Assembly (NCBI RefSeq): GCF_033954835.1
Contig: NZ_CP121471.1
Coordinates: 124,001 to 188,000, forward strand
From: Thiorhodovibrio frisius
GTDB taxonomy: Bacteria > Pseudomonadota > Gammaproteobacteria > Chromatiales > Chromatiaceae
Direction of reading: 5' to 3'
DNA length: 64,000 nucleotides
In this document: positions 1-64,000 of the stretch, piece after piece
Numbering within the stretch: the stretch's first letter is position 1
Layout of the letters: each line of letters starts with the position of its first letter
The notes under the pieces: generated by a model
What the model was told of the DNA's origin: nothing
Database searches by the model: none
What the model saw: only the letters and a program-made list of their open reading frames with translations
Made by a program: the position numbers and the translations under genes

Positions 1-1969
1 GCGTGTTCTAGCGGGTTAGAGTCCCGCCTGGGTAATCGTGAGCCGCGAGCCCAGTATCGAGCCTTGGGGCACGAATGGTAACAGACGCGTCCATGCGTAG
101 GCACGAAAACAGGCGAGGTGCAAAGGTAGCGGGTGAAGCCGCCCCTGAAGGTGTAGAGCCCCGAAAATTACGTTGGAGAGTGCCGACGGGTTTGGCCCCC
201 CGGCAGGCAACACTGCATGTCGCGTCAAGGTCAGTGGCATGGAGACTCCCCGGGGTCCGAGGCCGTATCGAGCCTGACATTGAGAGCACGTGGTAACCAG
301 GGAGATCCGTGCATCGGTCTGCGGGAAGCGGGCACCGGCGAACAAGTGTAAAAAGCGAGGACGCCGGCGGTGTTGCACGGAAGTCGGAGCCACTCGTATG
401 AGCGATGACGCCCGGTAATGCGGGACGAGCAAAGGAGTGGCGGTCTGAGATAATGTGACAGTGACACACGTCCCTACGCTGAGAGGACTAAGAGCGTGAC
501 AACCAAACTGAAGCGTTTCACACTGAAGGCGCGCGAGGAACTGCATACGCGGTTCACCTCCCTGATGGGGTTGCTGTTTGATCCCGAGGGGTTGCGTGAG
601 AGCTTCGGACGGCAAGACGGACGCAAGGCGCCCGGAGTTGACGGGGTAAGAAAGGAGGACTATGCCAAGGGCCTATTGGCTCGCTTGGAGGACTTATCGG
701 CACGGATACGCCGACTGGGCTACAGGCCGCAACCGGTGCGGCGAACCTACATCCCGAAAGGAGATGGGCGTATGCGCCCACTGGGCGTTCCGAGTTTCGA
801 GGATCGTCTGGTGCAGGATCGTCTTAGCCAAATCTTGCAGGCCATTTGGGAGCCGGAGTTTCGGGACTGCTCCTATGGCTTTCGCCCTGGGCGCAGTGCG
901 CACGATTCGCTGCGACGGGTCGCGGAGGTCATCACTAACGAACGGACGCAATGGGTGGTTGAAGCCGACATCAAAGGCTTCTTCGACCACGTCTCCCATG
1001 CCCATCTGCTGCGCTTTCTGGAGCACCGCATTGGCGATCCGAACTTTCTACGGATCATCCAACGGTTTCTGAAGGCCGGCATCATGGACGATGGCGTATT
1101 CACAGCCAGCGTCGAGGGGACACCGCAAGGTGGATTGGTCTCGCCCGTGTTAAGTAATATCTACCTGCACTACGTTCTCGACCTTTGGTTCGAAAAGCGT
1201 TTTGCACGCCAGTGTGCGGGCAAGGCCTACCTGATTCGCTACGCCGATGACTTTGTGGCCTGCTTTGAGTACGAAGCCGACGCCCGCGCATTTCTCACCG
1301 AGATGCCTGCGCGTTTGGCCGAGTTCGCTCTGGAGATCGAGCCGAGCAAGACGGCGTTGCTGCAATTTGGCAGTGCCATGCTCGGACGTCGGCGGGTGCA
1401 ATGCCAGGGACCACGCACCTTCAGTTTTCTTGGTTTCACCCACTACGTGGGTCGGAGTCGGACGGGGCGCTTTGTGGTCGGTCGCAAAACCGACGGCAAG
1501 CGCCTGCGCAAGAAGCTCAAGGCCCTCAACGCGCGCCTGCGGGACTTGCGTACTGAGGGAGGGAACGCCATGGTGGCCTTCCTTGCGCGGCATCTGCAAG
1601 GACACATCCAGTACTATGGCGTCAGCGGTAACAGTCGCGGGCTGTCGAGCTACGTCTACTTTGCCCAACGGCTGCTGTTTACATGGCTAAACAGGCGAAG
1701 TCAGAAGCGCTCGGTGAACTGGAAACAGTTCTCGGCGTATATCCGGCTGCTGCTGCCCAAGGCACGCATTCTCCATAATCTCTACCCCGTCCCTTGGTGG
1801 ATGGCTCAGGCTGGGAGCCGGATGGTGTAACACTCCAAGTCCGGTTCTGCGAGGAGCCGGGAGTCGAGCTGCGCATGGTCAAGATATCGTGGCACCGCCG
1901 GGAAACCAGGCGGAAAACAGAGAAAACGAACGTTGACCTAAACACGGTAAGACCCCGGCTTACTCTCCG
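1..1969 (+). mobile_element. Group II intron, full-length copy 1 (5' end just outside window)
   Basis: Matches the two ORF-less introns at 8174 and 61911 over domain I (about 1-490) and over domains V/VI (about 1815-1969). By alignment about 17 nt of its 5' end lie before the window. Domain V is the GAGCCGGAT...GTCCGGTTC hairpin at 1815-1847. The reverse transcriptase gene lies in domain IV and its stop codon (1828-1830) falls inside domain V, which is unusual. The EBS1-like heptamer at 193-199 is TGGCCCC, differing by one base from TGTCCCC in the short copies, so this copy should prefer a GGGGCCA exon. The 3' flank leads into a truncated kdsB gene. Confidence 0.93.
496..1830 (+). CDS. ltrA: Group II intron reverse transcriptase/maturase
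   Basis: A 444-residue RT-maturase that would assist splicing of its host intron and reverse transcription into a DNA target. The GTG start at 496 follows a GAGAGGA ribosome site. RT fingers/palm motifs are visible (SYGFRPGRSAHD, EGTPQGGLVSPVLSN) with the catalytic YADD at residues 249-252, followed by the thumb/maturase X region. The protein ends soon after the X region without a recognisable HNH endonuclease domain, so it is probably an endonuclease-minus type. It could act in trans on the two ORF-less introns in this window, whose ribozyme parts are closely similar. Intact, no frameshift seen. Confidence 0.95.
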   Translation: MTTKLKRFTLKAREELHTRFTSLMGLLFDPEGLRESFGRQDGRKAPGVDGVRKEDYAKGLLARLEDLSARIRRLGYRPQPVRRTYIPKGDGRMRPLGVPSFEDRLVQDRLSQILQAIWEPEFRDCSYGFRPGRSAHDSLRRVAEVITNERTQWVVEADIKGFFDHVSHAHLLRFLEHRIGDPNFLRIIQRFLKAGIMDDGVFTASVEGTPQGGLVSPVLSNIYLHYVLDLWFEKRFARQCAGKAYLIRYADDFVACFEYEADARAFLTEMPARLAEFALEIEPSKTALLQFGSAMLGRRRVQCQGPRTFSFLGFTHYVGRSRTGRFVVGRKTDGKRLRKKLKALNARLRDLRTEGGNAMVAFLARHLQGHIQYYGVSGNSRGLSSYVYFAQRLLFTWLNRRSQKRSVNWKQFSAYIRLLLPKARILHNLYPVPWWMAQAGSRMV

Positions 1970-1986
1970 GTTGAATTTATTTTACC

Positions 1987-2614
1987 ATGTCAACCCATCG
2001 CTCCGGCACCGAGCGCCTGATCGAGGTGATGGAGACGCTCGACGCCGCCATCTACATCAATCTACAAGGCGATGAGCCGCTGATCAGGCTAGCGGATATC
2101 GAGCGCCTGGCACAGGGCATGCTGGCGGATCCGTCCATCGCGGTCGGCACGCTGTATCATGCCATTGCGCCGCACGAGGCCCAGAATCCCAATGCAGTCA
2201 AGCTGGTCTTGGGACAGCAGGGCCATGCGCTCTATTTCAGCCGTGCACCGATTACCTTACCCGCGCGATGGCGAGCGGCATCCGGGCTTTTTCAAGCACG
2301 TTGGGGTCTATGCGTATCGGCGGTCGGTGCTGGAGCGCTATGCCACCTTGCCCGCCTGCGCGTTGGAGCAGACCGAGCAACTGGAGCAGTTGCGCTTGCT
2401 CGCGGCCGGGGTGCACATCCGCGCCTTTGAGGTGGCGCACACTGGGCCGGGTGTGGATACCCCAGCGTGCCTGGAGGCCGTGCGTGCCTTGCTAGCCGGC
2501 CAGCAGGGCGGCGCTGCGTGAGCTGGCTGATGCGATTCTGGAGGCGCAGGGCAAGGCGGCTGTCTTCCAGTCAGCGACGGGGTTTAATAGGGTAGCCGCC
2601 GGTATGGCGCAATA
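1987..2614 (+). pseudogene. kdsB: kdsB-kdsC remnant (CMP-Kdo synthetase fused to KdsC C-terminus)
   Basis: Encodes the middle and end of CMP-Kdo synthetase: the GTERLIEV and LQGDEPLI regions, then after a +1 frameshift near 2255 the [20 protein letters not shown] and GPGVDTP regions. The N-terminal 70 or so residues are missing, replaced upstream by the intron. The extra base is clear by comparison with the second copy at 16090-16130. The reading then runs from the KdsB end (RALLAG) directly into the last 35 residues of KdsC (ALRELADAILEAQGKAA...) with the KdsC core deleted. Not functional. It sits 21 nt before an intact kdsD. Confidence 0.85.
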
Positions 2615-2635
2615 AGGGGTCGGAAAGTCGCGAGT

Positions 2636-3619
2636 ATGGACAAAGAAAACACGAAAAACGAGCGCGATGCTCTGTCGAGCGTTCAAGCTGCCAAAGAGGT
2701 GTTTCAGATCCAGGCCAAGGCGCTCGAGGCGACGGCAGAGCGGCTGAATGGGGTTTTCGATCAAGCCGTTCATCTGATCCTCGAGACAACCGGGCGGGTG
2801 ATCGTCTCTGGCATGGGCAAGTCCGGTGCTATCGGCAACAAGATCGCGGCGACCTTGGCCTCGACCGGCACGCCAAGTTTTGCCGTGCATCCTGCCGAGG
2901 CCTATCACGGTGACCTGGGGATGTTTACGGCTGATGATGTTGCGATTCTGATTTCCTACAGCGGCGAGACAGAAGAGATCATTCGCCTGATTCCCTCACT
3001 GCGTCACTTTGGCGTGAAGACGATTGCACTGGTGGGGAATGCACAGTCGACCTTGGGTCGCAACGCCGATCTGGTGCTGGATATTTCCGTTGAGCGCGAG
3101 GCCTGCCCGAACAATCTCGCGCCGACGACTTCGACCACGGTCACGCTGGCGATGGGCGATGCCTTGGCGGTCGCCTTGATCAACCGCCGCCATTTCAAGC
3201 CCCAGGATTTTGCCATCTTCCATCCCGGCGGGAGTCTTGGGCGACGCCTCTTAACACGCATCAAGGATGTGATGCACGCTAACCTGCCATTGTGCGCACC
3301 TTTAGACAGCTTGCGGGATGTGATCATGACCATCACCCAAGCCGGGTTGGGCGTTGGCGTGGTGGTGGATAACGGGGCACTGAAGGGCGTGATTACCGAT
3401 GGTGACTTGCGCCGAGCGTTGTTTCATCATGACCGCATGGATAGCCTGACGGCCAGCGACATCATGACACGCTCGCCCCTGACGGTGAATGAAACCGAAA
3501 TGTTTGCTGACGCTGAAAACATTATGCTGAAAGCCAGTGTGACAGCGCTACTGGTAGTGAATGACCAAGGGGTGTTAACGGGGATTTTGAAACTTCAGGA
3601 TGCGAGTCAATTGAAGTAA
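2636..3619 (+). CDS. kdsD: D-arabinose 5-phosphate isomerase, copy 1
   Basis: Interconverts D-ribulose 5-phosphate and D-arabinose 5-phosphate, the first step of cytosolic Kdo synthesis for lipopolysaccharide or capsule. At 327 residues it has the family's usual length. An N-terminal SIS sugar-isomerase domain (about 45-185) carries GMGKSG at 59-64 and HPAEAYHGDLG at 85-95. The HPGGSLGRR motif is at 196-204, followed by two CBS domains (about 211-262 and 274-325). It differs by only a few residues from the copy at 16432, so the two blocks are a recent duplication. It follows a kdsB/kdsC remnant, as expected for an old kds operon. Confidence 0.95.
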   Translation: MDKENTKNERDALSSVQAAKEVFQIQAKALEATAERLNGVFDQAVHLILETTGRVIVSGMGKSGAIGNKIAATLASTGTPSFAVHPAEAYHGDLGMFTADDVAILISYSGETEEIIRLIPSLRHFGVKTIALVGNAQSTLGRNADLVLDISVEREACPNNLAPTTSTTVTLAMGDALAVALINRRHFKPQDFAIFHPGGSLGRRLLTRIKDVMHANLPLCAPLDSLRDVIMTITQAGLGVGVVVDNGALKGVITDGDLRRALFHHDRMDSLTASDIMTRSPLTVNETEMFADAENIMLKASVTALLVVNDQGVLTGILKLQDASQLK

Positions 3620-3626
3620 GTTCGAA

Positions 3627-4062
3627 CATCAGTCGCTGCATCGCCGCCCAACCCAACACTCAGGTGCTCAGCGAAGTCGACCCCCTCAGCCCCTTCGTCC
3701 CCGGCCACTTTCACTTCAGCGACAGCATCCCCGATCGGCCCACGCTGCACGACATCGTCCAGCGCGTCCACGCCTTTCTCGACGCCTACCCAGACTGCCC
3801 GCTGATCCGTTACGAAGACTTCGTCGCCGAACCCGCCGCCGTCATGCCCCGCATCTGCGAGGCCCTGGCGCTCGGCTACAACCCGGATTTCACCGACACT
3901 TTCGCGGTCATCGAACTCTCTGACAACACCGGCCGCAGCGGCGACCTGATCAGCCCCCGCCCACGTCGCCCGCACCTGCCCGCACTTGAGCAAGAAGCGC
4001 GCGACTCCGAGCCTTTCATGAGCCTACTCACCCGCCTTGACTATCGCCTGAAGGATCCTTGA
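3627..4062 (+). pseudogene. Sulfotransferase fragment
   Basis: An internally deleted relative of the sulfotransferase at 21361-22320. It keeps SRCIAAQPNTQVLSEVDPLSPF, then skips the middle third including the PAPS 3'-phosphate region, and resumes at HFHFSDSIPDRPT and RVHAFLDAYPDCPLIRYEDF to the C-terminus. The 5' part with the first PAPS-binding loop is lost; only 7 nt separate it from the kdsD stop. Not expected to be active. Confidence 0.8.
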
Positions 4063-4336
4063 CCTTTCGGTGCGTGGGACAGCGTGCGATACGCTCGCAC
4101 TCTGATATCCTCCATTGCTCAAATCGGCATCGAAAAAGGCAGAGTGCGGCAGCGCTGCTACAGAGATCGCGCAGAAGGAGAACAGCCTATGGCCCTTGCC
4201 CAAGAAGATTTTCACCAGATTGGCGACTAAATAATCAAATAATCTAAGGGGCCTTAGGTTCGGTTTATTTTCCGAGCCACCCGGGCAAGGACGCTCAGCC
4301 CCTGACTGATCCCGCCTAACCAGGTTTCACACTTCC
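4063..4336. other. Gene-poor stretch with a small Rpn-like remnant
   Basis: No intact gene is seen. About 4085-4140 resembles the start of the DUF4351 region of the Rpn gene at 27216 (IGIEKG can be read near 4120-4140), so it may be the debris of such a gene. The rest, to the terminator at 4337, shows nothing recognisable. Confidence 0.4.
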
Positions 4337-4369
4337 AGCCCCCGTGGTTCGCGCCTCGGGGGCTTTTTT
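4337..4369 (+). terminator. Rho-independent terminator
   Basis: Stem AGCCCCCG/CGGGGGCT with a 12-nt loop, followed by six T. A closely related sequence, with surrounding bases also alike, is repeated at 14440-14472. Confidence 0.75.
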
Positions 4370-4481
4370 GTGCGGCGGTCTCAGCCAGCGCCGCCGCCCC
4401 TACCCGAACCCGGCGGGTTGACGGCTATCCTTGCTTGCACCAATTCGGCTAAACTCACCGCATGACAGCCGAGACCGAAAC

Positions 4482-4522
4482 AAATTTAAAGGGGCCGGGG
4501 TCGAATTAATTTCTACTGTCAA
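4482..4522. repeat. Palindromic repeat, copy 1
   Basis: A repeat of about 40 bp also seen at 55423-55462 and, more degraded, at 63007-63061. The outer arms AAATTTAAA/TTAATTT can pair around a G-rich centre (ggggccgggg). Between here and the PIN gene at 4701 (178 bp) nothing else was recognised. Confidence 0.65.
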
Positions 4523-4700
4523 GCTGTAAAGCGTAAAAAAAAGCAGGTTAAATTTTTGGCTCGCCTTACAGGTGCTCGCGCAATCAGATCATTGTCGGCG
4601 AGCAAAGCGAGCTTCCGCTCAAAAAGTCTGTCCTGTTATTTGCGCCGCCGCCATCGCGGTGCTGGGGCAGGTGTGAAAGTCGGGCGGATATGGAATTTTA

Positions 4701-5159
4701 ATGAGAATTTATGCTGACACTTCAGTTTTTGGTGGCTTGTTCGACCCTGAATTTGCCCACGCCAGCCAAGCGCTGTTTGAGGAATTCGAATCCGGTCGCT
4801 TTGTTTTGGTCACCTCCGCATTGGTCGAAGCAGAGATTGAGCCTGCGCCCGAAGCTGTTCGCGCCGCTTTTTTCCACCACACGGCAGAGGCTGAGATTGC
4901 TTTAGTCGACGGCAAGGTTCTGCTGCTGCAACAGGCCTACTTGCAAGCAGGGGTGGTCACAACCAAGTCCACCGATGATGCGCTGCATGTAGCGATGGCC
5001 ACGGTGTCCGCTTGTGAACTGATCGTCAGTTGGAATTTCAAGCACATTGTTCATTTCGACAAGATTCCGAAATATAACGCGGTCAATACGCTGCAAGGCT
5101 ATGGACCGATTGGCATCTTTTCACCGTTGGAGGTGATTCGCTATGACAACGAACCCTGA
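4701..5159 (+). CDS. PIN-domain protein, VapC-like toxin
   Basis: A 152-residue PIN-domain protein. Acidic residues expected of the metal-dependent RNase site are present: D6 in YADTSVFGGLF, the acidic pair in VEAEIE, and DDALHVA near residue 94 followed by VSWNFKHIV. The last 17 nt overlap the next small gene at 5143, so the two are translationally coupled. The order is toxin first, then the putative partner. RNase activity is inferred from the family. Confidence 0.85.
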   Translation: MRIYADTSVFGGLFDPEFAHASQALFEEFESGRFVLVTSALVEAEIEPAPEAVRAAFFHHTAEAEIALVDGKVLLLQQAYLQAGVVTTKSTDDALHVAMATVSACELIVSWNFKHIVHFDKIPKYNAVNTLQGYGPIGIFSPLEVIRYDNEP

Positions 5160-5337
5160 GCCTGAGTGTGTCCGCTTAAAACAACGCGGTGCGGAATATG
5201 TTGCGCAATTGACCAACAAAATGACGCTGGAGGAGCAATTGGCATTTTGGCACCAGCGCACCGCCGCCTTACGCGAGCGCCAGCGGGAAAATAGGCTGCT
5301 TTCGCATTCTGAGCATTCTGAGCATTCTGTAAATTAA
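5143..5337 (+). CDS. Small protein coupled to the PIN gene, possible antitoxin
   Basis: A 64-residue, charged, mostly helical protein with a start inside the end of the PIN gene. I do not recognise a named family; by position it is the likely antitoxin. The C-terminus contains a short tandem repeat (HSEHSEHS) from a 9-nt unit at about 5305-5330, so its length may vary. A degenerated or alternative end cannot be excluded, because the repeat runs into a junction with unrelated DNA. Confidence 0.55.
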   Translation: MTTNPEPECVRLKQRGAEYVAQLTNKMTLEEQLAFWHQRTAALRERQRENRLLSHSEHSEHSVN

Positions 5338-5455
5338 AGGTATCGACAATAAAACCAAAGGGGTCATGCATTCACCACGCGCGGTCGCGTTTTTGCTCCT
5401 CGGTGCGGATTGAAACAAGTGCCAGAACAAGGAAGCACCGCGCCCGATCAGTGAA

Positions 5456-5584
5456 GGAAATCTGCCCCGTCGAGCTTCGCAATTGGTGCTTGACTGGGCT
5501 GAGTTGCACCAGCGGGATCTTCTGGAAAGTTGGGATTTGTGTCAGATAAAGCAGCACCCGAAGCCTATCGAGCCTTTGAAATAA
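5456..5584 (+). pseudogene. DUF4160 remnant
   Basis: Encodes the last 42 residues of a DUF4160 protein (NLPRRASQLVLDWAELHQRD...EPLK), closely matching the C-terminus of the intact gene at 25408. The first half is gone. It is followed 13 nt later by a DUF2442 gene, the normal partner order. DNA between 5338 and 5455 shows nothing recognisable except a lone GATTGAAAC-ending stretch. Confidence 0.8.
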
Positions 5585-5597
5585 TCAGGAGATAAAC

Positions 5598-5780
5598 ATG
5601 CATTGGGATGTCATCGAAATTAAACCTGCTGGTAATCGCACACTTGCGGTCAAGTTTGCAGATGAACTAACGGGTACGATTCATCTCGACTCTTCCTATT
5701 GCACTGGCGTTTTCAGTTCATTGTTGGACGATAAACTGCTCGGCATTCCGGGGACATATATACCGAATGCCCTGCGCTGA
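5598..5780 (+). pseudogene. DUF2442 gene truncated at a GGGGACA motif
   Basis: The first 50 or so residues match DUF2442 proteins (MHWDVIEIKPAGN...ADELTGTIHL). The frame then runs into a ccggggacatata junction at about 5749-5762 and stops. The intact relatives at 25683, 38257 and 61622 continue to a WPGELDLAPDAMH-type end, which is lost here. The broken end is the same kind of motif used as the intron and IS1111 insertion site elsewhere in the window. Confidence 0.8.
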
Positions 5781-5881
5781 TCCGCACGAGTTCCGCTGGA
5801 CGCCTTTCAGCAGTTCCGGTCACCGTTGACCGAATCCCCCGCGCTATCCGAGCGGGTCAGTCTTCGACTATTCTGACGTGC

Positions 5882-6682
5882 ATGAAGACCGACCACCCGA
5901 TCTATCTGTTTCTGCGCAGCGGCCCCGAGGCGTTTCGAGTGCTCACCGGTGGCCTGCAGCTCGAAGGCGCCTACAAGGTCTGCTCGCTGACCATCAAAAG
6001 CCTAGAGCGCCGCCTCGATGGCCTGGTCGCGCCCGACGGCCACTCAGGCCCTGCCTATGTGGTCGAGTTTCAGGCCCAGCCCAAGGCTAAATCCCTGTAC
6101 AACCTCGCCGCCAAGATCGGGCTCTATGGCGAAGAGAACCCCGAGCATGAAGTGCTGGGCATGGCGGTGTTCCTGCGCGCGGCGGATATTCCGGACCGAC
6201 CGCACTGGGTGCATGCCCCAGGCTCGCCGATCCGCTGCATCAGTCTCGACAGTTTCTTGCGCGAGTGGCTCGCGCGTGAGCCCGACAATCCCTATGTTGC
6301 CGTGTTCGCCCCGCTGATCATCGAGACGGATGCGGAGCTGACGCAGCGCGCCCCGGTGCTCTGGCAGACGATCCAACAAGCGCCGCTCGATGCAGACACC
6401 CGCGAGACGTTGTCAGAAGTGTTGGAATTCTGGTTTTTTGAACGCTTCAGCCGCTATACCGATGAGGAGATCTGGACCATGTTGAATCTCGTGACCCCGC
6501 TTGAGGAGACCAAGGCCTATCAGTCGATCTTTGCCAAGGGTGAGAGGATCGGCCCGCTGCCCACCTGGGCCGAGCAGCGCATTGCCGCGGCGCCTGAGGC
6601 GCAGCTCGACACCTGGCTGGATGGCATTTTCGATGCCACGGGCGTTGAGGATCTCCTCGGCGATCAGCGCGAGCGCCATTGA
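5882..6682 (+). CDS. DUF2887 Rpn-type nuclease
   Basis: A 266-residue DUF2887 protein of the PD-(D/E)XK/Rpn group (recombination-promoting nuclease, formerly called putative transposase). The likely active site is D46 in RRLDGLV and ExQ at 62-64 in VVEFQ. Towards the C-terminus GAGGAG (6464-6469) lies 9 nt before an in-frame ATG at 6479, which would give a 67-residue C-terminal product (MLNLVTPLEETKAYQ...). The next Rpn gene starts 24 nt after the stop, so the two are probably co-transcribed. A shortened duplicate lies at 9099. Activity is inferred from family. Confidence 0.85.
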   Translation: MKTDHPIYLFLRSGPEAFRVLTGGLQLEGAYKVCSLTIKSLERRLDGLVAPDGHSGPAYVVEFQAQPKAKSLYNLAAKIGLYGEENPEHEVLGMAVFLRAADIPDRPHWVHAPGSPIRCISLDSFLREWLAREPDNPYVAVFAPLIIETDAELTQRAPVLWQTIQQAPLDADTRETLSEVLEFWFFERFSRYTDEEIWTMLNLVTPLEETKAYQSIFAKGERIGPLPTWAEQRIAAAPEAQLDTWLDGIFDATGVEDLLGDQRERH

Positions 6683-6706
6683 GGGCAGGCGACTCAGCCT
6701 CAGACC

Positions 6707-7308
6707 ATGCCAGCCGATCGCCACAGCGCCGAGACCGCGTCGCCCAAGCGCGACGATGACAGCCCCTGGAAGGAGGCCCTCGATCGCTTCTTCCCGGAGT
6801 TCCTAGCGCTGCTGTTCCCGACGGTGCATGCCGAGATCGACTGGTCCAAAGGGGTGCAGTTTCTCGACAAGGAATTCCAGCAACTGGTGCGCGAGGCCAA
6901 GACCACCAAGCGCTATGCCGATAAGCTGGTTGGCGTCACCTTGCGCGATGGCACCGCGGTCTGGGTACTGATCCATGTCGAAGTGCAAGGCGAAGCGGAA
7001 ACCGCCTTTGCCGAGCGCATGTACACCTATCACTACAAGATCCGCGACCGCTATCAGGTGCCAGTGGCCAGCCTTGCGGTCTTGGCCGATACCGACCAGC
7101 GCTTTCGCCCCCAGCAGTTCAGCACCGCACTCTGGGACTGTCGCGTTGACGTCCGCCAAACACTCTATGCTTATGAGGAGCAACAGCATATGCCGTCTGT
7201 GACGAAATTCAGTCCAGACAGCGTCGGTGCCTACTACGAGCGCATCACTGCCGCCGACTCGAGGCGGTGGCCGATGCACTGCTCGGGCGGGAGCAAGCGG
7301 CGGCCTGA
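6707..7308 (+). pseudogene. Rpn-type nuclease (DUF4351 group), C-terminally broken
   Basis: Starts with the SPWKEALDRFFPEFLALLFP signature seen also at 27216. The presumed nuclease site includes D72 in the ADKLVGV strand and ExQ at 92-94 (HVEVQGE). The C-terminal part is damaged: after AYYERITAADS the sense frame shifts near 7255, and the original end (LEAVADALLGREQAA) is read in another frame up to 7308. An internal GAGGAG (7175-7180) lies 9 nt before an in-frame ATG at 7190. Probably inactive as a full protein. Confidence 0.75.
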
Positions 7309-7344
7309 TGGGCGGCTGGTCTCAGATAAGAGAGAGGTGATCAG

Positions 7345-7647
7345 ATGACCTTGGATGATGTACTCCGCGACATCCACGCCATGCGCGAAGACCTGCTGGT
7401 TTTCGAGCGCAAGTTCGGTGTTCCAACCGAGATGTTCTACGAGGCTTATTGCAACGGTGAAGAACCGGCCGATTCATCGTGGGTTTTGGACTGGAGCGAA
7501 TGGGCTGCTTCTTATCAGATTCTTCAGGAGCGAATGGAATTGTTTGGCAATGAAACGCGTCGCTTGCTCCAATCGGCGCAAGTCTCGAGCTACATCGACC
7601 TGATGGAACGCACCGCCCGCCATGAATCCATTCCAATCGCTGGCTGA
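7345..7647 (+). CDS. Hypothetical protein coupled to a TumE-type toxin, probable antitoxin
   Basis: A 100-residue acidic, helical protein of no family I can name. Its ATG follows GAGAGG. The end overlaps the TumE-like gene at 7622 by 26 nt, so the pair is translationally coupled. By position and size it is the likely antitoxin, but no DNA-binding motif is obvious. Confidence 0.65.
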   Translation: MTLDDVLRDIHAMREDLLVFERKFGVPTEMFYEAYCNGEEPADSSWVLDWSEWAASYQILQERMELFGNETRRLLQSAQVSSYIDLMERTARHESIPIAG

Positions 7648-8062
7648 TTACGAGGCGTTCATCTATGGCCTCGAAAGCCAGTTTACGGCTATCCGGCGTT
7701 CGACCTTGGTCGTCGTTCGTCGTGGTGCAACGGTGGCAGTCCTGAGAGGCGAGCTCGAATTCGACCACGGTATCCGCCTAAACGTGCGTGAACGGCTCAC
7801 TTTCGATCACTCGCCGGGAAAGATTCGCGAGTATGGCTATGAGGTTTGGCAAGAAGGCCGGCTGCTCTATTGGTATGATTCACAGCCACATCCGGATGAT
7901 CCCACACTGACCGATACCCATCCTCATCACCGGCATGTTCACCCCGATATCAAACATCATCGGATTCCAGCCCCAGGGTTAAGCTTTCAACAGCCGAATA
8001 TCCCTTTTCTTTTGCAGGAAATCGGAGAATTGGAGTTGGCGCGACCGCAAGATCCGTCTTGA
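7622..8062 (+). CDS. TumE/DUF6516-family toxin
   Basis: A 146-residue protein resembling the TumE (DUF6516) toxins: a LRGELEFDHGIRLNVRERL strand region, then YGYEVWQEGRLLYWYDSQPH and a histidine-rich PHHRHVHPD segment followed by a helical tail (PFLLQEIGEL). The toxin role comes from the family; no experiment is implied. It is coupled to the upstream 100-residue gene. The 111 bp that follow hold short gagatccg repeats and then the intron. Confidence 0.75.
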   Translation: MNPFQSLADYEAFIYGLESQFTAIRRSTLVVVRRGATVAVLRGELEFDHGIRLNVRERLTFDHSPGKIREYGYEVWQEGRLLYWYDSQPHPDDPTLTDTHPHHRHVHPDIKHHRIPAPGLSFQQPNIPFLLQEIGELELARPQDPS

Positions 8063-8173
8063 ACGAAAGAACGCCTTGCGGTTCTCCCCCGCGGCAAGCC
8101 CTCCCACCGAGGCCAAGGTTAATCAGTAGAGATCCGGGGACAGGAGATCCGAGAGATCGGAGATCCGGGGACA

Positions 8174-8975
8174 GTGCGGCCTGGCAAGGCCGCGTGCTCT
8201 AGCGGGTTAGAGTCCCGCCTGGGTAATCGTGAGCCGCGAGCCCGGTATCAAGCCTTACGGCGCGAAGGGTAACTGACGCGTCGGTGCGTAGGCATGAAAA
8301 CAGGCGAGGTGCAAAGGTAGCGGGTGAAGCCGCCCCTGAAGGTGTAGAGCCCCGAAAAGAATTTGTCGGAGAGTGCCGACGGGTTTGTCCCCCCGGCAGG
8401 CAACACTCCATGTCGCGTCAAGGTCAGTGGCATGGAGACTCCCCGGGGTCCGAGGCCGTATCGAGCCTTACATTGAGAGCACGTGGTAACCAGGGAGATC
8501 CAACAGCCGGTCTGCGGGAGGTGGGCACCGATGAACAAGTCTAATCAACGAGGACATCGGCGGTGGTTGCTGGAAGTCGGAGCCACTCGTATGAGCGATG
8601 ACGCCCGGTAATGCGGGTCGAGCAAAGGAGTGGCGGTTTGGGAGATTGCATTGGTCTAACACGCCCCTACACCGAGAGGACTCTGCGCGTGAAAACGAGA
8701 GCCGATGCGATTCACACCAATGGAGCCAAGCGCGAGAAACATGGGTGGTCTGATGGAAGGAGGGCTTTCTGTGTTGATGGGTTGAGACAGCCCATTCCTT
8801 GGTGAATGACCTGAACTGGGAGCCGGATGGTGTAACACTCCAAGTCCGGTTCTGCGAGGAGCCGGGTAACGAAGCTGCGCACGGTCATAATATTGTGGCA
8901 CCGCCGGGAAACCAGGCGGAAACAGAGAAAACAAACCTTGACCTAAACGCGGACAAGTTCCCGGCTTACTCTCCG
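8174..8975 (+). mobile_element. ORF-less group II intron, copy 2
   Basis: An 802-nt intron beginning GTGCGGCC and ending CTCTCCG (the last G could belong to the exon). It appears identical over its length to the copy at 61911. Domain IV is reduced to about 110 nt with no RT gene. Domain V starts at 8820. EBS1-like TGTCCCC at 8386-8392 is complementary to the GGGGACA at the end of the 5' exon (8167-8173). The site without an intron is visible at 5745-5775, where GGGGACA is followed by related DNA (ataccga...ccctgcgctgatcc). Mobility would need RT supplied in trans, for example from copy 1. Confidence 0.93.
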
Positions 8976-9098
8976 GATACCGAAAACCCTGCGCTGATCC
9001 GCTCGAGCCCCGCTGATCGCCTTGCGGCCGTTCTGGTCACTGTTGACTGAATACGCCGCGCTATCCGAGCGGGTTGGTCTTCGTCTATCCTGCCGGGC

Positions 9099-9509
9099 AT
9101 GAAGACCGACCACCCGATCTATCTGTTTCTGCGCAGTGGCCCCGAGGCCTTTCGAGTGCTCACCGGTGGTCTGCAGCTGGAAGGCGCCTACAGGGTCTGC
9201 TCGCTGACCCTCAAAAGCTTGGAGCGCCGCCTCGATGGGCTGGTCGCGCCTGACGGCCATGCAGGTCCCGCCTATGTGGTCGAGTTTCAGGGGCTCTATG
9301 GCGAAGAACACCCCGAGCACGAAGTCCTCGGCATGGCCGTATTCCTCCGCGCGGCCGATAGTCCGGATCACCCGCACTGGGTGCATGCCCCAGGCCCGCC
9401 GATCCGCTGCGGTGATTTTGCTGACTCAAACAGGCTATTGTTGACCGCTAGGCTAGGTATTGGACCAGGCGATGATCAAGGCCCTATGCATGGAGAGTGT
9501 GGTATTTGA
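9099..9509 (+). pseudogene. DUF2887 nuclease, internally deleted and truncated
   Basis: Nearly the same as 5882-6250 in protein and in its upstream 120 bp, but 15 residues after VVEFQ are deleted and the match stops after GPPIRC. The remaining frame to 9509 is unrelated. The nuclease core is broken. The shared upstream sequence shows that the duplication included the leader. Confidence 0.85.
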
Positions 9510-9547
9510 TAACGGCACGAATGTTTAAGGTTTAAGGTTGGAATCAA

Positions 9548-9576
9548 TTGACTTGTAAGAGCTTAAAAAGTATAAT
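9548..9576 (+). promoter_or_regulatory. Sigma-70 type promoter
   Basis: TTGACT (9548-9553), a 17-nt spacer and a perfect TATAAT (9571-9576). It sits 37 nt before the ATG of the AT-rich operon, with a GAGGAG ribosome site at 9603-9608. Confidence 0.85.
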
Positions 9577-9613
9577 ATTCGACTTTATTTTGCCTGGCTA
9601 ACGAGGAGCAGTT

Positions 9614-9907
9614 ATGGGCTGGTTTGATCGTTTAATTACACGATTGACAGGGTTGCAAGCGGTTGAATTTCAGCCGCATAAAACGGTACGCAGAACGGCG
9701 CGAGTCAGTCGTGCACGATTAAAGCGCCATATTCAACACGCTAAGTTTGAAGCAGAGCGTCCCGAAAGCTTTCATTCTGGTTTAGGGAGCGTTGAAGCGG
9801 ATGTGTATGAACGTAATCTGGTTTCGTCTCGTTTCAACAGTGTGCAATTACAGCAAGCGAATGAAAAAACTGTTCGCCAATTAAAGCATTTAATGGGGCG
9901 TGCTTAA
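9614..9907 (+). CDS. Hypothetical protein, first gene of AT-rich operon
   Basis: A 97-residue, basic, probably helical protein (MGWFDRLITRLTG...) with an arginine-rich stretch near residues 25-40. No family recognised and no signal peptide. Base composition and codon use are clearly more AT-rich than the surroundings, pointing to transfer. A strong promoter and GAGGAG site precede it. Its last base is shared with the start of the next gene, so the two are almost certainly co-expressed. Confidence 0.75.
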   Translation: MGWFDRLITRLTGLQAVEFQPHKTVRRTARVSRARLKRHIQHAKFEAERPESFHSGLGSVEADVYERNLVSSRFNSVQLQQANEKTVRQLKHLMGRA

Positions 9908-10884
9908 TGGGCGAGGGGATGCGTTACGCTGAAGATGGCGCGCATGATTATCCGTCCGAAGATTTCGTACACTCGCGTTGCCATCAAGCGGACATCGACC
10001 GATTGGCGTCGATAGCCGATATCAATATCGCCCCAGGCGAAGAACCAAATATTGATTTAAAGGTTGTTAAAGATTGGTATTTTGCTACAGAGAACTTGGC
10101 TCGTGTTGTATCTAATACACTCCAATCTATTGTGCCGCAAACGATGAACCAACTGCGTTATGCCGGGCATCATATTTTAAAAGCCACCACCTGTAGTCAA
10201 TCGAATAAAACCGAAATCCAATCAAATTTAATTGAAGCCTATAAACACTGTAAGCGCGGTTATTTTGATGCGTTGGATTTGTTTGTTTACGAAACCAATC
10301 GCATTTTCCAAAGTCGAGTAGCGGATATTGACGACCCGGAAAAGAAACAACGCATCATTCAAGATTTGCTCGACATTATTCAAAACATCAACGCACAAAG
10401 ACTTTCAGCAGAAACGCGCATCGAATATTATTCTTTTTTACAAGAAGAGTTGGTAAAGGCACAAACGCTGTTTGCGGAAATGAACGCCTTGACCTTGCCG
10501 AGAGTCACGGCGCTAGAAATGGATTTGGCGGATGCGTTGGAAGATAGAGAACGTATTGAAACCGAGCGTAATAATTATGAATCAGAAAACAAAAAGCTGG
10601 TGGATAAAATTAATCGAGCCCGTGCAAAAACCTCAAATTATCTGATTGTGGGTTTGGCGACTGTTGTAGCTACCCTTGCCCTTGCCATAGCAACGCTTTA
10701 TCAGGGTTACTTCACAAGTAAAAACATTGTTGCAGAATCCAGTCACACTATCAAAACTGATGCATTGTCGCCGCTGCTGAATTGCACACAGCCAACCGAA
10801 CCAAAGTCCGAAAATGGGCACAAAAAACATTCAATTGCGCCGCATCCAGATTCAGAAGGGTTCGTATCGCAGCCCTTACCTTAG
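9907..10884 (+). CDS. Hypothetical coiled-coil protein with one C-terminal membrane segment
   Basis: A 325-residue protein of no recognised family. Residues 1-150 are soluble. About 160-240 is heptad-like and charged (LEMDLADALEDRERIETERNNYESENKKL), likely a coiled coil. About 247-268 is hydrophobic (YLIVGLATVVATLALAIATLY), a single membrane helix. The remaining tail is polar and ends at the GGGGACA-type repeats. The sequence is AT-rich like its partner. A membrane-anchored sensor or scaffold is possible; no function is assigned. The tail may have been altered by the adjoining repeat. Confidence 0.75.
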   Translation: MGEGMRYAEDGAHDYPSEDFVHSRCHQADIDRLASIADINIAPGEEPNIDLKVVKDWYFATENLARVVSNTLQSIVPQTMNQLRYAGHHILKATTCSQSNKTEIQSNLIEAYKHCKRGYFDALDLFVYETNRIFQSRVADIDDPEKKQRIIQDLLDIIQNINAQRLSAETRIEYYSFLQEELVKAQTLFAEMNALTLPRVTALEMDLADALEDRERIETERNNYESENKKLVDKINRARAKTSNYLIVGLATVVATLALAIATLYQGYFTSKNIVAESSHTIKTDALSPLLNCTQPTEPKSENGHKKHSIAPHPDSEGFVSQPLP

Positions 10885-10917
10885 GATTCGGATTCTGGGG
10901 ACATAGGATTCATAGGA

Positions 10918-11013
10918 TTCTGGGGACAGTATACTTAATTCCTAGACGAAGAACGCCGAATGCGCTTACAGTCTTACTAAGGCGTTTGTGACGGGTGAGA
11001 AATTGACGGAACA
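10918..11013 (+). repeat. RAYT leader with unoccupied target motif
   Basis: Contains ggggaca followed by gtatacttaattcctagac, the same leader found at 51363, 60950 and 62713 and in variant form at 19056. It lies directly upstream of a REP transposase gene. Just before it is a short imperfect tandem repeat (ggattc units, 10885-10920). This is the reference site without intron or IS1111. Confidence 0.8.
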
Positions 11014-11647
11014 ATGGCAAGACTCCCGCGAGTGGTGGTTCCAGGGTTGCCGCATCATGTGACGCAGCGCGGCAATCGACGGCAGCAGACATTTTTTAGC
11101 GATGACGACTATACGGAGTATCGTCGATTGCTATCGCTCTCCTGTCGCGCCTGCGAAACGCGGGTGTTGGCCTACTGCTTCATGCCCAATCATGTGCATC
11201 TGATTCTGGTGCCCGCGACGGAGTTTGGTTTGCGGGATGCGCTGGGTGAAGCCCATCGGCGCTACACCCGGATGATCAATTTTCGCCAAGGCTGGCGCGG
11301 GCACCTGTGGCAGGGATGGTTCCACTCGTTCGTGATGGATGAGCGGCATTTGATCGCCGCCGCCCGGTATGTGGAGCTGAATCCCGTGCGCGCTCGTCTA
11401 TGCCAACGACCAGAGGATTGGGAGTGGTCGAGTGCGCAGGCGCATTTGTTTCCTCGGCCAGCCGGAGGACAAGGACGCCGTCGAAGCCCTGCACGCCCAT
11501 GCCCGCACCGGACGCCCGCTCGGCGGGGATGATTTTGTCGAAGCAGTGGAGCAGCGCCTCGGTCGTGCGCTCAAGCGGCAAAAGCCTGGGCCAAAGCCAC
11601 GCCAACAGGATACTGACACGCGGGATTTGTTCGACAATGGCGCTTAA
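11014..11647 (+). pseudogene. REP-associated tyrosine transposase (RAYT), frameshifted
   Basis: Family signatures are clear: a HHVTQRGN start region, FMPNHVHLILVP (the HxH metal site) and the AARYVELNPVRARL region that carries the catalytic tyrosine in this family. Near 11455 the frame shifts: the original C-terminus (QPEDKDAVEALHAH...DLFDNGA) is read in another frame to 11647. It overlaps the BrnT start. Single-strand cleavage of REP hairpins is the family role; this copy is probably damaged. Confidence 0.85.
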
Positions 11648-11918
11648 CTTCGAGTGGGACGAAACGAAAGCGTCAAGTAATCGCGCGAAACACGGTATTG
11701 ATTTCGACGAGGCAGTGACCGTTTTCACCGACGCGCTAGCGATCACGATCGCAGATCCTTCCCATTCCAGGGAGGAAGCTCGTTTCATCGATGTCGGTTT
11801 GTCAGTGAGATGTCGCCTTTTGGTTGTTGTCTATACCGAGCGGGGTGACAATATACGCGTGATCAGTTGTCGCAAGGCCACGTCTGCGGAGCGCAAAGAG
11901 TATGAACGAGCAACATGA
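11637..11918 (+). CDS. brnT: BrnT-family toxin
   Basis: A 93-residue BrnT-type RNase toxin (MALNFEWDETKASSNRAKHGIDFDEA, VVYTERGDNIRVISCRKATSAERKEYE). Length and both conserved blocks fit the family. Its stop overlaps the downstream antitoxin-like gene by 17 nt. A truncated relative is at 19549. Translation inhibition by RNA cleavage is inferred from the family. Confidence 0.9.
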   Translation: MALNFEWDETKASSNRAKHGIDFDEAVTVFTDALAITIADPSHSREEARFIDVGLSVRCRLLVVVYTERGDNIRVISCRKATSAERKEYERAT

Positions 11919-12144
11919 TGAGACGATTGAAAAGAGTTACGATTTTAGCCGTGGAGTTCGGGGCAAGCATCACCTGGCAATGCGACAGGGTTATCAGGTG
12001 ACGATTCATCAAGAAGATGGCAGCATTCTGGTTAAAGAATATGTCATGCCGCCAAATGCGGTTGTATTGGAAGACGATGTGTTTGCGCAATTTCCAAGTT
12101 CAACCGCTGTTAACCAGGCCCTGCGAACCCTGATGCCAAGATGA
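11902..12144 (+). CDS. Antitoxin partner of BrnT
   Basis: An 80-residue protein whose YDFSRGVRGKH start is typical of small antitoxins paired with BrnT-like toxins. The middle (VTIHQEDGSILVKEYVMPPNAVVLEDDVFAQFP) is followed by a short helix. It is not a clear BrnA ribbon-helix-helix protein, so the exact class is left open. Coupled to brnT; a 97-residue relative is at 19758. Confidence 0.75.
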   Translation: MNEQHDETIEKSYDFSRGVRGKHHLAMRQGYQVTIHQEDGSILVKEYVMPPNAVVLEDDVFAQFPSSTAVNQALRTLMPR

Positions 12145-12203
12145 ACCCATCGGGAGTTCCCATCGTCGGAGTTCCGGGGAGTTCGTGGACAGTATACTAA
12201 CCC

Positions 12204-12388
12204 ATGCCCCAAGCCCTCATCCTCGTCGGCGGCCAAGGCACCCGCCTCGGCCCGCTGACCGCCGCCCTGCCCAAACCGATGCTCGACATCGGCGGCCGTC
12301 CGTTCATCGACCGCCTGCCGTGCTCGCTGGAAACCGACATCCTGCCGCGACTGGCCCGGGCTCACGGGCTCAAGGGTCAGGTCTTGCA
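12204..12388 (+). pseudogene. Sugar-1-phosphate nucleotidyltransferase remnant (hddC-like)
   Basis: Encodes the N-terminal nucleotide-binding motif [20 protein letters not shown] and the following [10 protein letters not shown]. It then jumps straight to a segment like the enzyme's later part ([21 protein letters not shown]) before ending, so about 150 residues are deleted. The upstream DNA has the gtggacagtatac motif. A heptose-guanylyltransferase role is the best guess for the parent gene. Confidence 0.7.
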
Positions 12389-12428
12389 ATCCAGCATCGT
12401 TAGGCTATGCTTGGTCGTCCATCACTAG

Positions 12429-12827
<399 letters not shown>

Positions 12828-12833
12828 GACCTG

Positions 12834-13606
12834 ATGGCGAGGCCTTTACGCATCGAACTGGCGGGTGGATTTTACCATGTGACCGCACGCGGGGATCGGC
12901 GCGAGCCGATCTACCGAGATGACGAAGATCGCGCGGCTTGGCTTGAGGTCTTCCAGCAGGTGTGTGAGCGTTTCAACTGGCGCTGTCACGCTTATTGTCA
13001 GATGACCAATCACTATCATCTGGTGGTCGAGACGGCCGAGGCGAATCTATCCAAGGGGATGCGCCAGCTCAATGTGTCTATACGCAAGGCTTCAACCGCC
13101 GTCATGGTCTCGTCGGACATGTGTTCCAGGGGCGATTCAAGGGCATCCTGGTCGAGCGCGACCGTTATTTGCTGGAGCTGGCGCGGTATGTCGTGCTCAA
13201 TCCGGTGCGGGCGCGGATGGTGGCCCAGGCGGCGGAGTGGCCTTGGAGCAGCTATGGGGCCATGGTTGGCCAAGCCAGGGCGCCAGACTGGCTCGAGACC
13301 GATTGGCTGCTGGCGCAGTTCGGCGGGGATCGCGCCCCGGCACGCGCGGGCTATGCGGCGTTCGTGGCGGCTGGCGTTGGTCAGCCAAGCGTTTGGGGTG
13401 GGCTGCGCCATCAGGTGTTTTTAGGGGCCGAATCCTTTGTGGATCGCTTCACTGCGGTTGACAAGCCGCTAGAGCGCCTGCGCGAGGTGCCGCGCGCGCA
13501 GCGTCGAGCGCTGGTGACGTCATTGGCCGACTTCGAACGGGGCTACTCCAATCGCCGCGAGGCGATGGCACAGGCTTTTTTAATCAGTCTCAGCTTACGC
13601 AAATAG
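12834..13606 (+). pseudogene. Second REP-associated transposase, frameshifted
   Basis: A different RAYT lineage (MARPLRIELAGGFYHVTARGD; MTNHYHLVVE with HxH). Near 13080 the frame breaks: VYTQGFNRRHGLVGHVFQGRFKG and LARYVVLNPVRARMV continue in another frame to 13606, followed by a helical C-terminal domain. One indel would restore a protein of about 257 residues. A terminator follows at 13667. Confidence 0.85.
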
Positions 13607-13666
13607 GGGACGTACGACGTTTAATCCCCTGACCCTCAACCCACCGAGGGCGCAAGCACCCGCCCC

Positions 13667-13699
13667 CCTCCGTCGCTCACCAGGCTGCGGAGGTTTTTT
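13667..13699 (+). terminator. Rho-independent terminator
   Basis: Stem CCTCCG/CGGAGG with a 15-nt loop and a run of six T at 13694-13699, downstream of the second RAYT gene. Confidence 0.65.
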
Positions 13700-13778
13700 A
13701 TCGCCGCCCCGCCAGCGCCGACTTTTTCGACATGTTCTCAGCTTGCTCGACCATCCGCTTCTAGCGGATAATGCGCCC

Positions 13779-14102
13779 ATGCTTTTTGTGGAACTTCCGA
13801 TCTTCGTCCGTTGTGCAGCCGATCTGTTTTCGGATGAGGATATCTCCGAGCTGCAGAACACCTTGCTGGAAAACCCTGCTGCCGGCGCCCTGATTCCCGG
13901 TAGTCGGGGACTGCGCAAGCTGCGTGTTCCGCTGCCCGGACGGGGAAAGCGGGGCGGCGCCCGGGTGATCTACTACCACTGGGTGAGCAAGGAGCGGTGC
14001 TACTTGCTCTATGCCTACGCGAAGAATGTCGCTGCCGACCTGACTCAGGATCAGTTGCGGCGGTTGTCTGATGTGATGCAAGCGGAGATTCGAGATGAAT
14101 GA
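13779..14102 (+). CDS. RelE/HigB-type toxin
   Basis: About 107 residues from the ATG at 13779 (an in-frame upstream ATG at 13743 seems less likely). The RelE/HigB fold is suggested by IFVRCAADLFSDEDISELQNTLLENP, GLRKLRVPLPGRGKRGGARVIYYHW and YLLYAYAKNVAADLT. The order toxin-antitoxin and the 8-nt overlap with the XRE gene are typical of HigBA/NadS systems. Ribosome-dependent mRNA cleavage is the family role. Confidence 0.88.
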   Translation: MLFVELPIFVRCAADLFSDEDISELQNTLLENPAAGALIPGSRGLRKLRVPLPGRGKRGGARVIYYHWVSKERCYLLYAYAKNVAADLTQDQLRRLSDVMQAEIRDE

Positions 14103-14385
14103 CAACCAGTTCGACGAGTTGCTGGACAGTGTGCGTGACATGGGCTGCCATATGCGTGGCGAGAAGGTGGCTGGCTTGCGCGTCCTGGAGTTTCCCGATC
14201 CCGACGTCAAGGCGATCCGCGAGCGCACCGGGCTGTCGCAGAGCCGTTTTGCCTATCTGATCGGCGTCAAGCCCAAGACGCTGCAGAACTGGGAGCAGCA
14301 CCGAGTGCGTCCGGCAGGTCCTGCCCGGGCTTTACTCAAGATCGTCGAGGCCAACCCTGACGCGCTCTCGGCGATACATGCGTAG
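14095..14385 (+). CDS. XRE-family antitoxin (HigA/NadS-like)
   Basis: A 96-residue protein with a helix-turn-helix in the second half (IRERTGLSQSRFAYLIGVKPKTLQNWEQHRVRPAG), preceded by a toxin-binding segment (MRGEKVAGLRVLEFP). It overlaps the toxin gene and probably autoregulates the pair. A strong terminator follows 55 nt after its stop. Confidence 0.9.
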   Translation: MNDNQFDELLDSVRDMGCHMRGEKVAGLRVLEFPDPDVKAIRERTGLSQSRFAYLIGVKPKTLQNWEQHRVRPAGPARALLKIVEANPDALSAIHA

Positions 14386-14439
14386 CTGGTGTTCAGCCCC
14401 TGACTGATCCCGCCTAACTAGGTTTCACACTTCCAGTCC

Positions 14440-14472
14440 AGCCCCCGAGGTTCACCCCTCGGGGGCTTTTTT
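14440..14472 (+). terminator. Rho-independent terminator
   Basis: An 11-bp stem AGCCCCCGAGG/CCTCGGGGGCT with a short loop and six T. Near-duplicate of the terminator region at 4337. The following 110 bp (to 14585) hold no recognised feature. Confidence 0.85.
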
Positions 14473-14585
14473 ATGCGGCGGTCTCAGCCAGCGCCGCCGC
14501 CCCTACCCGAACCCGGCGGGGTTGGTTATGATCGGCGACGGAGCTGTTCCTCCAAGTCCGGAGTTGACCGGAAGGATGTGGGTTA

Positions 14586-15894
<1,309 letters not shown>

Positions 15895-15903
15895 GTCGCC
15901 CCG

Positions 15904-16409
15904 GTGTCTCACGCACAATCGATCGCCCTGGTGATTCCCGCCCGCTACGGCTCCAGCCGCTTGCCGGGTAAACCGCTGGCGGATTTGCTCGGCAAGCCCA
16001 TGGTGCAGTGGGTATCACGCCATTGCGCCGCACGAGGCCCAGAATCCCAATGCGGTCAAGCTGGTCTTGGGGCAACAGGGCCATGCGCTCTATTTCAGCC
16101 GTGCGCCGATTCCTTACCCGCGCGATGGCGAGCGGCATCCGGGCTTTTTCAAGCGCGTTGGAGCAGACCGAGCAACTGGAGCAGTTGCGCTTGCTCGCGG
16201 CCGGGGTGCACATCCGCGCCTTTGAGGTGGCGCCCACTGGGCCGGGTGTGGATACCCCAGCGTGCCTGGAGGCCGTGCGTGCCTTGCTAGCCGGCGGGCA
16301 GGGCGCGCTGCGTGAGCTGGCCGATGCGATCCTGGAGGCGCAGGGCAAGGCGGCTGTCTTCCAGTCAGCGACGGGGTTTAATAGGGTAGCCGCCGGTATG
16401 GCGCAATAA
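15904..16409 (+). pseudogene. kdsB: kdsB-kdsC remnant with three deletions
   Basis: GTG start and true KdsB N-terminus ([19 protein letters not shown]). After KPMVQW the sequence jumps to [16 protein letters not shown] (frame changed), then to the [12 protein letters not shown] region. It then skips VYAYRRS and resumes at [25 protein letters not shown]. The end runs through RALLAG into the KdsC tail, as in the copy at 1987. The shared KdsB-KdsC joint and later divergence show that the two remnants descend from one deleted fusion. Not functional. 22 nt before kdsD. Confidence 0.88.
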
Positions 16410-16431
16410 GGGGTCGGGGAAAGCCGCGAGT

Positions 16432-17415
16432 ATGGACAAAGAAAACACGAAAAACGAGCGTGATGCTCTGTCGAGCGTTCAAACTGCCAAAGAGGTGTTT
16501 CAGATCCAGGCCAAGGCGCTCGAGGCGACGGCGGAGCGGCTGAATGGGGTTTTCGATCAAGCCGTTCATCTGATCCTCGAGACGACCGGGCGGGTGATCG
16601 TCTCCGGCATGGGCAAGTCCGGTATTATCGGCAACAAGATCGCGGCGACTTTGGCCTCGACCGGCACACCAAGTTTTGCCGTGCATCCTGCCGAGGCCTA
16701 TCACGGTGACCTGGGGATGTTTACGGCTGATGATGTTGCGATTCTGATTTCCTACAGCGGCGAGACGGAAGAGGTGATTCGCCTGATTCCTTCACTGCGT
16801 CACTTTGGCGTGAAAACGATTGCACTGGTGGGGAATGTGCAATCGACCTTGGGCCGCAACGCCGATCTGGTGCTGGATATTTCCGTTGAGCGCGAGGCCT
16901 GTCCGAACAACCTGGCGCCGACGACCTCGACCAAGGTCACGCTGGCGATGGGCGATGCCTTGGCGGTCGCCTTGATCAACCGCCGCCATTTCAAGCCCCA
17001 GGATTTTGCCATCTTCCATCCCGGGGGAAGTCTTGGGCGACGCCTCTTAACACGCATCAAGGATGTGATGCACACTAACCTGCCAGTGTGCGCCCCTTTA
17101 GACAGCTTGCGGGATGTGATCATGACCATCACCCAAGCCGGGTTGGGCGTAGGCGTGGTGGTGGATAACGGGGCACTGAAGGGCGTGATTACCGATGGTG
17201 ACTTGCGCCGAGCGTTGTTTCATCATGACCGCATGGATAGCCTGACGGCCAGCGACATCATGACACGCTCGCCCCTGACGGTGAATGAAACCGAAATGTT
17301 TGCTGACGCTGAAAACATTATGCTGAAAGCCAGTGTGACAGCATTACTGGTAGTGAATGACCAAGGCGTGTTAACGGGGATTTTGAAACTTCAGGATGCG
17401 AGTCAATTGAAGTAA
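16432..17415 (+). CDS. kdsD: D-arabinose 5-phosphate isomerase, copy 2
   Basis: A 327-residue enzyme with the same SIS plus two-CBS layout as the copy at 2636, differing in only a few residues (for example SGIIGNK instead of SGAIGNK). All motifs are intact: GMGKSG 59-64, HPAEAYHGDLG 85-95, HPGGSLGRR 196-204. It belongs to the second kds block with kdsA at 15082. Immediately after its stop, at a cggggaca motif, an IS1111 remnant begins. Confidence 0.95.
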   Translation: MDKENTKNERDALSSVQTAKEVFQIQAKALEATAERLNGVFDQAVHLILETTGRVIVSGMGKSGIIGNKIAATLASTGTPSFAVHPAEAYHGDLGMFTADDVAILISYSGETEEVIRLIPSLRHFGVKTIALVGNVQSTLGRNADLVLDISVEREACPNNLAPTTSTKVTLAMGDALAVALINRRHFKPQDFAIFHPGGSLGRRLLTRIKDVMHTNLPVCAPLDSLRDVIMTITQAGLGVGVVVDNGALKGVITDGDLRRALFHHDRMDSLTASDIMTRSPLTVNETEMFADAENIMLKASVTALLVVNDQGVLTGILKLQDASQLK

Positions 17416-17431
17416 GTTCGGGGTTTCGGGG

Positions 17432-17975
17432 ACATATATGGTCCGCCCCGCGATGCAAGAGGAAAATCGCTGATTTGGTAGAAGGAAACGTTGCGGCCAT
17501 ATATCCGGCATCGTTAGCGGGATCATCATCAAAGTCGATCCCCGTGCCCTAATGGAATTCGCGTACCTCGCCGTCCTCAATCAGTATATCAGTCTCAGCT
17601 TACGCTGGCTGCTGTCCCCGTCAGGTTTTCGGCGAGGCGGCCGTACCTTTCATGCCATTACAGTGAATTTCACTCTTCGCAACTCGTGGTGTGGAACTCG
17701 GTTGATGCCCAATCAGGGCGGGTTAATCGGAGTGGTTCATGGCCAATCGGGCGTTACGCGGTAACGGCCGCAGGCTTCGCTAAGGCACCGCGCTCGGCAT
17801 CGAAGGCCTTGCCGGTGGTCATCACCGCCCAAGCGATGCGCACGAGTTTGTTGGCCATCGCAACCACGGCGACATTGGCATGACGGCGCTGCTTGAGATC
17901 CCGCGCCCAATGACTGAGGGCGTCGTCCTTCTTCTCAACCCAGCGCATCATTGCACGCGCCCCGTTAATCAAAGG
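17432..17975 (-). mobile_element. Partial IS1111 element
   Basis: Begins just after ggggaca (17425-17431) with tat and the subterminal repeat atggtccgccccgc. It includes the whole noncoding region downstream of the transposase (to 17753) and the last 70 or so codons of the transposase on the minus strand (17754-17975). The rest of the gene and the other end are missing. The presumed guide segment (agtata at 17583-17588, tgtcccc at 17613-17619) is preserved. Close relative of the full copy at 49849. DNA from 17976 to 18200 holds nothing I recognise, apart from an uncharacterised 48-codon frame at 18041. Confidence 0.85.
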
Positions 17976-18200
17976 GGCCTGTATACCAAACAGCCTGAGG
18001 CACGCAGCCAAAGCCCACCCCAGCAGCGTATCCGCTAGACTGTGGAGATGAGCCGCGACACCCGCATCCATCGGCATGAACTGCTCGGCAAAGCCCTCAC
18101 CGACGCGCCCCATGGTGCCTGGGCGCTGGAAGAGCTCAACAGGTCATCCACGGCGGCGTTGGGGGTAGATGCTCTTGGGTGCTGAGGTTGCCACTGTTGA

Positions 18201-18689
18201 TCAGGCCTTGGACAAGGGGAGAAACAGGGTGCGCGGTGAGTCGGACAATGCGATGAAGCCATGGTGGTTGTAGAAGGCCGCAGCCTGTTCGTCCTTTGCC
18301 TCGACGACCAGCGCAAAAGCGGCAATCTCGGCGCGGGCCGCTCGTTTTAGCGCGTCAGCGAGCAGGGCGCCGCCAAGGCCTTGCCCGTGGAACGTGCGAT
18401 GCACCGCCAAGCGCCCCAGACGTACGGCTGGTATTGATGGGTAGCGGGGCAGTTTCTTGGCTGTTTCTGCGGGAAGCTCGGATAAGCAGAGGCTTGCCGA
18501 TGCGAGCGTATAGTATCCGGCAATCCGCTGTCCCTGGGTGAGCGCGACAAAGCAAGCCGTGACTCGACGGCGGATATCCTGCGTGACTTGGCGTTGAAAA
18601 TAGTGGTCGAGTGCTACGCAGCCACTGTCGAACGGGCGGCGGTCATGGTCGGCAGCGAGCGCGACGATGCGGAAGATCGCCCCGCTCAC
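18201..18689 (-). CDS. GNAT-family toxin (TacT-like)
   Basis: A 162-residue acetyltransferase of the type that acetylates charged tRNAs. The N-terminal block FDSGCVALDHYFQRQVTQD and ACFVALTQGQRIAGYYTLASASL are typical. The acetyl-CoA loop is in FHGQGLGGALLADALKRA, with ALVVEAKDEQAAAFYNHHGF near the end. The start overlaps the DUF1778 stop by 4 nt, giving an antitoxin-toxin operon on the minus strand. Confidence 0.92.
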   Translation of the reverse strand: MSGAIFRIVALAADHDRRPFDSGCVALDHYFQRQVTQDIRRRVTACFVALTQGQRIAGYYTLASASLCLSELPAETAKKLPRYPSIPAVRLGRLAVHRTFHGQGLGGALLADALKRAARAEIAAFALVVEAKDEQAAAFYNHHGFIALSDSPRTLFLPLSKA

Positions 18690-18967
18690 TCAGGCGTCAC
18701 TAGCGCTTGGTGGCGCGCGAAGGCGCGCTCCATCGCCGGCGTTTTTTGCGGGGGTGACAACAGGGTTTCGGCAAAGCGTTGGGAATCGGCCTGAGACAGG
18801 CGGATGACCTCGGCCTGCTCAATGGCTTGTTGGGCGGCCTCGGTGACGGCGGTGACGACGAAGTCGGTCATCGTTCGACCTTGGATTTCGGCGGCGCGTT
18901 TGAGTAATGCATGCAGATCGGTGCTGATCCGTGCTTCAAGGCGAGCGGTTGACGAAGCGGATGGCAT
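18686..18967 (-). CDS. DUF1778 antitoxin (TacA-like)
   Basis: A 93-residue protein with an N-terminal ribbon-helix-helix (ARLEARISTDLHALLKRAAEIQGRTMTDFVVTAV) and a C-terminal toxin-wrapping region (FAETLLSPPQKTPAMERAFARH). It is the usual partner of the TacT-like toxin that overlaps it, and probably represses the shared promoter upstream of 18967. Confidence 0.92.
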   Translation of the reverse strand: MPSASSTARLEARISTDLHALLKRAAEIQGRTMTDFVVTAVTEAAQQAIEQAEVIRLSQADSQRFAETLLSPPQKTPAMERAFARHQALVTPE

Positions 18968-19055
18968 GATGGAGTCCCGTCACGATGAATGTACCCGACT
19001 CCCTAAGGGTACGGCAAATTGCCGTCCATTGCTACAGCGCTGGTGGGGGAATTCC

Positions 19056-19566
19056 GGGGACATTATACCTAATTCCTGGAAGAAAAACGCCAAATGGGGT
19101 TACAGTCTTACAAATGCGTTAGTGACGGGTGAGAAATTGACAGAACAATGGCAAGACTCCCGAGAGCAGGTAGTTCCGGGGTTGCCGCATCATGTAACGC
19201 AGCGCGGCAATCGACGGCAGCAGACGTTTTTTAGCGATGACGACTATGCGGAGTATCGTCGATTGCTCGCGCTTTTCTGTCGAGCTTGTGAAACGCAGGT
19301 GCTGGCCTACTGCTTTATGCCCAATCATGTGCATTTGATTCTGGTGCCCGCGACGGAGTTTGGCTTGCGCGATGCATTTGGTGAGGATCATCGGCGCTAC
19401 ACCCGCATGATCAATTTTCGCCAAGGCTGGCGCAGGCACCTATGGCAGGACCGGTTCCACTCGTTCGTCATGGATGAGCGGCATTTGATCGCCGCTGCCC
19501 GATATGTGGATCTGAATCCCGTGCGCGCTCGCCTGTGCCAACGGCCAACGGCATTGATTTCGACGA
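19056..19566 (+). pseudogene. RAYT gene with leader, frameshifted and truncated
   Basis: The leader (ggggacattatacctaattcc) and coding sequence match the RAYT at 10918-11400. One extra base near 19170 puts the MARLPR start out of frame with VPGLPHHVTQRGN. At 19549 the match ends within LCQRP and the DNA jumps into the brnT gene, deleting the RAYT end and the brnT start. Not functional. Confidence 0.85.
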
Positions 19567-19774
19567 AGCAGTGACTGTATTTACCGATGCGCTTGCGATC
19601 ACAATACCAGATATTTCCCATTCCGAAGGGGAGCCTCGTTTCATCGATGTTGGTTTGTCAGCGAGAGGGCGTCTTTTGGTTGTTGTCTATACTGAACGAA
19701 GTGACAATATACGCATGATCAGTTGTCGCAAAGCCACGCCTGCGGAGCGCAAGGAATATGAAAGAGCAGCATGA
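19549..19774 (+). pseudogene. brnT: Truncated brnT
   Basis: Keeps GIDFDEAVTVFTDALAITI to the end but has lost the first 20 residues in the deletion that joined it to the RAYT gene. The next gene (antitoxin) is still intact and overlaps it by 17 nt. Confidence 0.85.
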
Positions 19775-20051
19775 TGAGATGATTAAAGAGGGTTATGAAT
19801 TTAGCCGTGGAGTTTGGGGCAAGCATTACCGGAAGATGCGTGAGGGTTATCAGATAACGATTCATCAAAAAGATGGCGGCACGGTGGTCAAAGAATACCT
19901 GATGCCGCCAACTGCGGTCGTTCTGGAACCAGATGTATTTACGCGATTTCCAAATTCAGATGCTGTTAATGAGGCTTTGCGTCGCCTGATGTCAAGCCAC
20001 TACAATTCCAATTCCAATTCCGATGACAGTATACTTAATCCCACGCACTGA
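19758..20051 (+). CDS. Orphan antitoxin of the BrnT cassette
   Basis: A 97-residue relative of the protein at 11902 (YEFSRGVWGKHYRKMREGYQITIHQKDGGTVVKEYLMPP). It is longer because the end runs into an asparagine-serine stretch made by short aattcc repeats (20010-20030), just before a gacagtatacttaat motif. Its toxin partner is broken, so it is an orphan. Confidence 0.75.
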   Translation: MKEQHDEMIKEGYEFSRGVWGKHYRKMREGYQITIHQKDGGTVVKEYLMPPTAVVLEPDVFTRFPNSDAVNEALRRLMSSHYNSNSNSDDSILNPTH

Positions 20052-20102
20052 TCTCTCCTGAGCGCTGGCCCCTACCATCCAGCCCCGGGGTTCGCACCTC
20101 AA

Positions 20103-20130
20103 TTAAAGGGGCCATATATGGTCTGCCCCG
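20103..20130. mobile_element. IS1111 end remnant
   Basis: ggggcca followed by tatatggtctgccccgcgatg: the same subterminal repeat (atggtctgccccgc) and spacing as at 49849, here next to a GGGGCCA variant of the target. Only this end is left. From 20131 to 20225 nothing else is recognised. Confidence 0.6.
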
Positions 20131-20225
20131 CGATGGAGAATAGAAAATCTCCCCTCGGCTGGATCACCATGCCCTGGAAAATGCATCGTGCTGTCCGGGA
20201 GTTTTGGGCGGAGCGGAATTAATCG

Positions 20226-21356
20226 ATGAAAGCGCTTGATACCCTCATTCACCTCGGCGCCGGCCCTTGCCGTGAGTTCGAGGCCCATCTCGCATCCGGC
20301 ACCAAGCGGCTGGTGCTCGTTGAGGCCGACCCGCAATTGACGGAGTCTCTGCGGTCACGCGCCCAGGGGCTCACCCAGGTCAGCGTCACCCAGGCCGCTT
20401 TAGCCCCCGCCGCAGGCGCTGTCACCTTCCACCGCTACAACCTGCCTGACGCGGGCAGTTTGCAGCCGGCCACCGGCCTCCACAACCTATTCCCCGGCCT
20501 AAAGCTGCAAGAGAAGCTACCGCTGCAAGCCCTCGGCCTTGGCGATTTTATCAACTCGCTTGCGCTCGCGGCCGAAGGGCACCACCGGCTCATCATCGAC
20601 CTGCCCGGTCAGGAGATGGCCAGCCTGATGGCACTGGCCGATGCCAGTCAGCTGCAAGGTTTCCGGCAGCTCGATCTCCACTGCGGAAATCAGCCCCTCT
20701 ACGAACAGGCGGTTGCTGCCGAGGAAATCCTCGGTTGGTTGGGTGAGCAAGGCTTCGACCTGATTGAGCGCGACGATGCGCACGATCCTGACCGACCGCG
20801 CTGGACATTCCAGCGCAACGCGCTTCTCATGGAGCTAAAAGCGGCCAGGGCAGAGATAAGCCGACAAACCCAGCTCGCCGCCGAGCGGGCGGAGGAACTC
20901 AAAAAAACGTCCCAAGCCGGGGATCAGGCCAGGGACCAAGCCCAGGCGCAACTCGCCGAGCTAACCAAAGCCCGGGACGCCGCGAAAGCCGAAGCGGAAA
21001 AACAAACCAAGTCAGCGGCCCAGCACAAAGCAGAAGCCGAAAAGCAAGCACAACTGGCCACCCAGCACGCCGGGCAACTCGCCGAACGCGACCAAGCCCA
21101 GGCCACGCTCGCGCGCGACAACGGCGTTATCCTGCGACTACAACAACTGCGCGATGCCGATCTCAAAGACCTGCAGCTGCGCTACGCGCAAGTCCTTGAG
21201 CAAAAAAACAAGCAAGACGCCCTACTCAAACAACTTACCGAACGCCTCACCGCCGCCTCCGGCTACCTGCACCAGCTAGAGCACAACCCCTCGGACGACA
21301 CGCGAAAACTCACCAAGCATCACGGAAAGTCTAGCAAAAAGCGCAAGAAAAAATAA
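20226..21356 (+). CDS. FkbM-like methyltransferase domain with long coiled-coil tail
   Basis: A 376-residue protein. Residues 1-200 resemble SAM-dependent FkbM-type methyltransferases: LIHLGAGPCREFE near the N-terminus as the SAM loop, an acidic strand end in LVLVEADPQ, and LIIDLPGQEMASLMAL later. About 205-345 is a long alanine/glutamine/lysine-rich coiled coil, and the last 20 residues are very basic. Only 4 nt separate it from the sulfotransferase gene, so both probably modify the same surface glycan. The methyl acceptor is unknown. Confidence 0.75.
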   Translation: MKALDTLIHLGAGPCREFEAHLASGTKRLVLVEADPQLTESLRSRAQGLTQVSVTQAALAPAAGAVTFHRYNLPDAGSLQPATGLHNLFPGLKLQEKLPLQALGLGDFINSLALAAEGHHRLIIDLPGQEMASLMALADASQLQGFRQLDLHCGNQPLYEQAVAAEEILGWLGEQGFDLIERDDAHDPDRPRWTFQRNALLMELKAARAEISRQTQLAAERAEELKKTSQAGDQARDQAQAQLAELTKARDAAKAEAEKQTKSAAQHKAEAEKQAQLATQHAGQLAERDQAQATLARDNGVILRLQQLRDADLKDLQLRYAQVLEQKNKQDALLKQLTERLTAASGYLHQLEHNPSDDTRKLTKHHGKSSKKRKKK

Positions 21357-21360
21357 GCCG

Positions 21361-22320
21361 ATGCATCGCCCCACAACCAACAGCGCCCCGCCCCGCTTCC
21401 GCGAGGCCATCGACAGCGCCCTCGACCTGCTGCACGACTATGCCGAGCATCCAGCCGCCAACGCCAACGCCAACGCCAACGCCAAGGCCAAGGAACTCGC
21501 GCATCCCCTGCCCAGCCTGCTTGAGCAATGCCAACAACTGCTCGCCGAAACCGATGTTCAAAACCCACCACCGGTGCGTACCGTTCACAGCCTCGCCTGC
21601 ACCGGCGGCACGCTCATCAGTCGCTGCATCTCCGCCCAACCCAACACGCAGGTGCTCAGCGAAGTTGACCCCCTCAGTCCCTTCGTCCCCGGCGGCTTTC
21701 TGCCGACTGACCTCATCGGCCTGAGCCGCTTCAGCTCCCGCCCCGCTGACCGCGAAACCCAGATCCAGCTCTTCCTCGCCGGCCTGCAAGTGCTCTATGA
21801 TCAAAGCCTGCGCGCAGGCCAGCATCTCATCCTGCGCGACCACAGCCACGGCCATTTTCATTTCAGCGACACCATCCCTGATCGGCCCACGCTACGCGAC
21901 ATCGTCCAGCGCGCCCACCCGGTGCGCTCCCTGGTCACCGTGCGCCACCCGCTCGACGCCTACCTCAGCCTGCTCGACACCGGCTGGGTGCAGCACTTCA
22001 GCCCACCCACGCTCAACGAATACGCCCAGCGCGTCCACGCCTTTCTCGATGCCTACCCGGACTGCCCGCTGATCCGTTACGAAGACTTCGTCGCCGAACC
22101 TACCACCGTCATGCCAAGCCTCTGCGAGGCCCTGGCACTCAGCTACAATCCAGATTTCACCGACACCTTCGCGGTCATCGAACTCTCTGGCAACACCGGC
22201 CGCAGCGGCGACCTGATCAGCCCCCGCCCGCGCCGCCCGCACCCGCCCCGCCTCGATCAGGAAGCGCAGGCCTCCGAAGCCTATCAAACCCTGCTCACCC
22301 GCCTGAGCTATCCGGCATGA
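21361..22320 (+). CDS. Sulfotransferase
   Basis: A 319-residue PAPS-dependent sulfotransferase-like protein. The 5'-phosphosulfate loop is seen as HSLACTGGTLISRCI and the 3'-phosphate region as VRSLVTVRHPLDAYLSLLD, then LIRYEDFVAEP. The N-terminal part contains a (GCCAAC)n repeat at about 21455-21485 coding for alternating Ala-Asn, whose copy number may vary without changing frame. It is expressed with the methyltransferase upstream. A deleted copy is at 3627. A surface polysaccharide substrate is inferred from context. Confidence 0.85.
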   Translation: MHRPTTNSAPPRFREAIDSALDLLHDYAEHPAANANANANAKAKELAHPLPSLLEQCQQLLAETDVQNPPPVRTVHSLACTGGTLISRCISAQPNTQVLSEVDPLSPFVPGGFLPTDLIGLSRFSSRPADRETQIQLFLAGLQVLYDQSLRAGQHLILRDHSHGHFHFSDTIPDRPTLRDIVQRAHPVRSLVTVRHPLDAYLSLLDTGWVQHFSPPTLNEYAQRVHAFLDAYPDCPLIRYEDFVAEPTTVMPSLCEALALSYNPDFTDTFAVIELSGNTGRSGDLISPRPRRPHPPRLDQEAQASEAYQTLLTRLSYPA

Positions 22321-22436
22321 TGCACAACACACTCCTCGACCCCAACATTGAGCCCAGCGAACTCTCCGGCAGGATGTGCAATTTTGACCGCACCCTCTGC
22401 GAAGAAATGACGTTTCTGTTTATGGACGCGGTTTAA
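22318..22436 (+). pseudogene. Rpn nuclease debris
   Basis: Short pieces of a Rpn gene: MHNTLLDPNIEPSELSG can be read from 22318 and corresponds to a fusion of the N-terminus with the NPNIEPSDLAG block seen at 23638 and 32318. Nothing usable remains. Confidence 0.65.
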
Positions 22437-22444
22437 TCGTTACC

Positions 22445-22993
22445 ATGATAAATGTTTTAGAAAACCCAGCGATTCGCCAGCTCGCGCAGCCGCTGACAGT
22501 GGCCAGCTACCATCTGTTACGCGACTGTGGCGCGGTTGGTATTAAAACCGAACTCCTCCGTGGTGTCGTCACCAGCAAAATAACCAAAACCCCCTTGCAT
22601 GAATACTTGGTCGAACGCCTCATGGCCGCCCTGCGCGATCATCTGCCCCCAGGCTATTTCCTGCGCAAAGAAGGCCCTTTAACATTCGCCGACTCGGAGC
22701 CTGAACCAGACATCTCCGTGGTCAAAGGCAAACCCAAGGATTTTCGCCAGGCGCATCCCACCACCGCTCTGTTGGTCGTGGAAGTGGCGGTCTCTTCGCT
22801 GAGCATTGATCGTGAAAAAGCCGCGCTCTGCGCCGCTGCCGGCATCCCCTGTTACTGGCTGGTCAATGCGCAAGAGCAGAGCGTCGAAGTCTCCACCGAC
22901 CCCGAGCCCGAGGGTTATCGCCAATGCGACATCCTCACCGACACCCTCGTCTCGCCCTTCGGTCAAGCCATCCACCTGCATGACCTGTTCTAA
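22445..22993 (+). CDS. Uma2-family PD-(D/E)XK nuclease-like protein
   Basis: A 182-residue Uma2 (DUF820) protein. The core shows EPEPDISVVKG, LLVVEVAVSSLSIDREKAALCAAAGIPCYWLVN and a C-terminal strand region, the D...ExA arrangement of the family's restriction-like fold. The function of these proteins is not established. It stands alone between Rpn remnants. Confidence 0.85.
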   Translation: MINVLENPAIRQLAQPLTVASYHLLRDCGAVGIKTELLRGVVTSKITKTPLHEYLVERLMAALRDHLPPGYFLRKEGPLTFADSEPEPDISVVKGKPKDFRQAHPTTALLVVEVAVSSLSIDREKAALCAAAGIPCYWLVNAQEQSVEVSTDPEPEGYRQCDILTDTLVSPFGQAIHLHDLF

Positions 22994-23009
22994 CCGTCGC
23001 GGCAGAAAG

Positions 23010-23520
23010 CCAACGGCGCGCCTCGGTCGGCCTGCACCTGCTCGACTTCGACTTGTTCACTGCCACCCAGGCCGAACGCCAGCAGGCCCTCTGGCGCTTC
23101 GAGATGCGCGACGAGACCCAGCCCCAGGTCTCGCTCGGAAACATCCTGCAGATGAACCTGGTCGAACTGAAAAAGGCTGATCGCCTCGGGCTACCACCCG
23201 GCCCACTACGCGCATGGATCACCTTCTTCAAACACTGGCAGGAGGATCTCACCATGGCTGCCGTGACCCACGAACCCGTCCAACACGCCATGAACCGAAT
23301 CCGCCAACTCAGCGTCGACGAAGAGGCCCGCCGTCTCGCCTTCGTGCGCGAGCGGGCGCTGCATGATGAGGTCTTGTTTCTGAATGAAGCCAAGCGGGAA
23401 GGGCGCGAAGAAGTGGCACGCAACCTCCTGGCCATGGACCTCCTGACCGATGAGCAGATTGCAACCGCCGCCGGCTTGACCGAATCCGCCGTCAAAGCAC
23501 TGCGGGATGCGAGCCAATGA
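23010..23520 (+). pseudogene. Rpn nuclease, N-terminally truncated
   Basis: Begins in the RASVGLHLLDFDLF region and runs intact to the C-terminus (LTDEQIATAAGLTESAVKALRDASQ), so the nuclease core with its D and ExQ is missing. The internal ribosome site AGGAGGA followed 7 nt later by an in-frame ATG at 23254 is kept; it would give an 88-residue C-terminal protein. The following 117 bp hold the leader of the next Rpn gene. Confidence 0.85.
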
Positions 23521-23637
23521 CCCCGCGAACTCAGTGGCAAGGCCAATCTCGGCCCGCTAGGCGGTTTCAGCAGGGCCTACGACTTTTCTCGCCAACCTTG
23601 TTCTGACTTCTGTTACCATTCGAGCACAGATGCAGGA

Positions 23638-24555
23638 ATGATCATGCGCGAACTCCTCGACCCCACCAACGACTACGTCTTCAAGCGGCTGTTTGCGGAA
23701 GCCCCGGAGCTGCTGGTGGCCCTTATCAACGACCTGCGCCCCGACTTCCCCGACATCACCTCAGTTGAGATCCTCAACCCCAACATCGAGCCCAGCGATC
23801 TCACCGGCAAATACATCATCCTCGACGTGCTGGCACGGGATACCGAAGGCCACTGCTACAATGTCGAGATCCAGGTACGCCGCTACGGTGCCTGGCACAA
23901 GCGCGGGTTGTTTTACCTGGCGCGCACCCTCGGCGGTCAGCTCAGTGCAGGCGAAGACTATCAAGAGCTGCGCGCCTCAGTCGGCCTGCATCTGCTCGAC
24001 TTCGATCTGTTCATCGCGAACGATGCCGAACGCCAGCAGGCGCTCTGGCGTTTTGAGATGCGCGATGAACGTCAGCCAAACGTATCGCTGGGGAACATCC
24101 TGCAGATGAACCTGATCGAACTGAAAAAGGCTGATCGCCTCGGACTGTCACCCGGTCCACTGCGCGCCTGGATCACTTTTTTCAAACACTGGCAGGAGGA
24201 ACTCGTCATGGCCGCAGTCGCCCACGAACCCGTCAATCAAGCAATGAACCGAATCCGCCAACTCAGCGCCGATGAAGAAGCGCGCCGCCTCGCGTTTGTG
24301 CGCGAGCGAGCGCTGCGCGATGAAGTGTCGTTTCTGAACGAAGCCAAGCGGGAAGGGTTACAGGAAGGGTTACAGACAGGAATGCACAAAGGAATGCAAA
24401 AGGGATTGCAGGACGGCCGCGTAGAAGGCCGCGAAGAAGTCGCGCAAAATCTGATCGCAATGAACCTACTGACCGATGAGCAGATTGCTGCCGCTTCAGG
24501 CTTAACAGAGGCTGAGGTTCAAGCGCTTCGCGATGCAGTAAAAGTAAAGGACTGA
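23638..24555 (+). CDS. Rpn family nuclease (PDDEXK_2)
   Basis: A 305-residue Rpn-type protein (recombination-promoting nuclease, formerly putative transposase). The nuclease site is probably D63 (ILDVLARD) with E77-x-Q79 (NVEIQVRR). The C-terminal third is helical with a GLQEGLQTGMHKGMQKGLQ repeat and a LTDEQIAAASGLTEAEV end. AGGAGGA at 24194-24200 precedes an in-frame ATG at 24208 by 7 nt, a likely internal start for a 115-residue product. Intact; relatives at 23010 and 32318. DNA cleavage is inferred from the family. Confidence 0.9.
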   Translation: MIMRELLDPTNDYVFKRLFAEAPELLVALINDLRPDFPDITSVEILNPNIEPSDLTGKYIILDVLARDTEGHCYNVEIQVRRYGAWHKRGLFYLARTLGGQLSAGEDYQELRASVGLHLLDFDLFIANDAERQQALWRFEMRDERQPNVSLGNILQMNLIELKKADRLGLSPGPLRAWITFFKHWQEELVMAAVAHEPVNQAMNRIRQLSADEEARRLAFVRERALRDEVSFLNEAKREGLQEGLQTGMHKGMQKGLQDGRVEGREEVAQNLIAMNLLTDEQIAAASGLTEAEVQALRDAVKVKD

Positions 24556-24563
24556 TTATCTCC

Positions 24564-24868
24564 ATGCTCGCCACCGAGGCCGACCGCCGGCAGGCCATCT
24601 TGGGCTTTGAGATGCGCACAGCGCAACCCTTCCAGCCCCCGTGCTGGTGCATGCACGACAAACCGGCATCCCGCCCTCGCCCAAGCCCTTCGATTTAGAT
24701 TCGATTCCCTTCCCCAACATCCCAAGATGGTCTAAACTCCAACCCAACGCGCAACACAAACACAACCGCGCCAGCCCCAGGTCCACCCAGGCCACCACCC
24801 CAAGCCAAACCGGCCAACCGCAAGGAACAACCAGGCAGAGCACACGCCCGACCGCGCCGCCGCCCCTG
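24564..24868 (+). other. Rpn debris and duplicated glycosyltransferase leader
   Basis: 24564-24640 encodes a scrap of Rpn ([20 protein letters not shown]). About 24690-24868 is a noncoding stretch repeated at 26396-26592, in both places leading into a glycosyltransferase N-terminus, so it is probably its original promoter/leader region. No gene here. Confidence 0.65.
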
Positions 24869-25060
24869 CTCATGCCCGCCCTTCATGAACCTTCGCCCCA
24901 ACCCGCGCACGGGCCCCAACACCAAAGCCCCCTGCAACGCGGCAACGCTGCCCTGCGCGCGGGCCATCCGGCCGCCACCATGCCCTCGGCCTGCTGGACC
25001 AAGCCCAGCACCGCAGCGGCCCCATCGCCTCGCAACTGGCCGCCAACCTGGTGCGCACGC
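24868..25060 (+). pseudogene. Glycosyltransferase N-terminal fragment
   Basis: Matches the first 60 residues of the fragment at 26590 ([16 protein letters not shown]...), with a frameshift and a small deletion after ALRAGHPAA, and stops near NLVRT. This is the TPR-like N-terminal module of the large glycosyltransferases. Broken. Confidence 0.7.
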
Positions 25061-25239
25061 GCCACCGCCCGCCGCGATCACGGGGTAGCCACGACACCCC
25101 CTAGCGCCATCCCCCGGAGCCAAGCGCCACTTCGCCCGCGCTTTTTCACTGTCGCGTCGAAGTCGGCGGCCAAACCCACTGGTTGGGCTTTAATCCCGCC
25201 AGCGCCGAGCACTATCGCCTGGAGGGGGACCGGCTGCAC

Positions 25240-25402
25240 TTCCGGTACCGTCCGACTCGTCGGCACTGACGAAGACAAGATCGTCGCCGAGGCCAACCGG
25301 CTGCTGGACGATCCCGATGCCTACCAATCCATGGCGCGTGCGCTCAACCCCTATGGGGATGGCCTAGCGGCGACGCGTATTCGTGACGCCCTTCAAGCAT
25401 AA
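25240..25402 (+). pseudogene. wecB: wecB (UDP-GlcNAc 2-epimerase) C-terminal remnant
   Basis: Encodes [21 protein letters not shown] followed by [16 protein letters not shown] and the final helix, the typical end of the non-hydrolysing 2-epimerase. Everything before is gone. Between 25070 and 25240 another frame reads [18 protein letters not shown], of unknown origin. Confidence 0.75.
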
Positions 25403-25407
25403 AGCCC

Positions 25408-25668
25408 ATGCCAATCATCAGCCGCTTTTTTGGCATCATCATTCGGATGTTCTTCAACGAACATGCCCCGCCGCACTTTCACGCCGAATATGGCGAACAC
25501 CGTGCCACCATCGACATTCGCTCGCTGACCATCATGGACGGCAAATTGCCTCGTCGAGCGACCGAGCTAGTGCTTGATTGGGCTGAGTTGCGCCAAAGTG
25601 AATTGTTGCGTGATTGGGAGCTGTGCCAACAGCATCAGCAACCGGATGAGATCGCACCGCTAAACTGA
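25408..25668 (+). CDS. DUF4160 protein
   Basis: An 86-residue protein (FFGIIIRMFFNEHAPPHFHAEYGEHRATIDI) with a conserved histidine cluster (HAPPHFH) and the LPRRATELVLDWAELRQSELL end. Always found just before DUF2442 in this window, here with a 14-nt gap. A toxin-antitoxin-like role has been suggested for such pairs; I treat it as unproven. Confidence 0.88.
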   Translation: MPIISRFFGIIIRMFFNEHAPPHFHAEYGEHRATIDIRSLTIMDGKLPRRATELVLDWAELRQSELLRDWELCQQHQQPDEIAPLN

Positions 25669-25682
25669 GGAGGTTTTCGAGA

Positions 25683-25937
25683 ATGGATTGGGACGTGAAA
25701 GAAGCCCGTGTGGTCGAGCACGGGTGCATCTATGTCAAGTTTGCAGATGGTTTGGAAGGGAAGGTTCGCTTTCAGCCCACGGCCTTTCGTGGCGTCTTCG
25801 AGAAACTACGTGACCCAAATGAATTCAACAAGCTAGCGGTCAATCAATACTTTGTGACTTGGCCGGGTGAGCTGGATTTGGCTCCAGATGCCATGCATGC
25901 TCATATCAAAGAAACCGGAGAATGGGTCATCAACTAG
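25683..25937 (+). CDS. DUF2442 protein
   Basis: An 84-residue protein with the family's MDWDVKEARVVEHGCIYVKFADG start and WPGELDLAPDAMH end. An AGGAGG ribosome site precedes the ATG. Partner of the DUF4160 gene. Intact relatives are at 38257 and 61622, and a broken one is at 5598. Confidence 0.88.
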   Translation: MDWDVKEARVVEHGCIYVKFADGLEGKVRFQPTAFRGVFEKLRDPNEFNKLAVNQYFVTWPGELDLAPDAMHAHIKETGEWVIN

Positions 25938-25977
25938 GTCGACCCATAAGCATCGCGCAAACCTATCGAGGATCGTC

Positions 25978-26262
25978 ATGATGGCAGTCACCGCACAGGC
26001 ATCTATGGTCAAGGTCGTGGGCGCCAATGGCCAAATATCGCTGGGCAAGCAGTACGCAGGACGCCAGGTCTTGGTTGAAGAGCGTGAGCCAGGGGTTTGG
26101 ATCGTGCGCACCGCCACGGTCATTCCCGACAATGAACACTGGCTGCACGAATCACCGGCAGCCACTGATCTGCAGGCAGCCATGAACTGGTCGCTCAGTC
26201 ACCCGGCGTCGGACAGCGATATTGATGCCACGCTGACCCGGCTTGCTCATGACCAGTCCTGA
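25978..26262 (+). CDS. AbrB-like antitoxin
   Basis: A 94-residue protein whose VKVVGANGQISLGKQYAGRQVLVEEREPGVWIVRTA block is a swapped-hairpin (AbrB/SpoVT type) DNA-binding domain. ATG at 25978 or 25981. Its stop overlaps the start of a small toxin gene by 14 nt. That toxin is truncated, so this is an orphan antitoxin. Confidence 0.8.
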   Translation: MMAVTAQASMVKVVGANGQISLGKQYAGRQVLVEEREPGVWIVRTATVIPDNEHWLHESPAATDLQAAMNWSLSHPASDSDIDATLTRLAHDQS

Positions 26263-26351
26263 GCCCAGCGTCAGGCTTGACCTGAATAATCCGGTCTTCC
26301 AAGACCAGCTGTTCGCATTGCAAAAGGCTGAGCGGCACGCAGGCTTCAAGA
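26249..26351 (+). pseudogene. Truncated toxin partner of the AbrB-like gene
   Basis: About 34 codons (VRLDLNNPVFQDQLFALQKAE) like the start of a RelE-type toxin commonly paired with this antitoxin. After HAGFKT the frame enters unrelated DNA at a duplicated leader (26396 onward). Class assigned with caution. Confidence 0.55.
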
Positions 26352-26589
26352 CCGAGCCAAGACACCCGTCCAATCAGATCACCGCACAGGGCACCATCTT
26401 TTCTCTTCCTTCCCCTCCCTCCCAAGATAGTTTAAACTTCAACACATCGCGCAACACAAAACAAAACCGCGCCAGACCCAGGCCCCAGGCCCCAGGCCCC
26501 TCAGGCCCAAGCCGCCAACCCCAAGGCAAACCGCCAAAACCAGAAGAAACAACCAGGCAGAGCACACGCCCGCGCCGCCGCCCCTGCTC

Positions 26590-27215
26590 ATGCCAGCCCC
26601 TCATGAACCTTCGCCCCAACCCGCGCAGGCACCCCAACACCAAAGCCCCCTGCAACGCGGCAACGCCGCCCTGCGCGCGGGCGATCCTGCCGCCGCCATC
26701 CGCCACTACGCCCTCGGCCTGCTCGATGAAGCCCAGCACCGCAACGGCCCCATCGCCGCGCAACTGGCCGCCAACCTGGTGCGCGCATCGAAGCCGCGCA
26801 TGCCCAACATCCTCCTCGGGCTGCTCTACCGCCTGCTGTGGGATGCCCGCGTCCTGGTGGACATCGACGACGATGAACTCGCCTTCGTCGGTGGCCAGCC
26901 GCTGTTGCGCGACGGCGCCAGCGCGGGTGCTGGCGCCGGCTCGCCCGCCGAGCACGCCCTCGCGCACTGGCTGCAACGTTACAACGGCCTGCCACCCGGG
27001 GACGACCTGCCCGGGCGCCCTTGGACCGAACTCGGCATGAGCCTCGCCACCGCCTTCGACGGCCTCAGCGTCGTCAACCGCGCCCTGCAACAGCGCCACG
27101 GCGGCGTCATCATTCGCCACGCCCGCGACCCGCGCCAGTTCCAGCCCGCCGCCGCGCCCCGCGCCACTGCCCTCGCGCGCCTGCGGAGCGCTCACCCGAT
27201 CAGCGCCGATGCAGC
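26590..27215 (+). pseudogene. Glycosyltransferase with internal deletion and no catalytic domains
   Basis: The N-terminal module ([27 protein letters not shown]...LAANLVRA) is joined directly to SKPRMPNILLGLLYRLLWDARVLVDIDDDELAFV, skipping the segment of about 100 residues present at 38900-39230. It continues to VNRALQQRHGGVIIRHARDPRQFQ and then stops before the GT-B C-terminal half. Compared with the intact gene at 38742 it lacks both active sites. Its stop lies within the start of the next gene. Confidence 0.8.
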
Positions 27216-28139
27216 ATGAATCAAGACGCCGACGACTTCGACAGCCCTTGGAAAGACGCGCTCATCCACGCCTTTCCTGACTTCATGGCCTTCTACTTCC
27301 CACGCGCCGCCGCACAGATCGACTGGAGCGCCGGCTACACCTTTCTCGACCAAGAACTGCGCCAGGTCGTGCGGGATGCCGAGTTGGGTCGCCGTCGGCT
27401 TGATGTCCTGGTGCGCGTCAGCGACCGCGATGGCAGCGAACATTGGCTCTACATTCACGTCGAAATCCAAAGCCAGCGCGATGACCAGCTGCCTGAGCGG
27501 CTCTATATCTACAACTATCGCCTCTATGATCGCTATCGCCGCCCAATTGCAACCCTGGTGGTTCTCGCCGATCCCAGCCCCACCTGGAAACCACGCAGCT
27601 TTCGCGCCCGCTCCCTGGGCTGTCAGATCGCCATGCGCTTTCCGGTCGCCAAGCTCATGGACGCTCGTGATCGCCTTGAGGCCTTGCTCGCCGACCCCAA
27701 TCCCTTCGCCCTCATCACTGCGGCCCATCTGCTCACCCAGCAAACCCATGGCAATCACGCCGAGCGCTATACTGTCAAATGGCGACTCGCCCGACTGCTC
27801 TACCAACGCCGCTGGGAGCGGCAGCGCATCATCGATTTGTTTGCTATCATCGACTGGATGATGCAACTGCCCAAAGACCTGGAACATCAACTCTGGCAGC
27901 AGCTCGAAACCCTCGAGAGGAACACACAGATGCGATATGTCACCTCCGTTGAACGCATTGGAATCGAAAAGGGCCTGCAACAAGGCGCCGCCGACGTGCT
28001 CTTAAGGCAAATGGAGCGCCGTTTCGGCCCGCTGGATGATGGGACCCGCGCGCGCATCGCCGAAGCCGATTCCGAGCACTTACTAGAGTGGTCCGACCGC
28101 ATCCTCGACGCCCAGACCCTCAATGACGTCCTACACTGA
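27216..28139 (+). CDS. Rpn-type nuclease with DUF4351 domain
   Basis: A 307-residue protein: SPWKDALIHAFPDFMAFYFP start, PD-(D/E)XK core with D63 (RLDVLVRV) and E83-x-Q85 (HVEIQSQ), helical middle, and a C-terminal DUF4351 domain (about 239-307). The internal ATG at 27930, in frame and 8 nt after AGAGGA, begins exactly at the DUF4351 domain (MRYVTSVERIGIEKG), giving a 69-residue product. Intact, unlike its relative at 6707. Nuclease role inferred from the fold. Confidence 0.88.
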   Translation: MNQDADDFDSPWKDALIHAFPDFMAFYFPRAAAQIDWSAGYTFLDQELRQVVRDAELGRRRLDVLVRVSDRDGSEHWLYIHVEIQSQRDDQLPERLYIYNYRLYDRYRRPIATLVVLADPSPTWKPRSFRARSLGCQIAMRFPVAKLMDARDRLEALLADPNPFALITAAHLLTQQTHGNHAERYTVKWRLARLLYQRRWERQRIIDLFAIIDWMMQLPKDLEHQLWQQLETLERNTQMRYVTSVERIGIEKGLQQGAADVLLRQMERRFGPLDDGTRARIAEADSEHLLEWSDRILDAQTLNDVLH

Positions 28140-28154
28140 CCGCGGCGCGCGAGC

Positions 28155-31100
28155 GTGCCCCAGACAGCCACCGCCCTGCAGCAAGGCAACGCCGCCCTGC
28201 GCGCCGGCCAGCACGCCCAAGCCATCCGCCACTACGCCCTCGGCCTACTAAATGACGCGCCCGCGCACCACCAGCCCCAGCCACCGACCCCCATCAGCCA
28301 GCTGCTGGCTCAAAACCTCCTGCTCGCGCGCAAACGCTACCGCCGCCAGCACCCCCTCACAGGCGCCGGCCGCCGCCCCTGGCGCGTCGCCGTCACCTGC
28401 TGGTCGCTGTCGGAAAACCCCCTCGGTCGCGCCCAGGTCCTCGCCAGCCTCTACCAAGCCCTGGCCGAGGCGCCCGCGTCCGGCATCAGTAGCGTCGCCG
28501 TCATCGGCAGCGTCTTCGCCCGCCGCGGTCGCGCGCTCTGGCCACCGCTGCGCGAGGCTTTCCATCAGGGGTCCGATCCCGCGCCCGGCCCCGGCGCCAT
28601 CCCTCTGCACAGCTTCCTGGTCGAGGACGACCGCCACTTCATGGCCCAAGCCATCGACCTGGTCAGCGCCCACCCCTTCGACCTGGTCCACATATCGAAG
28701 CCGCGCATGCCCAACATACTCCTCGGGCTGCTCTACCGCCTGCTGTGGGATGCCCGCGTCCTGGTGGACATCGACGACGACGAGCTCGCCTTCGTCGGTG
28801 CTCAACCTCGCCCTGCAACAGCGCCACGGCGGCGTCATCATCCGCCACGCCCGCGACCCGCGCCACTTCCAGCCCGCCGCCGCGCTCCAGGGCCTGCGCC
28901 AAACCGAGGCCCCAACCGACCAGCCGCACCCCGTCTCCACCCGCGAGCTCAGCCTGGCGGTCAACCGCGAGCGCCTGCACGCCCTGGTGGACGCCACCGC
29001 CCGGCGCGCCGCCTCCCCCGCGCCGCTCGACCCCGCGCTCGCGCGCCTCGCCGCGCTGCCCGCGCTCGGCCCGCTGCCGCGCGCGCTGCTGGCCGCCGAC
29101 CCCGCCGCCCGCGACGGCGTCAGCGTCATCATCCTCAGCCTGCGCGGCGCCGAGCTGCTGGAGCGCCTGCTGGGCCGCTTCCGTGCCACCAACAGCCACC
29201 AGCCGGTGGAGCTGATCATCATCGACCACGGCGACCCGCACGACCCCGACGACCCCACCGCCGCCGTCATCGCCCGCCACCGCGACGCGCTGGATCTCTG
29301 GCACCTGCCGCGCGGGCGCAATCACAGCTTTAGCGATTCTTGCAACCTCGGCGCCAGCCTGGCGCGCTACCCCTATCTGCTGTTTCTCAATAACGACATC
29401 CTCTACACCGCCGATGCCCTGCCGCCCGCGCTCGCCCAACTGCGTGACCCGCGCCATGGCATCGTTGGCATCCGCCTTGATGACGACCCGGCCAGCCTGC
29501 CGCCCGATCAAATAACCGGCCAGACCCCCGGCATTCAACACCTCGGCATCCACTTCCCCTGGAGCGCCGAGCGCGGCTACCACCACCCGCGCCAGATTCG
29601 CCTGCCCAGTGTGCAGGACTACCTCGCCCAATCCCCACCCGCAGTCAGCGAGCAACCCGCCGTCACCGGCGCCTTTCTGCTCTGTCGCAAGGCGGACTTC
29701 GAGTGCCTCGGCGGCTTCAGCGCTGAGTATGACTACGGGTTAGAGGACATTGACCTGTGCCTGCGCATGCGCCAGCAGCTCGGTAAAACCAGCCGCTGCC
29801 TCACCAGCATTGGCCTGCAGCATGCCGAAAGCACCACCAGGCGGCGCGATCCGCACGCGACCCGCGCGCGCATCGCCCGCAATCACCAACACTTCAAGCA
29901 GCGCTGGGCCGCCCGCACCCAAGCCCTCGCCAGCCAGCCCGCGCCCCAACCGCGCGCGCGGCCCACCGCTAGCCTCAATATCCTGTTCGTGCTGCCCGTG
30001 CCGCTCGACAGCAACAGCGGCTACCACGTCAAATACCACGCCGCCCAACTCCGCGCCCAGGGCGCCGACTGCCGTGTCGCCGTGCCCGACGGCAATCAGG
30101 CTCCCGGCACCGATGCCCTGCCCAGTTGCACCCACAGCCAGGCCCTCGCGCGCGTCCCCGCCGCCCAATTCCGCAACGGTCGCGGCCCCGACATTCTCCA
30201 TGCCTGGACCCCGCGCGAGTGCGTGCGTCGGGTTGTCGAGCCCCTGCGCCGCGTCACCGGCGCCCGCCTGCTGGTGCATCTGGAAGACAACGAAGAATAT
30301 CTCACCGCCATCGCCCTTGGCCGCCCCTATGCCGAGCTCGCCCGCCTGCCGCTGGCCGAACTCGACCGCTGCATCCCCAGCGACCGCTACCACCCCAGCC
30401 GCGGACAATGGCTGCTCGACCGTGCCGACGGCCTCACCCTCATCGCCAGCCCGCTCGCGCGTTTCAACCGCCGGCGCCTCCCTACCCAGCGTCTGCCCGC
30501 CCCGGTGGACGAGACCCTGTTCTCCCCGCGCCCGCTCAACCACAGCCTACGCCAAGCCCAGAGCCCCCCGCCGTGCACTGCGTGCTCGCCTACACCGGCA
30601 ACGTCCACCGGGCCAACCACCAGGAGGTCGTCGAGCTCTATCACGCTGTCATCCGGCTCAACCAGCACGGCCTGCCCACGGTACTGCTGCGCACCGGCGT
30701 CAACCGCGCCGGCACCCCCCCCCATGCCTGCCACTCCGCCCGGCGCGGTACGTGAACTCGGCTGGGTCCCCCGCGCCCAGGTGCCAGACATCCTCGCCGC
30801 CGCCGACATCCTCATCCAACCCGGCGACCCCGGCCCCTTCAACAACCAGCGCCTGCCGAGCAAACTACCCGAATACTTCGCCATCGGCCGCCCGGTGATC
30901 ATGGCGCGCGGCCATCCCGACCTCAACCCGCGCCATGGCGAACAAGCCTGGCTGCTCGACACCACCGCCGCCGTTCAACTCGCCGAAGCCGTGCGAACGC
31001 TTTGGCACGACCGCCCCCTCGCCGAGCGCCTCGCGCAGGGCGCCAGGGGTTATTATGAACAGCATCTGCGCGCCGAACCCTCCGCGTTGTTTCACTTCAT

Positions 31101-31176
31101 GACCCAACACATCCAACACCGCGATCAATCGAGGGAATGCCGCGACGGTCGATACTGTCCCGCAGCGGGTGAATAA
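28155..31176 (+). pseudogene. Mosaic glycosyltransferase (GT2 plus GT4), frameshifted
   Basis: 28155-28800 encodes the N-terminal module and first GT-B part (AVTCWSLSENPLGRAQ...ELAFVG). A deletion at 28800 joins it, out of frame, to NLALQQRHGGVIIRHARDP and then an intact-looking GT2 domain (GVSVIILSLRG, FLNNDI, GLEDIDLCLRMRQQ). From about 29970 a further GT4 domain follows (LNILFVLPVPLDSNSGYHVKY...ADILIQPGDPGPFNNQRLPSKLPEYFAIGRPVI). In the GT4 part a segment of about 165 bp is out of frame, entered near a C6 run (about 30570) and left near a C9 run (30715-30723). As written it is not one protein. Confidence 0.85.
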
Positions 31177-31178
31177 TC

Positions 31179-31508
31179 ATGCATGCGATCGCCTTTGAAG
31201 CAGAGATTCGACAAGGAATGGTCAAAATCCCCGAAGAGTACCAGTCGCTTGAAAATCAACACGCGCGGATCGTCATCTTGCTCGACGCTGCGCCAGAGGT
31301 ATCAGAGGTATCAGAGGTATCGGAAGTGCGCGCGCTGTCCGACCATTCCGCCGGTCTGGTGGATGATTGGCGCGACCCAGCCGAGGATGCGGTTTTCCCC
31401 ATCACGGAATTTGAGTCGCAGACCAAGCGATCCGTTTATCAAGGCCCGCCTCTGACGCTCCAACAAATGCGCGACGCCATCGACTGGGAGGCCGGGCAGC
31501 GGTCATGA
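31179..31508 (+). CDS. Putative antitoxin of a VapBC-like pair
   Basis: A 109-residue protein: a short beta-rich start (AFEAEIRQGMVKIPEEYQSL) and a C-terminal helix (TLQQMRDAIDWEAG). The centre contains EVSEVSEV from a 9-nt tandem repeat at about 31297-31325. Its stop overlaps the PIN gene start by 4 nt. Antitoxin role inferred from position. Confidence 0.7.
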   Translation: MHAIAFEAEIRQGMVKIPEEYQSLENQHARIVILLDAAPEVSEVSEVSEVRALSDHSAGLVDDWRDPAEDAVFPITEFESQTKRSVYQGPPLTLQQMRDAIDWEAGQRS

Positions 31509-31848
31509 TCTCCCCACGGATCGCTTTGGATACGAACATCGTTCTGCGGTACCTGATGAAGGATGACGTGGAGCAAACGCAATGGGCGACGCAGTTCCTG
31601 CTGCAGCGCCAATGTCTGTTGTTGCCCAGCGTGATCTTGGAGACCGCTTGGGTGATGGGATCAAAGCGCGGTTACGCGCTTGAACCGGCCTGCGTTGCCG
31701 AGCGGCTCAGACACATCGCTGGGTTGCCGACAGTCGAGGTTGAACAGGCGCCCTTGGTTGCTCAAGCGATCGATTGGCATGAGGCTGGGATGGATTTTGC
31801 CGACGCGCTCCATCTTGCGCTGTCAGGCAAGGCCGGTTTAGCAACCTT
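31505..31848 (+). pseudogene. vapC: PIN-domain toxin, C-terminally truncated
   Basis: Encodes a VapC-type PIN domain (IALDTNIVLRYLMKDD with the first aspartate, ILETAWVM, MDFADALHLALSGKAGLATL). The last 20 or so residues, usually FDRxFxxxA, are replaced: at about 31846 the DNA switches to a fucose synthase gene fragment. Three of the four acidic residues are still present, so weak activity cannot be excluded. Confidence 0.8.
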
Positions 31849-32277
31849 GTCATCCCGGCGCTGCTGCGCCGCTTCCACGAGGCCACCCAAGCCCAGGCCC
31901 CCGAGGTCGTCATCTGGGGCAGTGGCACGCCCAAGCGGGAATTCCTGCACGTCGACGACATGGCCGCCGCCTGCCTGCATGTGCTCGATCTTGATGCCGA
32001 GACCTATCTGGCCAACACCCAGCCGATGTGCTCGCACATCAACGTCGGCAACGATGTCGATGTGACCATCCGCGAGCTGGCCGAGACCATCGCCCGCGTC
32101 ACCGGCTACCACGGCCAGCTCCGCTTCGACTCAAGCAAGCCCGATGGGCCGCCGCGCAAGTTGTTGGTTGTCTCGCGGTTGACCGCGCTTGGCTGGCGGG
32201 CGGACTATGCACTGGAGGACGGCTTGCGGCAGGCGTATGCGTGGTTTCGCGAGCATCAGCGCGACTTCCGCGCCTGA
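31843..32277 (+). pseudogene. fcl: GDP-L-fucose synthase (fcl/wcaG) C-terminal fragment
   Basis: Encodes VIPALLRRFHEATQ, VVIWGSGTPKREFLHVDDMA, INVGNDVDVTIRELAETIARVTGY and the WRADYALEDGLRQAYAWF end. The N-terminal NADP-binding half is missing here but a piece of it is found downstream at 33169. Only a fragment. Confidence 0.85.
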
Positions 32278-32317
32278 ATCCCGACCACAGGATCTGATCT
32301 CGGCAACCCCCTTCGCC

Positions 32318-33172
32318 ATGCACACACTCCTCAACCCCACCAACGACTACGTCTTCAAGCGGCTGTTCGTCGAGGCCCCGGAACTGCTGGTGGCCCTGAT
32401 CAACGACCTGCGCCCCGACCTGCCCGACATCACCGCGGTCGAGATCCTCAACCCCAACATCGAGCCCAGCGATCTTGCCGGCAAATACATCATCCTCGAC
32501 GTGCTGGCCCGCGATGCCAACGGCCACTGCTACAATGTCGAAGTGCAAGTGCGCCGCTATGGTGCCTGGAACAAGCGCGGCTTGTTCTACCTGGCACGCA
32601 CCCTGGGCGGACAGCTTCAAGCTGGCGAAGACTATCAGGAGCTGCGCGCCTCCATTGGCCTGCACCTGCTCGACTTCGACCTTTTCACCGCCACCAAGAC
32701 CGAACGTCAGCAGGCCATCTGGCGCTTCGAAATGCGCGACGAGACGCAGCCCCAGGTCACCCTCGGCAACATCTTCCAGCTCAACCTGATCGAACTCAAC
32801 AAGGCCGACCGCCTCGGACTGCCTCCAGGACCGCTGCGCACCTGGATTACCTTCTTCAAACACTGGCAGGAGGAACTGACCATGACCGCCATCACCCACG
32901 AACCCGTGATCCAAGCCATGAACCGCCTGCGCGCCCTCAGCGCCGATGAAGAAGCACGCCGTCAGGCGTTCGTGCGCGAGCGCGCGCTGCACGATGAAGT
33001 CTCGTTTCTCAATGAAGCGAAACGCGAAGGCCGCCAAGAAGGCCGCGACCAAGCGCGCGAAGAAGTGGCACGCAATCTTCTGACCATGAACCTCCTGACC
33101 GATGAGCAGATTGCAACCGCTGCCGGCTTGACCGAAGCCACGGTCAAAGCACTGCGTGATGCGAGCCGATGA
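32318..33172 (+). CDS. Rpn family nuclease (PDDEXK_2)
   Basis: A 284-residue close relative of the gene at 23638. Start ATG at 32318 (TLLNPTNDYVFKRLF). Core residues D (ILDVLARDA) and E-x-Q (NVEVQVRR) are present, with a helical tail including REGRQEGRDQAREE. AGGAGGA at 32868-32874 is 7 nt before an in-frame ATG at 32882 (96-residue product). Placed between the two halves of a split fcl gene. Its stop overlaps the fcl N-terminal fragment by 4 nt. Confidence 0.9.
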   Translation: MHTLLNPTNDYVFKRLFVEAPELLVALINDLRPDLPDITAVEILNPNIEPSDLAGKYIILDVLARDANGHCYNVEVQVRRYGAWNKRGLFYLARTLGGQLQAGEDYQELRASIGLHLLDFDLFTATKTERQQAIWRFEMRDETQPQVTLGNIFQLNLIELNKADRLGLPPGPLRTWITFFKHWQEELTMTAITHEPVIQAMNRLRALSADEEARRQAFVRERALHDEVSFLNEAKREGRQEGRDQAREEVARNLLTMNLLTDEQIATAAGLTEATVKALRDASR

Positions 33173-33320
33173 CCCCGACTAAGACCCCCAACCCCGTCAT
33201 TTTCCTCGCCGGACACCGCGGCATGGTCGGCAGCGCCATCGACCGCCAGCTGCAAGCCAGAGGCCCAGATCAAGCCCCAGATCAAGCCCAGCCCGAGCTG
33301 CTCACCGCCAGCCGCAGCGA
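33169..33320 (+). pseudogene. fcl: GDP-L-fucose synthase N-terminal fragment
   Basis: About 50 codons: VIFLAGHRGMVGSAIDRQLQARG, then ELLTASRSEL. This is the Rossmann start of fucose synthase. The rest of the gene does not follow; its C-terminal half lies upstream at 31843 in the same orientation, so the order is inverted relative to a normal gene. Confidence 0.85.
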
Positions 33321-33323
33321 GTT

Positions 33324-33561
33324 GTGGCGATGGCCCGCAATCAGCAGGGGTTCGGCGGCACGCCCGAGGAAAACCGCGTCTGGGGCGATTGCCATAAGCA
33401 CGATGTGCTGTCCTGGCTGCATGAGCAGCTTGGGACTGAGCTGTATTTGGAGATCGGTGTCGATGAGGGACTGAGCCTGGCGCGCCCGCCCCGCCGGGCA
33501 CTGGGCATCGATCCGCGACCGACGGCGACACCTGGCTGACCCAGATCAAACGCGCAACTTG
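33324..33561 (+). pseudogene. Methyltransferase fragment joined to an Rpn tail
   Basis: 33324-33523 encodes ARNQQGFGGTPEENRVWGDCHKHDVLSWLHEQL and the SAM loop (YLEIGVDEGLSLAR...GIDPRP) of the methyltransferase seen intact at 59142. It then switches to the last 13 codons of the Rpn gene that ends at 36225 (DGDTWLTQIKRAT). About 33560-33590 can be read as SMIGLG, a scrap of wecC. Confidence 0.75.
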
Positions 33562-33598
33562 AATTTCCATGATCGGCCTCGGCGATCCAGCCCACGCC

Positions 33599-34124
33599 AG
33601 CATGCAAAACCCTTACGCCAGGGTCTATACTCACCCTCAGTCAGGGCAAGCACCCACCAATCGCGCCCCCTAACCACAAAAAGACCCGCTTTTTGAACCT
33701 TGCAACCCCCCTCGCCCAAGGCAACCGCGCCCAGCGCCACGGCCAGCACGCCCAAGCCATCCGCCACTATGCGGCAGGTCTGCGCGATGATGCCCAAGCC
33801 AGCGCGCACGGCCCCATTGCCGTTCAGCTCGCGCACAACCTGCGCCGCGCCCGTCAGGGCTACCGCCGCCATCGCCAGGCCGCCCTGCAAGCCCCCCTGC
33901 AAGCCCCTCAGCAGGCCGGCGGCAAGCTGCAAGTCGTGGTCTGTTGCTGGTCGCTGTCGGAAAACCCCGCCGGGCGCGCCTACACCCTCGCCAGCCTCTA
34001 CCAAGACCTGGCCGCGCATCCCGAGCCGCCGCCCGCGCCCGGCATTGCGCGGCGGGGCGGTCGTGTCGTGGTGACATCGCCGGCCATGACCAAACAGCCC
34101 GACACGGAGCAGCGGCCGAGATGA
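33599..34124 (+). pseudogene. Glycosyltransferase leader and N-terminal fragment
   Basis: 33599-33690 is a leader sequence repeated at 35068-35158. From a TTG at 33693 the N-terminal module is read (LATPLAQGNRAQRHGQHAQAIRHYAAGL...LAHNLRRARQGYRRHRQ), then the start of the GT-B domain (LQVVVCCWSLSENPAGRAYTLASLYQDL). It breaks at PAPGI just before the Rpn gene. No catalytic part. Confidence 0.8.
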
Positions 34125-34987
34125 CCAAGCTAACCGACCTGCTCGACCCAAAGAACGATTACGTCTTCTTTCGCATCTTCTCCGAAGCGCCGGAGTTGCT
34201 GATCGACCTGATCAACGCGGTGCGCGCCGACCAGCCGCCGATTGTCGAGATCACGCTGCTCGATGCTCGCCTGACGCCCGAGCGCATCACCGGCAAACGC
34301 CTGGTGCTTGACCTCAAGGGCGTCGATGAGCGCGGACGGCGCTTCAATATCGAAATCCAGGTGCGCCACTTCCCGTTCTGGATCAAGCGCGCCATGATGT
34401 ACCTCGCGCGTCTGTACAGCGAGCAACTCAACGCCGGCACGGATTATCAGCAAGCCCAGGCGGTCATCGGCATTCACTTGCTCGACTTCGATCTGTTCAA
34501 AGGCGAGCCGGGCGACGATGATAACGCCCTGTGGCGCTTCGTGATGGTCGACCCTCGGCGCGCCAAGTGCCTTGAGGACACCATTGAGGTCAATATTGTC
34601 GAACTGCGTAAAGCCGACCGCCTCGGCCAACTGCCCGAGCGCCTATCGGCCTGGATTGCTTACTTCGAGCACTGGAAAGAGGACGATGTGATGAACAATC
34701 TAGCCCATGCCCCCGTTCAGAAAGCCCATGCGAAGCTGCGCGCCATGAGCGCGGTCGAGGAGGAGTGCTATTGGGCCGAGGCGCGTGACCGGGCGCTCAG
34801 CGATGAGGTGACCATGCTGAATGCGGCGCGGCGGGAGGGCCTGGAGAAGGGTGAGCAGACTGCTCGCCACCAAACGGCACTGGCCATGCTGCAGGACGGG
34901 CAACTTGACATCCCCACCATCGCCCGCTACGCCGGCCTCAGCGAAAGCGAGGTGCAAGAACTCGCGGACGGTCGTGGGCAGCACTGA
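34121..34987 (+). CDS. Rpn family nuclease, second subgroup
   Basis: A 288-residue Rpn-type protein (LLDPKNDYVFFRIFSEAPELL) with presumed active-site D64 (LVLDLKG) and E78-x-Q80 (NIEIQVRH). The C-terminal region contains EGLEKGEQTARHQ and a DIPTIARYAGLSESEV end. AGAGGA (34678-34683) lies 7 nt before an in-frame ATG at 34691, which would give a 98-residue product. Intact. Confidence 0.9.
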   Translation: MTKLTDLLDPKNDYVFFRIFSEAPELLIDLINAVRADQPPIVEITLLDARLTPERITGKRLVLDLKGVDERGRRFNIEIQVRHFPFWIKRAMMYLARLYSEQLNAGTDYQQAQAVIGIHLLDFDLFKGEPGDDDNALWRFVMVDPRRAKCLEDTIEVNIVELRKADRLGQLPERLSAWIAYFEHWKEDDVMNNLAHAPVQKAHAKLRAMSAVEEECYWAEARDRALSDEVTMLNAARREGLEKGEQTARHQTALAMLQDGQLDIPTIARYAGLSESEVQELADGRGQH

Positions 34988-35067
34988 AACCCCTCAACCC
35001 AAGCAGCCGATCATCAAGGACGCCATGGGTGCCGAGCATGGCCACCATTTGGACGCCCAGCGCACAC

Positions 35068-35390
35068 CAGCATGCAAAACCCCACGCCGGGGTCTATACT
35101 CACCCTCAGTCAGGGCAAGCACCCACCAAGCGCGCCCACTAACCACAAAACCACCCGCTTTTTGAACCTTGCCACACCCCTCACCCAAGGCAACCGCGCC
35201 CAGCGCGCCGGCCAGCACGCCCAAGCCATCCGCCACTATGCGGCAGGTCTGCGCGATGATGCCCAACCCGGCGCGCACGGCCCCATCGGCGCCCAGCTCG
35301 CGCACAACCTGCGGCGCGCCCGTCAGGGCTATCGCCGCCAGCGCCAGGCATCGAGCGCGTCAGCCTCAGCAGGACCGTGCCGGTTTAACG
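35068..35390 (+). pseudogene. Glycosyltransferase leader and N-terminal fragment
   Basis: Leader as at 33599, then LATPLTQGNRAQRAGQHAQAIRHYAAGLRDD to GYRRQRQA. After that SSASASAGPCRF leads into the Rpn gene at 35393. The same joint occurs at 37680-37716, so the pair GT fragment plus Rpn gene was duplicated together. Confidence 0.8.
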
Positions 35391-35392
35391 CC

Positions 35393-36225
35393 ATGACATC
35401 ACCGGCACCCACGACCCCGCGTCGGCGCGCGCCGACCCACGACAGCGGCTACAAGCTCCTCTATGCCCACGCCGCCATGGTGCGCGACCTGCTCACGGGC
35501 TTCGTCCCCGGCGACTGGGTCCGCAGCCTCGATCTCAGCACCCTCGAGCGCTGCAGCGGCAGCTACGTCACCGAAGACCTGCGCGACCGCGCCGATGATC
35601 TCATCTGGCGCCTACGCTGGGGCGAGGACTGGCTCTACGTCTATCTGCTGCTCGAATTCCAATCCACCATCGACGCCTGGCGAAGGCCGAACAGAGGCCA
35701 ACCCGCAATCTCAGCGCCGCGCTCTTTCGCCTCGAAGCCAGCCGCAGCGCCGAGGACGCCCTGGCCATCGTGCGCGCCCTGGTCGACTGGCTCCAAGAGC
35801 CCGAGCAAAACAGCTTGTGTCGTGCCTTTGCCGTCTGGTTTGGGCGCGTGTTCCTCCCCAGGCGTTTACCCGGTGTTTCGGTCACCCCCATGAATGATCT
35901 GAGCGAGGTCTATCACATGCTAGCCGACAATGTCGAAACCTGGACTGATCAATGGAAGCGGCAGGGCCTGGAGCAGGGCCTGGAGCAGGGCCTGGAACAA
36001 GGCCTGGAACAAGGCCTGGAACAAGGCCTGGAGGAAGGTCGCGAAACCACCCGGCACATCCTTTCCCGCTTAGCCCGCCGTCGCTTTGGCTCGGAGGTTG
36101 CCGAGCAGAGCCGATCCCTGCTGGCCGGCATCAGCGATCCCGAGCAGCTCGAAGAACTCGCCGATCAGCTTCTGCTCAGCCCCGACGGCGACACCTGGCT
36201 GACCCAGATCAAACGCGCAACTTGA
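35393..36225 (+). pseudogene. Rpn nuclease (Transposase_31/YhgA-like) with internal deletion
   Basis: Starts HDSGYKLLYAHAAMVRDLLTGFVPGDWV and includes the core (DDLIWRLRW, YLLLEFQ with E88-x-Q90). After STIDAW about 110 codons present in the relative at 37716 and family members are lost and the frame changes; LAKAEQRPTRNLSAALFRLE and the C-terminus follow to 36225. The tail has six QGLE repeats from a 12-nt unit (about 35965-36035). GCGAGG at 35903-35908 precedes an in-frame ATG at 35917 by 8 nt, so a 102-residue C-terminal product could still be made. Confidence 0.85.
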
Positions 36226-36226
36226 G

Positions 36227-36890
36227 TTGAATCTTGCAACACCCCTTGCCCAAGGCAACCCCGCCCAGCGCGCCGGCCAGCACGCCCAAGCCATCCGCCA
36301 CTGCGCCGCAGGGCTGCGCGATGATGCTCAACCCAGCGCGCATGGTCCCATCGCCGCCCAGCTCGCGCACAACCTGCGGCGCGCCCGTCAGGGCTACCGC
36401 CGCCATCGCCAGGCCGCCCTGCAAGCCCCCCTGCAAGCCCCTCAGCAGGCCGGCGGCAAGCTGCAAGTCGTGGTCTGTTGCTGGTCGCTGTCGGAAAACC
36501 CCGCCGGGCGCGCCTATACCATCGCCAGCCTCTACCAAGACCTGGTCGAGCACCCCGATCCGCCCCCCGCGCCCGGCATCGGGCACGTCACCCTCATCGG
36601 CAGCCGCTTCGCCCGTCGCGGTTACCAACTCTGGGTGCCCCTGGACGGAACTCGGCATGAGTCTGTGCCACGCCTTCGCTGGCCCCTGCGGTGGACCCCT
36701 CAATGGTATCAGCGTCGCCAACCGCGCGCTCCAGCAGCGCCACGGTGGTGTCATCATCCGCCATGCCCGCGACCTGGCCCAATTCCAGCCCTCCGCCGCG
36801 CGGCGCTGGAGACCGAACAGGCGCGCGGTCGGCTCGCCCTGCGCCTGCTCGACGATCAACCCTTCGCCGCCATCCCTGAGCTGAAGAGAG
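36227..36890 (+). pseudogene. Glycosyltransferase fragment with internal deletions
   Basis: From a TTG: N-terminal module, then WSLSENPAGRAYTIASLYQDLVEHP and TLIGSRFARRGYQLWVPL. It then jumps, out of frame, to WTELGMSLCHAFAGPCGGPL and VANRALQQRHGGVIIRHARD, and again to TEQARGRLALRLLDDQPFAAIPE, where it meets the vapB-like gene. Three deletions relative to 38742. Not functional. Confidence 0.82.
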
Positions 36891-36895
36891 TCGTT

Positions 36896-37144
36896 ATGCT
36901 GACACTCCGCGCCACGCTCGAGCCCGACGGGCAGATCAAGCTCCCGCCCCATGTGCGTCATCAAGAACCGGTGAGCGTTCTGATCACGTTTCTCGAGGAG
37001 CCGATCAGCGCGCCGGGTGAAGCCAGCGCGGCGACAACCTTGGCGCTGTTGCGTTCTCCCGCGTTTCAATCGCTACCAACCTCTGATCCAAACGAGATCG
37101 AGCAGCGCATCGCCGATCTCAGGAACGACTGGAGCGACGACTAA
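36896..37144 (+). CDS. vapB: VapB-like antitoxin
   Basis: An 82-residue protein from the ATG at 36896: a beta-rich start (LTLRATLEPDGQIKLPPHVRHQEPVSVLITF) and an acidic helical tail (EIEQRIADLRNDWSDD). Its stop codon overlaps the toxin ATG (TAATG). It is in frame with the upstream glycosyltransferase debris, so a read-through fusion is possible, but the ATG start gives the normal size. Confidence 0.78.
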   Translation: MLTLRATLEPDGQIKLPPHVRHQEPVSVLITFLEEPISAPGEASAATTLALLRSPAFQSLPTSDPNEIEQRIADLRNDWSDD

Positions 37145-37548
37145 TGCGCCGCGCCTACGTCGACAGTTGCCTGTTCATCTACTGGGTGGAACGCGCCGCA
37201 CCACAAACGCAGGCCGCACAGCGCTGGCTTGAAGGCAACGCTGACGCGAACCTCTGCATTTCTCCTCTGGTGCGAATGGAGATCTTGGTCAAGCCGATGC
37301 GGCTGCAACAACTGTCACTCATCCAGGCCTATGAAACTCTTTTGGAGGCGCAAACTTGGCTGACGATCAACGACCGGATCTTTGCGCGTGCGCTTGCTTT
37401 GCGCAGCCGTTTTGGTCTCAAGACACCGGACGCCTTGCACCTGGCAACGGCGCAGCAGTATGGCTGTGATGAATTGTGGACGAATGACAGCCGGTTGCAG
37501 TCCGCTGCCGGTTCAATGGCGGTCAACGTGTTTGAACATAAGATGTGA
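37144..37548 (+). CDS. vapC: VapC PIN-domain toxin
   Basis: A 134-residue PIN ribonuclease: YVDSCLFIYWVE (first Asp), VRMEILVKP (Glu), KTPDALHLATAQQYGCDELWTNDSRL (Asp pair). Full length and apparently intact, coupled to its antitoxin. Target RNA unknown. Confidence 0.9.
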   Translation: MRRAYVDSCLFIYWVERAAPQTQAAQRWLEGNADANLCISPLVRMEILVKPMRLQQLSLIQAYETLLEAQTWLTINDRIFARALALRSRFGLKTPDALHLATAQQYGCDELWTNDSRLQSAAGSMAVNVFEHKM

Positions 37549-37554
37549 TGGATC

Positions 37555-37715
37555 AACAAGATGCCAGCGCTCTCGCCCAAGGCAACCGCGCCCAGCGCGC
37601 CGCCCAGCGCGCCGGCCAGCTCGCGCGCAACCTGCGGCGCGCCCGCTAGGGCTATCGCCGCCAGCGCCAGGCATCGAGCGCGTCAGCCTCAGCAGGACCG
37701 TGCCGGTTTAACGCC
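37555..37715 (+). pseudogene. Glycosyltransferase N-terminal scrap
   Basis: ALAQGNRAQRAAQRAGQL and NLRRAR followed by a stop, then the same GYRRQRQASSASAS joint as at 35340-35390. Debris only. Confidence 0.65.
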
Positions 37716-38243
37716 ATGACATCACCGGCACCCACGACCCCGCGTCGGCGCGAGCCGACCCACGACAGCGGCTACAAGCTCCTCTATGGCCACGCGGCCA
37801 TGGTGCGCGACCTGCTCACGGGCTTCGTCCCCGGCGACTGGGTGAGCAGCCTCGATCTCAGCACCCTCGAGCGCTGCAGCGGCAGCTACGTCACCGAAGA
37901 CCTGCGCGACCGCGCCGACGACCTCATCTGGCGCCTACGCTGGGGCAAGGACTGGCTCTACGTCTATCTGCTGCTCGAATTCCAATCCACCATCGACGCC
38001 TGGATGGCGGTGCGCATCCAGAGTTACATCGGCCTGCTCTACCAAGATCTCATCCGCGCCGAACAGCTCAGCGCCCACGGCCGTCTGCCCCCGGTGCTGC
38101 CGATCGTGCTCTACAATGGCACCCAAGTCTGGAACGCCGCCGAGACCATCGAGCCGCTGCTTGAGCCCGCGCCACCCGTCCTGGCCGACTATCGTCCCCA
38201 GCAAGCCTATCTGCTGCCCGAAGAGATCACACCACTAAAATAG
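37716..38243 (+). pseudogene. Rpn nuclease (Transposase_31/YhgA-like), C-terminally truncated
   Basis: Intact through the nuclease core and the LPIVLYNGTQVWNAA region that the copy at 35393 has lost. At AYLLPEEITPLK it switches into the last codons of a DUF4160 gene; the natural joint site is a short shared stretch (gagatcacacc-like), and the stop is that of DUF4160. The C-terminal region with QGLE repeats and internal start is therefore absent. Confidence 0.85.
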
Positions 38244-38256
38244 CGAGTGAGCCACG

Positions 38257-38511
38257 ATGGATTGGGATGTCAAAGAGGCCCATGTGCTGGAACATGGCTG
38301 CATTTATGTCAAGTTTGCCGATGGCCTCGAAGGCAAAGTGCGCTTTCAGCCCACCGCTTATCGCGGTGTTTTTGCCAAACTGCGCGATCCAGCGGAATTC
38401 AACAAGCTCATGGTCAACGGCTATTTTGTCACCTGGCCGGGAGAACTGGATTTAGCGCCTGATGCAATGCATGAGCAGATCGAGCAATCAGGCGAATGGA
38501 TCATTCACTAG
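38257..38511 (+). CDS. DUF2442 protein
   Basis: 84 residues, nearly the same as at 25683 (MDWDVKEAHVLEHGCIYVKFADG ... WPGELDLAPDAMHEQI). Its DUF4160 partner has been reduced to a few codons fused to the preceding Rpn gene, so it is an orphan. Confidence 0.88.
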   Translation: MDWDVKEAHVLEHGCIYVKFADGLEGKVRFQPTAYRGVFAKLRDPAEFNKLMVNGYFVTWPGELDLAPDAMHEQIEQSGEWIIH

Positions 38512-38539
38512 GCCACGGAAAACCCGCGAGCAGCCACCC

Positions 38540-38624
38540 ATGTTCAACCGCATCTCCATGATCGGCCCCGGCGACACCCGAGCTGGCCGAGGCCTTCCTC
38601 ATCGCCGTGCCCAAACCCAACCCC
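38540..38624 (+). pseudogene. wecC: wecC (UDP-ManNAc dehydrogenase) scrap
   Basis: MFNRISMIGPG resembles the wecC start, and a frame-shifted PELAEAFLIAVPKP follows with the intervening 80 or so residues gone. The rest of the 230-bp gap up to 38742 holds the promoter region of the next gene (AGGGAAGGG ribosome site). Confidence 0.55.
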
Positions 38625-38741
38625 AACCGTGCTAGAATTGCCAACTTTAACTGCCCCGCAACACTCGGCTGAGTCGATGCAAGGGGGCACAACAGTCAAC
38701 CCCAAAGCTAATGCTTGTGAACGACAGGGAAGGGCGATAAC

Positions 38742-41213
38742 ATGTCAACATCGCCGACCGCCCTTCAACAAGCTAACGCCGCGCTGCGGTCCCACCATTA
38801 TGCTGAAGCGATTCGTTGGTATGCGCTTGGGATGCGAGATGGAGACAAGGATGCACACCATGGCCCACTCACTCACCAACTCGCCCACAACCTCCTGCTC
38901 GCCCGCAAACGCCATCGCCGCCAGCGCCAAGCCAATCTTCAAGCCGGCGGCAAGCTCCAGGTCGTGGTCACCTGCTGGTCGCTGTCGGAAAACCCCGCCG
39001 GGCGCGCCTACACCCTCGCCGGCCTCTACCAAGACCTGGCCGAGCACCCCGAGCCGCCGCCCGCGCCCGGCATTGAGTGCGTCAGCCTCATCGGCAGCCG
39101 CTTCGCCCGTCGCGGTCGCCAGCTCTGGGCGCCGCTGCGCGAGCTCGCCCAGCACGGCCCGATTCCCATCCACAGCATCCTCATCGAGGACGAGCGCGCC
39201 TTCATGGCCCAGGCCATCGACCTGGTCAGCGCCCATCCCGCCGATCTGGTGCATCTGTCCAAACCGCGCTGGCCGAACATCCTCTTTGGCCTGCTCTACC
39301 AATTGCTGTGGGACGCCCGCGTGCTGGTCGATCTCGACGACGACGAACTCGCCTTCGTCCAGGGCGAGCCGCTGCCCGATCTCGCCAGCCACAGCGCCGA
39401 GCAGGTGCTGGAGCACTGGCTGCAACGTTATGACGGCCTGCCGGCGTGGAGCAACCTCCCTGGGCGCCCCTGGACGGAACTCGGCATGAGTCTGTGCCAC
39501 GCCTTCGCTGGCCCCTGCGGTGGCCCCCTCGGTGGTCTCAGCGTCGCCAACCGCGCGCTCCAGCAGCGCCACGGCGGCGTCATCATCCGCCACGCCCGCG
39601 ACCCGGCCCAGTTCCAGCCCTCTGCCGCGCGCGGCCAACGCGCCCGCGCACGCTGGCAGATCGCGCCCGAGCAACAGGTGGTGCTGTTCCTCGGCACCCC
39701 GCGCCGGCACAAGGGCCTGCTTGAGACCGCCCAAGCGCTGTCCAGTCTCGGGGCCAGTCTCAGGCCCAGTCTCACATCCAGCCTCGGCGAGGCCGCGCCC
39801 GAGCTGCTGTTTCTCATCGTCGGGCGCTTCGGGGATGCCGAGCAACCGTTGCGCGCGGCGCTGGAGGCCGAACAGGCGCGCGGTGGGTTCGCCCTGCGCC
39901 TGCTCGACGACCAACCCTTCGCCGCGATCCCGGACCTGCTCGCCGCCGCCGACATCGCCATCTTTCTGCAAGACCCGGACTCCGCCGCCGCCCGCGCGCA
40001 GACGCCGGCCAAGTTGAGCGATGCGCTGGCCATGGGGCTGACGGTGTTTGCCGAGCCGACGCCCGGCCTGGCCGACCTGCAAGAGCAGGGCGCCTTTATC
40101 CCGGTCAGTCGCGCGACCCTGGCCGAGCGCCTGCGCGCGCATCTGGCCAGCCGCGCCGCGTCGCCGTCATCAACCCAGCCAGCGCCCCAGTCATCCCCCC
40201 AGCCACACCCGGTCTTCCAGCGCGAACTCAGCCTCCAGGCCAACCGCCCGCGCCTGCAACGTCTGCTCGCCGGCGCGCGGCGCGAACCTGCCGCTGACAA
40301 TGCCGCCCGGCTGCTGGAGCGCGTCAGTGCGCTGCCCGTGCTCGGGCCGCTGCCGCGCGCGTTGCAGCAGGCGTCGCCAACCCAGCGCCAGGGCGTCTCG
40401 GTGATCATTCTCAGCCTTAAGGGCGCCGCGCTGCTTGACCGCCTGCTCACCAGCTTTCTGGCCACCAACCGCCATCAGCCGGTGGAGCTGATCATCGTCG
40501 ACCACGGCGCCCTCGACGACCCCGAGGACCAGACCGCCGCCGTCATCGCCCGCCACCAGTCGCCCCAAGCGACCAGCCCAACGCCGATCTGGCACCTACG
40601 CCGCGGGCGCAATCACAGCTTCTCCGCCTCCTGCAACCTCGCCGCCGCGCTCGCGCGCTACCCGCACCTGCTGTTCCTCAACAACGACATCCGCTACACC
40701 GCCGATGCGCTGCCCGCCGCCCTGCAACGGCTGCAAGACCCCAGCATTGGCGCCGTCGGCATCCGTCTCGACGACGACCCCGAGCGCCTGCCACCCGGCC
40801 AGACCCCGAGCGTGCAGCACCTCGGCATCCACTTCCCATGGAGCCACCAGCGCGGATATCACCATCCGCGTCAGATTCGGCATCCCAGCCTAGCCGATTA
40901 TCTGGCTCAACGTCCGCCGGTGGGGCAGGCGCAACCGGCAGTAACCGGAGCGTTTTTGTTATGCCGTGCGCGTGATTTTTTTCAGCTGGGTGGGTTTGCA
41001 ACTGAATATGACTATGGACTTGAGGATATTGATTTCTGCTTACGACTGAGGCGGGATCTCGGGCTCGGATGTTGGTGTATGACGGATATTGGATTGCAGC
41101 ATGCAGAAAGTAGTACGCGGCGGCGGGATAAAAAATTGACTTCTACTCGTATTACTCAGAACCATGAACACTTTAAAGCGACATGGCATTCTAATGCTCT
41201 AATCGCGTGCTAA
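38742..41213 (+). CDS. Two-domain glycosyltransferase (GT-B domain plus GT2 domain)
   Basis: An 823-residue protein, the intact parent type of many fragments here. Residues 1-60 form a TPR-like module (LQQANAALRSHHYAEAIRWYALG). About 65-470 is a GT4-like GT-B domain (VVLFLGTPRRHKG near 313, IPDLLAAADIAIFL near 396, TPAKLSDALAMGLTVFAEP near 423). About 550-800 is a GT2 domain (GVSVIILSLKG at 550, LFLNNDIRY near 643 as metal site, GLEDIDFCLRLRRD near 759). It probably adds two sugars to a surface glycan. Sugars unknown. GC drops near its 3' end, where it meets the AT-rich island. Confidence 0.9.
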   Translation: MSTSPTALQQANAALRSHHYAEAIRWYALGMRDGDKDAHHGPLTHQLAHNLLLARKRHRRQRQANLQAGGKLQVVVTCWSLSENPAGRAYTLAGLYQDLAEHPEPPPAPGIECVSLIGSRFARRGRQLWAPLRELAQHGPIPIHSILIEDERAFMAQAIDLVSAHPADLVHLSKPRWPNILFGLLYQLLWDARVLVDLDDDELAFVQGEPLPDLASHSAEQVLEHWLQRYDGLPAWSNLPGRPWTELGMSLCHAFAGPCGGPLGGLSVANRALQQRHGGVIIRHARDPAQFQPSAARGQRARARWQIAPEQQVVLFLGTPRRHKGLLETAQALSSLGASLRPSLTSSLGEAAPELLFLIVGRFGDAEQPLRAALEAEQARGGFALRLLDDQPFAAIPDLLAAADIAIFLQDPDSAAARAQTPAKLSDALAMGLTVFAEPTPGLADLQEQGAFIPVSRATLAERLRAHLASRAASPSSTQPAPQSSPQPHPVFQRELSLQANRPRLQRLLAGARREPAADNAARLLERVSALPVLGPLPRALQQASPTQRQGVSVIILSLKGAALLDRLLTSFLATNRHQPVELIIVDHGALDDPEDQTAAVIARHQSPQATSPTPIWHLRRGRNHSFSASCNLAAALARYPHLLFLNNDIRYTADALPAALQRLQDPSIGAVGIRLDDDPERLPPGQTPSVQHLGIHFPWSHQRGYHHPRQIRHPSLADYLAQRPPVGQAQPAVTGAFLLCRARDFFQLGGFATEYDYGLEDIDFCLRLRRDLGLGCWCMTDIGLQHAESSTRRRDKKLTSTRITQNHEHFKATWHSNALIAC

Positions 41214-41225
41214 TCAGGAAGGATC

Positions 41226-42176
41226 GTGGCTGCAAATCTGAAAAAAGTTGGCATTCTTACATCTCCAAAAGTTCGTAGTGCAATATTTACACGTATATTT
41301 AAAGAAATTTGCTATACAAATAAACCTTTGGTGGATTGCTTTACGATAGAAATGGACGAGGCATCAGCGGTAGATTTAGTTCATATAAATCGCCCTTATG
41401 CTGCTATCCCTGAGTTTATAACCAAGCGCTCTATAATTACCTTTCACGATGACTTGACCAATCCACAAATAACGCCTGAAGCAAAACAAAACCTCATCAG
41501 CAATCTCTCAAACTGCAGAGGTGTGATAGTCCACAACTCGATGCAGTATAAACAACTTAAAACACTAGGTTTCACACCAAAGTTTACGATACCGCACGGT
41601 TACGATGAGTTACTGAGTGCAGAGGTTCGAGAAAAAAAGACCCAGAGAAACGCCGATAAGCTCAGACCCTTGACCCTAGGAATGATATCTCGCTCGTATA
41701 CAAACTATGTCAAAGGCGAACATTACTTAACTAAATTGGCAATCAGGCTTGGTCGCCCCAATTTTAATTTAATCCTAGTTGGTCGTGATCGGAGCTTCAT
41801 GGCTCAATACCTCAAATCAAACGGATTCAACGTTATCACGTTGCCTGTACTCTCCTATCCAGCGTTAATGAATGTTTATTCCAACATTGATATGTTACTC
41901 ATGATCTCAGGTCACGAGGGAGTGGGCGCGCAAATTAACGAATCTCTTGCGGCGGGTGTACCCGTAGCAGCTACGCAAAAAGGGTCTGCGGCTGACTTAA
42001 TCAAAAACCAAGAGGACGGCGTGATTTTGAAAGGAGATCCTGAGGAGGATGCAATAAGCATTCGTGATTGGTTCAGCAATTCAAAAACCTTAGCCATGCC
42101 AAACATAGACAGACTATCGTCATGGTCTCAGGTAGGCCATTTATATCACAGAGCGTACGCTGAAGTCTTCAATTGA
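41226..42176 (+). CDS. Glycosyltransferase family 4-like protein
   Basis: A 316-residue GT-B enzyme. GTG start after AGGAAGG. The C-terminal domain shows LTLGMISRSYTNYVKGEHYL, LILVGRDRSF, LPVLSYPALMNVYSNIDMLLMIS and the donor-site loop GHEGVGAQINESLAAGVPVAAT. Clearly AT-rich compared with the preceding genes, pointing to a separately acquired segment. It overlaps the start region of the next gene, indicating an operon. Confidence 0.85.
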   Translation: MAANLKKVGILTSPKVRSAIFTRIFKEICYTNKPLVDCFTIEMDEASAVDLVHINRPYAAIPEFITKRSIITFHDDLTNPQITPEAKQNLISNLSNCRGVIVHNSMQYKQLKTLGFTPKFTIPHGYDELLSAEVREKKTQRNADKLRPLTLGMISRSYTNYVKGEHYLTKLAIRLGRPNFNLILVGRDRSFMAQYLKSNGFNVITLPVLSYPALMNVYSNIDMLLMISGHEGVGAQINESLAAGVPVAATQKGSAADLIKNQEDGVILKGDPEEDAISIRDWFSNSKTLAMPNIDRLSSWSQVGHLYHRAYAEVFN

Positions 42177-42187
42177 AGGAAACCTTC

Positions 42188-42721
42188 ATGGGCGATCACA
42201 ATTTTTCACAACTTCTCCAGCCTTGGGGGATCTCGATAGAATCCAATGAAGCGATAAACAAGAGTTTAGAGCCTGAAATTCCTTTTTTGGCAAATGCCGT
42301 AGCGCTTCATTTCCTGAAAGCGAGTAACGGTCGCAGGTTAATGGTCAATCTAATCGATAACGCTTTAATGCAACATACACTCGCTTTTTTAGCTGAAAAA
42401 AAAGAAATTTCGACATGTAATCGCCTTATTGTGTTGATTGCTATGTTGACAAGTGTTAATAACGTTGGTGTGTTGGGGCGACAGCAGTTCAACTCTTTGC
42501 ATGTTTTTGCGCTTGCAGCAGACTTGATATTAAGAACATCAAGTGTCGGACTATTGACAGCCATTGATGGTAAATACGGCCGCGGTGAAAATAAGGCTTT
42601 TCGTTTGATTCTTGCCTCAAGAGTCCAAAAAATTCTAGAGCTAGGCATTGTGCCACCTCGACTTTCAGGAAATCCTCTATCTAAAGCAGAGCTATCCTTA
42701 AAAGTTGTGGATACTGTTTGA
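42188..42721 (+). CDS. Hypothetical protein in glycan island
   Basis: About 177 residues from the ATG at 42188 (AAGGA site 8 nt upstream); an earlier in-frame start at 42173 would overlap the previous gene. Mostly helical, with no membrane segment or family recognised. AT-rich. It overlaps the start region of the capsule-type gene that follows, so it likely works in the same glycan pathway. Confidence 0.65.
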   Translation: MGDHNFSQLLQPWGISIESNEAINKSLEPEIPFLANAVALHFLKASNGRRLMVNLIDNALMQHTLAFLAEKKEISTCNRLIVLIAMLTSVNNVGVLGRQQFNSLHVFALAADLILRTSSVGLLTAIDGKYGRGENKAFRLILASRVQKILELGIVPPRLSGNPLSKAELSLKVVDTV

Positions 42722-42723
42722 AT

Positions 42724-43887
42724 ATGAAGCACAAAGTTGCAATCCTTGATGGGTTTAATGTAAACCCCCGTAACTTCCCTACCTTATTTAGTGCATTTAA
42801 AGACATGCATTATCTATTGGATTTGGAACTTACAGAATGGAAGCCGTTGCGGCTACCGCGCTTGCCTCCGAGTGCAGTTGAACTCCACGAGAAATATCGC
42901 TCTGCGTTAGGCATCGAGAGCGATATTGAAACCGAATATCAAAAACTGACAGAAGAAGAAGTTGTTTATATTGAAAACAGATTTCTTTCGGTTTTCAGGG
43001 AAGAGCTTTTGCTGAATTTGAGAGAAGAAATTCACCATTCTGAATTGCCGATCACGAGCGAAAACATAAGGACCTGGTTTGAGGTGGCAAATGCAAAAAA
43101 AGCTTATCAACAGGTTATTGTTCACTGCAATGCTTGGTTAAAATACTGGAAAACAAGGTACGGCGAGATCAGCAAAACGAATGAACTGATTTTTGTATTC
43201 TCAGGGAAAAAGCCGTATCAGATGGCCTTTCACTTGGTTTTTCAATACTCGCCAACGACTGTTTATTGCATTGAATCCCTTTTTAATAAAGAGTTTTTCT
43301 TGTGCGCTGAACTCTATGAGCCAATTGGCAATAGCCCTTATCTGTTGCCATTTGCGCAGGAGAAATCGTTAGAAGCCATTGCCGAAGACTACTTTTATTC
43401 TGTTGATCTCCATAAACTTACGGCCGGCAAGTCCCTGAATGCGACACATCCTGTAGAAAATTCGAGCCTTCACCATAACCAGCGTTATGGGGTTATTATT
43501 TGCCAAGTCATGAACGATGTGACGATAACCAAATACTTATCATGTAGCCCGGTACAGTTCTATATGGCTGCAGCTAAACGATTTCTCCAAGATGATCTTC
43601 ACGTTATTTTCCGCCTTCATCCTTGGGAAATTGTTTGCAACGGTTTTTCACCCACTGAAGTCGTCTTGCGTAACATGCTCGCGAAAGAAGGGATGGGCGA
43701 GGATCGCGTCAGTTTTGATTCTAAGGGAAATGTTTTTTCAATACTGTCACGTGCAGATGCAATTTACGCAATCAGTTCACAAACGCTGATTCAAGCATCC
43801 GCAATGGGCGTAAAAGTCATCCACACTAACGAAAATTATGTACTTAATGATCAATCGTCCTTGAAAATTACCATGCCAAGAGTGAGG
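42724..43887 (+). pseudogene. Capsule-type (KpsS-like) glycosyltransferase, truncated by IS3
   Basis: About 388 codons from the ATG at 42724 (TTG at 42718 is an alternative). The second half resembles capsule Kdo-transferase/capsule polysaccharide proteins: YGVIICQVMNDVTIT, VIFRLHPWE, VSFDSKGNVFSILSRADAIYAISSQTLIQASAMGVKVI. The gene runs into the IS3 terminal repeat at 43888 and would end in IS sequence at 43956. Probably lacks its last part. Confidence 0.7.
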
Positions 43888-43921
43888 TGGACCCCATGTC
43901 AAGGACAGTTTTTCCCCGAAT

Positions 43922-45073
43922 TTAAGTTAGCGCACCCACCTCGGTCGCAGCGGTAAGGCGCTGCCCCAGGTCTTCGCCAGCGGACTCGTCGGCGGAGCGT
44001 AGCGGAGCCGACGAGTCCGCTGGCGGGCGGTCGCCAAAGTGATCGGCGACCACGACACCACCGCCTTCGCCGCTCACATGGACATGGTCCGGCGTTCGGT
44101 AGCCAAGCCCCTGGTGGGGGCGTTCGCCGTTGTAGAAGGGGAAATACTCCGAGAGGCCCATGAACAGCTCTGAGAGCGTCTCATAGCCCTTGGGGTAGAT
44201 GTCCTCCCATTTGACGCTGCGCCACAGACGCTCGACGAAGACGTTGTCCAAAGCCCTTCCGCGCCCATCCATGCTGATGGCCACCTCGGCGTCATGTAAC
44301 ACCTTGGTGAAGGCGAGGCTGGTGAACTGCGCGCCCTGATCGGTGTTGAAGATCTCCGGCCGGCCATGGTGGCGCAGCGCATCCTCCAGGCAGTCGATGC
44401 AAAAACCGGTTTCCATTGTGTTCGATAGGCGCCAGGCAAGCACCCGTCGAGAGTACCAGTCGATAATGGCCACCAGGTAGGCGAATCCGTGCGCGAGTCG
44501 CACATAGGTGATGTCACTGCTCCAGACTTGGTTGGGACGCACAATGGCCAGCCCACGCAACAAGTAGGGATAGATCTTGTGCTCGGGATGCGGCTTGCTG
44601 GTATGAGGCCCAGGCAACATGCCGGCTAATCCCAGAACGCCCATGAGACGCTGAACGCGCTTGCGACTGACCACATGGCCTTGTGCGCGCAGCATCACAA
44701 CCATGCGTCGACTCCCATAAAATGGTCTTTTGGTGTATTCCGCATCAATCAGGCGCAAGAGCTTTTGATCCAGTTCGCTGGGCTCAGCCCGGCGATCAGG
44801 CTTGTGCGCATACACTCCAGAGCGGTGAACGCCGAGAAGCGCGCATTGGCGGCTGACCGCTAACCCAACCGCGTCAAGGCCGCCCATGTCGATCCACCCG
44901 CGACGCACGCTCACAGGCTCACACCGGACTTTTTTTTCAACCAGTCCAGCTCCATTTTCAGCCGCCCAATCTCGCTGTAGAGACGCTCTTCGTCGCCATG
45001 ACCGCCCGCTTTCTTGCGACCACGCCGACCTTCGAATAGCCTGCTGGCATCCTCGATAATGGCTTTCTTCCAC
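43922..45073 (-). CDS. IS3 transposase OrfB
   Basis: Integrase-core transposase. The functional part begins around 44930 (in the family usually made by -1 frameshift from OrfA) and includes the HTH_21 region (YTKRPFYGSRRMVVMLRAQGH) and the DDE catalytic core (WSSDITYVRLAHGFAYLVAIIDWYSR; IFNTDQGAQFTS; DNVFVERLWRSVKWEDIY). The C-terminus is longer than usual by about 45 residues, encoded over a 19-bp perfect inverted repeat (43975-44025). Confidence 0.9.
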   Translation of the reverse strand: MEESHYRGCQQAIRRSAWSQESGRSWRRRASLQRDWAAENGAGLVEKKVRCEPVSVRRGWIDMGGLDAVGLAVSRQCALLGVHRSGVYAHKPDRRAEPSELDQKLLRLIDAEYTKRPFYGSRRMVVMLRAQGHVVSRKRVQRLMGVLGLAGMLPGPHTSKPHPEHKIYPYLLRGLAIVRPNQVWSSDITYVRLAHGFAYLVAIIDWYSRRVLAWRLSNTMETGFCIDCLEDALRHHGRPEIFNTDQGAQFTSLAFTKVLHDAEVAISMDGRGRALDNVFVERLWRSVKWEDIYPKGYETLSELFMGLSEYFPFYNGERPHQGLGYRTPDHVHVSGEGGGVVVADHFGDRPPADSSAPLRSADESAGEDLGQRLTAATEVGALT

Positions 45074-45204
45074 TGGCCCACTTGGACCGGATGAACCCCG
45101 TGGTCCTGCGCAATCTCGTTAGTCGTCTTCATTCCGCGTACGGCTTCTAAGCCAACCTTGGCTTTGAAGGCAGCACTGAAGGTCTTGCGTTGCCTCTCAC
45201 TCAT
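44911..45204 (-). CDS. IS3 transposase OrfA
   Basis: 97 residues with the Tnp_8/HTH start (QRKTFSAAFKAKVGLEAVRGMKTTNEIAQDHGVHPVQVGQWKKA) and a leucine-zipper end (LYSEIGRLKMELDWLKKK). Overlaps OrfB by 163 nt in another frame, the usual IS3 arrangement. Confidence 0.92.
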   Translation of the reverse strand: MSERQRKTFSAAFKAKVGLEAVRGMKTTNEIAQDHGVHPVQVGQWKKAIIEDASRLFEGRRGRKKAGGHGDEERLYSEIGRLKMELDWLKKKSGVSL

Positions 45205-45282
45205 CTGCTCTCTCCAGGTCTGTTCAAGTCTCTCCAGATGAGGCAGGACTAACTTAAATGACTGTCCTAAAATCGGGGTCCA

Positions 45283-45574
45283 CTATAGTCCATCCAGGTT
45301 TTCGCAAGCATGTCGGGGTCTACGCTTACCGCCGCTCTGTGCTGGAGCGCTATCCGAGTCTGCCGCCAAGCGCATTGGAGCAGACCGAGCAACTGGAACA
45401 GTTGCGCTTGCTCGCTGCCGGCATCCGTATCCGTGTCTTTGAGGTGGCACCCACCGGGCCGGGGGTGGATACGCCAGCGTGTCTGGACAGGGTGCGCGCC
45501 TTGCTGGCCGGTGAAACGGACACGGCGATCTCCCCACTAGCGCGGGTGAGACTGCTGATCACCGATGTCGATGG
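45283..45574 (+). pseudogene. kdsB: kdsB C-terminus fused to kdsC N-terminus, third kds block
   Basis: Begins after the IS3 in the [22 protein letters not shown] region of KdsB, runs through [19 protein letters not shown] and, with no stop, into the KdsC start ([12 protein letters not shown], the HAD nucleophile motif). This shows that kdsB and kdsC are one reading frame in this lineage. Cut at the DVDG codons by the ISKra4 element; the reading resumes at 47329. Confidence 0.85.
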
Positions 45575-47328
45575 GTGCGGCTCTTTTGGAACGACGCCAA
45601 GCGCCGCAGAATCCAGCGGTTGCGGGCGACGTTTCCGGTCGATGGTGATGGCGCAAGTGAGACATCATGCCGCCACGGGCAAGTCCAGCGGGATCGGTGG
45701 TCCTGGATAGTGGCGTCGGTGCTCAGCGTCGAAGTGAAACGCAAGATAGGCCGGCAAGTCCCCACTGATCTTTAGTGAGCGCAGTTTCAGGATCGCCTCG
45801 GCGCGGGCCAGCCCCCAACGCGCCCCGGTGAGATCCATGCGATCTTTGACGAGATGGCGACAGGCGCCTTCGATCACACCAGTGGCGATTGGCAGCCCCA
45901 GCGCAAGCGCTTGGTCGTATTCGAGGCGCTCGCGGTTGTTGTCGATATAGTCGGCCGCCTTATCGATGGGTTTGCGCGCCGTCTCGCCGAGTTGCTTGCG
46001 CGTTGCCGCGCGGCGCAGTCCCACGGCCACGTCGTGGGCGCGACCTTCGAGGATGGCCATGGCGCGCTCCATCACCCACTGCTCGCGCTCCGCGGGGGTC
46101 TCGGGAAAGAGCGCATGCGCGGCTTTCCACAGATATTCCAGCACATGGATGAAGTCCTGGATCACCACCACCTCGACCTTGTAGCGCTCGGCCGCGGCTG
46201 TGACTTGGCGCAGCAGATCTTCCTGACCGTCACAGAGCACCACCCAGCGGCGGTGCTGATCCGGGTCGCGGCGCATGGCCTCCTCAAACGCCTGCTCGAT
46301 GACGGTGCGCTGATCGGCCTCCACGCGTGCCCAGGTGCGTTTGTTCTGGACTTCGGGACGTTTGCCCGCGGGGGCTTGTTTGGGATCAAGGATCTGCTCT
46401 GGGGTGCGTGGGTAGGGCTCGACCTCATAGACCGAGGCGACGGTGGCCATGCGTTTGCGCTGCTTTTTCTCCCCAGGACTCAGCCGGGTCTGTTGCTTGT
46501 GCGCTTGGCGCTCGCGCGCCTTGCGGGTGGCCTCGCGCAAATCGCTGGGGCGCATCACGATGCCCTTGCCGTCAGCACTGATGATCAGGAGGCGTTCGCT
46601 CGCTTCATTCGGCTCCTGGGGGACAAAGGGTTGGGCGTAGAAGGCGTCGAAGTCCTGGCTCAGATGCACGGCCACCTCCTCGGCTTGGCGCTTGGCCAGC
46701 GTCCCGCCGCCGGCTTGTTCGAGTGCCGCAAGCGCGGCGTCGAAGGAGTTGTTCACGACCTCACCGGCCAGCACCTCGCACAGGCCATGGGAATACCTGC
46801 CCGGGGGCAGATTCAGCTCAGCATCCAAGGGGAAGACGCTCTGGAGTCCCCGCGCACCGTAGCCCCGGCGCGTGACGGTCACTTCCCCAAAGCGGGTCTC
46901 CAGAAGTCGGGTACAGCCGGCGCGATGATGGGTCCGGGGATAACCATCGGCGCCAATCACGGACGCATACCGCGGTTCCTCTCGCGCTCTTTGTTCCAGG
47001 TGCGACTGGACCATCTCACACAGCAGCTTCATGCCGCCCTGTTGCACCAGCGCTTCGATTTCCCCGTGCGTGGCATGTTGGGCTTGCTCCCCGCTCAGCG
47101 TCTCAAGCAGTTGGACGAACTGCGCGATCGCCCCCTCGTAGCAATCGAGGCTTGGCAAAGAAATCGTGTAGCATGGCATCGACAGGGTCTCCTCAGGGTC
47201 CGTGACAAAAGTTTCGTCCCTTCAGTTTCGCACCCGAGTGGAGGCCCTGTCTTCCCTGTCCTCAGGTTTCTAGCTGGTTAAGCTGTTGTTTTCTAGTCGC
47301 TGAGCGTCGTTCTAAAGGAGCCGCACCC
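45575..47328 (-). mobile_element. ISKra4-family insertion sequence
   Basis: About 1754 bp with inverted repeats of about 24 bp (gtgcggctc...gaacgacgc at each end), flanked by the direct repeat gatgtcgatgg (45564-45574 and 47329-47339). It splits the kdsC part at its DVDG motif. The preserved direct repeat indicates a recent, unrearranged insertion. Confidence 0.93.
45665..47179 (-). CDS. ISKra4-family transposase
   Basis: A 504-residue transposase: N-terminal zinc-finger-like/helical region ([41 protein letters not shown]), then [15 protein letters not shown] as first catalytic Asp strand, [15 protein letters not shown] and [21 protein letters not shown], and [28 protein letters not shown] with the final acidic residue. 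Full length. Confidence 0.92.
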
Positions 47329-47838
47329 GATGTCGATGGAGTCTTGACCGATGGTGGTCTGTATTACGACGCTAGCGGCGAATGCCTGAAGCGCTTCCAC
47401 GTCCGCGATGGGCTGGGTATTCGGCTGCTGGAGGAAAGCGGCATCCGCGTGGCGGTGCTCTCTGGGCGGGATTCGGCCACCCTTCGCAAGCGCGTGGCGG
47501 ACTTGGGCTTGAGTCTCATGGCCTTTGGGGTGAAGGATAAAGCCCAGGCTTGTCGGGCGCTGATGGAACAGGCCGGTGTGACGCCGGAGCAGACCGCGTG
47601 CATTGGCGATGATTCGATCGATTTGCCTGCCTTTGCCGTCTGTGGATTAACCTACGCGGTCGCTGACGCGCCGGCCTATGTGCGTGAGGCCGCCACGGGG
47701 GTGCTGCGGTTACCCGGCGGCCAAGGCGCCTTGCGCGAACTGGCGGATCGCATTCTTGCCGCCCAGGGTAAGGCTGCTGTCTATGCGACGGCGGACGGCT
47801 TCGCGGGTGTTGCCACCGGGCAGCCGTTGCAACGCTAA
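47329..47838 (+). pseudogene. kdsC: kdsC (Kdo-8-P phosphatase) part, downstream of ISKra4
   Basis: Continues the HAD phosphatase after DVDG: LTDGGLYYDASGECLKRFHVRDGLGIRLL, VAVLSGRDSATLRKR, FGVKDKAQACRAL, CIGDDSIDLPAFAVCGLTYAVADA, GGQGALRELADRIL and the final GVATGQPLQR. The domain is complete apart from the IS insertion, which separates it from its first 17 residues and from KdsB. Precise excision would restore it. Confidence 0.9.
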
Positions 47839-48687
<849 letters not shown>

Positions 48688-48766
48688 GGTAAGAGCTGCC
48701 TATGTTCATGTGCCGCGCGTTCGCAGCGATAACGATAACTTTTCGACAGAGCAGACAGTGACAGTC

Positions 48767-49738
48767 ATGGATTCTAAGCAAACTTTGCAAACTTTAACCA
48801 TTGGTCGCGCGGTGACCAAGCTTGAGATTGAAGCGCTACAACGGATGCGTGAGCGACTGGACGATGCGTTTGAGCGCGCGGTGTCGCTGATGTTGCATAC
48901 AGATGACCGTGTAATGGTGCTGGGGATGGGGAAATCCGGCCTGATTGGTCGCAAGATTGCCGCAACCCTCGCCTCCACTGGTACGCCGGCCTATTTCGTG
49001 CATCCGGCCGAGGCCTTGCATGGCGATCTGGGCATGATTCATCGGGGCGATACCATTCTGATGATTTCCAACAGTGGTGAGACCGAAGAGTTAATCCGGC
49101 TGTTACCTTTTTTCGAGAGCCAGGGGAATCCCGTGATTGCCATGACTGGCCGACCGGACTCGACCCTAGCGGCCTTTGCCAACGTGTAATTAGACACCTC
49201 AGTACTGCGCGAGGCCTGTAATAACAACTTGGCGCCCACTTGCTCAACCACTGCCACGCTGGTGATGGGAGATGCGCTGGCGGTGGCGCTCTCAACGGGG
49301 CGCGGCTTTGAGCCGGTGGACTTCGCGCGCTTTCACCCTGGTGGCAGCCTGGGCCGACGCCTGGTGACGCGGGTGGCTGATGTGATGCACAAGACAGCGT
49401 TACCGATCTGCCGCCCGGACGCGCCCTTTCGCGATCTGGTGCGCATCATGACGGCAGGACGTTTGGGCCTGGCGCTGGTGATGGATGGCGAGCTCCTGTG
49501 CGGCATCGTCACCGATGGTGACCTGCGTCGGGTGTTAGATCGTGAAGACAATCCTATGATGCTCTTCGCGCAGGAGATGATGACCAAGGACCCGAAAACC
49601 ATTACTCCAACCCTGCGGTTCGCCGAGGCTGAAGAGTTGATGCAAACCGAAAAGATCACCGCCTTGGTGGTGGTGGATGAGGGTGAAAAGGTGCTTGGGG
49701 TCTTGCAGCTTTACGATATGGGTGTTGGACGAAAGTAA
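48767..49738 (+). pseudogene. kdsD: kdsD copy 3 with in-frame stop
   Basis: A diverged third arabinose-5-phosphate isomerase: SIS domain with GMGKSGLIGRKIAATLASTGTP and HPAEALHGDLGM, then HPGGSLGRRLV and two CBS domains to 49738. One TAA at 49187-49189 interrupts it after FANV, in the middle of the SIS domain; the frame is otherwise open. Start ATG at 48767. Two intact copies elsewhere make its loss tolerable. A sequencing error at this one base cannot be excluded. Confidence 0.88.
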
Positions 49739-49869
49739 AGCTATACTCAGCTTCTGGAGCAAGAGGTCTTCGTGTGAGTGTCAAGGGTGTTCAAGATCAC
49801 AATTCCAATTCAATTCCAATTCTGCCAATTCTGCCAATTCTGGGGACATATATGGTCCGCCCCGCGATG

Positions 49870-50167
49870 CAAGAGGAAAATCGCTGTTTGGTAGAAGGAA
49901 ACGTTGCGGCCATATATCCGGCATCGTTAAGAGGGATCATCATCGAAGTCGATCCCCGTGCCCTAATGGAATTCGCGTACCTCGCCGTCCTCAATCAGTA
50001 TATCAGTCTCAGCTTAAGCTGGCTGCTGTCCCCGTCAGGTTTTCAGCGAGGCGGTCGTACCTTTCATGCCATCACAGTGGATTTCACTCTTCGCAACTCG
50101 TGGTGTGGAACTCGGTTGATGCCCGATCAGGGCGGGTTAATCGGAATGGTTCGTGGCCGGTATGGCG
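49870..50167 (-). ncRNA. Candidate guide RNA (seekRNA/bridge RNA) of the IS1111 element
   Basis: Noncoding region between the transposase stop and the element end, conserved in the partial copy at 17432-17753. Read on the transposase strand, it contains GGGGACA (complement of 50027-50033) and TATACT (complement of 49997-50002) separated by 24 nt that include the palindrome CAGCTTAAGCTG. These are the two sides of the site in which the element sits. IS1111 elements are known to place a guide RNA in this position; the exact RNA ends are not determined. Confidence 0.65.
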
Positions 50168-51262
50168 TTACGCGGTAACGGCCGCAGGCTTTGCTAACGC
50201 CCCGCGCGCCGTATCGAAAGCCTTGCCGGTGGTCATCACCGCCCAAGCGATGCGCACGAGCTTGTTGGCCATCGCAACCACGGCGACATTGGCATGACGG
50301 CGCTGCTTGAGATCCCGCGCCCAATGACTGAGAGCGTCGTCTTTCTTCTCAACCCAGCGCATCATTGCACGCGCCCCGTTGATTAAGAGTTTGCGCATGT
50401 ACACATCGCCCCGTTTACTGATTCCGAGCAAGCGCGGTTTCCCGCCGGTGGAGTGCTGTCGCGGCACCAGCCCCAGCCAGGCGGCCAGCGCGCGGCCATT
50501 GTTGAACAGCCCCCAATTGTCGCCCAATGTGGCAATCAAGGCGGTAGCGACCAGCGGGCCGATGCCGGGAATGCTCCTTAACAGCTGGACCGACTCATTG
50601 GTGTCGGCGACGGCCTGAATCTGAGTATCATAATGCTTGACCCGCGTATCCATGTGACGCAGCTCCTCAAGGAGCCCGTTCAATTCGGCGCGAAACCGCT
50701 CGCTGAGTCCATTCTCGGCGTCTTCAAGGATTTCCGGCAGGCGGCGCATGAGCTCAGCACGCCCTTGAGCAATGACAATGCCGTATTCGGCCAACAAACC
50801 CCGGATCTGATTGACCAGTGCCGTGCGCTGATCAATGACCATTGAGCGCATGCGGTGGGTACCCTGGATATCCTGCTGTTCAACGTTCTTGATGGGCACG
50901 AACAACTGGCGTGGGCGTCGCGCGGCTTCGCAGATCGCCTCGGCATCGACGGCGTCGTTCTTGTTGGTCTTCACAAAGGGCTTCACATGCTGCGGGGCGA
51001 TCAACACCACCTCATGGCCGAACCCCTGGAAGGTGCGTGCCCAATGGTGGGCGCCACTACAGGCTTCCATGGCGATGCGACAGGTCGGCTGTTGGGCGAT
51101 GAACTGACTCAAAGCTTTACGGGCGACCTTGCGGCTAAATACCATCTCGCCTTGGGCGTCGACACCAAACACGTGCACGCTGTTCTTGGCCAGATCAATG
51201 CCAATGGTGGCAACCGGTTCTTTGCTGAACGTCTTCATGGATTTTTTCTTTGCTTTTTTCAT
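50168..51262 (-). CDS. IS110-family transposase (IS1111 group)
   Basis: A 364-residue DEDD-type recombinase. RuvC-like N-terminal domain with TIGIDLAKNSVHVFGVD (D23), IAMEACSGAHHWAR and KTNKNDAVDAEAICEAA; helix-rich middle; Tnp-type C-terminal domain (LLRSIPGIGPLVATALIA, NGRALAAWLGLVPRQHSTGGK, LLINGARAMM with its conserved serine region upstream). Full length. The last 70 residues are nearly identical to the remnant at 17754. Confidence 0.95.
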   Translation of the reverse strand: MKKAKKKSMKTFSKEPVATIGIDLAKNSVHVFGVDAQGEMVFSRKVARKALSQFIAQQPTCRIAMEACSGAHHWARTFQGFGHEVVLIAPQHVKPFVKTNKNDAVDAEAICEAARRPRQLFVPIKNVEQQDIQGTHRMRSMVIDQRTALVNQIRGLLAEYGIVIAQGRAELMRRLPEILEDAENGLSERFRAELNGLLEELRHMDTRVKHYDTQIQAVADTNESVQLLRSIPGIGPLVATALIATLGDNWGLFNNGRALAAWLGLVPRQHSTGGKPRLLGISKRGDVYMRKLLINGARAMMRWVEKKDDALSHWARDLKQRRHANVAVVAMANKLVRIAWAVMTTGKAFDTARGALAKPAAVTA

Positions 51263-51362
51263 GACTCTTCTCCGCAGTCTTCGGTTAACGATTAGGTGGT
51301 TGTCGATAGCCTATTTTGCTTGATTCAGAGGGTTTTTAGGAGCGGGGCAGACCATCCCATTA

Positions 51363-51487
51363 GTATACTTAATTCCTAGACGCAGCCCGCCAAATAGGGC
51401 TATATTCTTGCTAAGTCTCTGTGACTAAGGTCAGACATTGGCGAAACAATGGCAAGACTCCCGAGAGTGGTGGTTCCGGGGTTGCCG
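51363..51487 (+). pseudogene. RAYT leader and first 13 codons
   Basis: gtatacttaattcctagac leader, then MARLPRVVVPGLP from 51449, matching the RAYT at 11014. IS66 starts immediately after. Together with GGGGACA left of IS1111 this was one RAYT cassette hit by two elements. Confidence 0.85.
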
Positions 51488-51573
51488 GTAAGCGCTCAGT
51501 TAAGTACATCTAGCCCAGCCCATGGCGATCAGCCACGATGCCCACCACATGAACAGCGACAGAGGGCATCAGC

Positions 51574-51936
51574 ATGGCACAGAGGCGGCGCACTCGCCAG
51601 CAGTGGCAAGCGTTGGTTGATGGGTGGGCGAGCAGCGGCCTGACCCAGGGCGAGTACTGCCGGCGCCAGGGCATCTCGGTGGCGAGTTTTGCGCGCTGGC
51701 GCGCCATCTTCCGCCGCGCGCGGCAACGCCAGCCGGCGGAGCCAACGCCCAGCGCCGGCCCCACTCATAGCCTGGTCCCGGTGCACTGGCTCAGCGACGA
51801 CGCACCCACCGCCACCACCGCCACCACCGCGCTGAGTCTGCATTGTCCCGGTGGTCTGCGCCTGGATATCGGTGTCGGCGTTGATGTCTCGACATTGCAA
51901 CAGGTCATCCGACTCCTACGCGCAGCCGCCTCATGA
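51574..51936 (+). CDS. tnpA: IS66 TnpA
   Basis: 120 residues with the N-terminal HTH of IS66 OrfA (RTRQQWQALVDGWASSGLTQGEYCRRQGISVASFARWRAIF). The C-terminal part (SLHCPGGLRLDIGVGVDVSTLQQVIRLL) is also typical. Overlaps tnpB by 4 nt. Confidence 0.92.
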   Translation: MAQRRRTRQQWQALVDGWASSGLTQGEYCRRQGISVASFARWRAIFRRARQRQPAEPTPSAGPTHSLVPVHWLSDDAPTATTATTALSLHCPGGLRLDIGVGVDVSTLQQVIRLLRAAAS

Positions 51937-52286
51937 TCGGCATCGGTACCCACACCCAAGTCTATCTGGTCGTCGGCGCCACCGACATGCGCAAGCAGAT
52001 CGATGGTCTGGCCGGGATCGTCAGCGACACCCTTGCCGCCGACCCCTTCTCCAGTCATCTGTTTGTCTTCTGCAATCGCGCGCGCGACAAACTCAAGATT
52101 CTCTATTGGTACAACAACGGCTTCTGGCTGTGGTATCGGCGCTTGGAGCAACAGCGCTTCTGGTGGCCAGAAGCGAGCGTCAGGCAACCCGTGACATTAT
52201 CGCTACGCGAATTGCATTGGTTACTCGAAGGACTCGATCCGCAACGGATTGAAGGCCATCAGCAAGCACGTTTCAATCTCATTTGA
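51933..52286 (+). CDS. tnpB: IS66 TnpB
   Basis: 117 residues, the highly conserved IS66 Orf2 family (VGATDMRKQIDGLAGIV, LFVFCNRARDKLKILYWYNNGFWLWYRRLEQQRF). Needed for IS66 transposition; biochemical role not established. Confidence 0.95.
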   Translation: MIGIGTHTQVYLVVGATDMRKQIDGLAGIVSDTLAADPFSSHLFVFCNRARDKLKILYWYNNGFWLWYRRLEQQRFWWPEASVRQPVTLSLRELHWLLEGLDPQRIEGHQQARFNLI

Positions 52287-52337
52287 TTAGCAAAAACCGC
52301 TTGTATTGAAACAGGGGTTTTCGCTATCATTCGTGGC

Positions 52338-54023
52338 ATGGTATCCAAGGTTCAATCATTACCCAATGATCCCGAGCAATTGCACGGGATCATCCACCAA
52401 TTGCACGATCAATTGGCGGGTTTGAACCGTGCCCTGACAGAAAAGCAAGAACGCATCGAGAGCGATACCAAACGCATTGACCAATTGCTTGAATACATCG
52501 AGTTATTGCGGCGCAAACGCTTTGGCCCGAGTGCCGATCGGGTGCCCGACAGCCAGCTCAAGCTGTTTGACGAGACCGAGCTCGAGGCGCTGATCGGAGA
52601 GCTTGAAGCCGAGGCCACCGCGCAGAGCAAGCCGCCGAAGGACGAGGCCAACGCGGGCAACAAGCCCAAGGGCCAGCCCAAACGTTCTCCGCTGCCAGCG
52701 CATCTGCCGCGCCTGGAGCGCATTCTCGATGTTGGCGAAGACGAAAAAGCCGCCATGGGCGATGACTGGCGCTTCATTGGCTATGACGTCTCCGAGCAGC
52801 TCGCTGACCTGCCGCGTCAGACCTATGTCATCACCTACAAGCGGGCCAAATATGCCCCGGTCAACGACAGCGTCGAGGACGGCGAGGCGGGTATCAAAAT
52901 CGCCCCGCGCGCCCCACAGATCATCCCCAAGGCCATCGCGCATGCCTCGCTGCTTGCCTCCATTGTGACGGGGAAGTTCGTCGATGCCTTGCCGCTGTAT
53001 CGCCAGGAGAAGATCTTCGCCCGCGAGGGAATCGACATCCCGCGCCAGACCATGGCCGGGTGGTTGATGCAGTTGCAAAAGCCCCTTGCTCCAATTGCCG
53101 CTGCGATCAAGGCGCAACTGCTGCGCGGACCGACGACGAAGATTGATGAGACCCGGCTGCAAGTGCTCAACGAACCGGGCCGAGACAATACCCAGGACTC
53201 CTTCATGTGGGTGTTCTGCGGCGGTCCGCCCGAGCAGCCGGTGCGCTGGTTTGAATACGCCCCCTCGCGCGCGGCATCGGTCCCGCAAGAGGTGTTGTTC
53301 GGCGCGCTTGCCTCTGGCAGCGGCAGTGATCCACCGGTAGCGCTGATTTTGCAGTCCGATGGCTACAGTGCCTATCATGTCTTGGCCAACGCACCCGAGA
53401 TCATCGCCCACGCCGGTTGCTGGACCCATGCGCGGCGCAAGTTCGTCGAGGCCGCCGGCGGGCGCCATGCCTCGGTCGCGGCGGAGATGGTCGCGCTGAT
53501 TGGCGAGCTCTATGGGATTGAGAAGCGCTTGCGTCTGGAGCAGGCCGATGCCGACACCCGGGTGCGTGAGCGCCAGGCCTTCAGCCGCCCGGTCGTGGAG
53601 CGCATCAAGACCTGGCTGGATCGCCATGTCCAGCGTGTGGCGCCGAAGAGCTTGCTCGGCAAGGCCATTGGCTACGCCTTGAATCAGTGGCCGACCTTGC
53701 TGGTCTTCCTCGATCATGGCGCGGTGGAGATCGACAACAATGAGGCGGAGAATGCGATCCGTCCCTTTGTGGTAGGCCGCAAGAATTGGCTGTTCTCCGG
53801 CTGTCCGGAAGGCGCGCAGACCAGCGCGCTGCTTTACAGCCTCATTGAAACGGCCAAGGCCAATGGACTGGAACCGTGGGCGTACCTCAATCACCTCTTT
53901 GAGCAGTTGCCGCTGGCACGCACACCTGAAGCCATTGAGGCGCTGCTGCCGTTCAATGTCCGCCCCGACGCGCTTTGCACTCCACCTGTTCTGACCTCGA
54001 TCAGGGATACCGACGCCGCCTGA
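52338..54023 (+). CDS. tnpC: IS66 TnpC transposase
   Basis: 561 residues with a coiled-coil N-terminus, zinc-binding-like region, and DDE core: TKIDETRLQVLNEPG (first D), LQSDGYSAYH and GCWTHARRKFVEA (second D region), IDNNEAENAIRPFVVGRKNWLFSG (final E). Full length. Confidence 0.95.
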   Translation: MVSKVQSLPNDPEQLHGIIHQLHDQLAGLNRALTEKQERIESDTKRIDQLLEYIELLRRKRFGPSADRVPDSQLKLFDETELEALIGELEAEATAQSKPPKDEANAGNKPKGQPKRSPLPAHLPRLERILDVGEDEKAAMGDDWRFIGYDVSEQLADLPRQTYVITYKRAKYAPVNDSVEDGEAGIKIAPRAPQIIPKAIAHASLLASIVTGKFVDALPLYRQEKIFAREGIDIPRQTMAGWLMQLQKPLAPIAAAIKAQLLRGPTTKIDETRLQVLNEPGRDNTQDSFMWVFCGGPPEQPVRWFEYAPSRAASVPQEVLFGALASGSGSDPPVALILQSDGYSAYHVLANAPEIIAHAGCWTHARRKFVEAAGGRHASVAAEMVALIGELYGIEKRLRLEQADADTRVRERQAFSRPVVERIKTWLDRHVQRVAPKSLLGKAIGYALNQWPTLLVFLDHGAVEIDNNEAENAIRPFVVGRKNWLFSGCPEGAQTSALLYSLIETAKANGLEPWAYLNHLFEQLPLARTPEAIEALLPFNVRPDALCTPPVLTSIRDTDAA

Positions 54024-54163
54024 CTGCAACGGGGCGGCACGCGCAAACGCGCCCCCATGGCGCGGGCGCAGTCGCTGGGCTGACACTCGGTTCCGCTTCA
54101 TCCCGCCATTGTCTGGCGCCCGTCGCCGACGGGCTAGACGTATTTCACTGAGCGCTTACTGAT

Positions 54164-54727
54164 TTGCAGCCCGGCCCGGGCGTCGAGTTGGTGCTACAAG
54201 ATCCGCATCATCTGCCGCTCGATGAGGCCAGTGTCGATGTGGTGGTCTCCACCTCCTGCCTGGAGCATGACCCCTTGTTCTGGCTGACCTTTGGCGAGAT
54301 GTTGCGGGTGTTGAAGCCAGGCGGTTTTCTCTACATCAACGCGCCCTCCAATGGCAGCTATCACGGCTATCCTTACGATCATTGGCGCTTCTATCCTGAC
54401 GCCGGGCGCGCGTTGGCGCAGTGGGCCGAGCGCCTGAGTCGGCCCGCGACCTTGATCGAGTCCTTCATCGGGGAGCGCGATGGTGAAACTTGGGCCAACA
54501 ATGTGATGGTCTTGGCGCATGACCCGCTTGAGCATGCCTTGCCAGCTAGGTTGATTTGTGATCAGTGGCCAGGCGCGATCAATATCCGGCGGCAGGGCTC
54601 CGACGAGCTTGAGCGATTTACCAAAGCACCGGAGGACTCGCGTAAGCTCAAAAAGGTAAGGACGCGGGTTAAGCAATTGCAAGGGCAGCTCCAGCAGAGC
54701 GAAGCCCCGAAGCCCGAGCCCGCGTGA
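54164..54727 (+). pseudogene. SAM-dependent methyltransferase, N-terminally truncated
   Basis: Encodes the second half of a type 11 methyltransferase: LQDPHHLPLDEASVDVVVSTSCLEHDPLFWLTFGEMLRVLKPGGFLYINAP and the HWRFYPDAG region, with a basic helical tail. The SAM-binding glycine loop expected before LQDPHHLPL is missing, cut by IS66. 54728-54900 shows no gene. Confidence 0.8.
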
Positions 54728-54900
54728 GCGAACTAACCTCCGAGCTATTAGCCGTGCAGCAGGACGATATCGTGCCAGAGGCTGCCGGGGGGAGTTCAAA
54801 GCCGCTTTTCCGCTAGGATGGAACTACAATCCCAATGGGTGAGGGGCGACCCAATTCCCACGAGAGGCGTTTAAACCACCGTGCTCTGTAGCGAACCTGC

Positions 54901-54928
54901 TTGCATACTCCAAAAAATTGTGTATTAT
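54901..54928 (+). promoter_or_regulatory. Putative sigma-70 promoter
   Basis: TTGCAT (54901-54906), 16-nt spacer, TATTAT (54923-54928), 58 nt before the ATG at 54987. Confidence 0.55.
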
Positions 54929-54986
54929 TCCAAAGACCTAGGCGTAGTTCCCTCCTCCGCGCGTTCTAAATTGCCGAGAAGTCCTG

Positions 54987-55424
54987 ATGCCTTGCATTGA
55001 TTCTTGTCAGCCCGAACCCGAAGCTGACTTGTTTAGCTGGCGCACCGCGCTGACCCTTCAAGCCGGACAAGGTCTCCGCGCACGCGCGATGACCCGCCAT
55101 GCCTTGCGCAATGGCATGGATCGCTCGCGCATCGCTCGCACCCTGATCGGCGAGCTGTGCATACCAGTGGCCGCTGGTACCCGCACCAGAAGGCACGGCA
55201 GTCCAGACACGCACGACTTCCCGTTGGGGCTTGAGCTCGGCTTCGCGCCCGAACGGGTGCCGGACACCCCGGCGCTGACCGTCGAGGCCGAGCAGCACCA
55301 CCAAGCAGGGCGCTATCGCGAAGCGGCCCAGTGCTGGCAGGATGTTGCGGAGGTGCTACAGGACTCCACCCCAGCGAGTATCTACAAGCGCTTGGGCGAA
55401 GCCATGGCGCGCAATCACGAGTAA
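54987..55424 (+). pseudogene. N-terminal fragment of TPR/methyltransferase gene
   Basis: 145 codons matching the N-terminus of the protein at 59142 (FSWRTALTLQAGQGLRARAMTRHAL, GLELGFAPERVPDTP, EAEQHHQAGRYREAAQCWQDVAEVL, EAMARN). It stops where the palindromic repeat at 55423 begins, before the methyltransferase domain. Confidence 0.85.
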
Positions 55425-55462
55425 ATTAAAGGGGTCGGGTTCGATTTAATTTCTGATGTCAA
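55423..55462. repeat. Palindromic repeat, copy 2
   Basis: aaattaaagg...tttaattt: perfect 8-bp arms AAATTAAA/TTTAATTT around a 14-nt centre, followed by ctgatgtcaa. Same repeat as at 4482 and 63007. It truncates the gene before it. Confidence 0.75.
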
Positions 55463-55798
55463 CCCCAAAAACCTGGCTCAAGCACGAAGGCGCGGTATTC
55501 GCTACTGGCCCACGGACTAGGTTGTTCAATTTCCCATCGTCACGCCGCGAAACGCTCATGCAGTTTTGATGACAGGCCGCAGGGCTCTGCGGCGGCGTGC
55601 GAGCATGGAATCGCCGAGATGCTTGTCGACCCACTGCTGCACATCGAGGGTCCGCACCGATGCCATCGCCTCGCGGATGACCGGGGCGTTTAACTCCGAG
55701 AGGAAGGCCGGAATCAGTAGTACCAGTCGGCCGACTTCCTTGAGTGGGCCACGGGCGGTAAAGGTCTTGTAATGACCAAAGAGCGATTCGATGATATC

Positions 55799-57407
55799 GG
55801 CCTTGATCATCGGTTAGTCCAAAACGGGGTGTTTCGGTAGGCGATCAAGCACCCTGAAGAAGCGGCAGGAGCGCCGGGTAGGCGTACCCTTGGAAGTGCA
55901 AACTGACCGAGGGAAATGCCGTTGTCCGATGCCCCTGCCTGCGTTGACTCTAGTGCAGATCGACGCCCCACGCCAATCCATGATCGCTTGGACCGCGCCA
56001 AGCATCTGCATGCGGTGGCGCAAACGCAGCAGGATGGGCACAGTCAGCGCGCGGCGGTCACCGGCGCTGGGGTGGCGCGCAGCACCCTGCGTCATTGGAA
56101 CGCGCGCCCTGCGCCATTGGCGCCGGCGGCGCTGTCGGCCTTCGTCCAGACGCCCGAGGGCGTGGTGTGGCTGCGCCGGATCCTGGTCGCTGCACACTGG
56201 AGCATCAGCGAGCAGGGCGGTGCGGGCGTGCGCGTGGTCTGCGACTTTCTTGAGCGCAGTGGACTGTCGGCGTTCATCGGCGCCTCCTACGGCACGCAGC
56301 AGGCCTTCCAGAGCGAACTGGAAGAGCAGATCGTCACCGCTGCCACCGAACTGCGCGAGACCCTGGCCCAAGCCATGCCCCATCGCACACTGAGCATCGC
56401 TGAAGATGAGACGTGGAAAGACGGTATGCGTTTGGTGAGCATCGATGCCGCCTCGAACTTCATCCTGCTCGAGCACAGGAGCGATGAGCGCTCGGCGGCG
56501 GCCTGGACACAGGCGCTCGAGGGTGGTCTTGAGGGGCTGAACGTCACAGTGGTGCAAGGCACCAGCGATGAGGCCAAGGGGCTGTTGGCTCATATCCAAC
56601 GCGATCTGGGCGCACACCATTCCACGGACCTGTTTCATCTGCAGCATGAGGTGAGCCAGGCGATGAGCCTGTCGCTGAAGCGCGCCGAGCAACAGGCCGA
56701 GACGGCGGAGGTCGAGGCGAAGGCGCGCTGGCAAGCCGAATGCGCCGCCGAGCAGGCCTATCATCGGCGCCGCCATGGCCCTGGGCGCCCGCCGGCGTTC
56801 GCCGCGCGCATCGACGACGCGCTAAATGACTTCGTCCAAGCCAGCCTCGCGCGCGAGCAGGCCCACGCGCGCCGCGCCGAGGCCAAAGCCCTGATCGGCG
56901 CCTTCGGGGAGGTCGATCATCCCTACGAGATCCAACAGGGACAGGCGCAAAGCCCCGAGCAGTTGCAGGCGCGTCTGGGAACGCTGTTTGCGCGCCTGGA
57001 GGCGATCGCCGAGGAGGCGGATCTTTCCGAGCGCCTGTGTGCGCATCTGGCCAAGGCGAAGCTCTCGAGCAGGTCGCCGGGGAGTGTGCCGATCTGTTCC
57101 AGCGCAGCAGCTCGTGTGTCGAGGGGCGCAACGGCTTCCTCGCGCTCTATCAGCACGGGCATCACCGACTCAGCCCGCGCAAGCAGGAGGTCTTAACCGC
57201 CCTGCACAACTTTGCGATCAAGCGGCCCGACGCCACCACGGCTGCCGAGCGCTTCTTCGCTCAGCCCCACCCATCTTTGTTCGAGCAGGTGCTTGAACGC
57301 ATGCCCTGGCCCGCTCGACCGGCGCAACGACGGCCCCGCCCGGCGAGGCAGCCGTACCTCGCCCCTGTGGCGGCTTAGCAACAGTGGACCAATCGATGAT
57401 CAAGGCC
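55799..57407 (+). mobile_element. Inner transposon with 8-bp target duplication
   Basis: Terminal repeats ggccttgatcatcg (55799) and cgatgatcaaggcc (ends 57407), extending imperfectly to rttrgtcc, flanked by atgatatc at 55791-55798 and 57408-57415. 1609 bp with one plus-strand transposase gene. It sits inside the outer element's transposase. Confidence 0.92.
55916..57378 (+). pseudogene. DUF6399-type transposase, frameshifted
   Basis: About 380 codons in one frame (RTLSIAEDETWKDGMRLVSIDAASNFILLEHR, VVQGTSDEAKGLLAHIQRDLGAHHSTDLFHLQHEVSQAM), then a frame change near 57050. The end (LEQVAGECADLFQRSSSCVEGRNGFLALYQHGHHRL, FAIKRPDATTAAERFF) continues in another frame to 57378. The SSSCVEGRNG motif holds the last acidic residue. 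One base change would restore about 487 residues. Confidence 0.82.
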
Positions 57408-59141
57408 ATGATATCGGAGGACGCCAGCCAGATGGCAGCGGCGGGAAGCTTGGCGGCTTCGTGTTCGACGTGCTGGAGTATCCGCGCCTGGAAGTCGGCC
57501 ACTGGGGCCGCAAGCGCTCCGAGCGCGGACAGCTCCGCCTGCACAACGGCCGGTGTTGCGTGCGACAGCCCGCGGGTTTTGAGGACCGTTTGGACGGTCT
57601 TGGACACGGCGATCGTCTGCGTCCACGCGGACAAGACCTCGCGATACGCCAAGACCCAGGCAAACGCCTCAAGAAAGCGCGCATAGCCGCGATCGGCCAA
57701 GCGCCAGAAGGCGTCATCGAGCCCATCGACCATCGTGGCACCCTGAGCGCGAAGCGCCTCGCACAAGGCGGCGCGCGTGTCATAGCGCTGTCCGATCAGG
57801 GCGCGCAACGGTTCGACACGACGCTTGCCCAACTTGGCGCGCAGGTGTGCCCAGGCATTGGCGCTGAAGACGCACGGGCGCCCAATGGCGCTGAAATCGC
57901 CCTGATCGTGATAGCCGATCAATCGCTGTGCCCATTGGAGATGGGCATCGACATGCATGTAGCGTGCTTTCGTGCGCTGGCGTGGCGGGAGCAGGAAGAG
58001 CAGTTCGGTTTGCTGAAAGTGGCTCAAGGTGGCGGCGGCCTGCTTCAAGAACCCCTGCCAGTGCACGTCATCGCGCCAGTGCGCCTTCAGGTACGTCGCG
58101 ATGGCATGGGAGATGTCGTAGGTCTCCACGCAACCCGGCGCCTGTTGGCGAAACAGCGCGATGCCCTTGCGCACGTCGCTGCCATGGTCGGAGACGATCT
58201 GCACTGGCACACCCGCGCGCGTGCTCACCTGTTCCAACACCGCCGCCACCCCAATGCCGGTACTCTTCGCCGTCACCTCCACCGCCAGCACCGTCATGTC
58301 ACAGTGACGGGGCGAATAACCGGTCTCGGCCAACCGACTGGCCGGAATGCCAAGTACCACCAGGCATTTCTGCGCGCCCAGGGCCACCGTGTGATCGATG
58401 ACGAAAATCCAATCGTCGCGCCGTGGCAGCGGACGCAGCAAGACGGCCAAGCCCAACCGATAGCACCAGTTCAGCACGGTGGTCGAGGCGGGAACGCCCA
58501 GCGGCAGATAGCCCGTCAACAGACGCAGGACCCAACTGACCCCACGACAACCGAAACTGGCGTGCAGATACAGTTGCAGGCTGAGCGCGATCACCTCCAG
58601 GCAATGATGATGGTTGGCGACCCGGGTCGGTACCATCGCCATGGGCGGCTCGTCGCCGCTTGCCGCTTCGGTTTCACCGCCGGATGTGCCGTTCGCCGGC
58701 GTTTGGTCCCCAGCCGCCAACGCCCGCGCCTTCCAGTAGGCGCGACTGCGCTCCAAGTCGCGAATGCGTACCTGCGCCGCACGCAAGCGCCTCTGCCGCT
58801 CCAGGGCCTTGGATTTCCACCGGTCGCGCGCGTCGCGAAACAGACGCGCCAGCCGGGCGACGGGAGTCTTCAGATCGTTCATGCGCGTCGAACCTCAGAT
58901 CGAGTGCCCGCCACGTTCAGCTTGGCGGTTTACTCAGAAATCTAGGGGTTATCGATAGTTCAGCGCACCGCTTCAAGCCTCTTGTCGGCTCTATGGCCTA
59001 AGCACCTTTCCTGCATGAATGGCTGAGGGCGGATTTGGCACAAATTGAACTACCTACCCACGGACTACCCCTGAAGCATCGCTTCGACAAGCACGGCCAT
59101 TGGTCGGAATTTCCGGATCTGGCCTCGACGGAGGAGAGAGG

Positions 59142-60881
59142 ATGATGACCGGCAACACCCTGCAGCCCTGGCGCGCGGCTCGACTCGCGCGCCAGGGCCA
59201 GATGGAAAACGCCATCGGCCTGCTCCGGCATACCCTGCGGCAGAGCAAGGATCGATCCCTGCTCGCACGCACCCTGTTGAGCGAGCTGTGCTGCCCAGCC
59301 ACCTCTGACCCATCCAAGCACCCAAGACCGGCACCGCCAGCCCCTCACGGCCTACGCCTCGGGCTCGAATTGGGCTTTGCACCCGACCGCATCCCCGAGA
59401 CCCCCAAGCTCACCGCCGACGCCGAACTGCATCACCAAGCCGGTCGCTACCGCGAAGCGGCGCAGTGCTGGCAGGATGTCGCCGACCTGCTCCAAGAAGA
59501 CACGCCGGAATCCGTCTACCGCCAGCTCAGCGAAGCCATGGCGCGCAACACCCAAGGCTTCGGCGGCACCCGGGCGGAGAACCACACCTGGGGCGACTGC
59601 CACAAGCATGATCTGCTTTCCTGGCTGCATGCCGAGTTGGACACCCAGCGGTATTTGGAGATTGGCGTCGATGCCGGGCTGAGCCTGGCGCGGGCGCCCT
59701 GTGCGGTCCTCGGTATCGATCCACGTCCCGAGCTGAAACTGGCGGTCGCGCTCAGCGAACAGGCCCAGATCAACACCCAAAGCAGCGATGCCTTCTTTCG
59801 CGAGCAGGCCGCCTCGCGCTTGCAGCCGGCGCCCGATCTGGTCTTCATCGACGGCATGCACCTGTTCGAGTTCGCGCTGCGCGACTTCATCAACGTCGAG
59901 CGCCATGCCGCCCCGCACACCCTGGTGGTGATCGATGACATCTACCCCTGTCATCCCACCCAGGCCGCTCGCCATCGGCGCAGTGACGCCTGGACCGGCG
60001 ATATCTGGAAGCTGCACCGCATCCTGCAAGACTGTCGGCCTGATCTGACCCTGGTCGCGCTCAATGCCTACACCACCGGTCTGCTGCTGATCGCCGGGCT
60101 CGATCCGCAGGACCGCGTCTTGCCAGCGGTCTATGCCGCGCAGGCGCGCCGCTATCTGGAGACCGACACAGCCCCCGCCGAGGTGCTCGCGCGCGAGGGC
60201 GCGATCCCCTCGGATCATGCCCTGGTGAAGGCGCTGGTGGCGGTGCTCAAGCAAGCGCGGCTGGAGGCTTGGTCGGTGGCGCAGGTGCGCGCCGGCTTGG
60301 CCGCGCTACAGCCGGCGCTGAGCGCCGCACAGCAGGCCTATCAGGGCCGCGCCGAAGCGGGCATCGGCCAGTGCCAGCTGCTGGCGGATCAGCGCCACTG
60401 GCCGGTCGCCGTGCAACTGTTCCTGCCGCAGGCCGAGGCGCCGCACCATCGGGAGCAGGCCTCGCTGTGGTATTGGATCAAGCCCGGGCGCTGGGAGCGG
60501 CTGCGCTTTGCCTTGCCCACCGAGGCGCTCAGCCTGCCACAGCCCTTGCGCCTCGATCCCGCTGAGCGTCCCTGTCGGCTGCACATCCGCGCCTTGCGGG
60601 TGCTGTGCGGCGAGCAGGCACAGCCCTGGTGGAGCGCCGAACACGACACCGACAGCGCCCAAGCCTTCGCCGCGCTGCGTGTGCAGGGCGATGCGGTGCG
60701 GGAGGCCAGCGAGCGGGAGCTGGTGATCACCAGCACGGGCACTGATCCGCAACTGCTGTTGCCGGTGCTTGCGCCTGCGAATGGTGCAGAGTTGCCTACC
60801 GGGCCTTGTTGGTTGGAGGTGGAGCTGTTGGTGGAGGTCGAGCCGGATGATCCGCCGATGATCCCGACGGATGGCGTGTGA
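59142..60881 (+). CDS. Methyltransferase (Methyltransf_24 type) with N-terminal TPR-like region
   Basis: A 579-residue protein from ATG 59142, preceded by GGAGGAGAGAGG. N-terminal helical repeats (GRYREAAQCWQDVADLL), then a SAM-dependent methyltransferase: YLEIGVDAGLSLARAP (SAM loop), LGIDPRPELKL, LVFIDGMHLFEFALRDF, LVVIDDIYP, GDIWKLHRILQ. About 270 further residues follow, ending in a beta-rich domain of unknown type. Parent type of fragments at 33324 and 54987 and of the partial gene at 63188. Probably modifies sugars of the surface glycan; substrate unknown. Confidence 0.85.
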   Translation: MMTGNTLQPWRAARLARQGQMENAIGLLRHTLRQSKDRSLLARTLLSELCCPATSDPSKHPRPAPPAPHGLRLGLELGFAPDRIPETPKLTADAELHHQAGRYREAAQCWQDVADLLQEDTPESVYRQLSEAMARNTQGFGGTRAENHTWGDCHKHDLLSWLHAELDTQRYLEIGVDAGLSLARAPCAVLGIDPRPELKLAVALSEQAQINTQSSDAFFREQAASRLQPAPDLVFIDGMHLFEFALRDFINVERHAAPHTLVVIDDIYPCHPTQAARHRRSDAWTGDIWKLHRILQDCRPDLTLVALNAYTTGLLLIAGLDPQDRVLPAVYAAQARRYLETDTAPAEVLAREGAIPSDHALVKALVAVLKQARLEAWSVAQVRAGLAALQPALSAAQQAYQGRAEAGIGQCQLLADQRHWPVAVQLFLPQAEAPHHREQASLWYWIKPGRWERLRFALPTEALSLPQPLRLDPAERPCRLHIRALRVLCGEQAQPWWSAEHDTDSAQAFAALRVQGDAVREASERELVITSTGTDPQLLLPVLAPANGAELPTGPCWLEVELLVEVEPDDPPMIPTDGV

Positions 60882-61342
60882 GACGGCGCTGCTTGTCGCT
60901 GATCAGCGTGCAACTGTTTGAAGAGATGACGCATGCATAAGGGATTCTGGGGACATATACTTAATTCCTAGGTGCATCTGATTCAATAGATAGCCAACAG
61001 AAAAACTAAACTCAAGTAGACGATTTCAGGGGGCTTGACACCTACGAAATCGACCAAGAGCCGCTGACTTGACACCAATGAAAATCGCCATTGCCGGCAC
61101 AAAGATTGGGGTCAGGTCTTCCTTTTTTCTTCGATTCAGCCGGGTAGCCAGGTAGGGTGGGTAGGGTGGGCACGGTATGGCGCTGATGGTTGGCACGGAT
61201 GCGGATTGGTCACGAAACCCACCGAACCACTGATCTGGTTGTCAGACTGAAACACTCTCGGGAAACCGGGGGCGTTTTTTGTTGGGAGGTGGAGCGGGTC
61301 TGCTAAAATTACCGGATATCAGCAACGCGCGGAGCACCACGC
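60882..61342. other. Noncoding stretch with RAYT leader debris
   Basis: Holds ggggacatatacttaattcctagg (about 60949-60972) and then gtgcatctgattc, a scrap of a RAYT coding sequence. Also a ggggtcaggtcttcc motif near 61110 and a short gtagggtggg repeat (61150-61175). No gene was found. Confidence 0.6.
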
Positions 61343-61612
61343 ATGCCCACGATCAGCATGTTTTATGGAATTCTGGTCAATATTCTGTTCGAGGATAACG
61401 ACCGCCATCATTTGCCTCATATTCATGTTCGCTATCAGGGGCAAAAAGCGTCGATTGCCATTGAGGATGGACGGATGCTTGCTGGTGATTTTCCACGAAA
61501 ACAGCTGCGCTTGGTCCAGGCTTGGGTGGAAATCCACCGCGATGAGTTGCTGGCGGATTGGGAGCTTGCCGTCCAGGGCGAGCCGCCCTTTAAAATTGCC
61601 CCCCTTCAGTGA
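61343..61612 (+). CDS. DUF4160 protein
   Basis: 89 residues (MPTISMFYGILVNILFEDNDRHHLPHIHVRYQG, LPHIHV histidines; LRLVQAWVEIHRDELLADWELA). A diverged relative of the gene at 25408. Followed 9 nt later by DUF2442. Confidence 0.9.
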   Translation: MPTISMFYGILVNILFEDNDRHHLPHIHVRYQGQKASIAIEDGRMLAGDFPRKQLRLVQAWVEIHRDELLADWELAVQGEPPFKIAPLQ

Positions 61613-61621
61613 GCGAATGCC

Positions 61622-61864
61622 ATGGACCAGTTGCTTGATGTCACGGCGGTGCGAGTCAAGCCCAATTATCGACTCGAACTAGAATTCGAAAATGGCGAGC
61701 GCCGCCTGTTCGATATGTCGTCCTACATGAATAAAAAACCGTTTGTTTGCCTGAAAGACTCGCCGCTTTTTGCATGTGCTTTTATCGATTACGGGACGGT
61801 GGTTTGGCCGGGCGAAATCGATATTGCGCCCGAGACGCTGTATGATCGTTCAGTTCCGTTCTGA
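61622..61864 (+). CDS. DUF2442 protein
   Basis: 80 residues (MDQLLDVTAVRVKPNYRLELEFENGERRLFDMSSYMNK, FIDYGTVVWPGEIDIAPETLYD), full length, partner of the preceding DUF4160. The stop is followed by gaattc repeats and the intron site. Confidence 0.9.
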   Translation: MDQLLDVTAVRVKPNYRLELEFENGERRLFDMSSYMNKKPFVCLKDSPLFACAFIDYGTVVWPGEIDIAPETLYDRSVPF

Positions 61865-61910
61865 GCCCAGCGAATTCGAATTCGAATTGAATTCTGGAAT
61901 TCTGGGGACA

Positions 61911-62712
61911 GTGCGGCCTGGCAAGGCCGCGTGCTCTAGCGGGTTAGAGTCCCGCCTGGGTAATCGTGAGCCGCGAGCCCGGTATCAAGCCTTACGGCGC
62001 GAAGGGTAACTGACGCGTCGGTGCGTAGGCATGAAAACAGGCGAGGTGCAAAGGTAGCGGGTGAAGCCGCCCCTGAAGGTGTAGAGCCCCGAAAAGAATT
62101 TGTCGGAGAGTGCCGACGGGTTTGTCCCCCCGGCAGGCAACACTCCATGTCGCGTCAAGGTCAGTGGCATGGAGACTCCCCGGGGTCCGAGGCCGTATCG
62201 AGCCTTACATTGAGAGCACGTGGTAACCAGGGAGATCCAACAGCCGGTCTGCGGGAGGTGGGCACCGATGAACAAGTCTAATCAACGAGGACATCGGCGG
62301 TGGTTGCTGGAAGTCGGAGCCACTCGTATGAGCGATGACGCCCGGTAATGCGGGTCGAGCAAAGGAGTGGCGGTTTGGGAGATTGCATTGGTCTAACACG
62401 CCCCTACACCGAGAGGACTCTGCGCGTGAAAACGAGAGCCGATGCGATTCACACCAATGGAGCCAAGCGCGAGAAACATGGGTGGTCTGATGGAAGGAGG
62501 GCTTTCTGTGTTGATGGGTTGAGACAGCCCATTCCTTGGTGAATGACCTGAACTGGGAGCCGGATGGTGTAACACTCCAAGTCCGGTTCTGCGAGGAGCC
62601 GGGTAACGAAGCTGCGCACGGTCATAATATTGTGGCACCGCCGGGAAACCAGGCGGAAACAGAGAAAACAAACCTTGACCTAAACGCGGACAAGTTCCCG
62701 GCTTACTCTCCG
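61911..62712 (+). mobile_element. ORF-less group II intron, copy 3
   Basis: 802 nt, apparently identical to the copy at 8174. It is inserted exactly in a RAYT leader: GGGGACA (61904-61910) on the left and tatacttaattcctagac (62713) on the right. EBS1-like TGTCCCC at 62123-62129. No RT gene. Identity of the two copies indicates recent mobility. Confidence 0.95.
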
Positions 62713-62804
62713 TATACTTAATTCCTAGACGAAGAACGCCAAATGGGGTTAAAGTCTTGCCAAGCCTTTCGCGACGTGGTGAGAAATTGACGGAGATCAA
62801 GCTC
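62713..62804 (+). repeat. RAYT leader interrupted by the intron
   Basis: tatacttaattcctagacgaagaacgcc and the following gagaaattgacgga match the leader at 10925-11010, but the RAYT gene is replaced by an antitoxin-like gene right after. Confidence 0.8.
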
Positions 62805-63032
62805 ATGCTGACCCTTGAAATTCCCGAACAGTTGCAGAGAAAAATCGCTGTCATGGCGAGCTTGGCGGAACAGACGCCCGAACAACTGGCGCTGGAAATG
62901 CTCGAAGAGCATCTGGACCATCACAGCGCCTACATTGAAAGCGCCTATCTCCAGCGATCCGCGCGTAACAGAGCGCGTCTCGACCGCGCCATTCAGGAGA
63001 TTAAAGAAATTAAAGGGTCCAGGCTCGATTAG
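62805..63032 (+). CDS. Small antitoxin-like protein, end altered
   Basis: 75 residues (MLTLEIPEQLQRKIAVMASLAEQTPEQLALEMLEEHLDHHS), a start like ribbon-helix-helix antitoxins followed by a helical tail (RARLDRAIQEIKEIK). The last codons (GSRLD) come from the palindromic repeat at 63007, so the natural C-terminus and any toxin partner are missing. Exact class uncertain. Confidence 0.6.
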   Translation: MLTLEIPEQLQRKIAVMASLAEQTPEQLALEMLEEHLDHHSAYIESAYLQRSARNRARLDRAIQEIKEIKGSRLD

Positions 63033-63061
63033 ATTTTTCTGGCTAAGAATGATTGACGTCA
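63007..63061. repeat. Palindromic repeat, copy 3 (degraded)
   Basis: aaattaaagggtccaggctc and gattgacgtcaa match the other copies at both ends, with an extra 15 nt in between. It truncates the preceding small gene. Confidence 0.6.
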
Positions 63062-63187
63062 AATGTCCAGACTCGGGTAACACTGCCAAGCAAACAGGTC
63101 AATAGGCAAATAGTCGCAGGGTTTTCTACGAATTGATAGTGGTACCCCTTACCAATCCAAGCGAAGCCCCCGATGAGGCGCCTGCCG

Positions 63188-64000
63188 ATGATCCCGTCTG
63201 ATTCCCCACCGCCACTAGACAGCCTCTTTCTGTGGCGCACCGCGCGGACCATTCAATCCGGCGACCTGCCGCGCGCCCGGGCGATGGCGCGCCACGCCCT
63301 GCGCACCGGCGTTGATCGCGCTCGCATAGCTCGCGCCCTGATCGGGGAGCTGTGCCAATCCGGTCGCGCAATGACTCGAAACCACTCCGACCGCGCCCCC
63401 GCCACGTCCCACTGGTCCCTGGGATTGGAACTCGGTTTCCCGCCCATGCGCGTTCCCGCCACGCCCCGCCTGACCGACGAGGCCGAGCAGCACCACCAAG
63501 CCGGGCGCTATCGGGAGGCCGCTCAGTGCTGGCAGGATGTCGCGGACCTGTTACAAGAGAACACCCCAGCGCATATCTACCAGCGCCTGGGCGAGGCCAT
63601 GGCCAGCAATCCACACGGCTTCGGCGGCACAGCCGAAGAAAACCACCTATGGGGCGACTGCCACAAGCACGATGTCCTCGCCTGGCTGCACGCCCAACTG
63701 GGCACCGAGACCTATCTGGAAATCGGCGTCGACGAGGGCATCAGCCTCGCCCGCGCGCCCGGTCGCGCCATCGGCATCGACCCACGCCCGGATCTGCACC
63801 TGCAAGCGGCGCTGAGCGCGCAAGCGCAAATCCTAACCGCCAGCAGCGATGCCTTCTTCCGCGACCAGGCCCGTGCGTGCTTGCAACCGCCGCCGGATCT
63901 GGTGTTCATCGACGGCATGCACCTGTTCGAGTTCGCCCTGCGCGACCTGATCAACGTCGAGCGCCATGCCGCGCCCCATACCCTGGTCGCCATTGATGAC
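63188..64000 (+). CDS. TPR/methyltransferase protein, partial at window end
   Basis: Open from ATG 63188 to the last base (271 codons, no stop). Same architecture as the protein at 59142: LFLWRTARTIQSGDLPRARAM, GRYREAAQCWQDVADLLQ, then the methyltransferase domain (YLEIGVDEGISLARAP, IGIDPRPDL, LVFIDGMHLFEFALRDL, LVAIDD). A separate, diverged paralogue rather than a fragment. The remainder lies outside. Confidence 0.9.
   Translation, partial: MIPSDSPPPLDSLFLWRTARTIQSGDLPRARAMARHALRTGVDRARIARALIGELCQSGRAMTRNHSDRAPATSHWSLGLELGFPPMRVPATPRLTDEAEQHHQAGRYREAAQCWQDVADLLQENTPAHIYQRLGEAMASNPHGFGGTAEENHLWGDCHKHDVLAWLHAQLGTETYLEIGVDEGISLARAPGRAIGIDPRPDLHLQAALSAQAQILTASSDAFFRDQARACLQPPPDLVFIDGMHLFEFALRDLINVERHAAPHTLVAIDD

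Follow-up and report, generated by a model that had tools for sequence, protein, structure and literature searches.

An IS1111-type insertion sequence with two putative guide words in a predicted noncoding-RNA hairpin

The 64-kb window, the whole stretch of DNA that was analysed, contains a complete IS1111-type insertion sequence whose insertion site appears to be chosen by two guide words in the loop of a noncoding-RNA hairpin, a reading to which we assign a probability of roughly 0.93. The noncoding RNA would be made from the region that follows the transposase gene and would fold into a hairpin with both guides in its internal loop. Guide 1 (GGGGACAG) would pair with the transposase strand to the right of the insertion point and guide 2 (TATACTG) with the opposite strand, to the left of the insertion point and across the core, and together they would choose the repeated site GTATAC·TGTCCCC (dot at the junction). 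In further, putative steps the RNA is transcribed, processed and bound by the transposase, the element forms a circle with TATAAT across its joined ends, and its own ends are recognised by a second loop that binds the donor. The evidence presented here consists of the element's ends, uninterrupted copies of its site, covariation of the guides with the flanks and covariation of the hairpin stem, all read from the sequence. RNA-guided targeting, as proposed in the first-pass annotation, is supported by the uninterrupted sites, by the position of the words in the loop of a conserved hairpin and by joint changes of words and flanks, including those in a relative from the same genome. The RNA-guide mechanism itself was already published in 2024, with experiments on other IS1111 members described in sections of PMC11187229, and the element joins that recently described kind. 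The present analysis turns the published mechanism into a sequence-readable rule, by which one structure model gives the likely target of many IS1111 elements, and adds an extensive test of the guide code on natural elements together with evidence on donor recognition.

Table 1. Features of the element, its predicted guide RNA and its target site (window positions)
Feature	Position	Strand	Details
Uninterrupted target GGGGACAGTATACTTAATTC	10922..10941	+	locus L133; upstream of RAYT-like reading frame (MARLPRVVVPGLPHHVTQRGNRR...)
Truncated copy (L004)	17435..17972	-	right end, guide module, end of transposase gene
Target half GGGGACA	49842..49848	+	read from sequence
Complete IS1111-type element	49849..51362	-	1514 bp; ends from sTIR plus 7/3-bp extensions and uninterrupted sites
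Right end	49849..49865	-	sTIR GCGGGGCGGACCAT 49852-49865, outer extension ATA 49849-49851
Donor word 2 ATATATG (putative)	49911..49917	-	equals right-end ATATA plus core TG
Donor word 1 TCCATTA (putative)	49964..49970	-	complementary to left end TAATGG; next base G opposite U
Target-binding hairpin of predicted guide RNA	49979..50052	-	fold: outer stem, CCT/AGG, internal loop, apical hairpin
Guide 2 TATACTG	49996..50002	-	equals transposase strand -5 to +2, spanning junction (TATAC·TG)
Apical hairpin CAGC-TTAA-GCTG	50010..50021	-	between guides; stem changes compensated in relatives
Guide 1 GGGGACAG	50026..50033	-	complementary to transposase-strand CTGTCCCC (-1 to +7)
Transposase	50168..51262	-	364 aa; Pfam DEDD_Tnp_IS110 and Transposase_20
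Left end	51342..51362	-	sTIR ATGGTCTGCCCCGC 51342-51355, outer extension TAATGGG 51356-51362
Target half GTATACTTAATTCC	51363..51376	+	read from sequence
Start of RAYT-like gene (MARLPRVVVPGLP)	51449..51487	+	downstream of occupied target, cut off at 51487

The element and its predicted guide hairpin

The transposase matches the NCBIfam model NF033542 'IS110 family RNA-guided transposase' (E 3.8e-110) as well as the ISCro4 and IS621 chains. Several features place the element in the IS1111 group: a DEDD/IS110-type transposase with a C-terminal Transposase_20 domain, the group's GL-P----S/TG motif, present in the translation as GLVPRQHSTG, and noncoding sequence that is longer downstream of the transposase gene (319 bp) than upstream (100 bp). 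The subterminal repeats are ATGGTCYGCCCCGC, extended by 7 and 3 bp; the 14-bp sTIR consensus, read on the transposase strand, is ATGGTC(T/C)GCCCCGC with one mismatch, again in agreement with the group. A repeat search with an exact 9-base seed did not report the sTIR, which was found by a dedicated script. The 3-bp right extension beside the sTIR is likewise the layout of the IS1111 group, and sections of PMC11187229 name the 7-bp extension for it.

Joining the flanks gives GGGGACA followed directly by GTATACTTAATTCC, that is, GTATAC·TGTCCCC on the transposase strand, which is identical to uninterrupted sites; insertion at this specific site therefore adds no bases, as in the IS1111 group. The borders proposed earlier, GGGGACA at 49842-49848 and GTATACTTAATTCCTAGAC from 51363, hold at exactly these coordinates. 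GGGGACA was also considered as part of the element and rejected, because the uninterrupted sites carry it too.

When the right and left ends of the window element are joined, TATAAT lies exactly across the junction. By eye, TTGCAT stands upstream of it with a 16-base spacing; the script preferred CTTGCA, which overlaps TTGCAT and has a spacing of 17 and 3/6 matches. All 33 distinct end pairs (33/33) give a junction hexamer with at least 3/6 TATAAT bases. The -35 part is weak, since the corresponding hexamers match TTGACA at just 3 or 4 of 6 positions. A junction promoter has been published for ISEc11 (in sections of PMC11187229).

The predicted fold places both guides in an internal loop that is bounded by a 9-bp outer stem (plus CCT/AGG) on one side and by the apical hairpin on the other. 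Guide 2 is 3' of guide 1, and their two site matches overlap at the junction, so that in the folded RNA the top-strand match would lie 5' of the bottom-strand match, as in the seekRNA system. Over 17 sequences, 96.5% of the hairpin's pair cells are standard and 4/20 pairs have changed on both sides; the covariation score was reached by 0/500 shuffles, a control that leaves relatedness in. The first-pass annotation had placed GGGGACA (complement of 50027-50033) and TATACT (complement of 49997-50002) in this region, 24 nt apart with the palindrome CAGCTTAAGCTG between them. These coordinates are correct, and the palindrome lies at 50010-50021. The second word was rightly located and needed revision in strand and length: it is TATACTG (complement of 49996-50002) and would pair with the other strand. 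The junction-spanning TATACTG, whose register is common to other elements, replaced the reading of TATACT as a plus-strand flank word; that match also exists because AGTATACT is a palindrome.

A fold burying both words in stems would have spoken against guide function; neither word falls within the conserved stems. Neither word is wholly free either, since weak pairs among a few guide bases span the loop when the window sequence is folded to minimum energy. The whole 298-nt noncoding strand folds no better than shuffles (z -0.29), and folding of this whole region was dropped as a significance test since it gave no signal. Folded alone, six hairpin modules range from z -0.49 to -2.94.

The arrangement resembles that of the IS1111 seekRNA elements ISEc11, ISPa11 and ISKpn4 as described in parts of PMC11187229: the noncoding region lies downstream of the transposase gene, the sTIR carry outer extensions, and the top-strand match lies 5' of the bottom-strand match with an overlap at the junction. 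The hairpin here has 74 nt, compared with 82-96 nt for those seekRNAs. Unlike them, the RNA described here is predicted from sequence, a donor-matching loop can also be read, and the target is a dispersed repeat that precedes genes of the Y1-transposase-like and DUF4351-like types. Most IS110-group elements, in contrast, have the RNA in the left end (PMC11208160, in part), whereas that of the window element lies downstream of the gene, beside a long sTIR; the guide order in IS110-group elements is also reversed relative to the window element (PMC11187229, in part).

A second loop and recognition of the element ends

The first-pass annotation covered the target words; a second, donor-matching loop had gone unnoticed. 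In order 3' of the target hairpin follow TCCATTA, a stem GGCA/TGCC enclosing a hairpin, and ATATATG. Set against the right and left ends joined as in a circle, the second loop has the same arrangement as the target loop, a putative pairing of loops that would parallel the target and donor loops with a common core in the bridge RNA of IS621 (IS110 family; PMC11208160, in part). The second loop is likely a donor-binding loop.

From 92 donor rows, 3 without word 2 and 5 off pattern were set aside, and the remainder gave 54 distinct segments. Because the text pattern used for the donor words itself fixes ATAxA in word 2 and some of word 1, the test is confined to the positions left free. With G-U counted, word 1 pairs with left-end bases 5-7 in 38/38 distinct donor segments with a left end and in 15/15 distinct combinations (permutation maximum 13; 0/20000 permutations), an agreement that rests on 4 changes on the transposase tree. 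The core agrees with word 2 in 50/54 distinct segments, including TT in 3 and GG in 1. The last pair of the donor lower stem is A-T in 26, T-A in 15, C-G in 5 and G-C in 4 of the 54 segments (not Watson-Crick in 4), and hence covaries through all four Watson-Crick pairs in 50/54. The controls on the donor loop leave shared ancestry in, which applies to word 1, word 2 and the stem alike.

These correspondences bear on a difference between two 2024 papers, namely whether RNA or protein recognises the ends of IS1111 elements. Sections of the bridge-RNA paper (Nature 2024, PMC11208160) predict donor-binding nucleotides in many IS1111 members. For ISEc11, sections of the second paper (Nature Communications 2024, PMC11187229) report that an 82-nt RNA containing the target matches was sufficient for movement, and leave the part played by the long RNA undecided. 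Only the target loop might act through RNA; the sTIR would then let the protein recognise the ends, and the second loop would be a processing or structural part of the longer RNA. The short ISEc11 RNA speaks for this explanation, as do the imperfect agreement of the right end, whose last five bases agree with word 2 in 44/54 distinct segments, and left-end base 2, which pairs in only 2/15 combinations. It is opposed by the repetition of the target-loop logic on the joined ends and by the tracking of left-end bases 5-7, core and stem described above, and we regard it as rather unlikely, though it deserves weight. The evidence favours a donor loop without settling it. A true donor-binding loop in IS1111 elements at large, with the RNA pairing with the left end and with the right end plus core in an arrangement like that of its target loop, seems to us somewhat better than an even bet. 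If so, both sides of the recombination would be open to reading, and possibly to programming, throughout the IS1111 group, and this would hold despite a short target-only RNA sufficing in one tested member.

Guide words and insertion sites across relatives

With a covariance model, the hairpin module was detected in 20/210 genomes of the order. In a search of 59 loci from the 80-locus set, whose highest-identity loci come from Rhabdochromatium and Halochromatium, 27 matched with E up to 0.1; two of these, L081 (part of the model) and L013, are closely related to the window element. Guides and flanks were read from 88 sources, namely loci that had a match or a known copy. They gave 94 model matches, some places being counted twice where loci overlap; a right flank and the full guide-1 segment were present in 87, and both flanks in 45. 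For many rows (e.g. L005, L081, L121, L217) the end-finding script returned no left end or the wrong inverted repeat, and such rows therefore contribute no left flank to the counts. Taking the first-listed row per distinct guide gave 42 guide-1 and 29 guide-2 units, a choice that hides the misfits L060 and L110. Guide 1 matched its own right flank at a mean of 6.74 of 8 positions versus 4.07 for the flanks of others, and guide 2 its own left flank at 4.10 of 5 versus 1.45 (0/20000 permutations each), which bears out the expectation that the words co-vary with the flanks across collected copies. A stricter check added four rows with recovered flanks (L110, L045, L024, L074) and used the worst or best copy per guide; with the worst copy, guide 1 scored 6.61 versus 4.08 (44 units) and guide 2 scored 3.93 versus 1.43 (30 units), again with 0/20000 permutations. 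On the transposase tree guide 1 (47 rows, 36 states) has undergone at least 35 changes, a count that is approximate because L220 and L234, probable wrong reading frames with end branches of 10 and 8.75, were left in.

Copies carrying the same words beside unrelated flanks were sought among the GGGGACAG-guide copies, which occupy 18 distinct places after merging of duplicates: TGTCCCC adjoins exactly in 14 and with one of seven bases off in 4, one case being L128, which has the GGGGACAG guide but adjoins TGGCCCC. GTATAC adjoins in 9/9 of those 18 places that have a script-recognised left end. The words change with the flanks, and the guide is readable from the sequence, as had been suggested, because relatives with other words mostly sit at correspondingly different sites.

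The fit is incomplete in a minority of copies. Guide 2 matches at 0/5 in L060 (same guide as L030), 1/5 in L104 and L238 (first copy), 2/5 in L071 and L110, and 3/5 in L123/L124, L239 and L092; guide 1 matches at 4/8 in L210 and 5/8 in L051, L057, L027, L035, L207 and L212. The register of guide 1 within the loop varies by up to three bases, and across the model guide 1 reaches from about +2 to +9 and guide 2 from about -5 to +2. Per-position guide-1 counts use only the 35/42 units scoring at least 6 and are hence biased upward. In G090, 14 copies share the single guide TAATCCTCA; TGAGGATTG adjoins in 5/14 and TGAGG in 10/14, which suggests that bases close to the junction matter most.

Two loci have structural peculiarities of their own. 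L238 (G090:C3:204000-209000) contains two right-end segments with guide modules in opposite orientation, the ends of these segments forming a 107-base inverted repeat. In L210 (G226:C23), GG replaces TG as the core; the right flank, guide 2 and donor word 2 all carry it, and G is the first base of the left end.

The genome (one contig, 5.42 Mb) contains the window element, the near-identical L002, the diverged L003 and the truncated L004 and L005. The truncated copy L004 keeps both words (17583-17588, 17613-17619) and adjoins GGGGACA (17428-17434), just as the first-pass annotation had it; its palindrome carries one change (CAGCTTACGCTG on the plus strand). L003 has 81% DNA identity to the window element and occupies a different site, GAACA·TGGACCCTT; its guide 1 (AAGGGTCCA) matches its own flank at 9/9 and its guide 2, GAACCTG, matches GAACA·TG at 6/7. 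The presence in a single genome of two elements that carry different guide words amounts to a natural retargeting experiment.

Shared flanks could also reflect shared history, the element having been copied along with the adjoining RAYT-like gene without moving by itself. Window positions 49836-51487 and L002 positions 1501-3152 have 1652 bp in common at 99.6%, including the start of that gene, so one flank haplotype accompanies both copies; their outer left flanks differ, and the flanks of L123 and L124 are also common to both. This pair (L001, the window copy, and L002) may indeed have been copied together with the neighbouring gene, and the explanation may hold for this pair alone. In three genomes other copies keep the core words although their outer flanks differ, and relatives that carry other guides occupy other sites, making the explanation very improbable as a general account. 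Also very improbable is that the transposase protein itself reads the site and the noncoding words are leftovers of earlier insertions or chance, for although the site is a repeated, partly palindromic motif of a kind that proteins could read and a minority of copies fit one guide word badly, the similar transposases of L003, L104 and L116 (within the window element's starred 12-row set in the tree) occur at different sites, with words at the same aligned position of the conserved hairpin and a guide 1 that fits its own flank at 8/8 (guide 2 of L104 does not fit).

The target site as a dispersed repeat

The site favoured by the two-guide reading is itself repetitive. The same genome contains 4 exact copies of the uninterrupted 13-mer and 7 matches of the 20-mer with at most 3 mismatches; two genomes of the same genus contain 53 and 3 matches of the 20-mer, and a reversed-pattern control gave at most 1 match in each of the three genomes. 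Within the window, 3 matches of the 20-nt site (at most 3 mismatches) compare with 0.00 expected from shuffles. Loci were available for 30 of the 63 matches, and the gene neighbourhoods of those 30 were examined: one of five recurrent gene types lies within 1.5 kb downstream in 25/30, a descriptive figure because 12 of these 30 loci also supplied the gene signatures. The nearest downstream gene is of DUF4351 type in 17, RAYT-like in 5 and a third repeated gene in 3 of the 30 loci. Pfam searches of five example downstream proteins returned Y1_Tnp for 2, DUF4351 for 1 and no family for 2; we take the Y1-transposase-like genes to be RAYT.

The target motif, standing ahead of multi-copy DUF4351-like and Y1-transposase-like genes in the examined loci, is a repeat family of its own. 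The landing pad of the element is a dispersed repeat. Among open-licence papers, we found no report of the exact 13-mer target site or of IS1111 together with 'REP-associated tyrosine transposase'. REPs are linked to Y1 (RAYT) transposases. Insertion into a repeated motif is shared with the REP-targeting ISPa11 and ISPpu9/10 (Tobes and Pareja 2006, PMC1525189, in part). Unlike those REP targets, the motif described here also precedes DUF4351-like genes, and its identity as a REP is only putative.

Clusters of the GGGGACAGTATACTTAATTC motif, mostly on one strand, occur at about 127-178 kb, 514-522 kb, 4402-4419 kb and 4684-4697 kb of G001:C1. The RAYT-like gene beside the window element stops after 13 codons, where other sequence (GTAAGCG...) starts (51487-51936); the open reading frame at 51574-51936 presumably encodes an IS66-type accessory protein, which it resembles. 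The window also contains matches to a group II intron (Rfam RF02005) at 18-265, 8209-8458 and 61946-62195.
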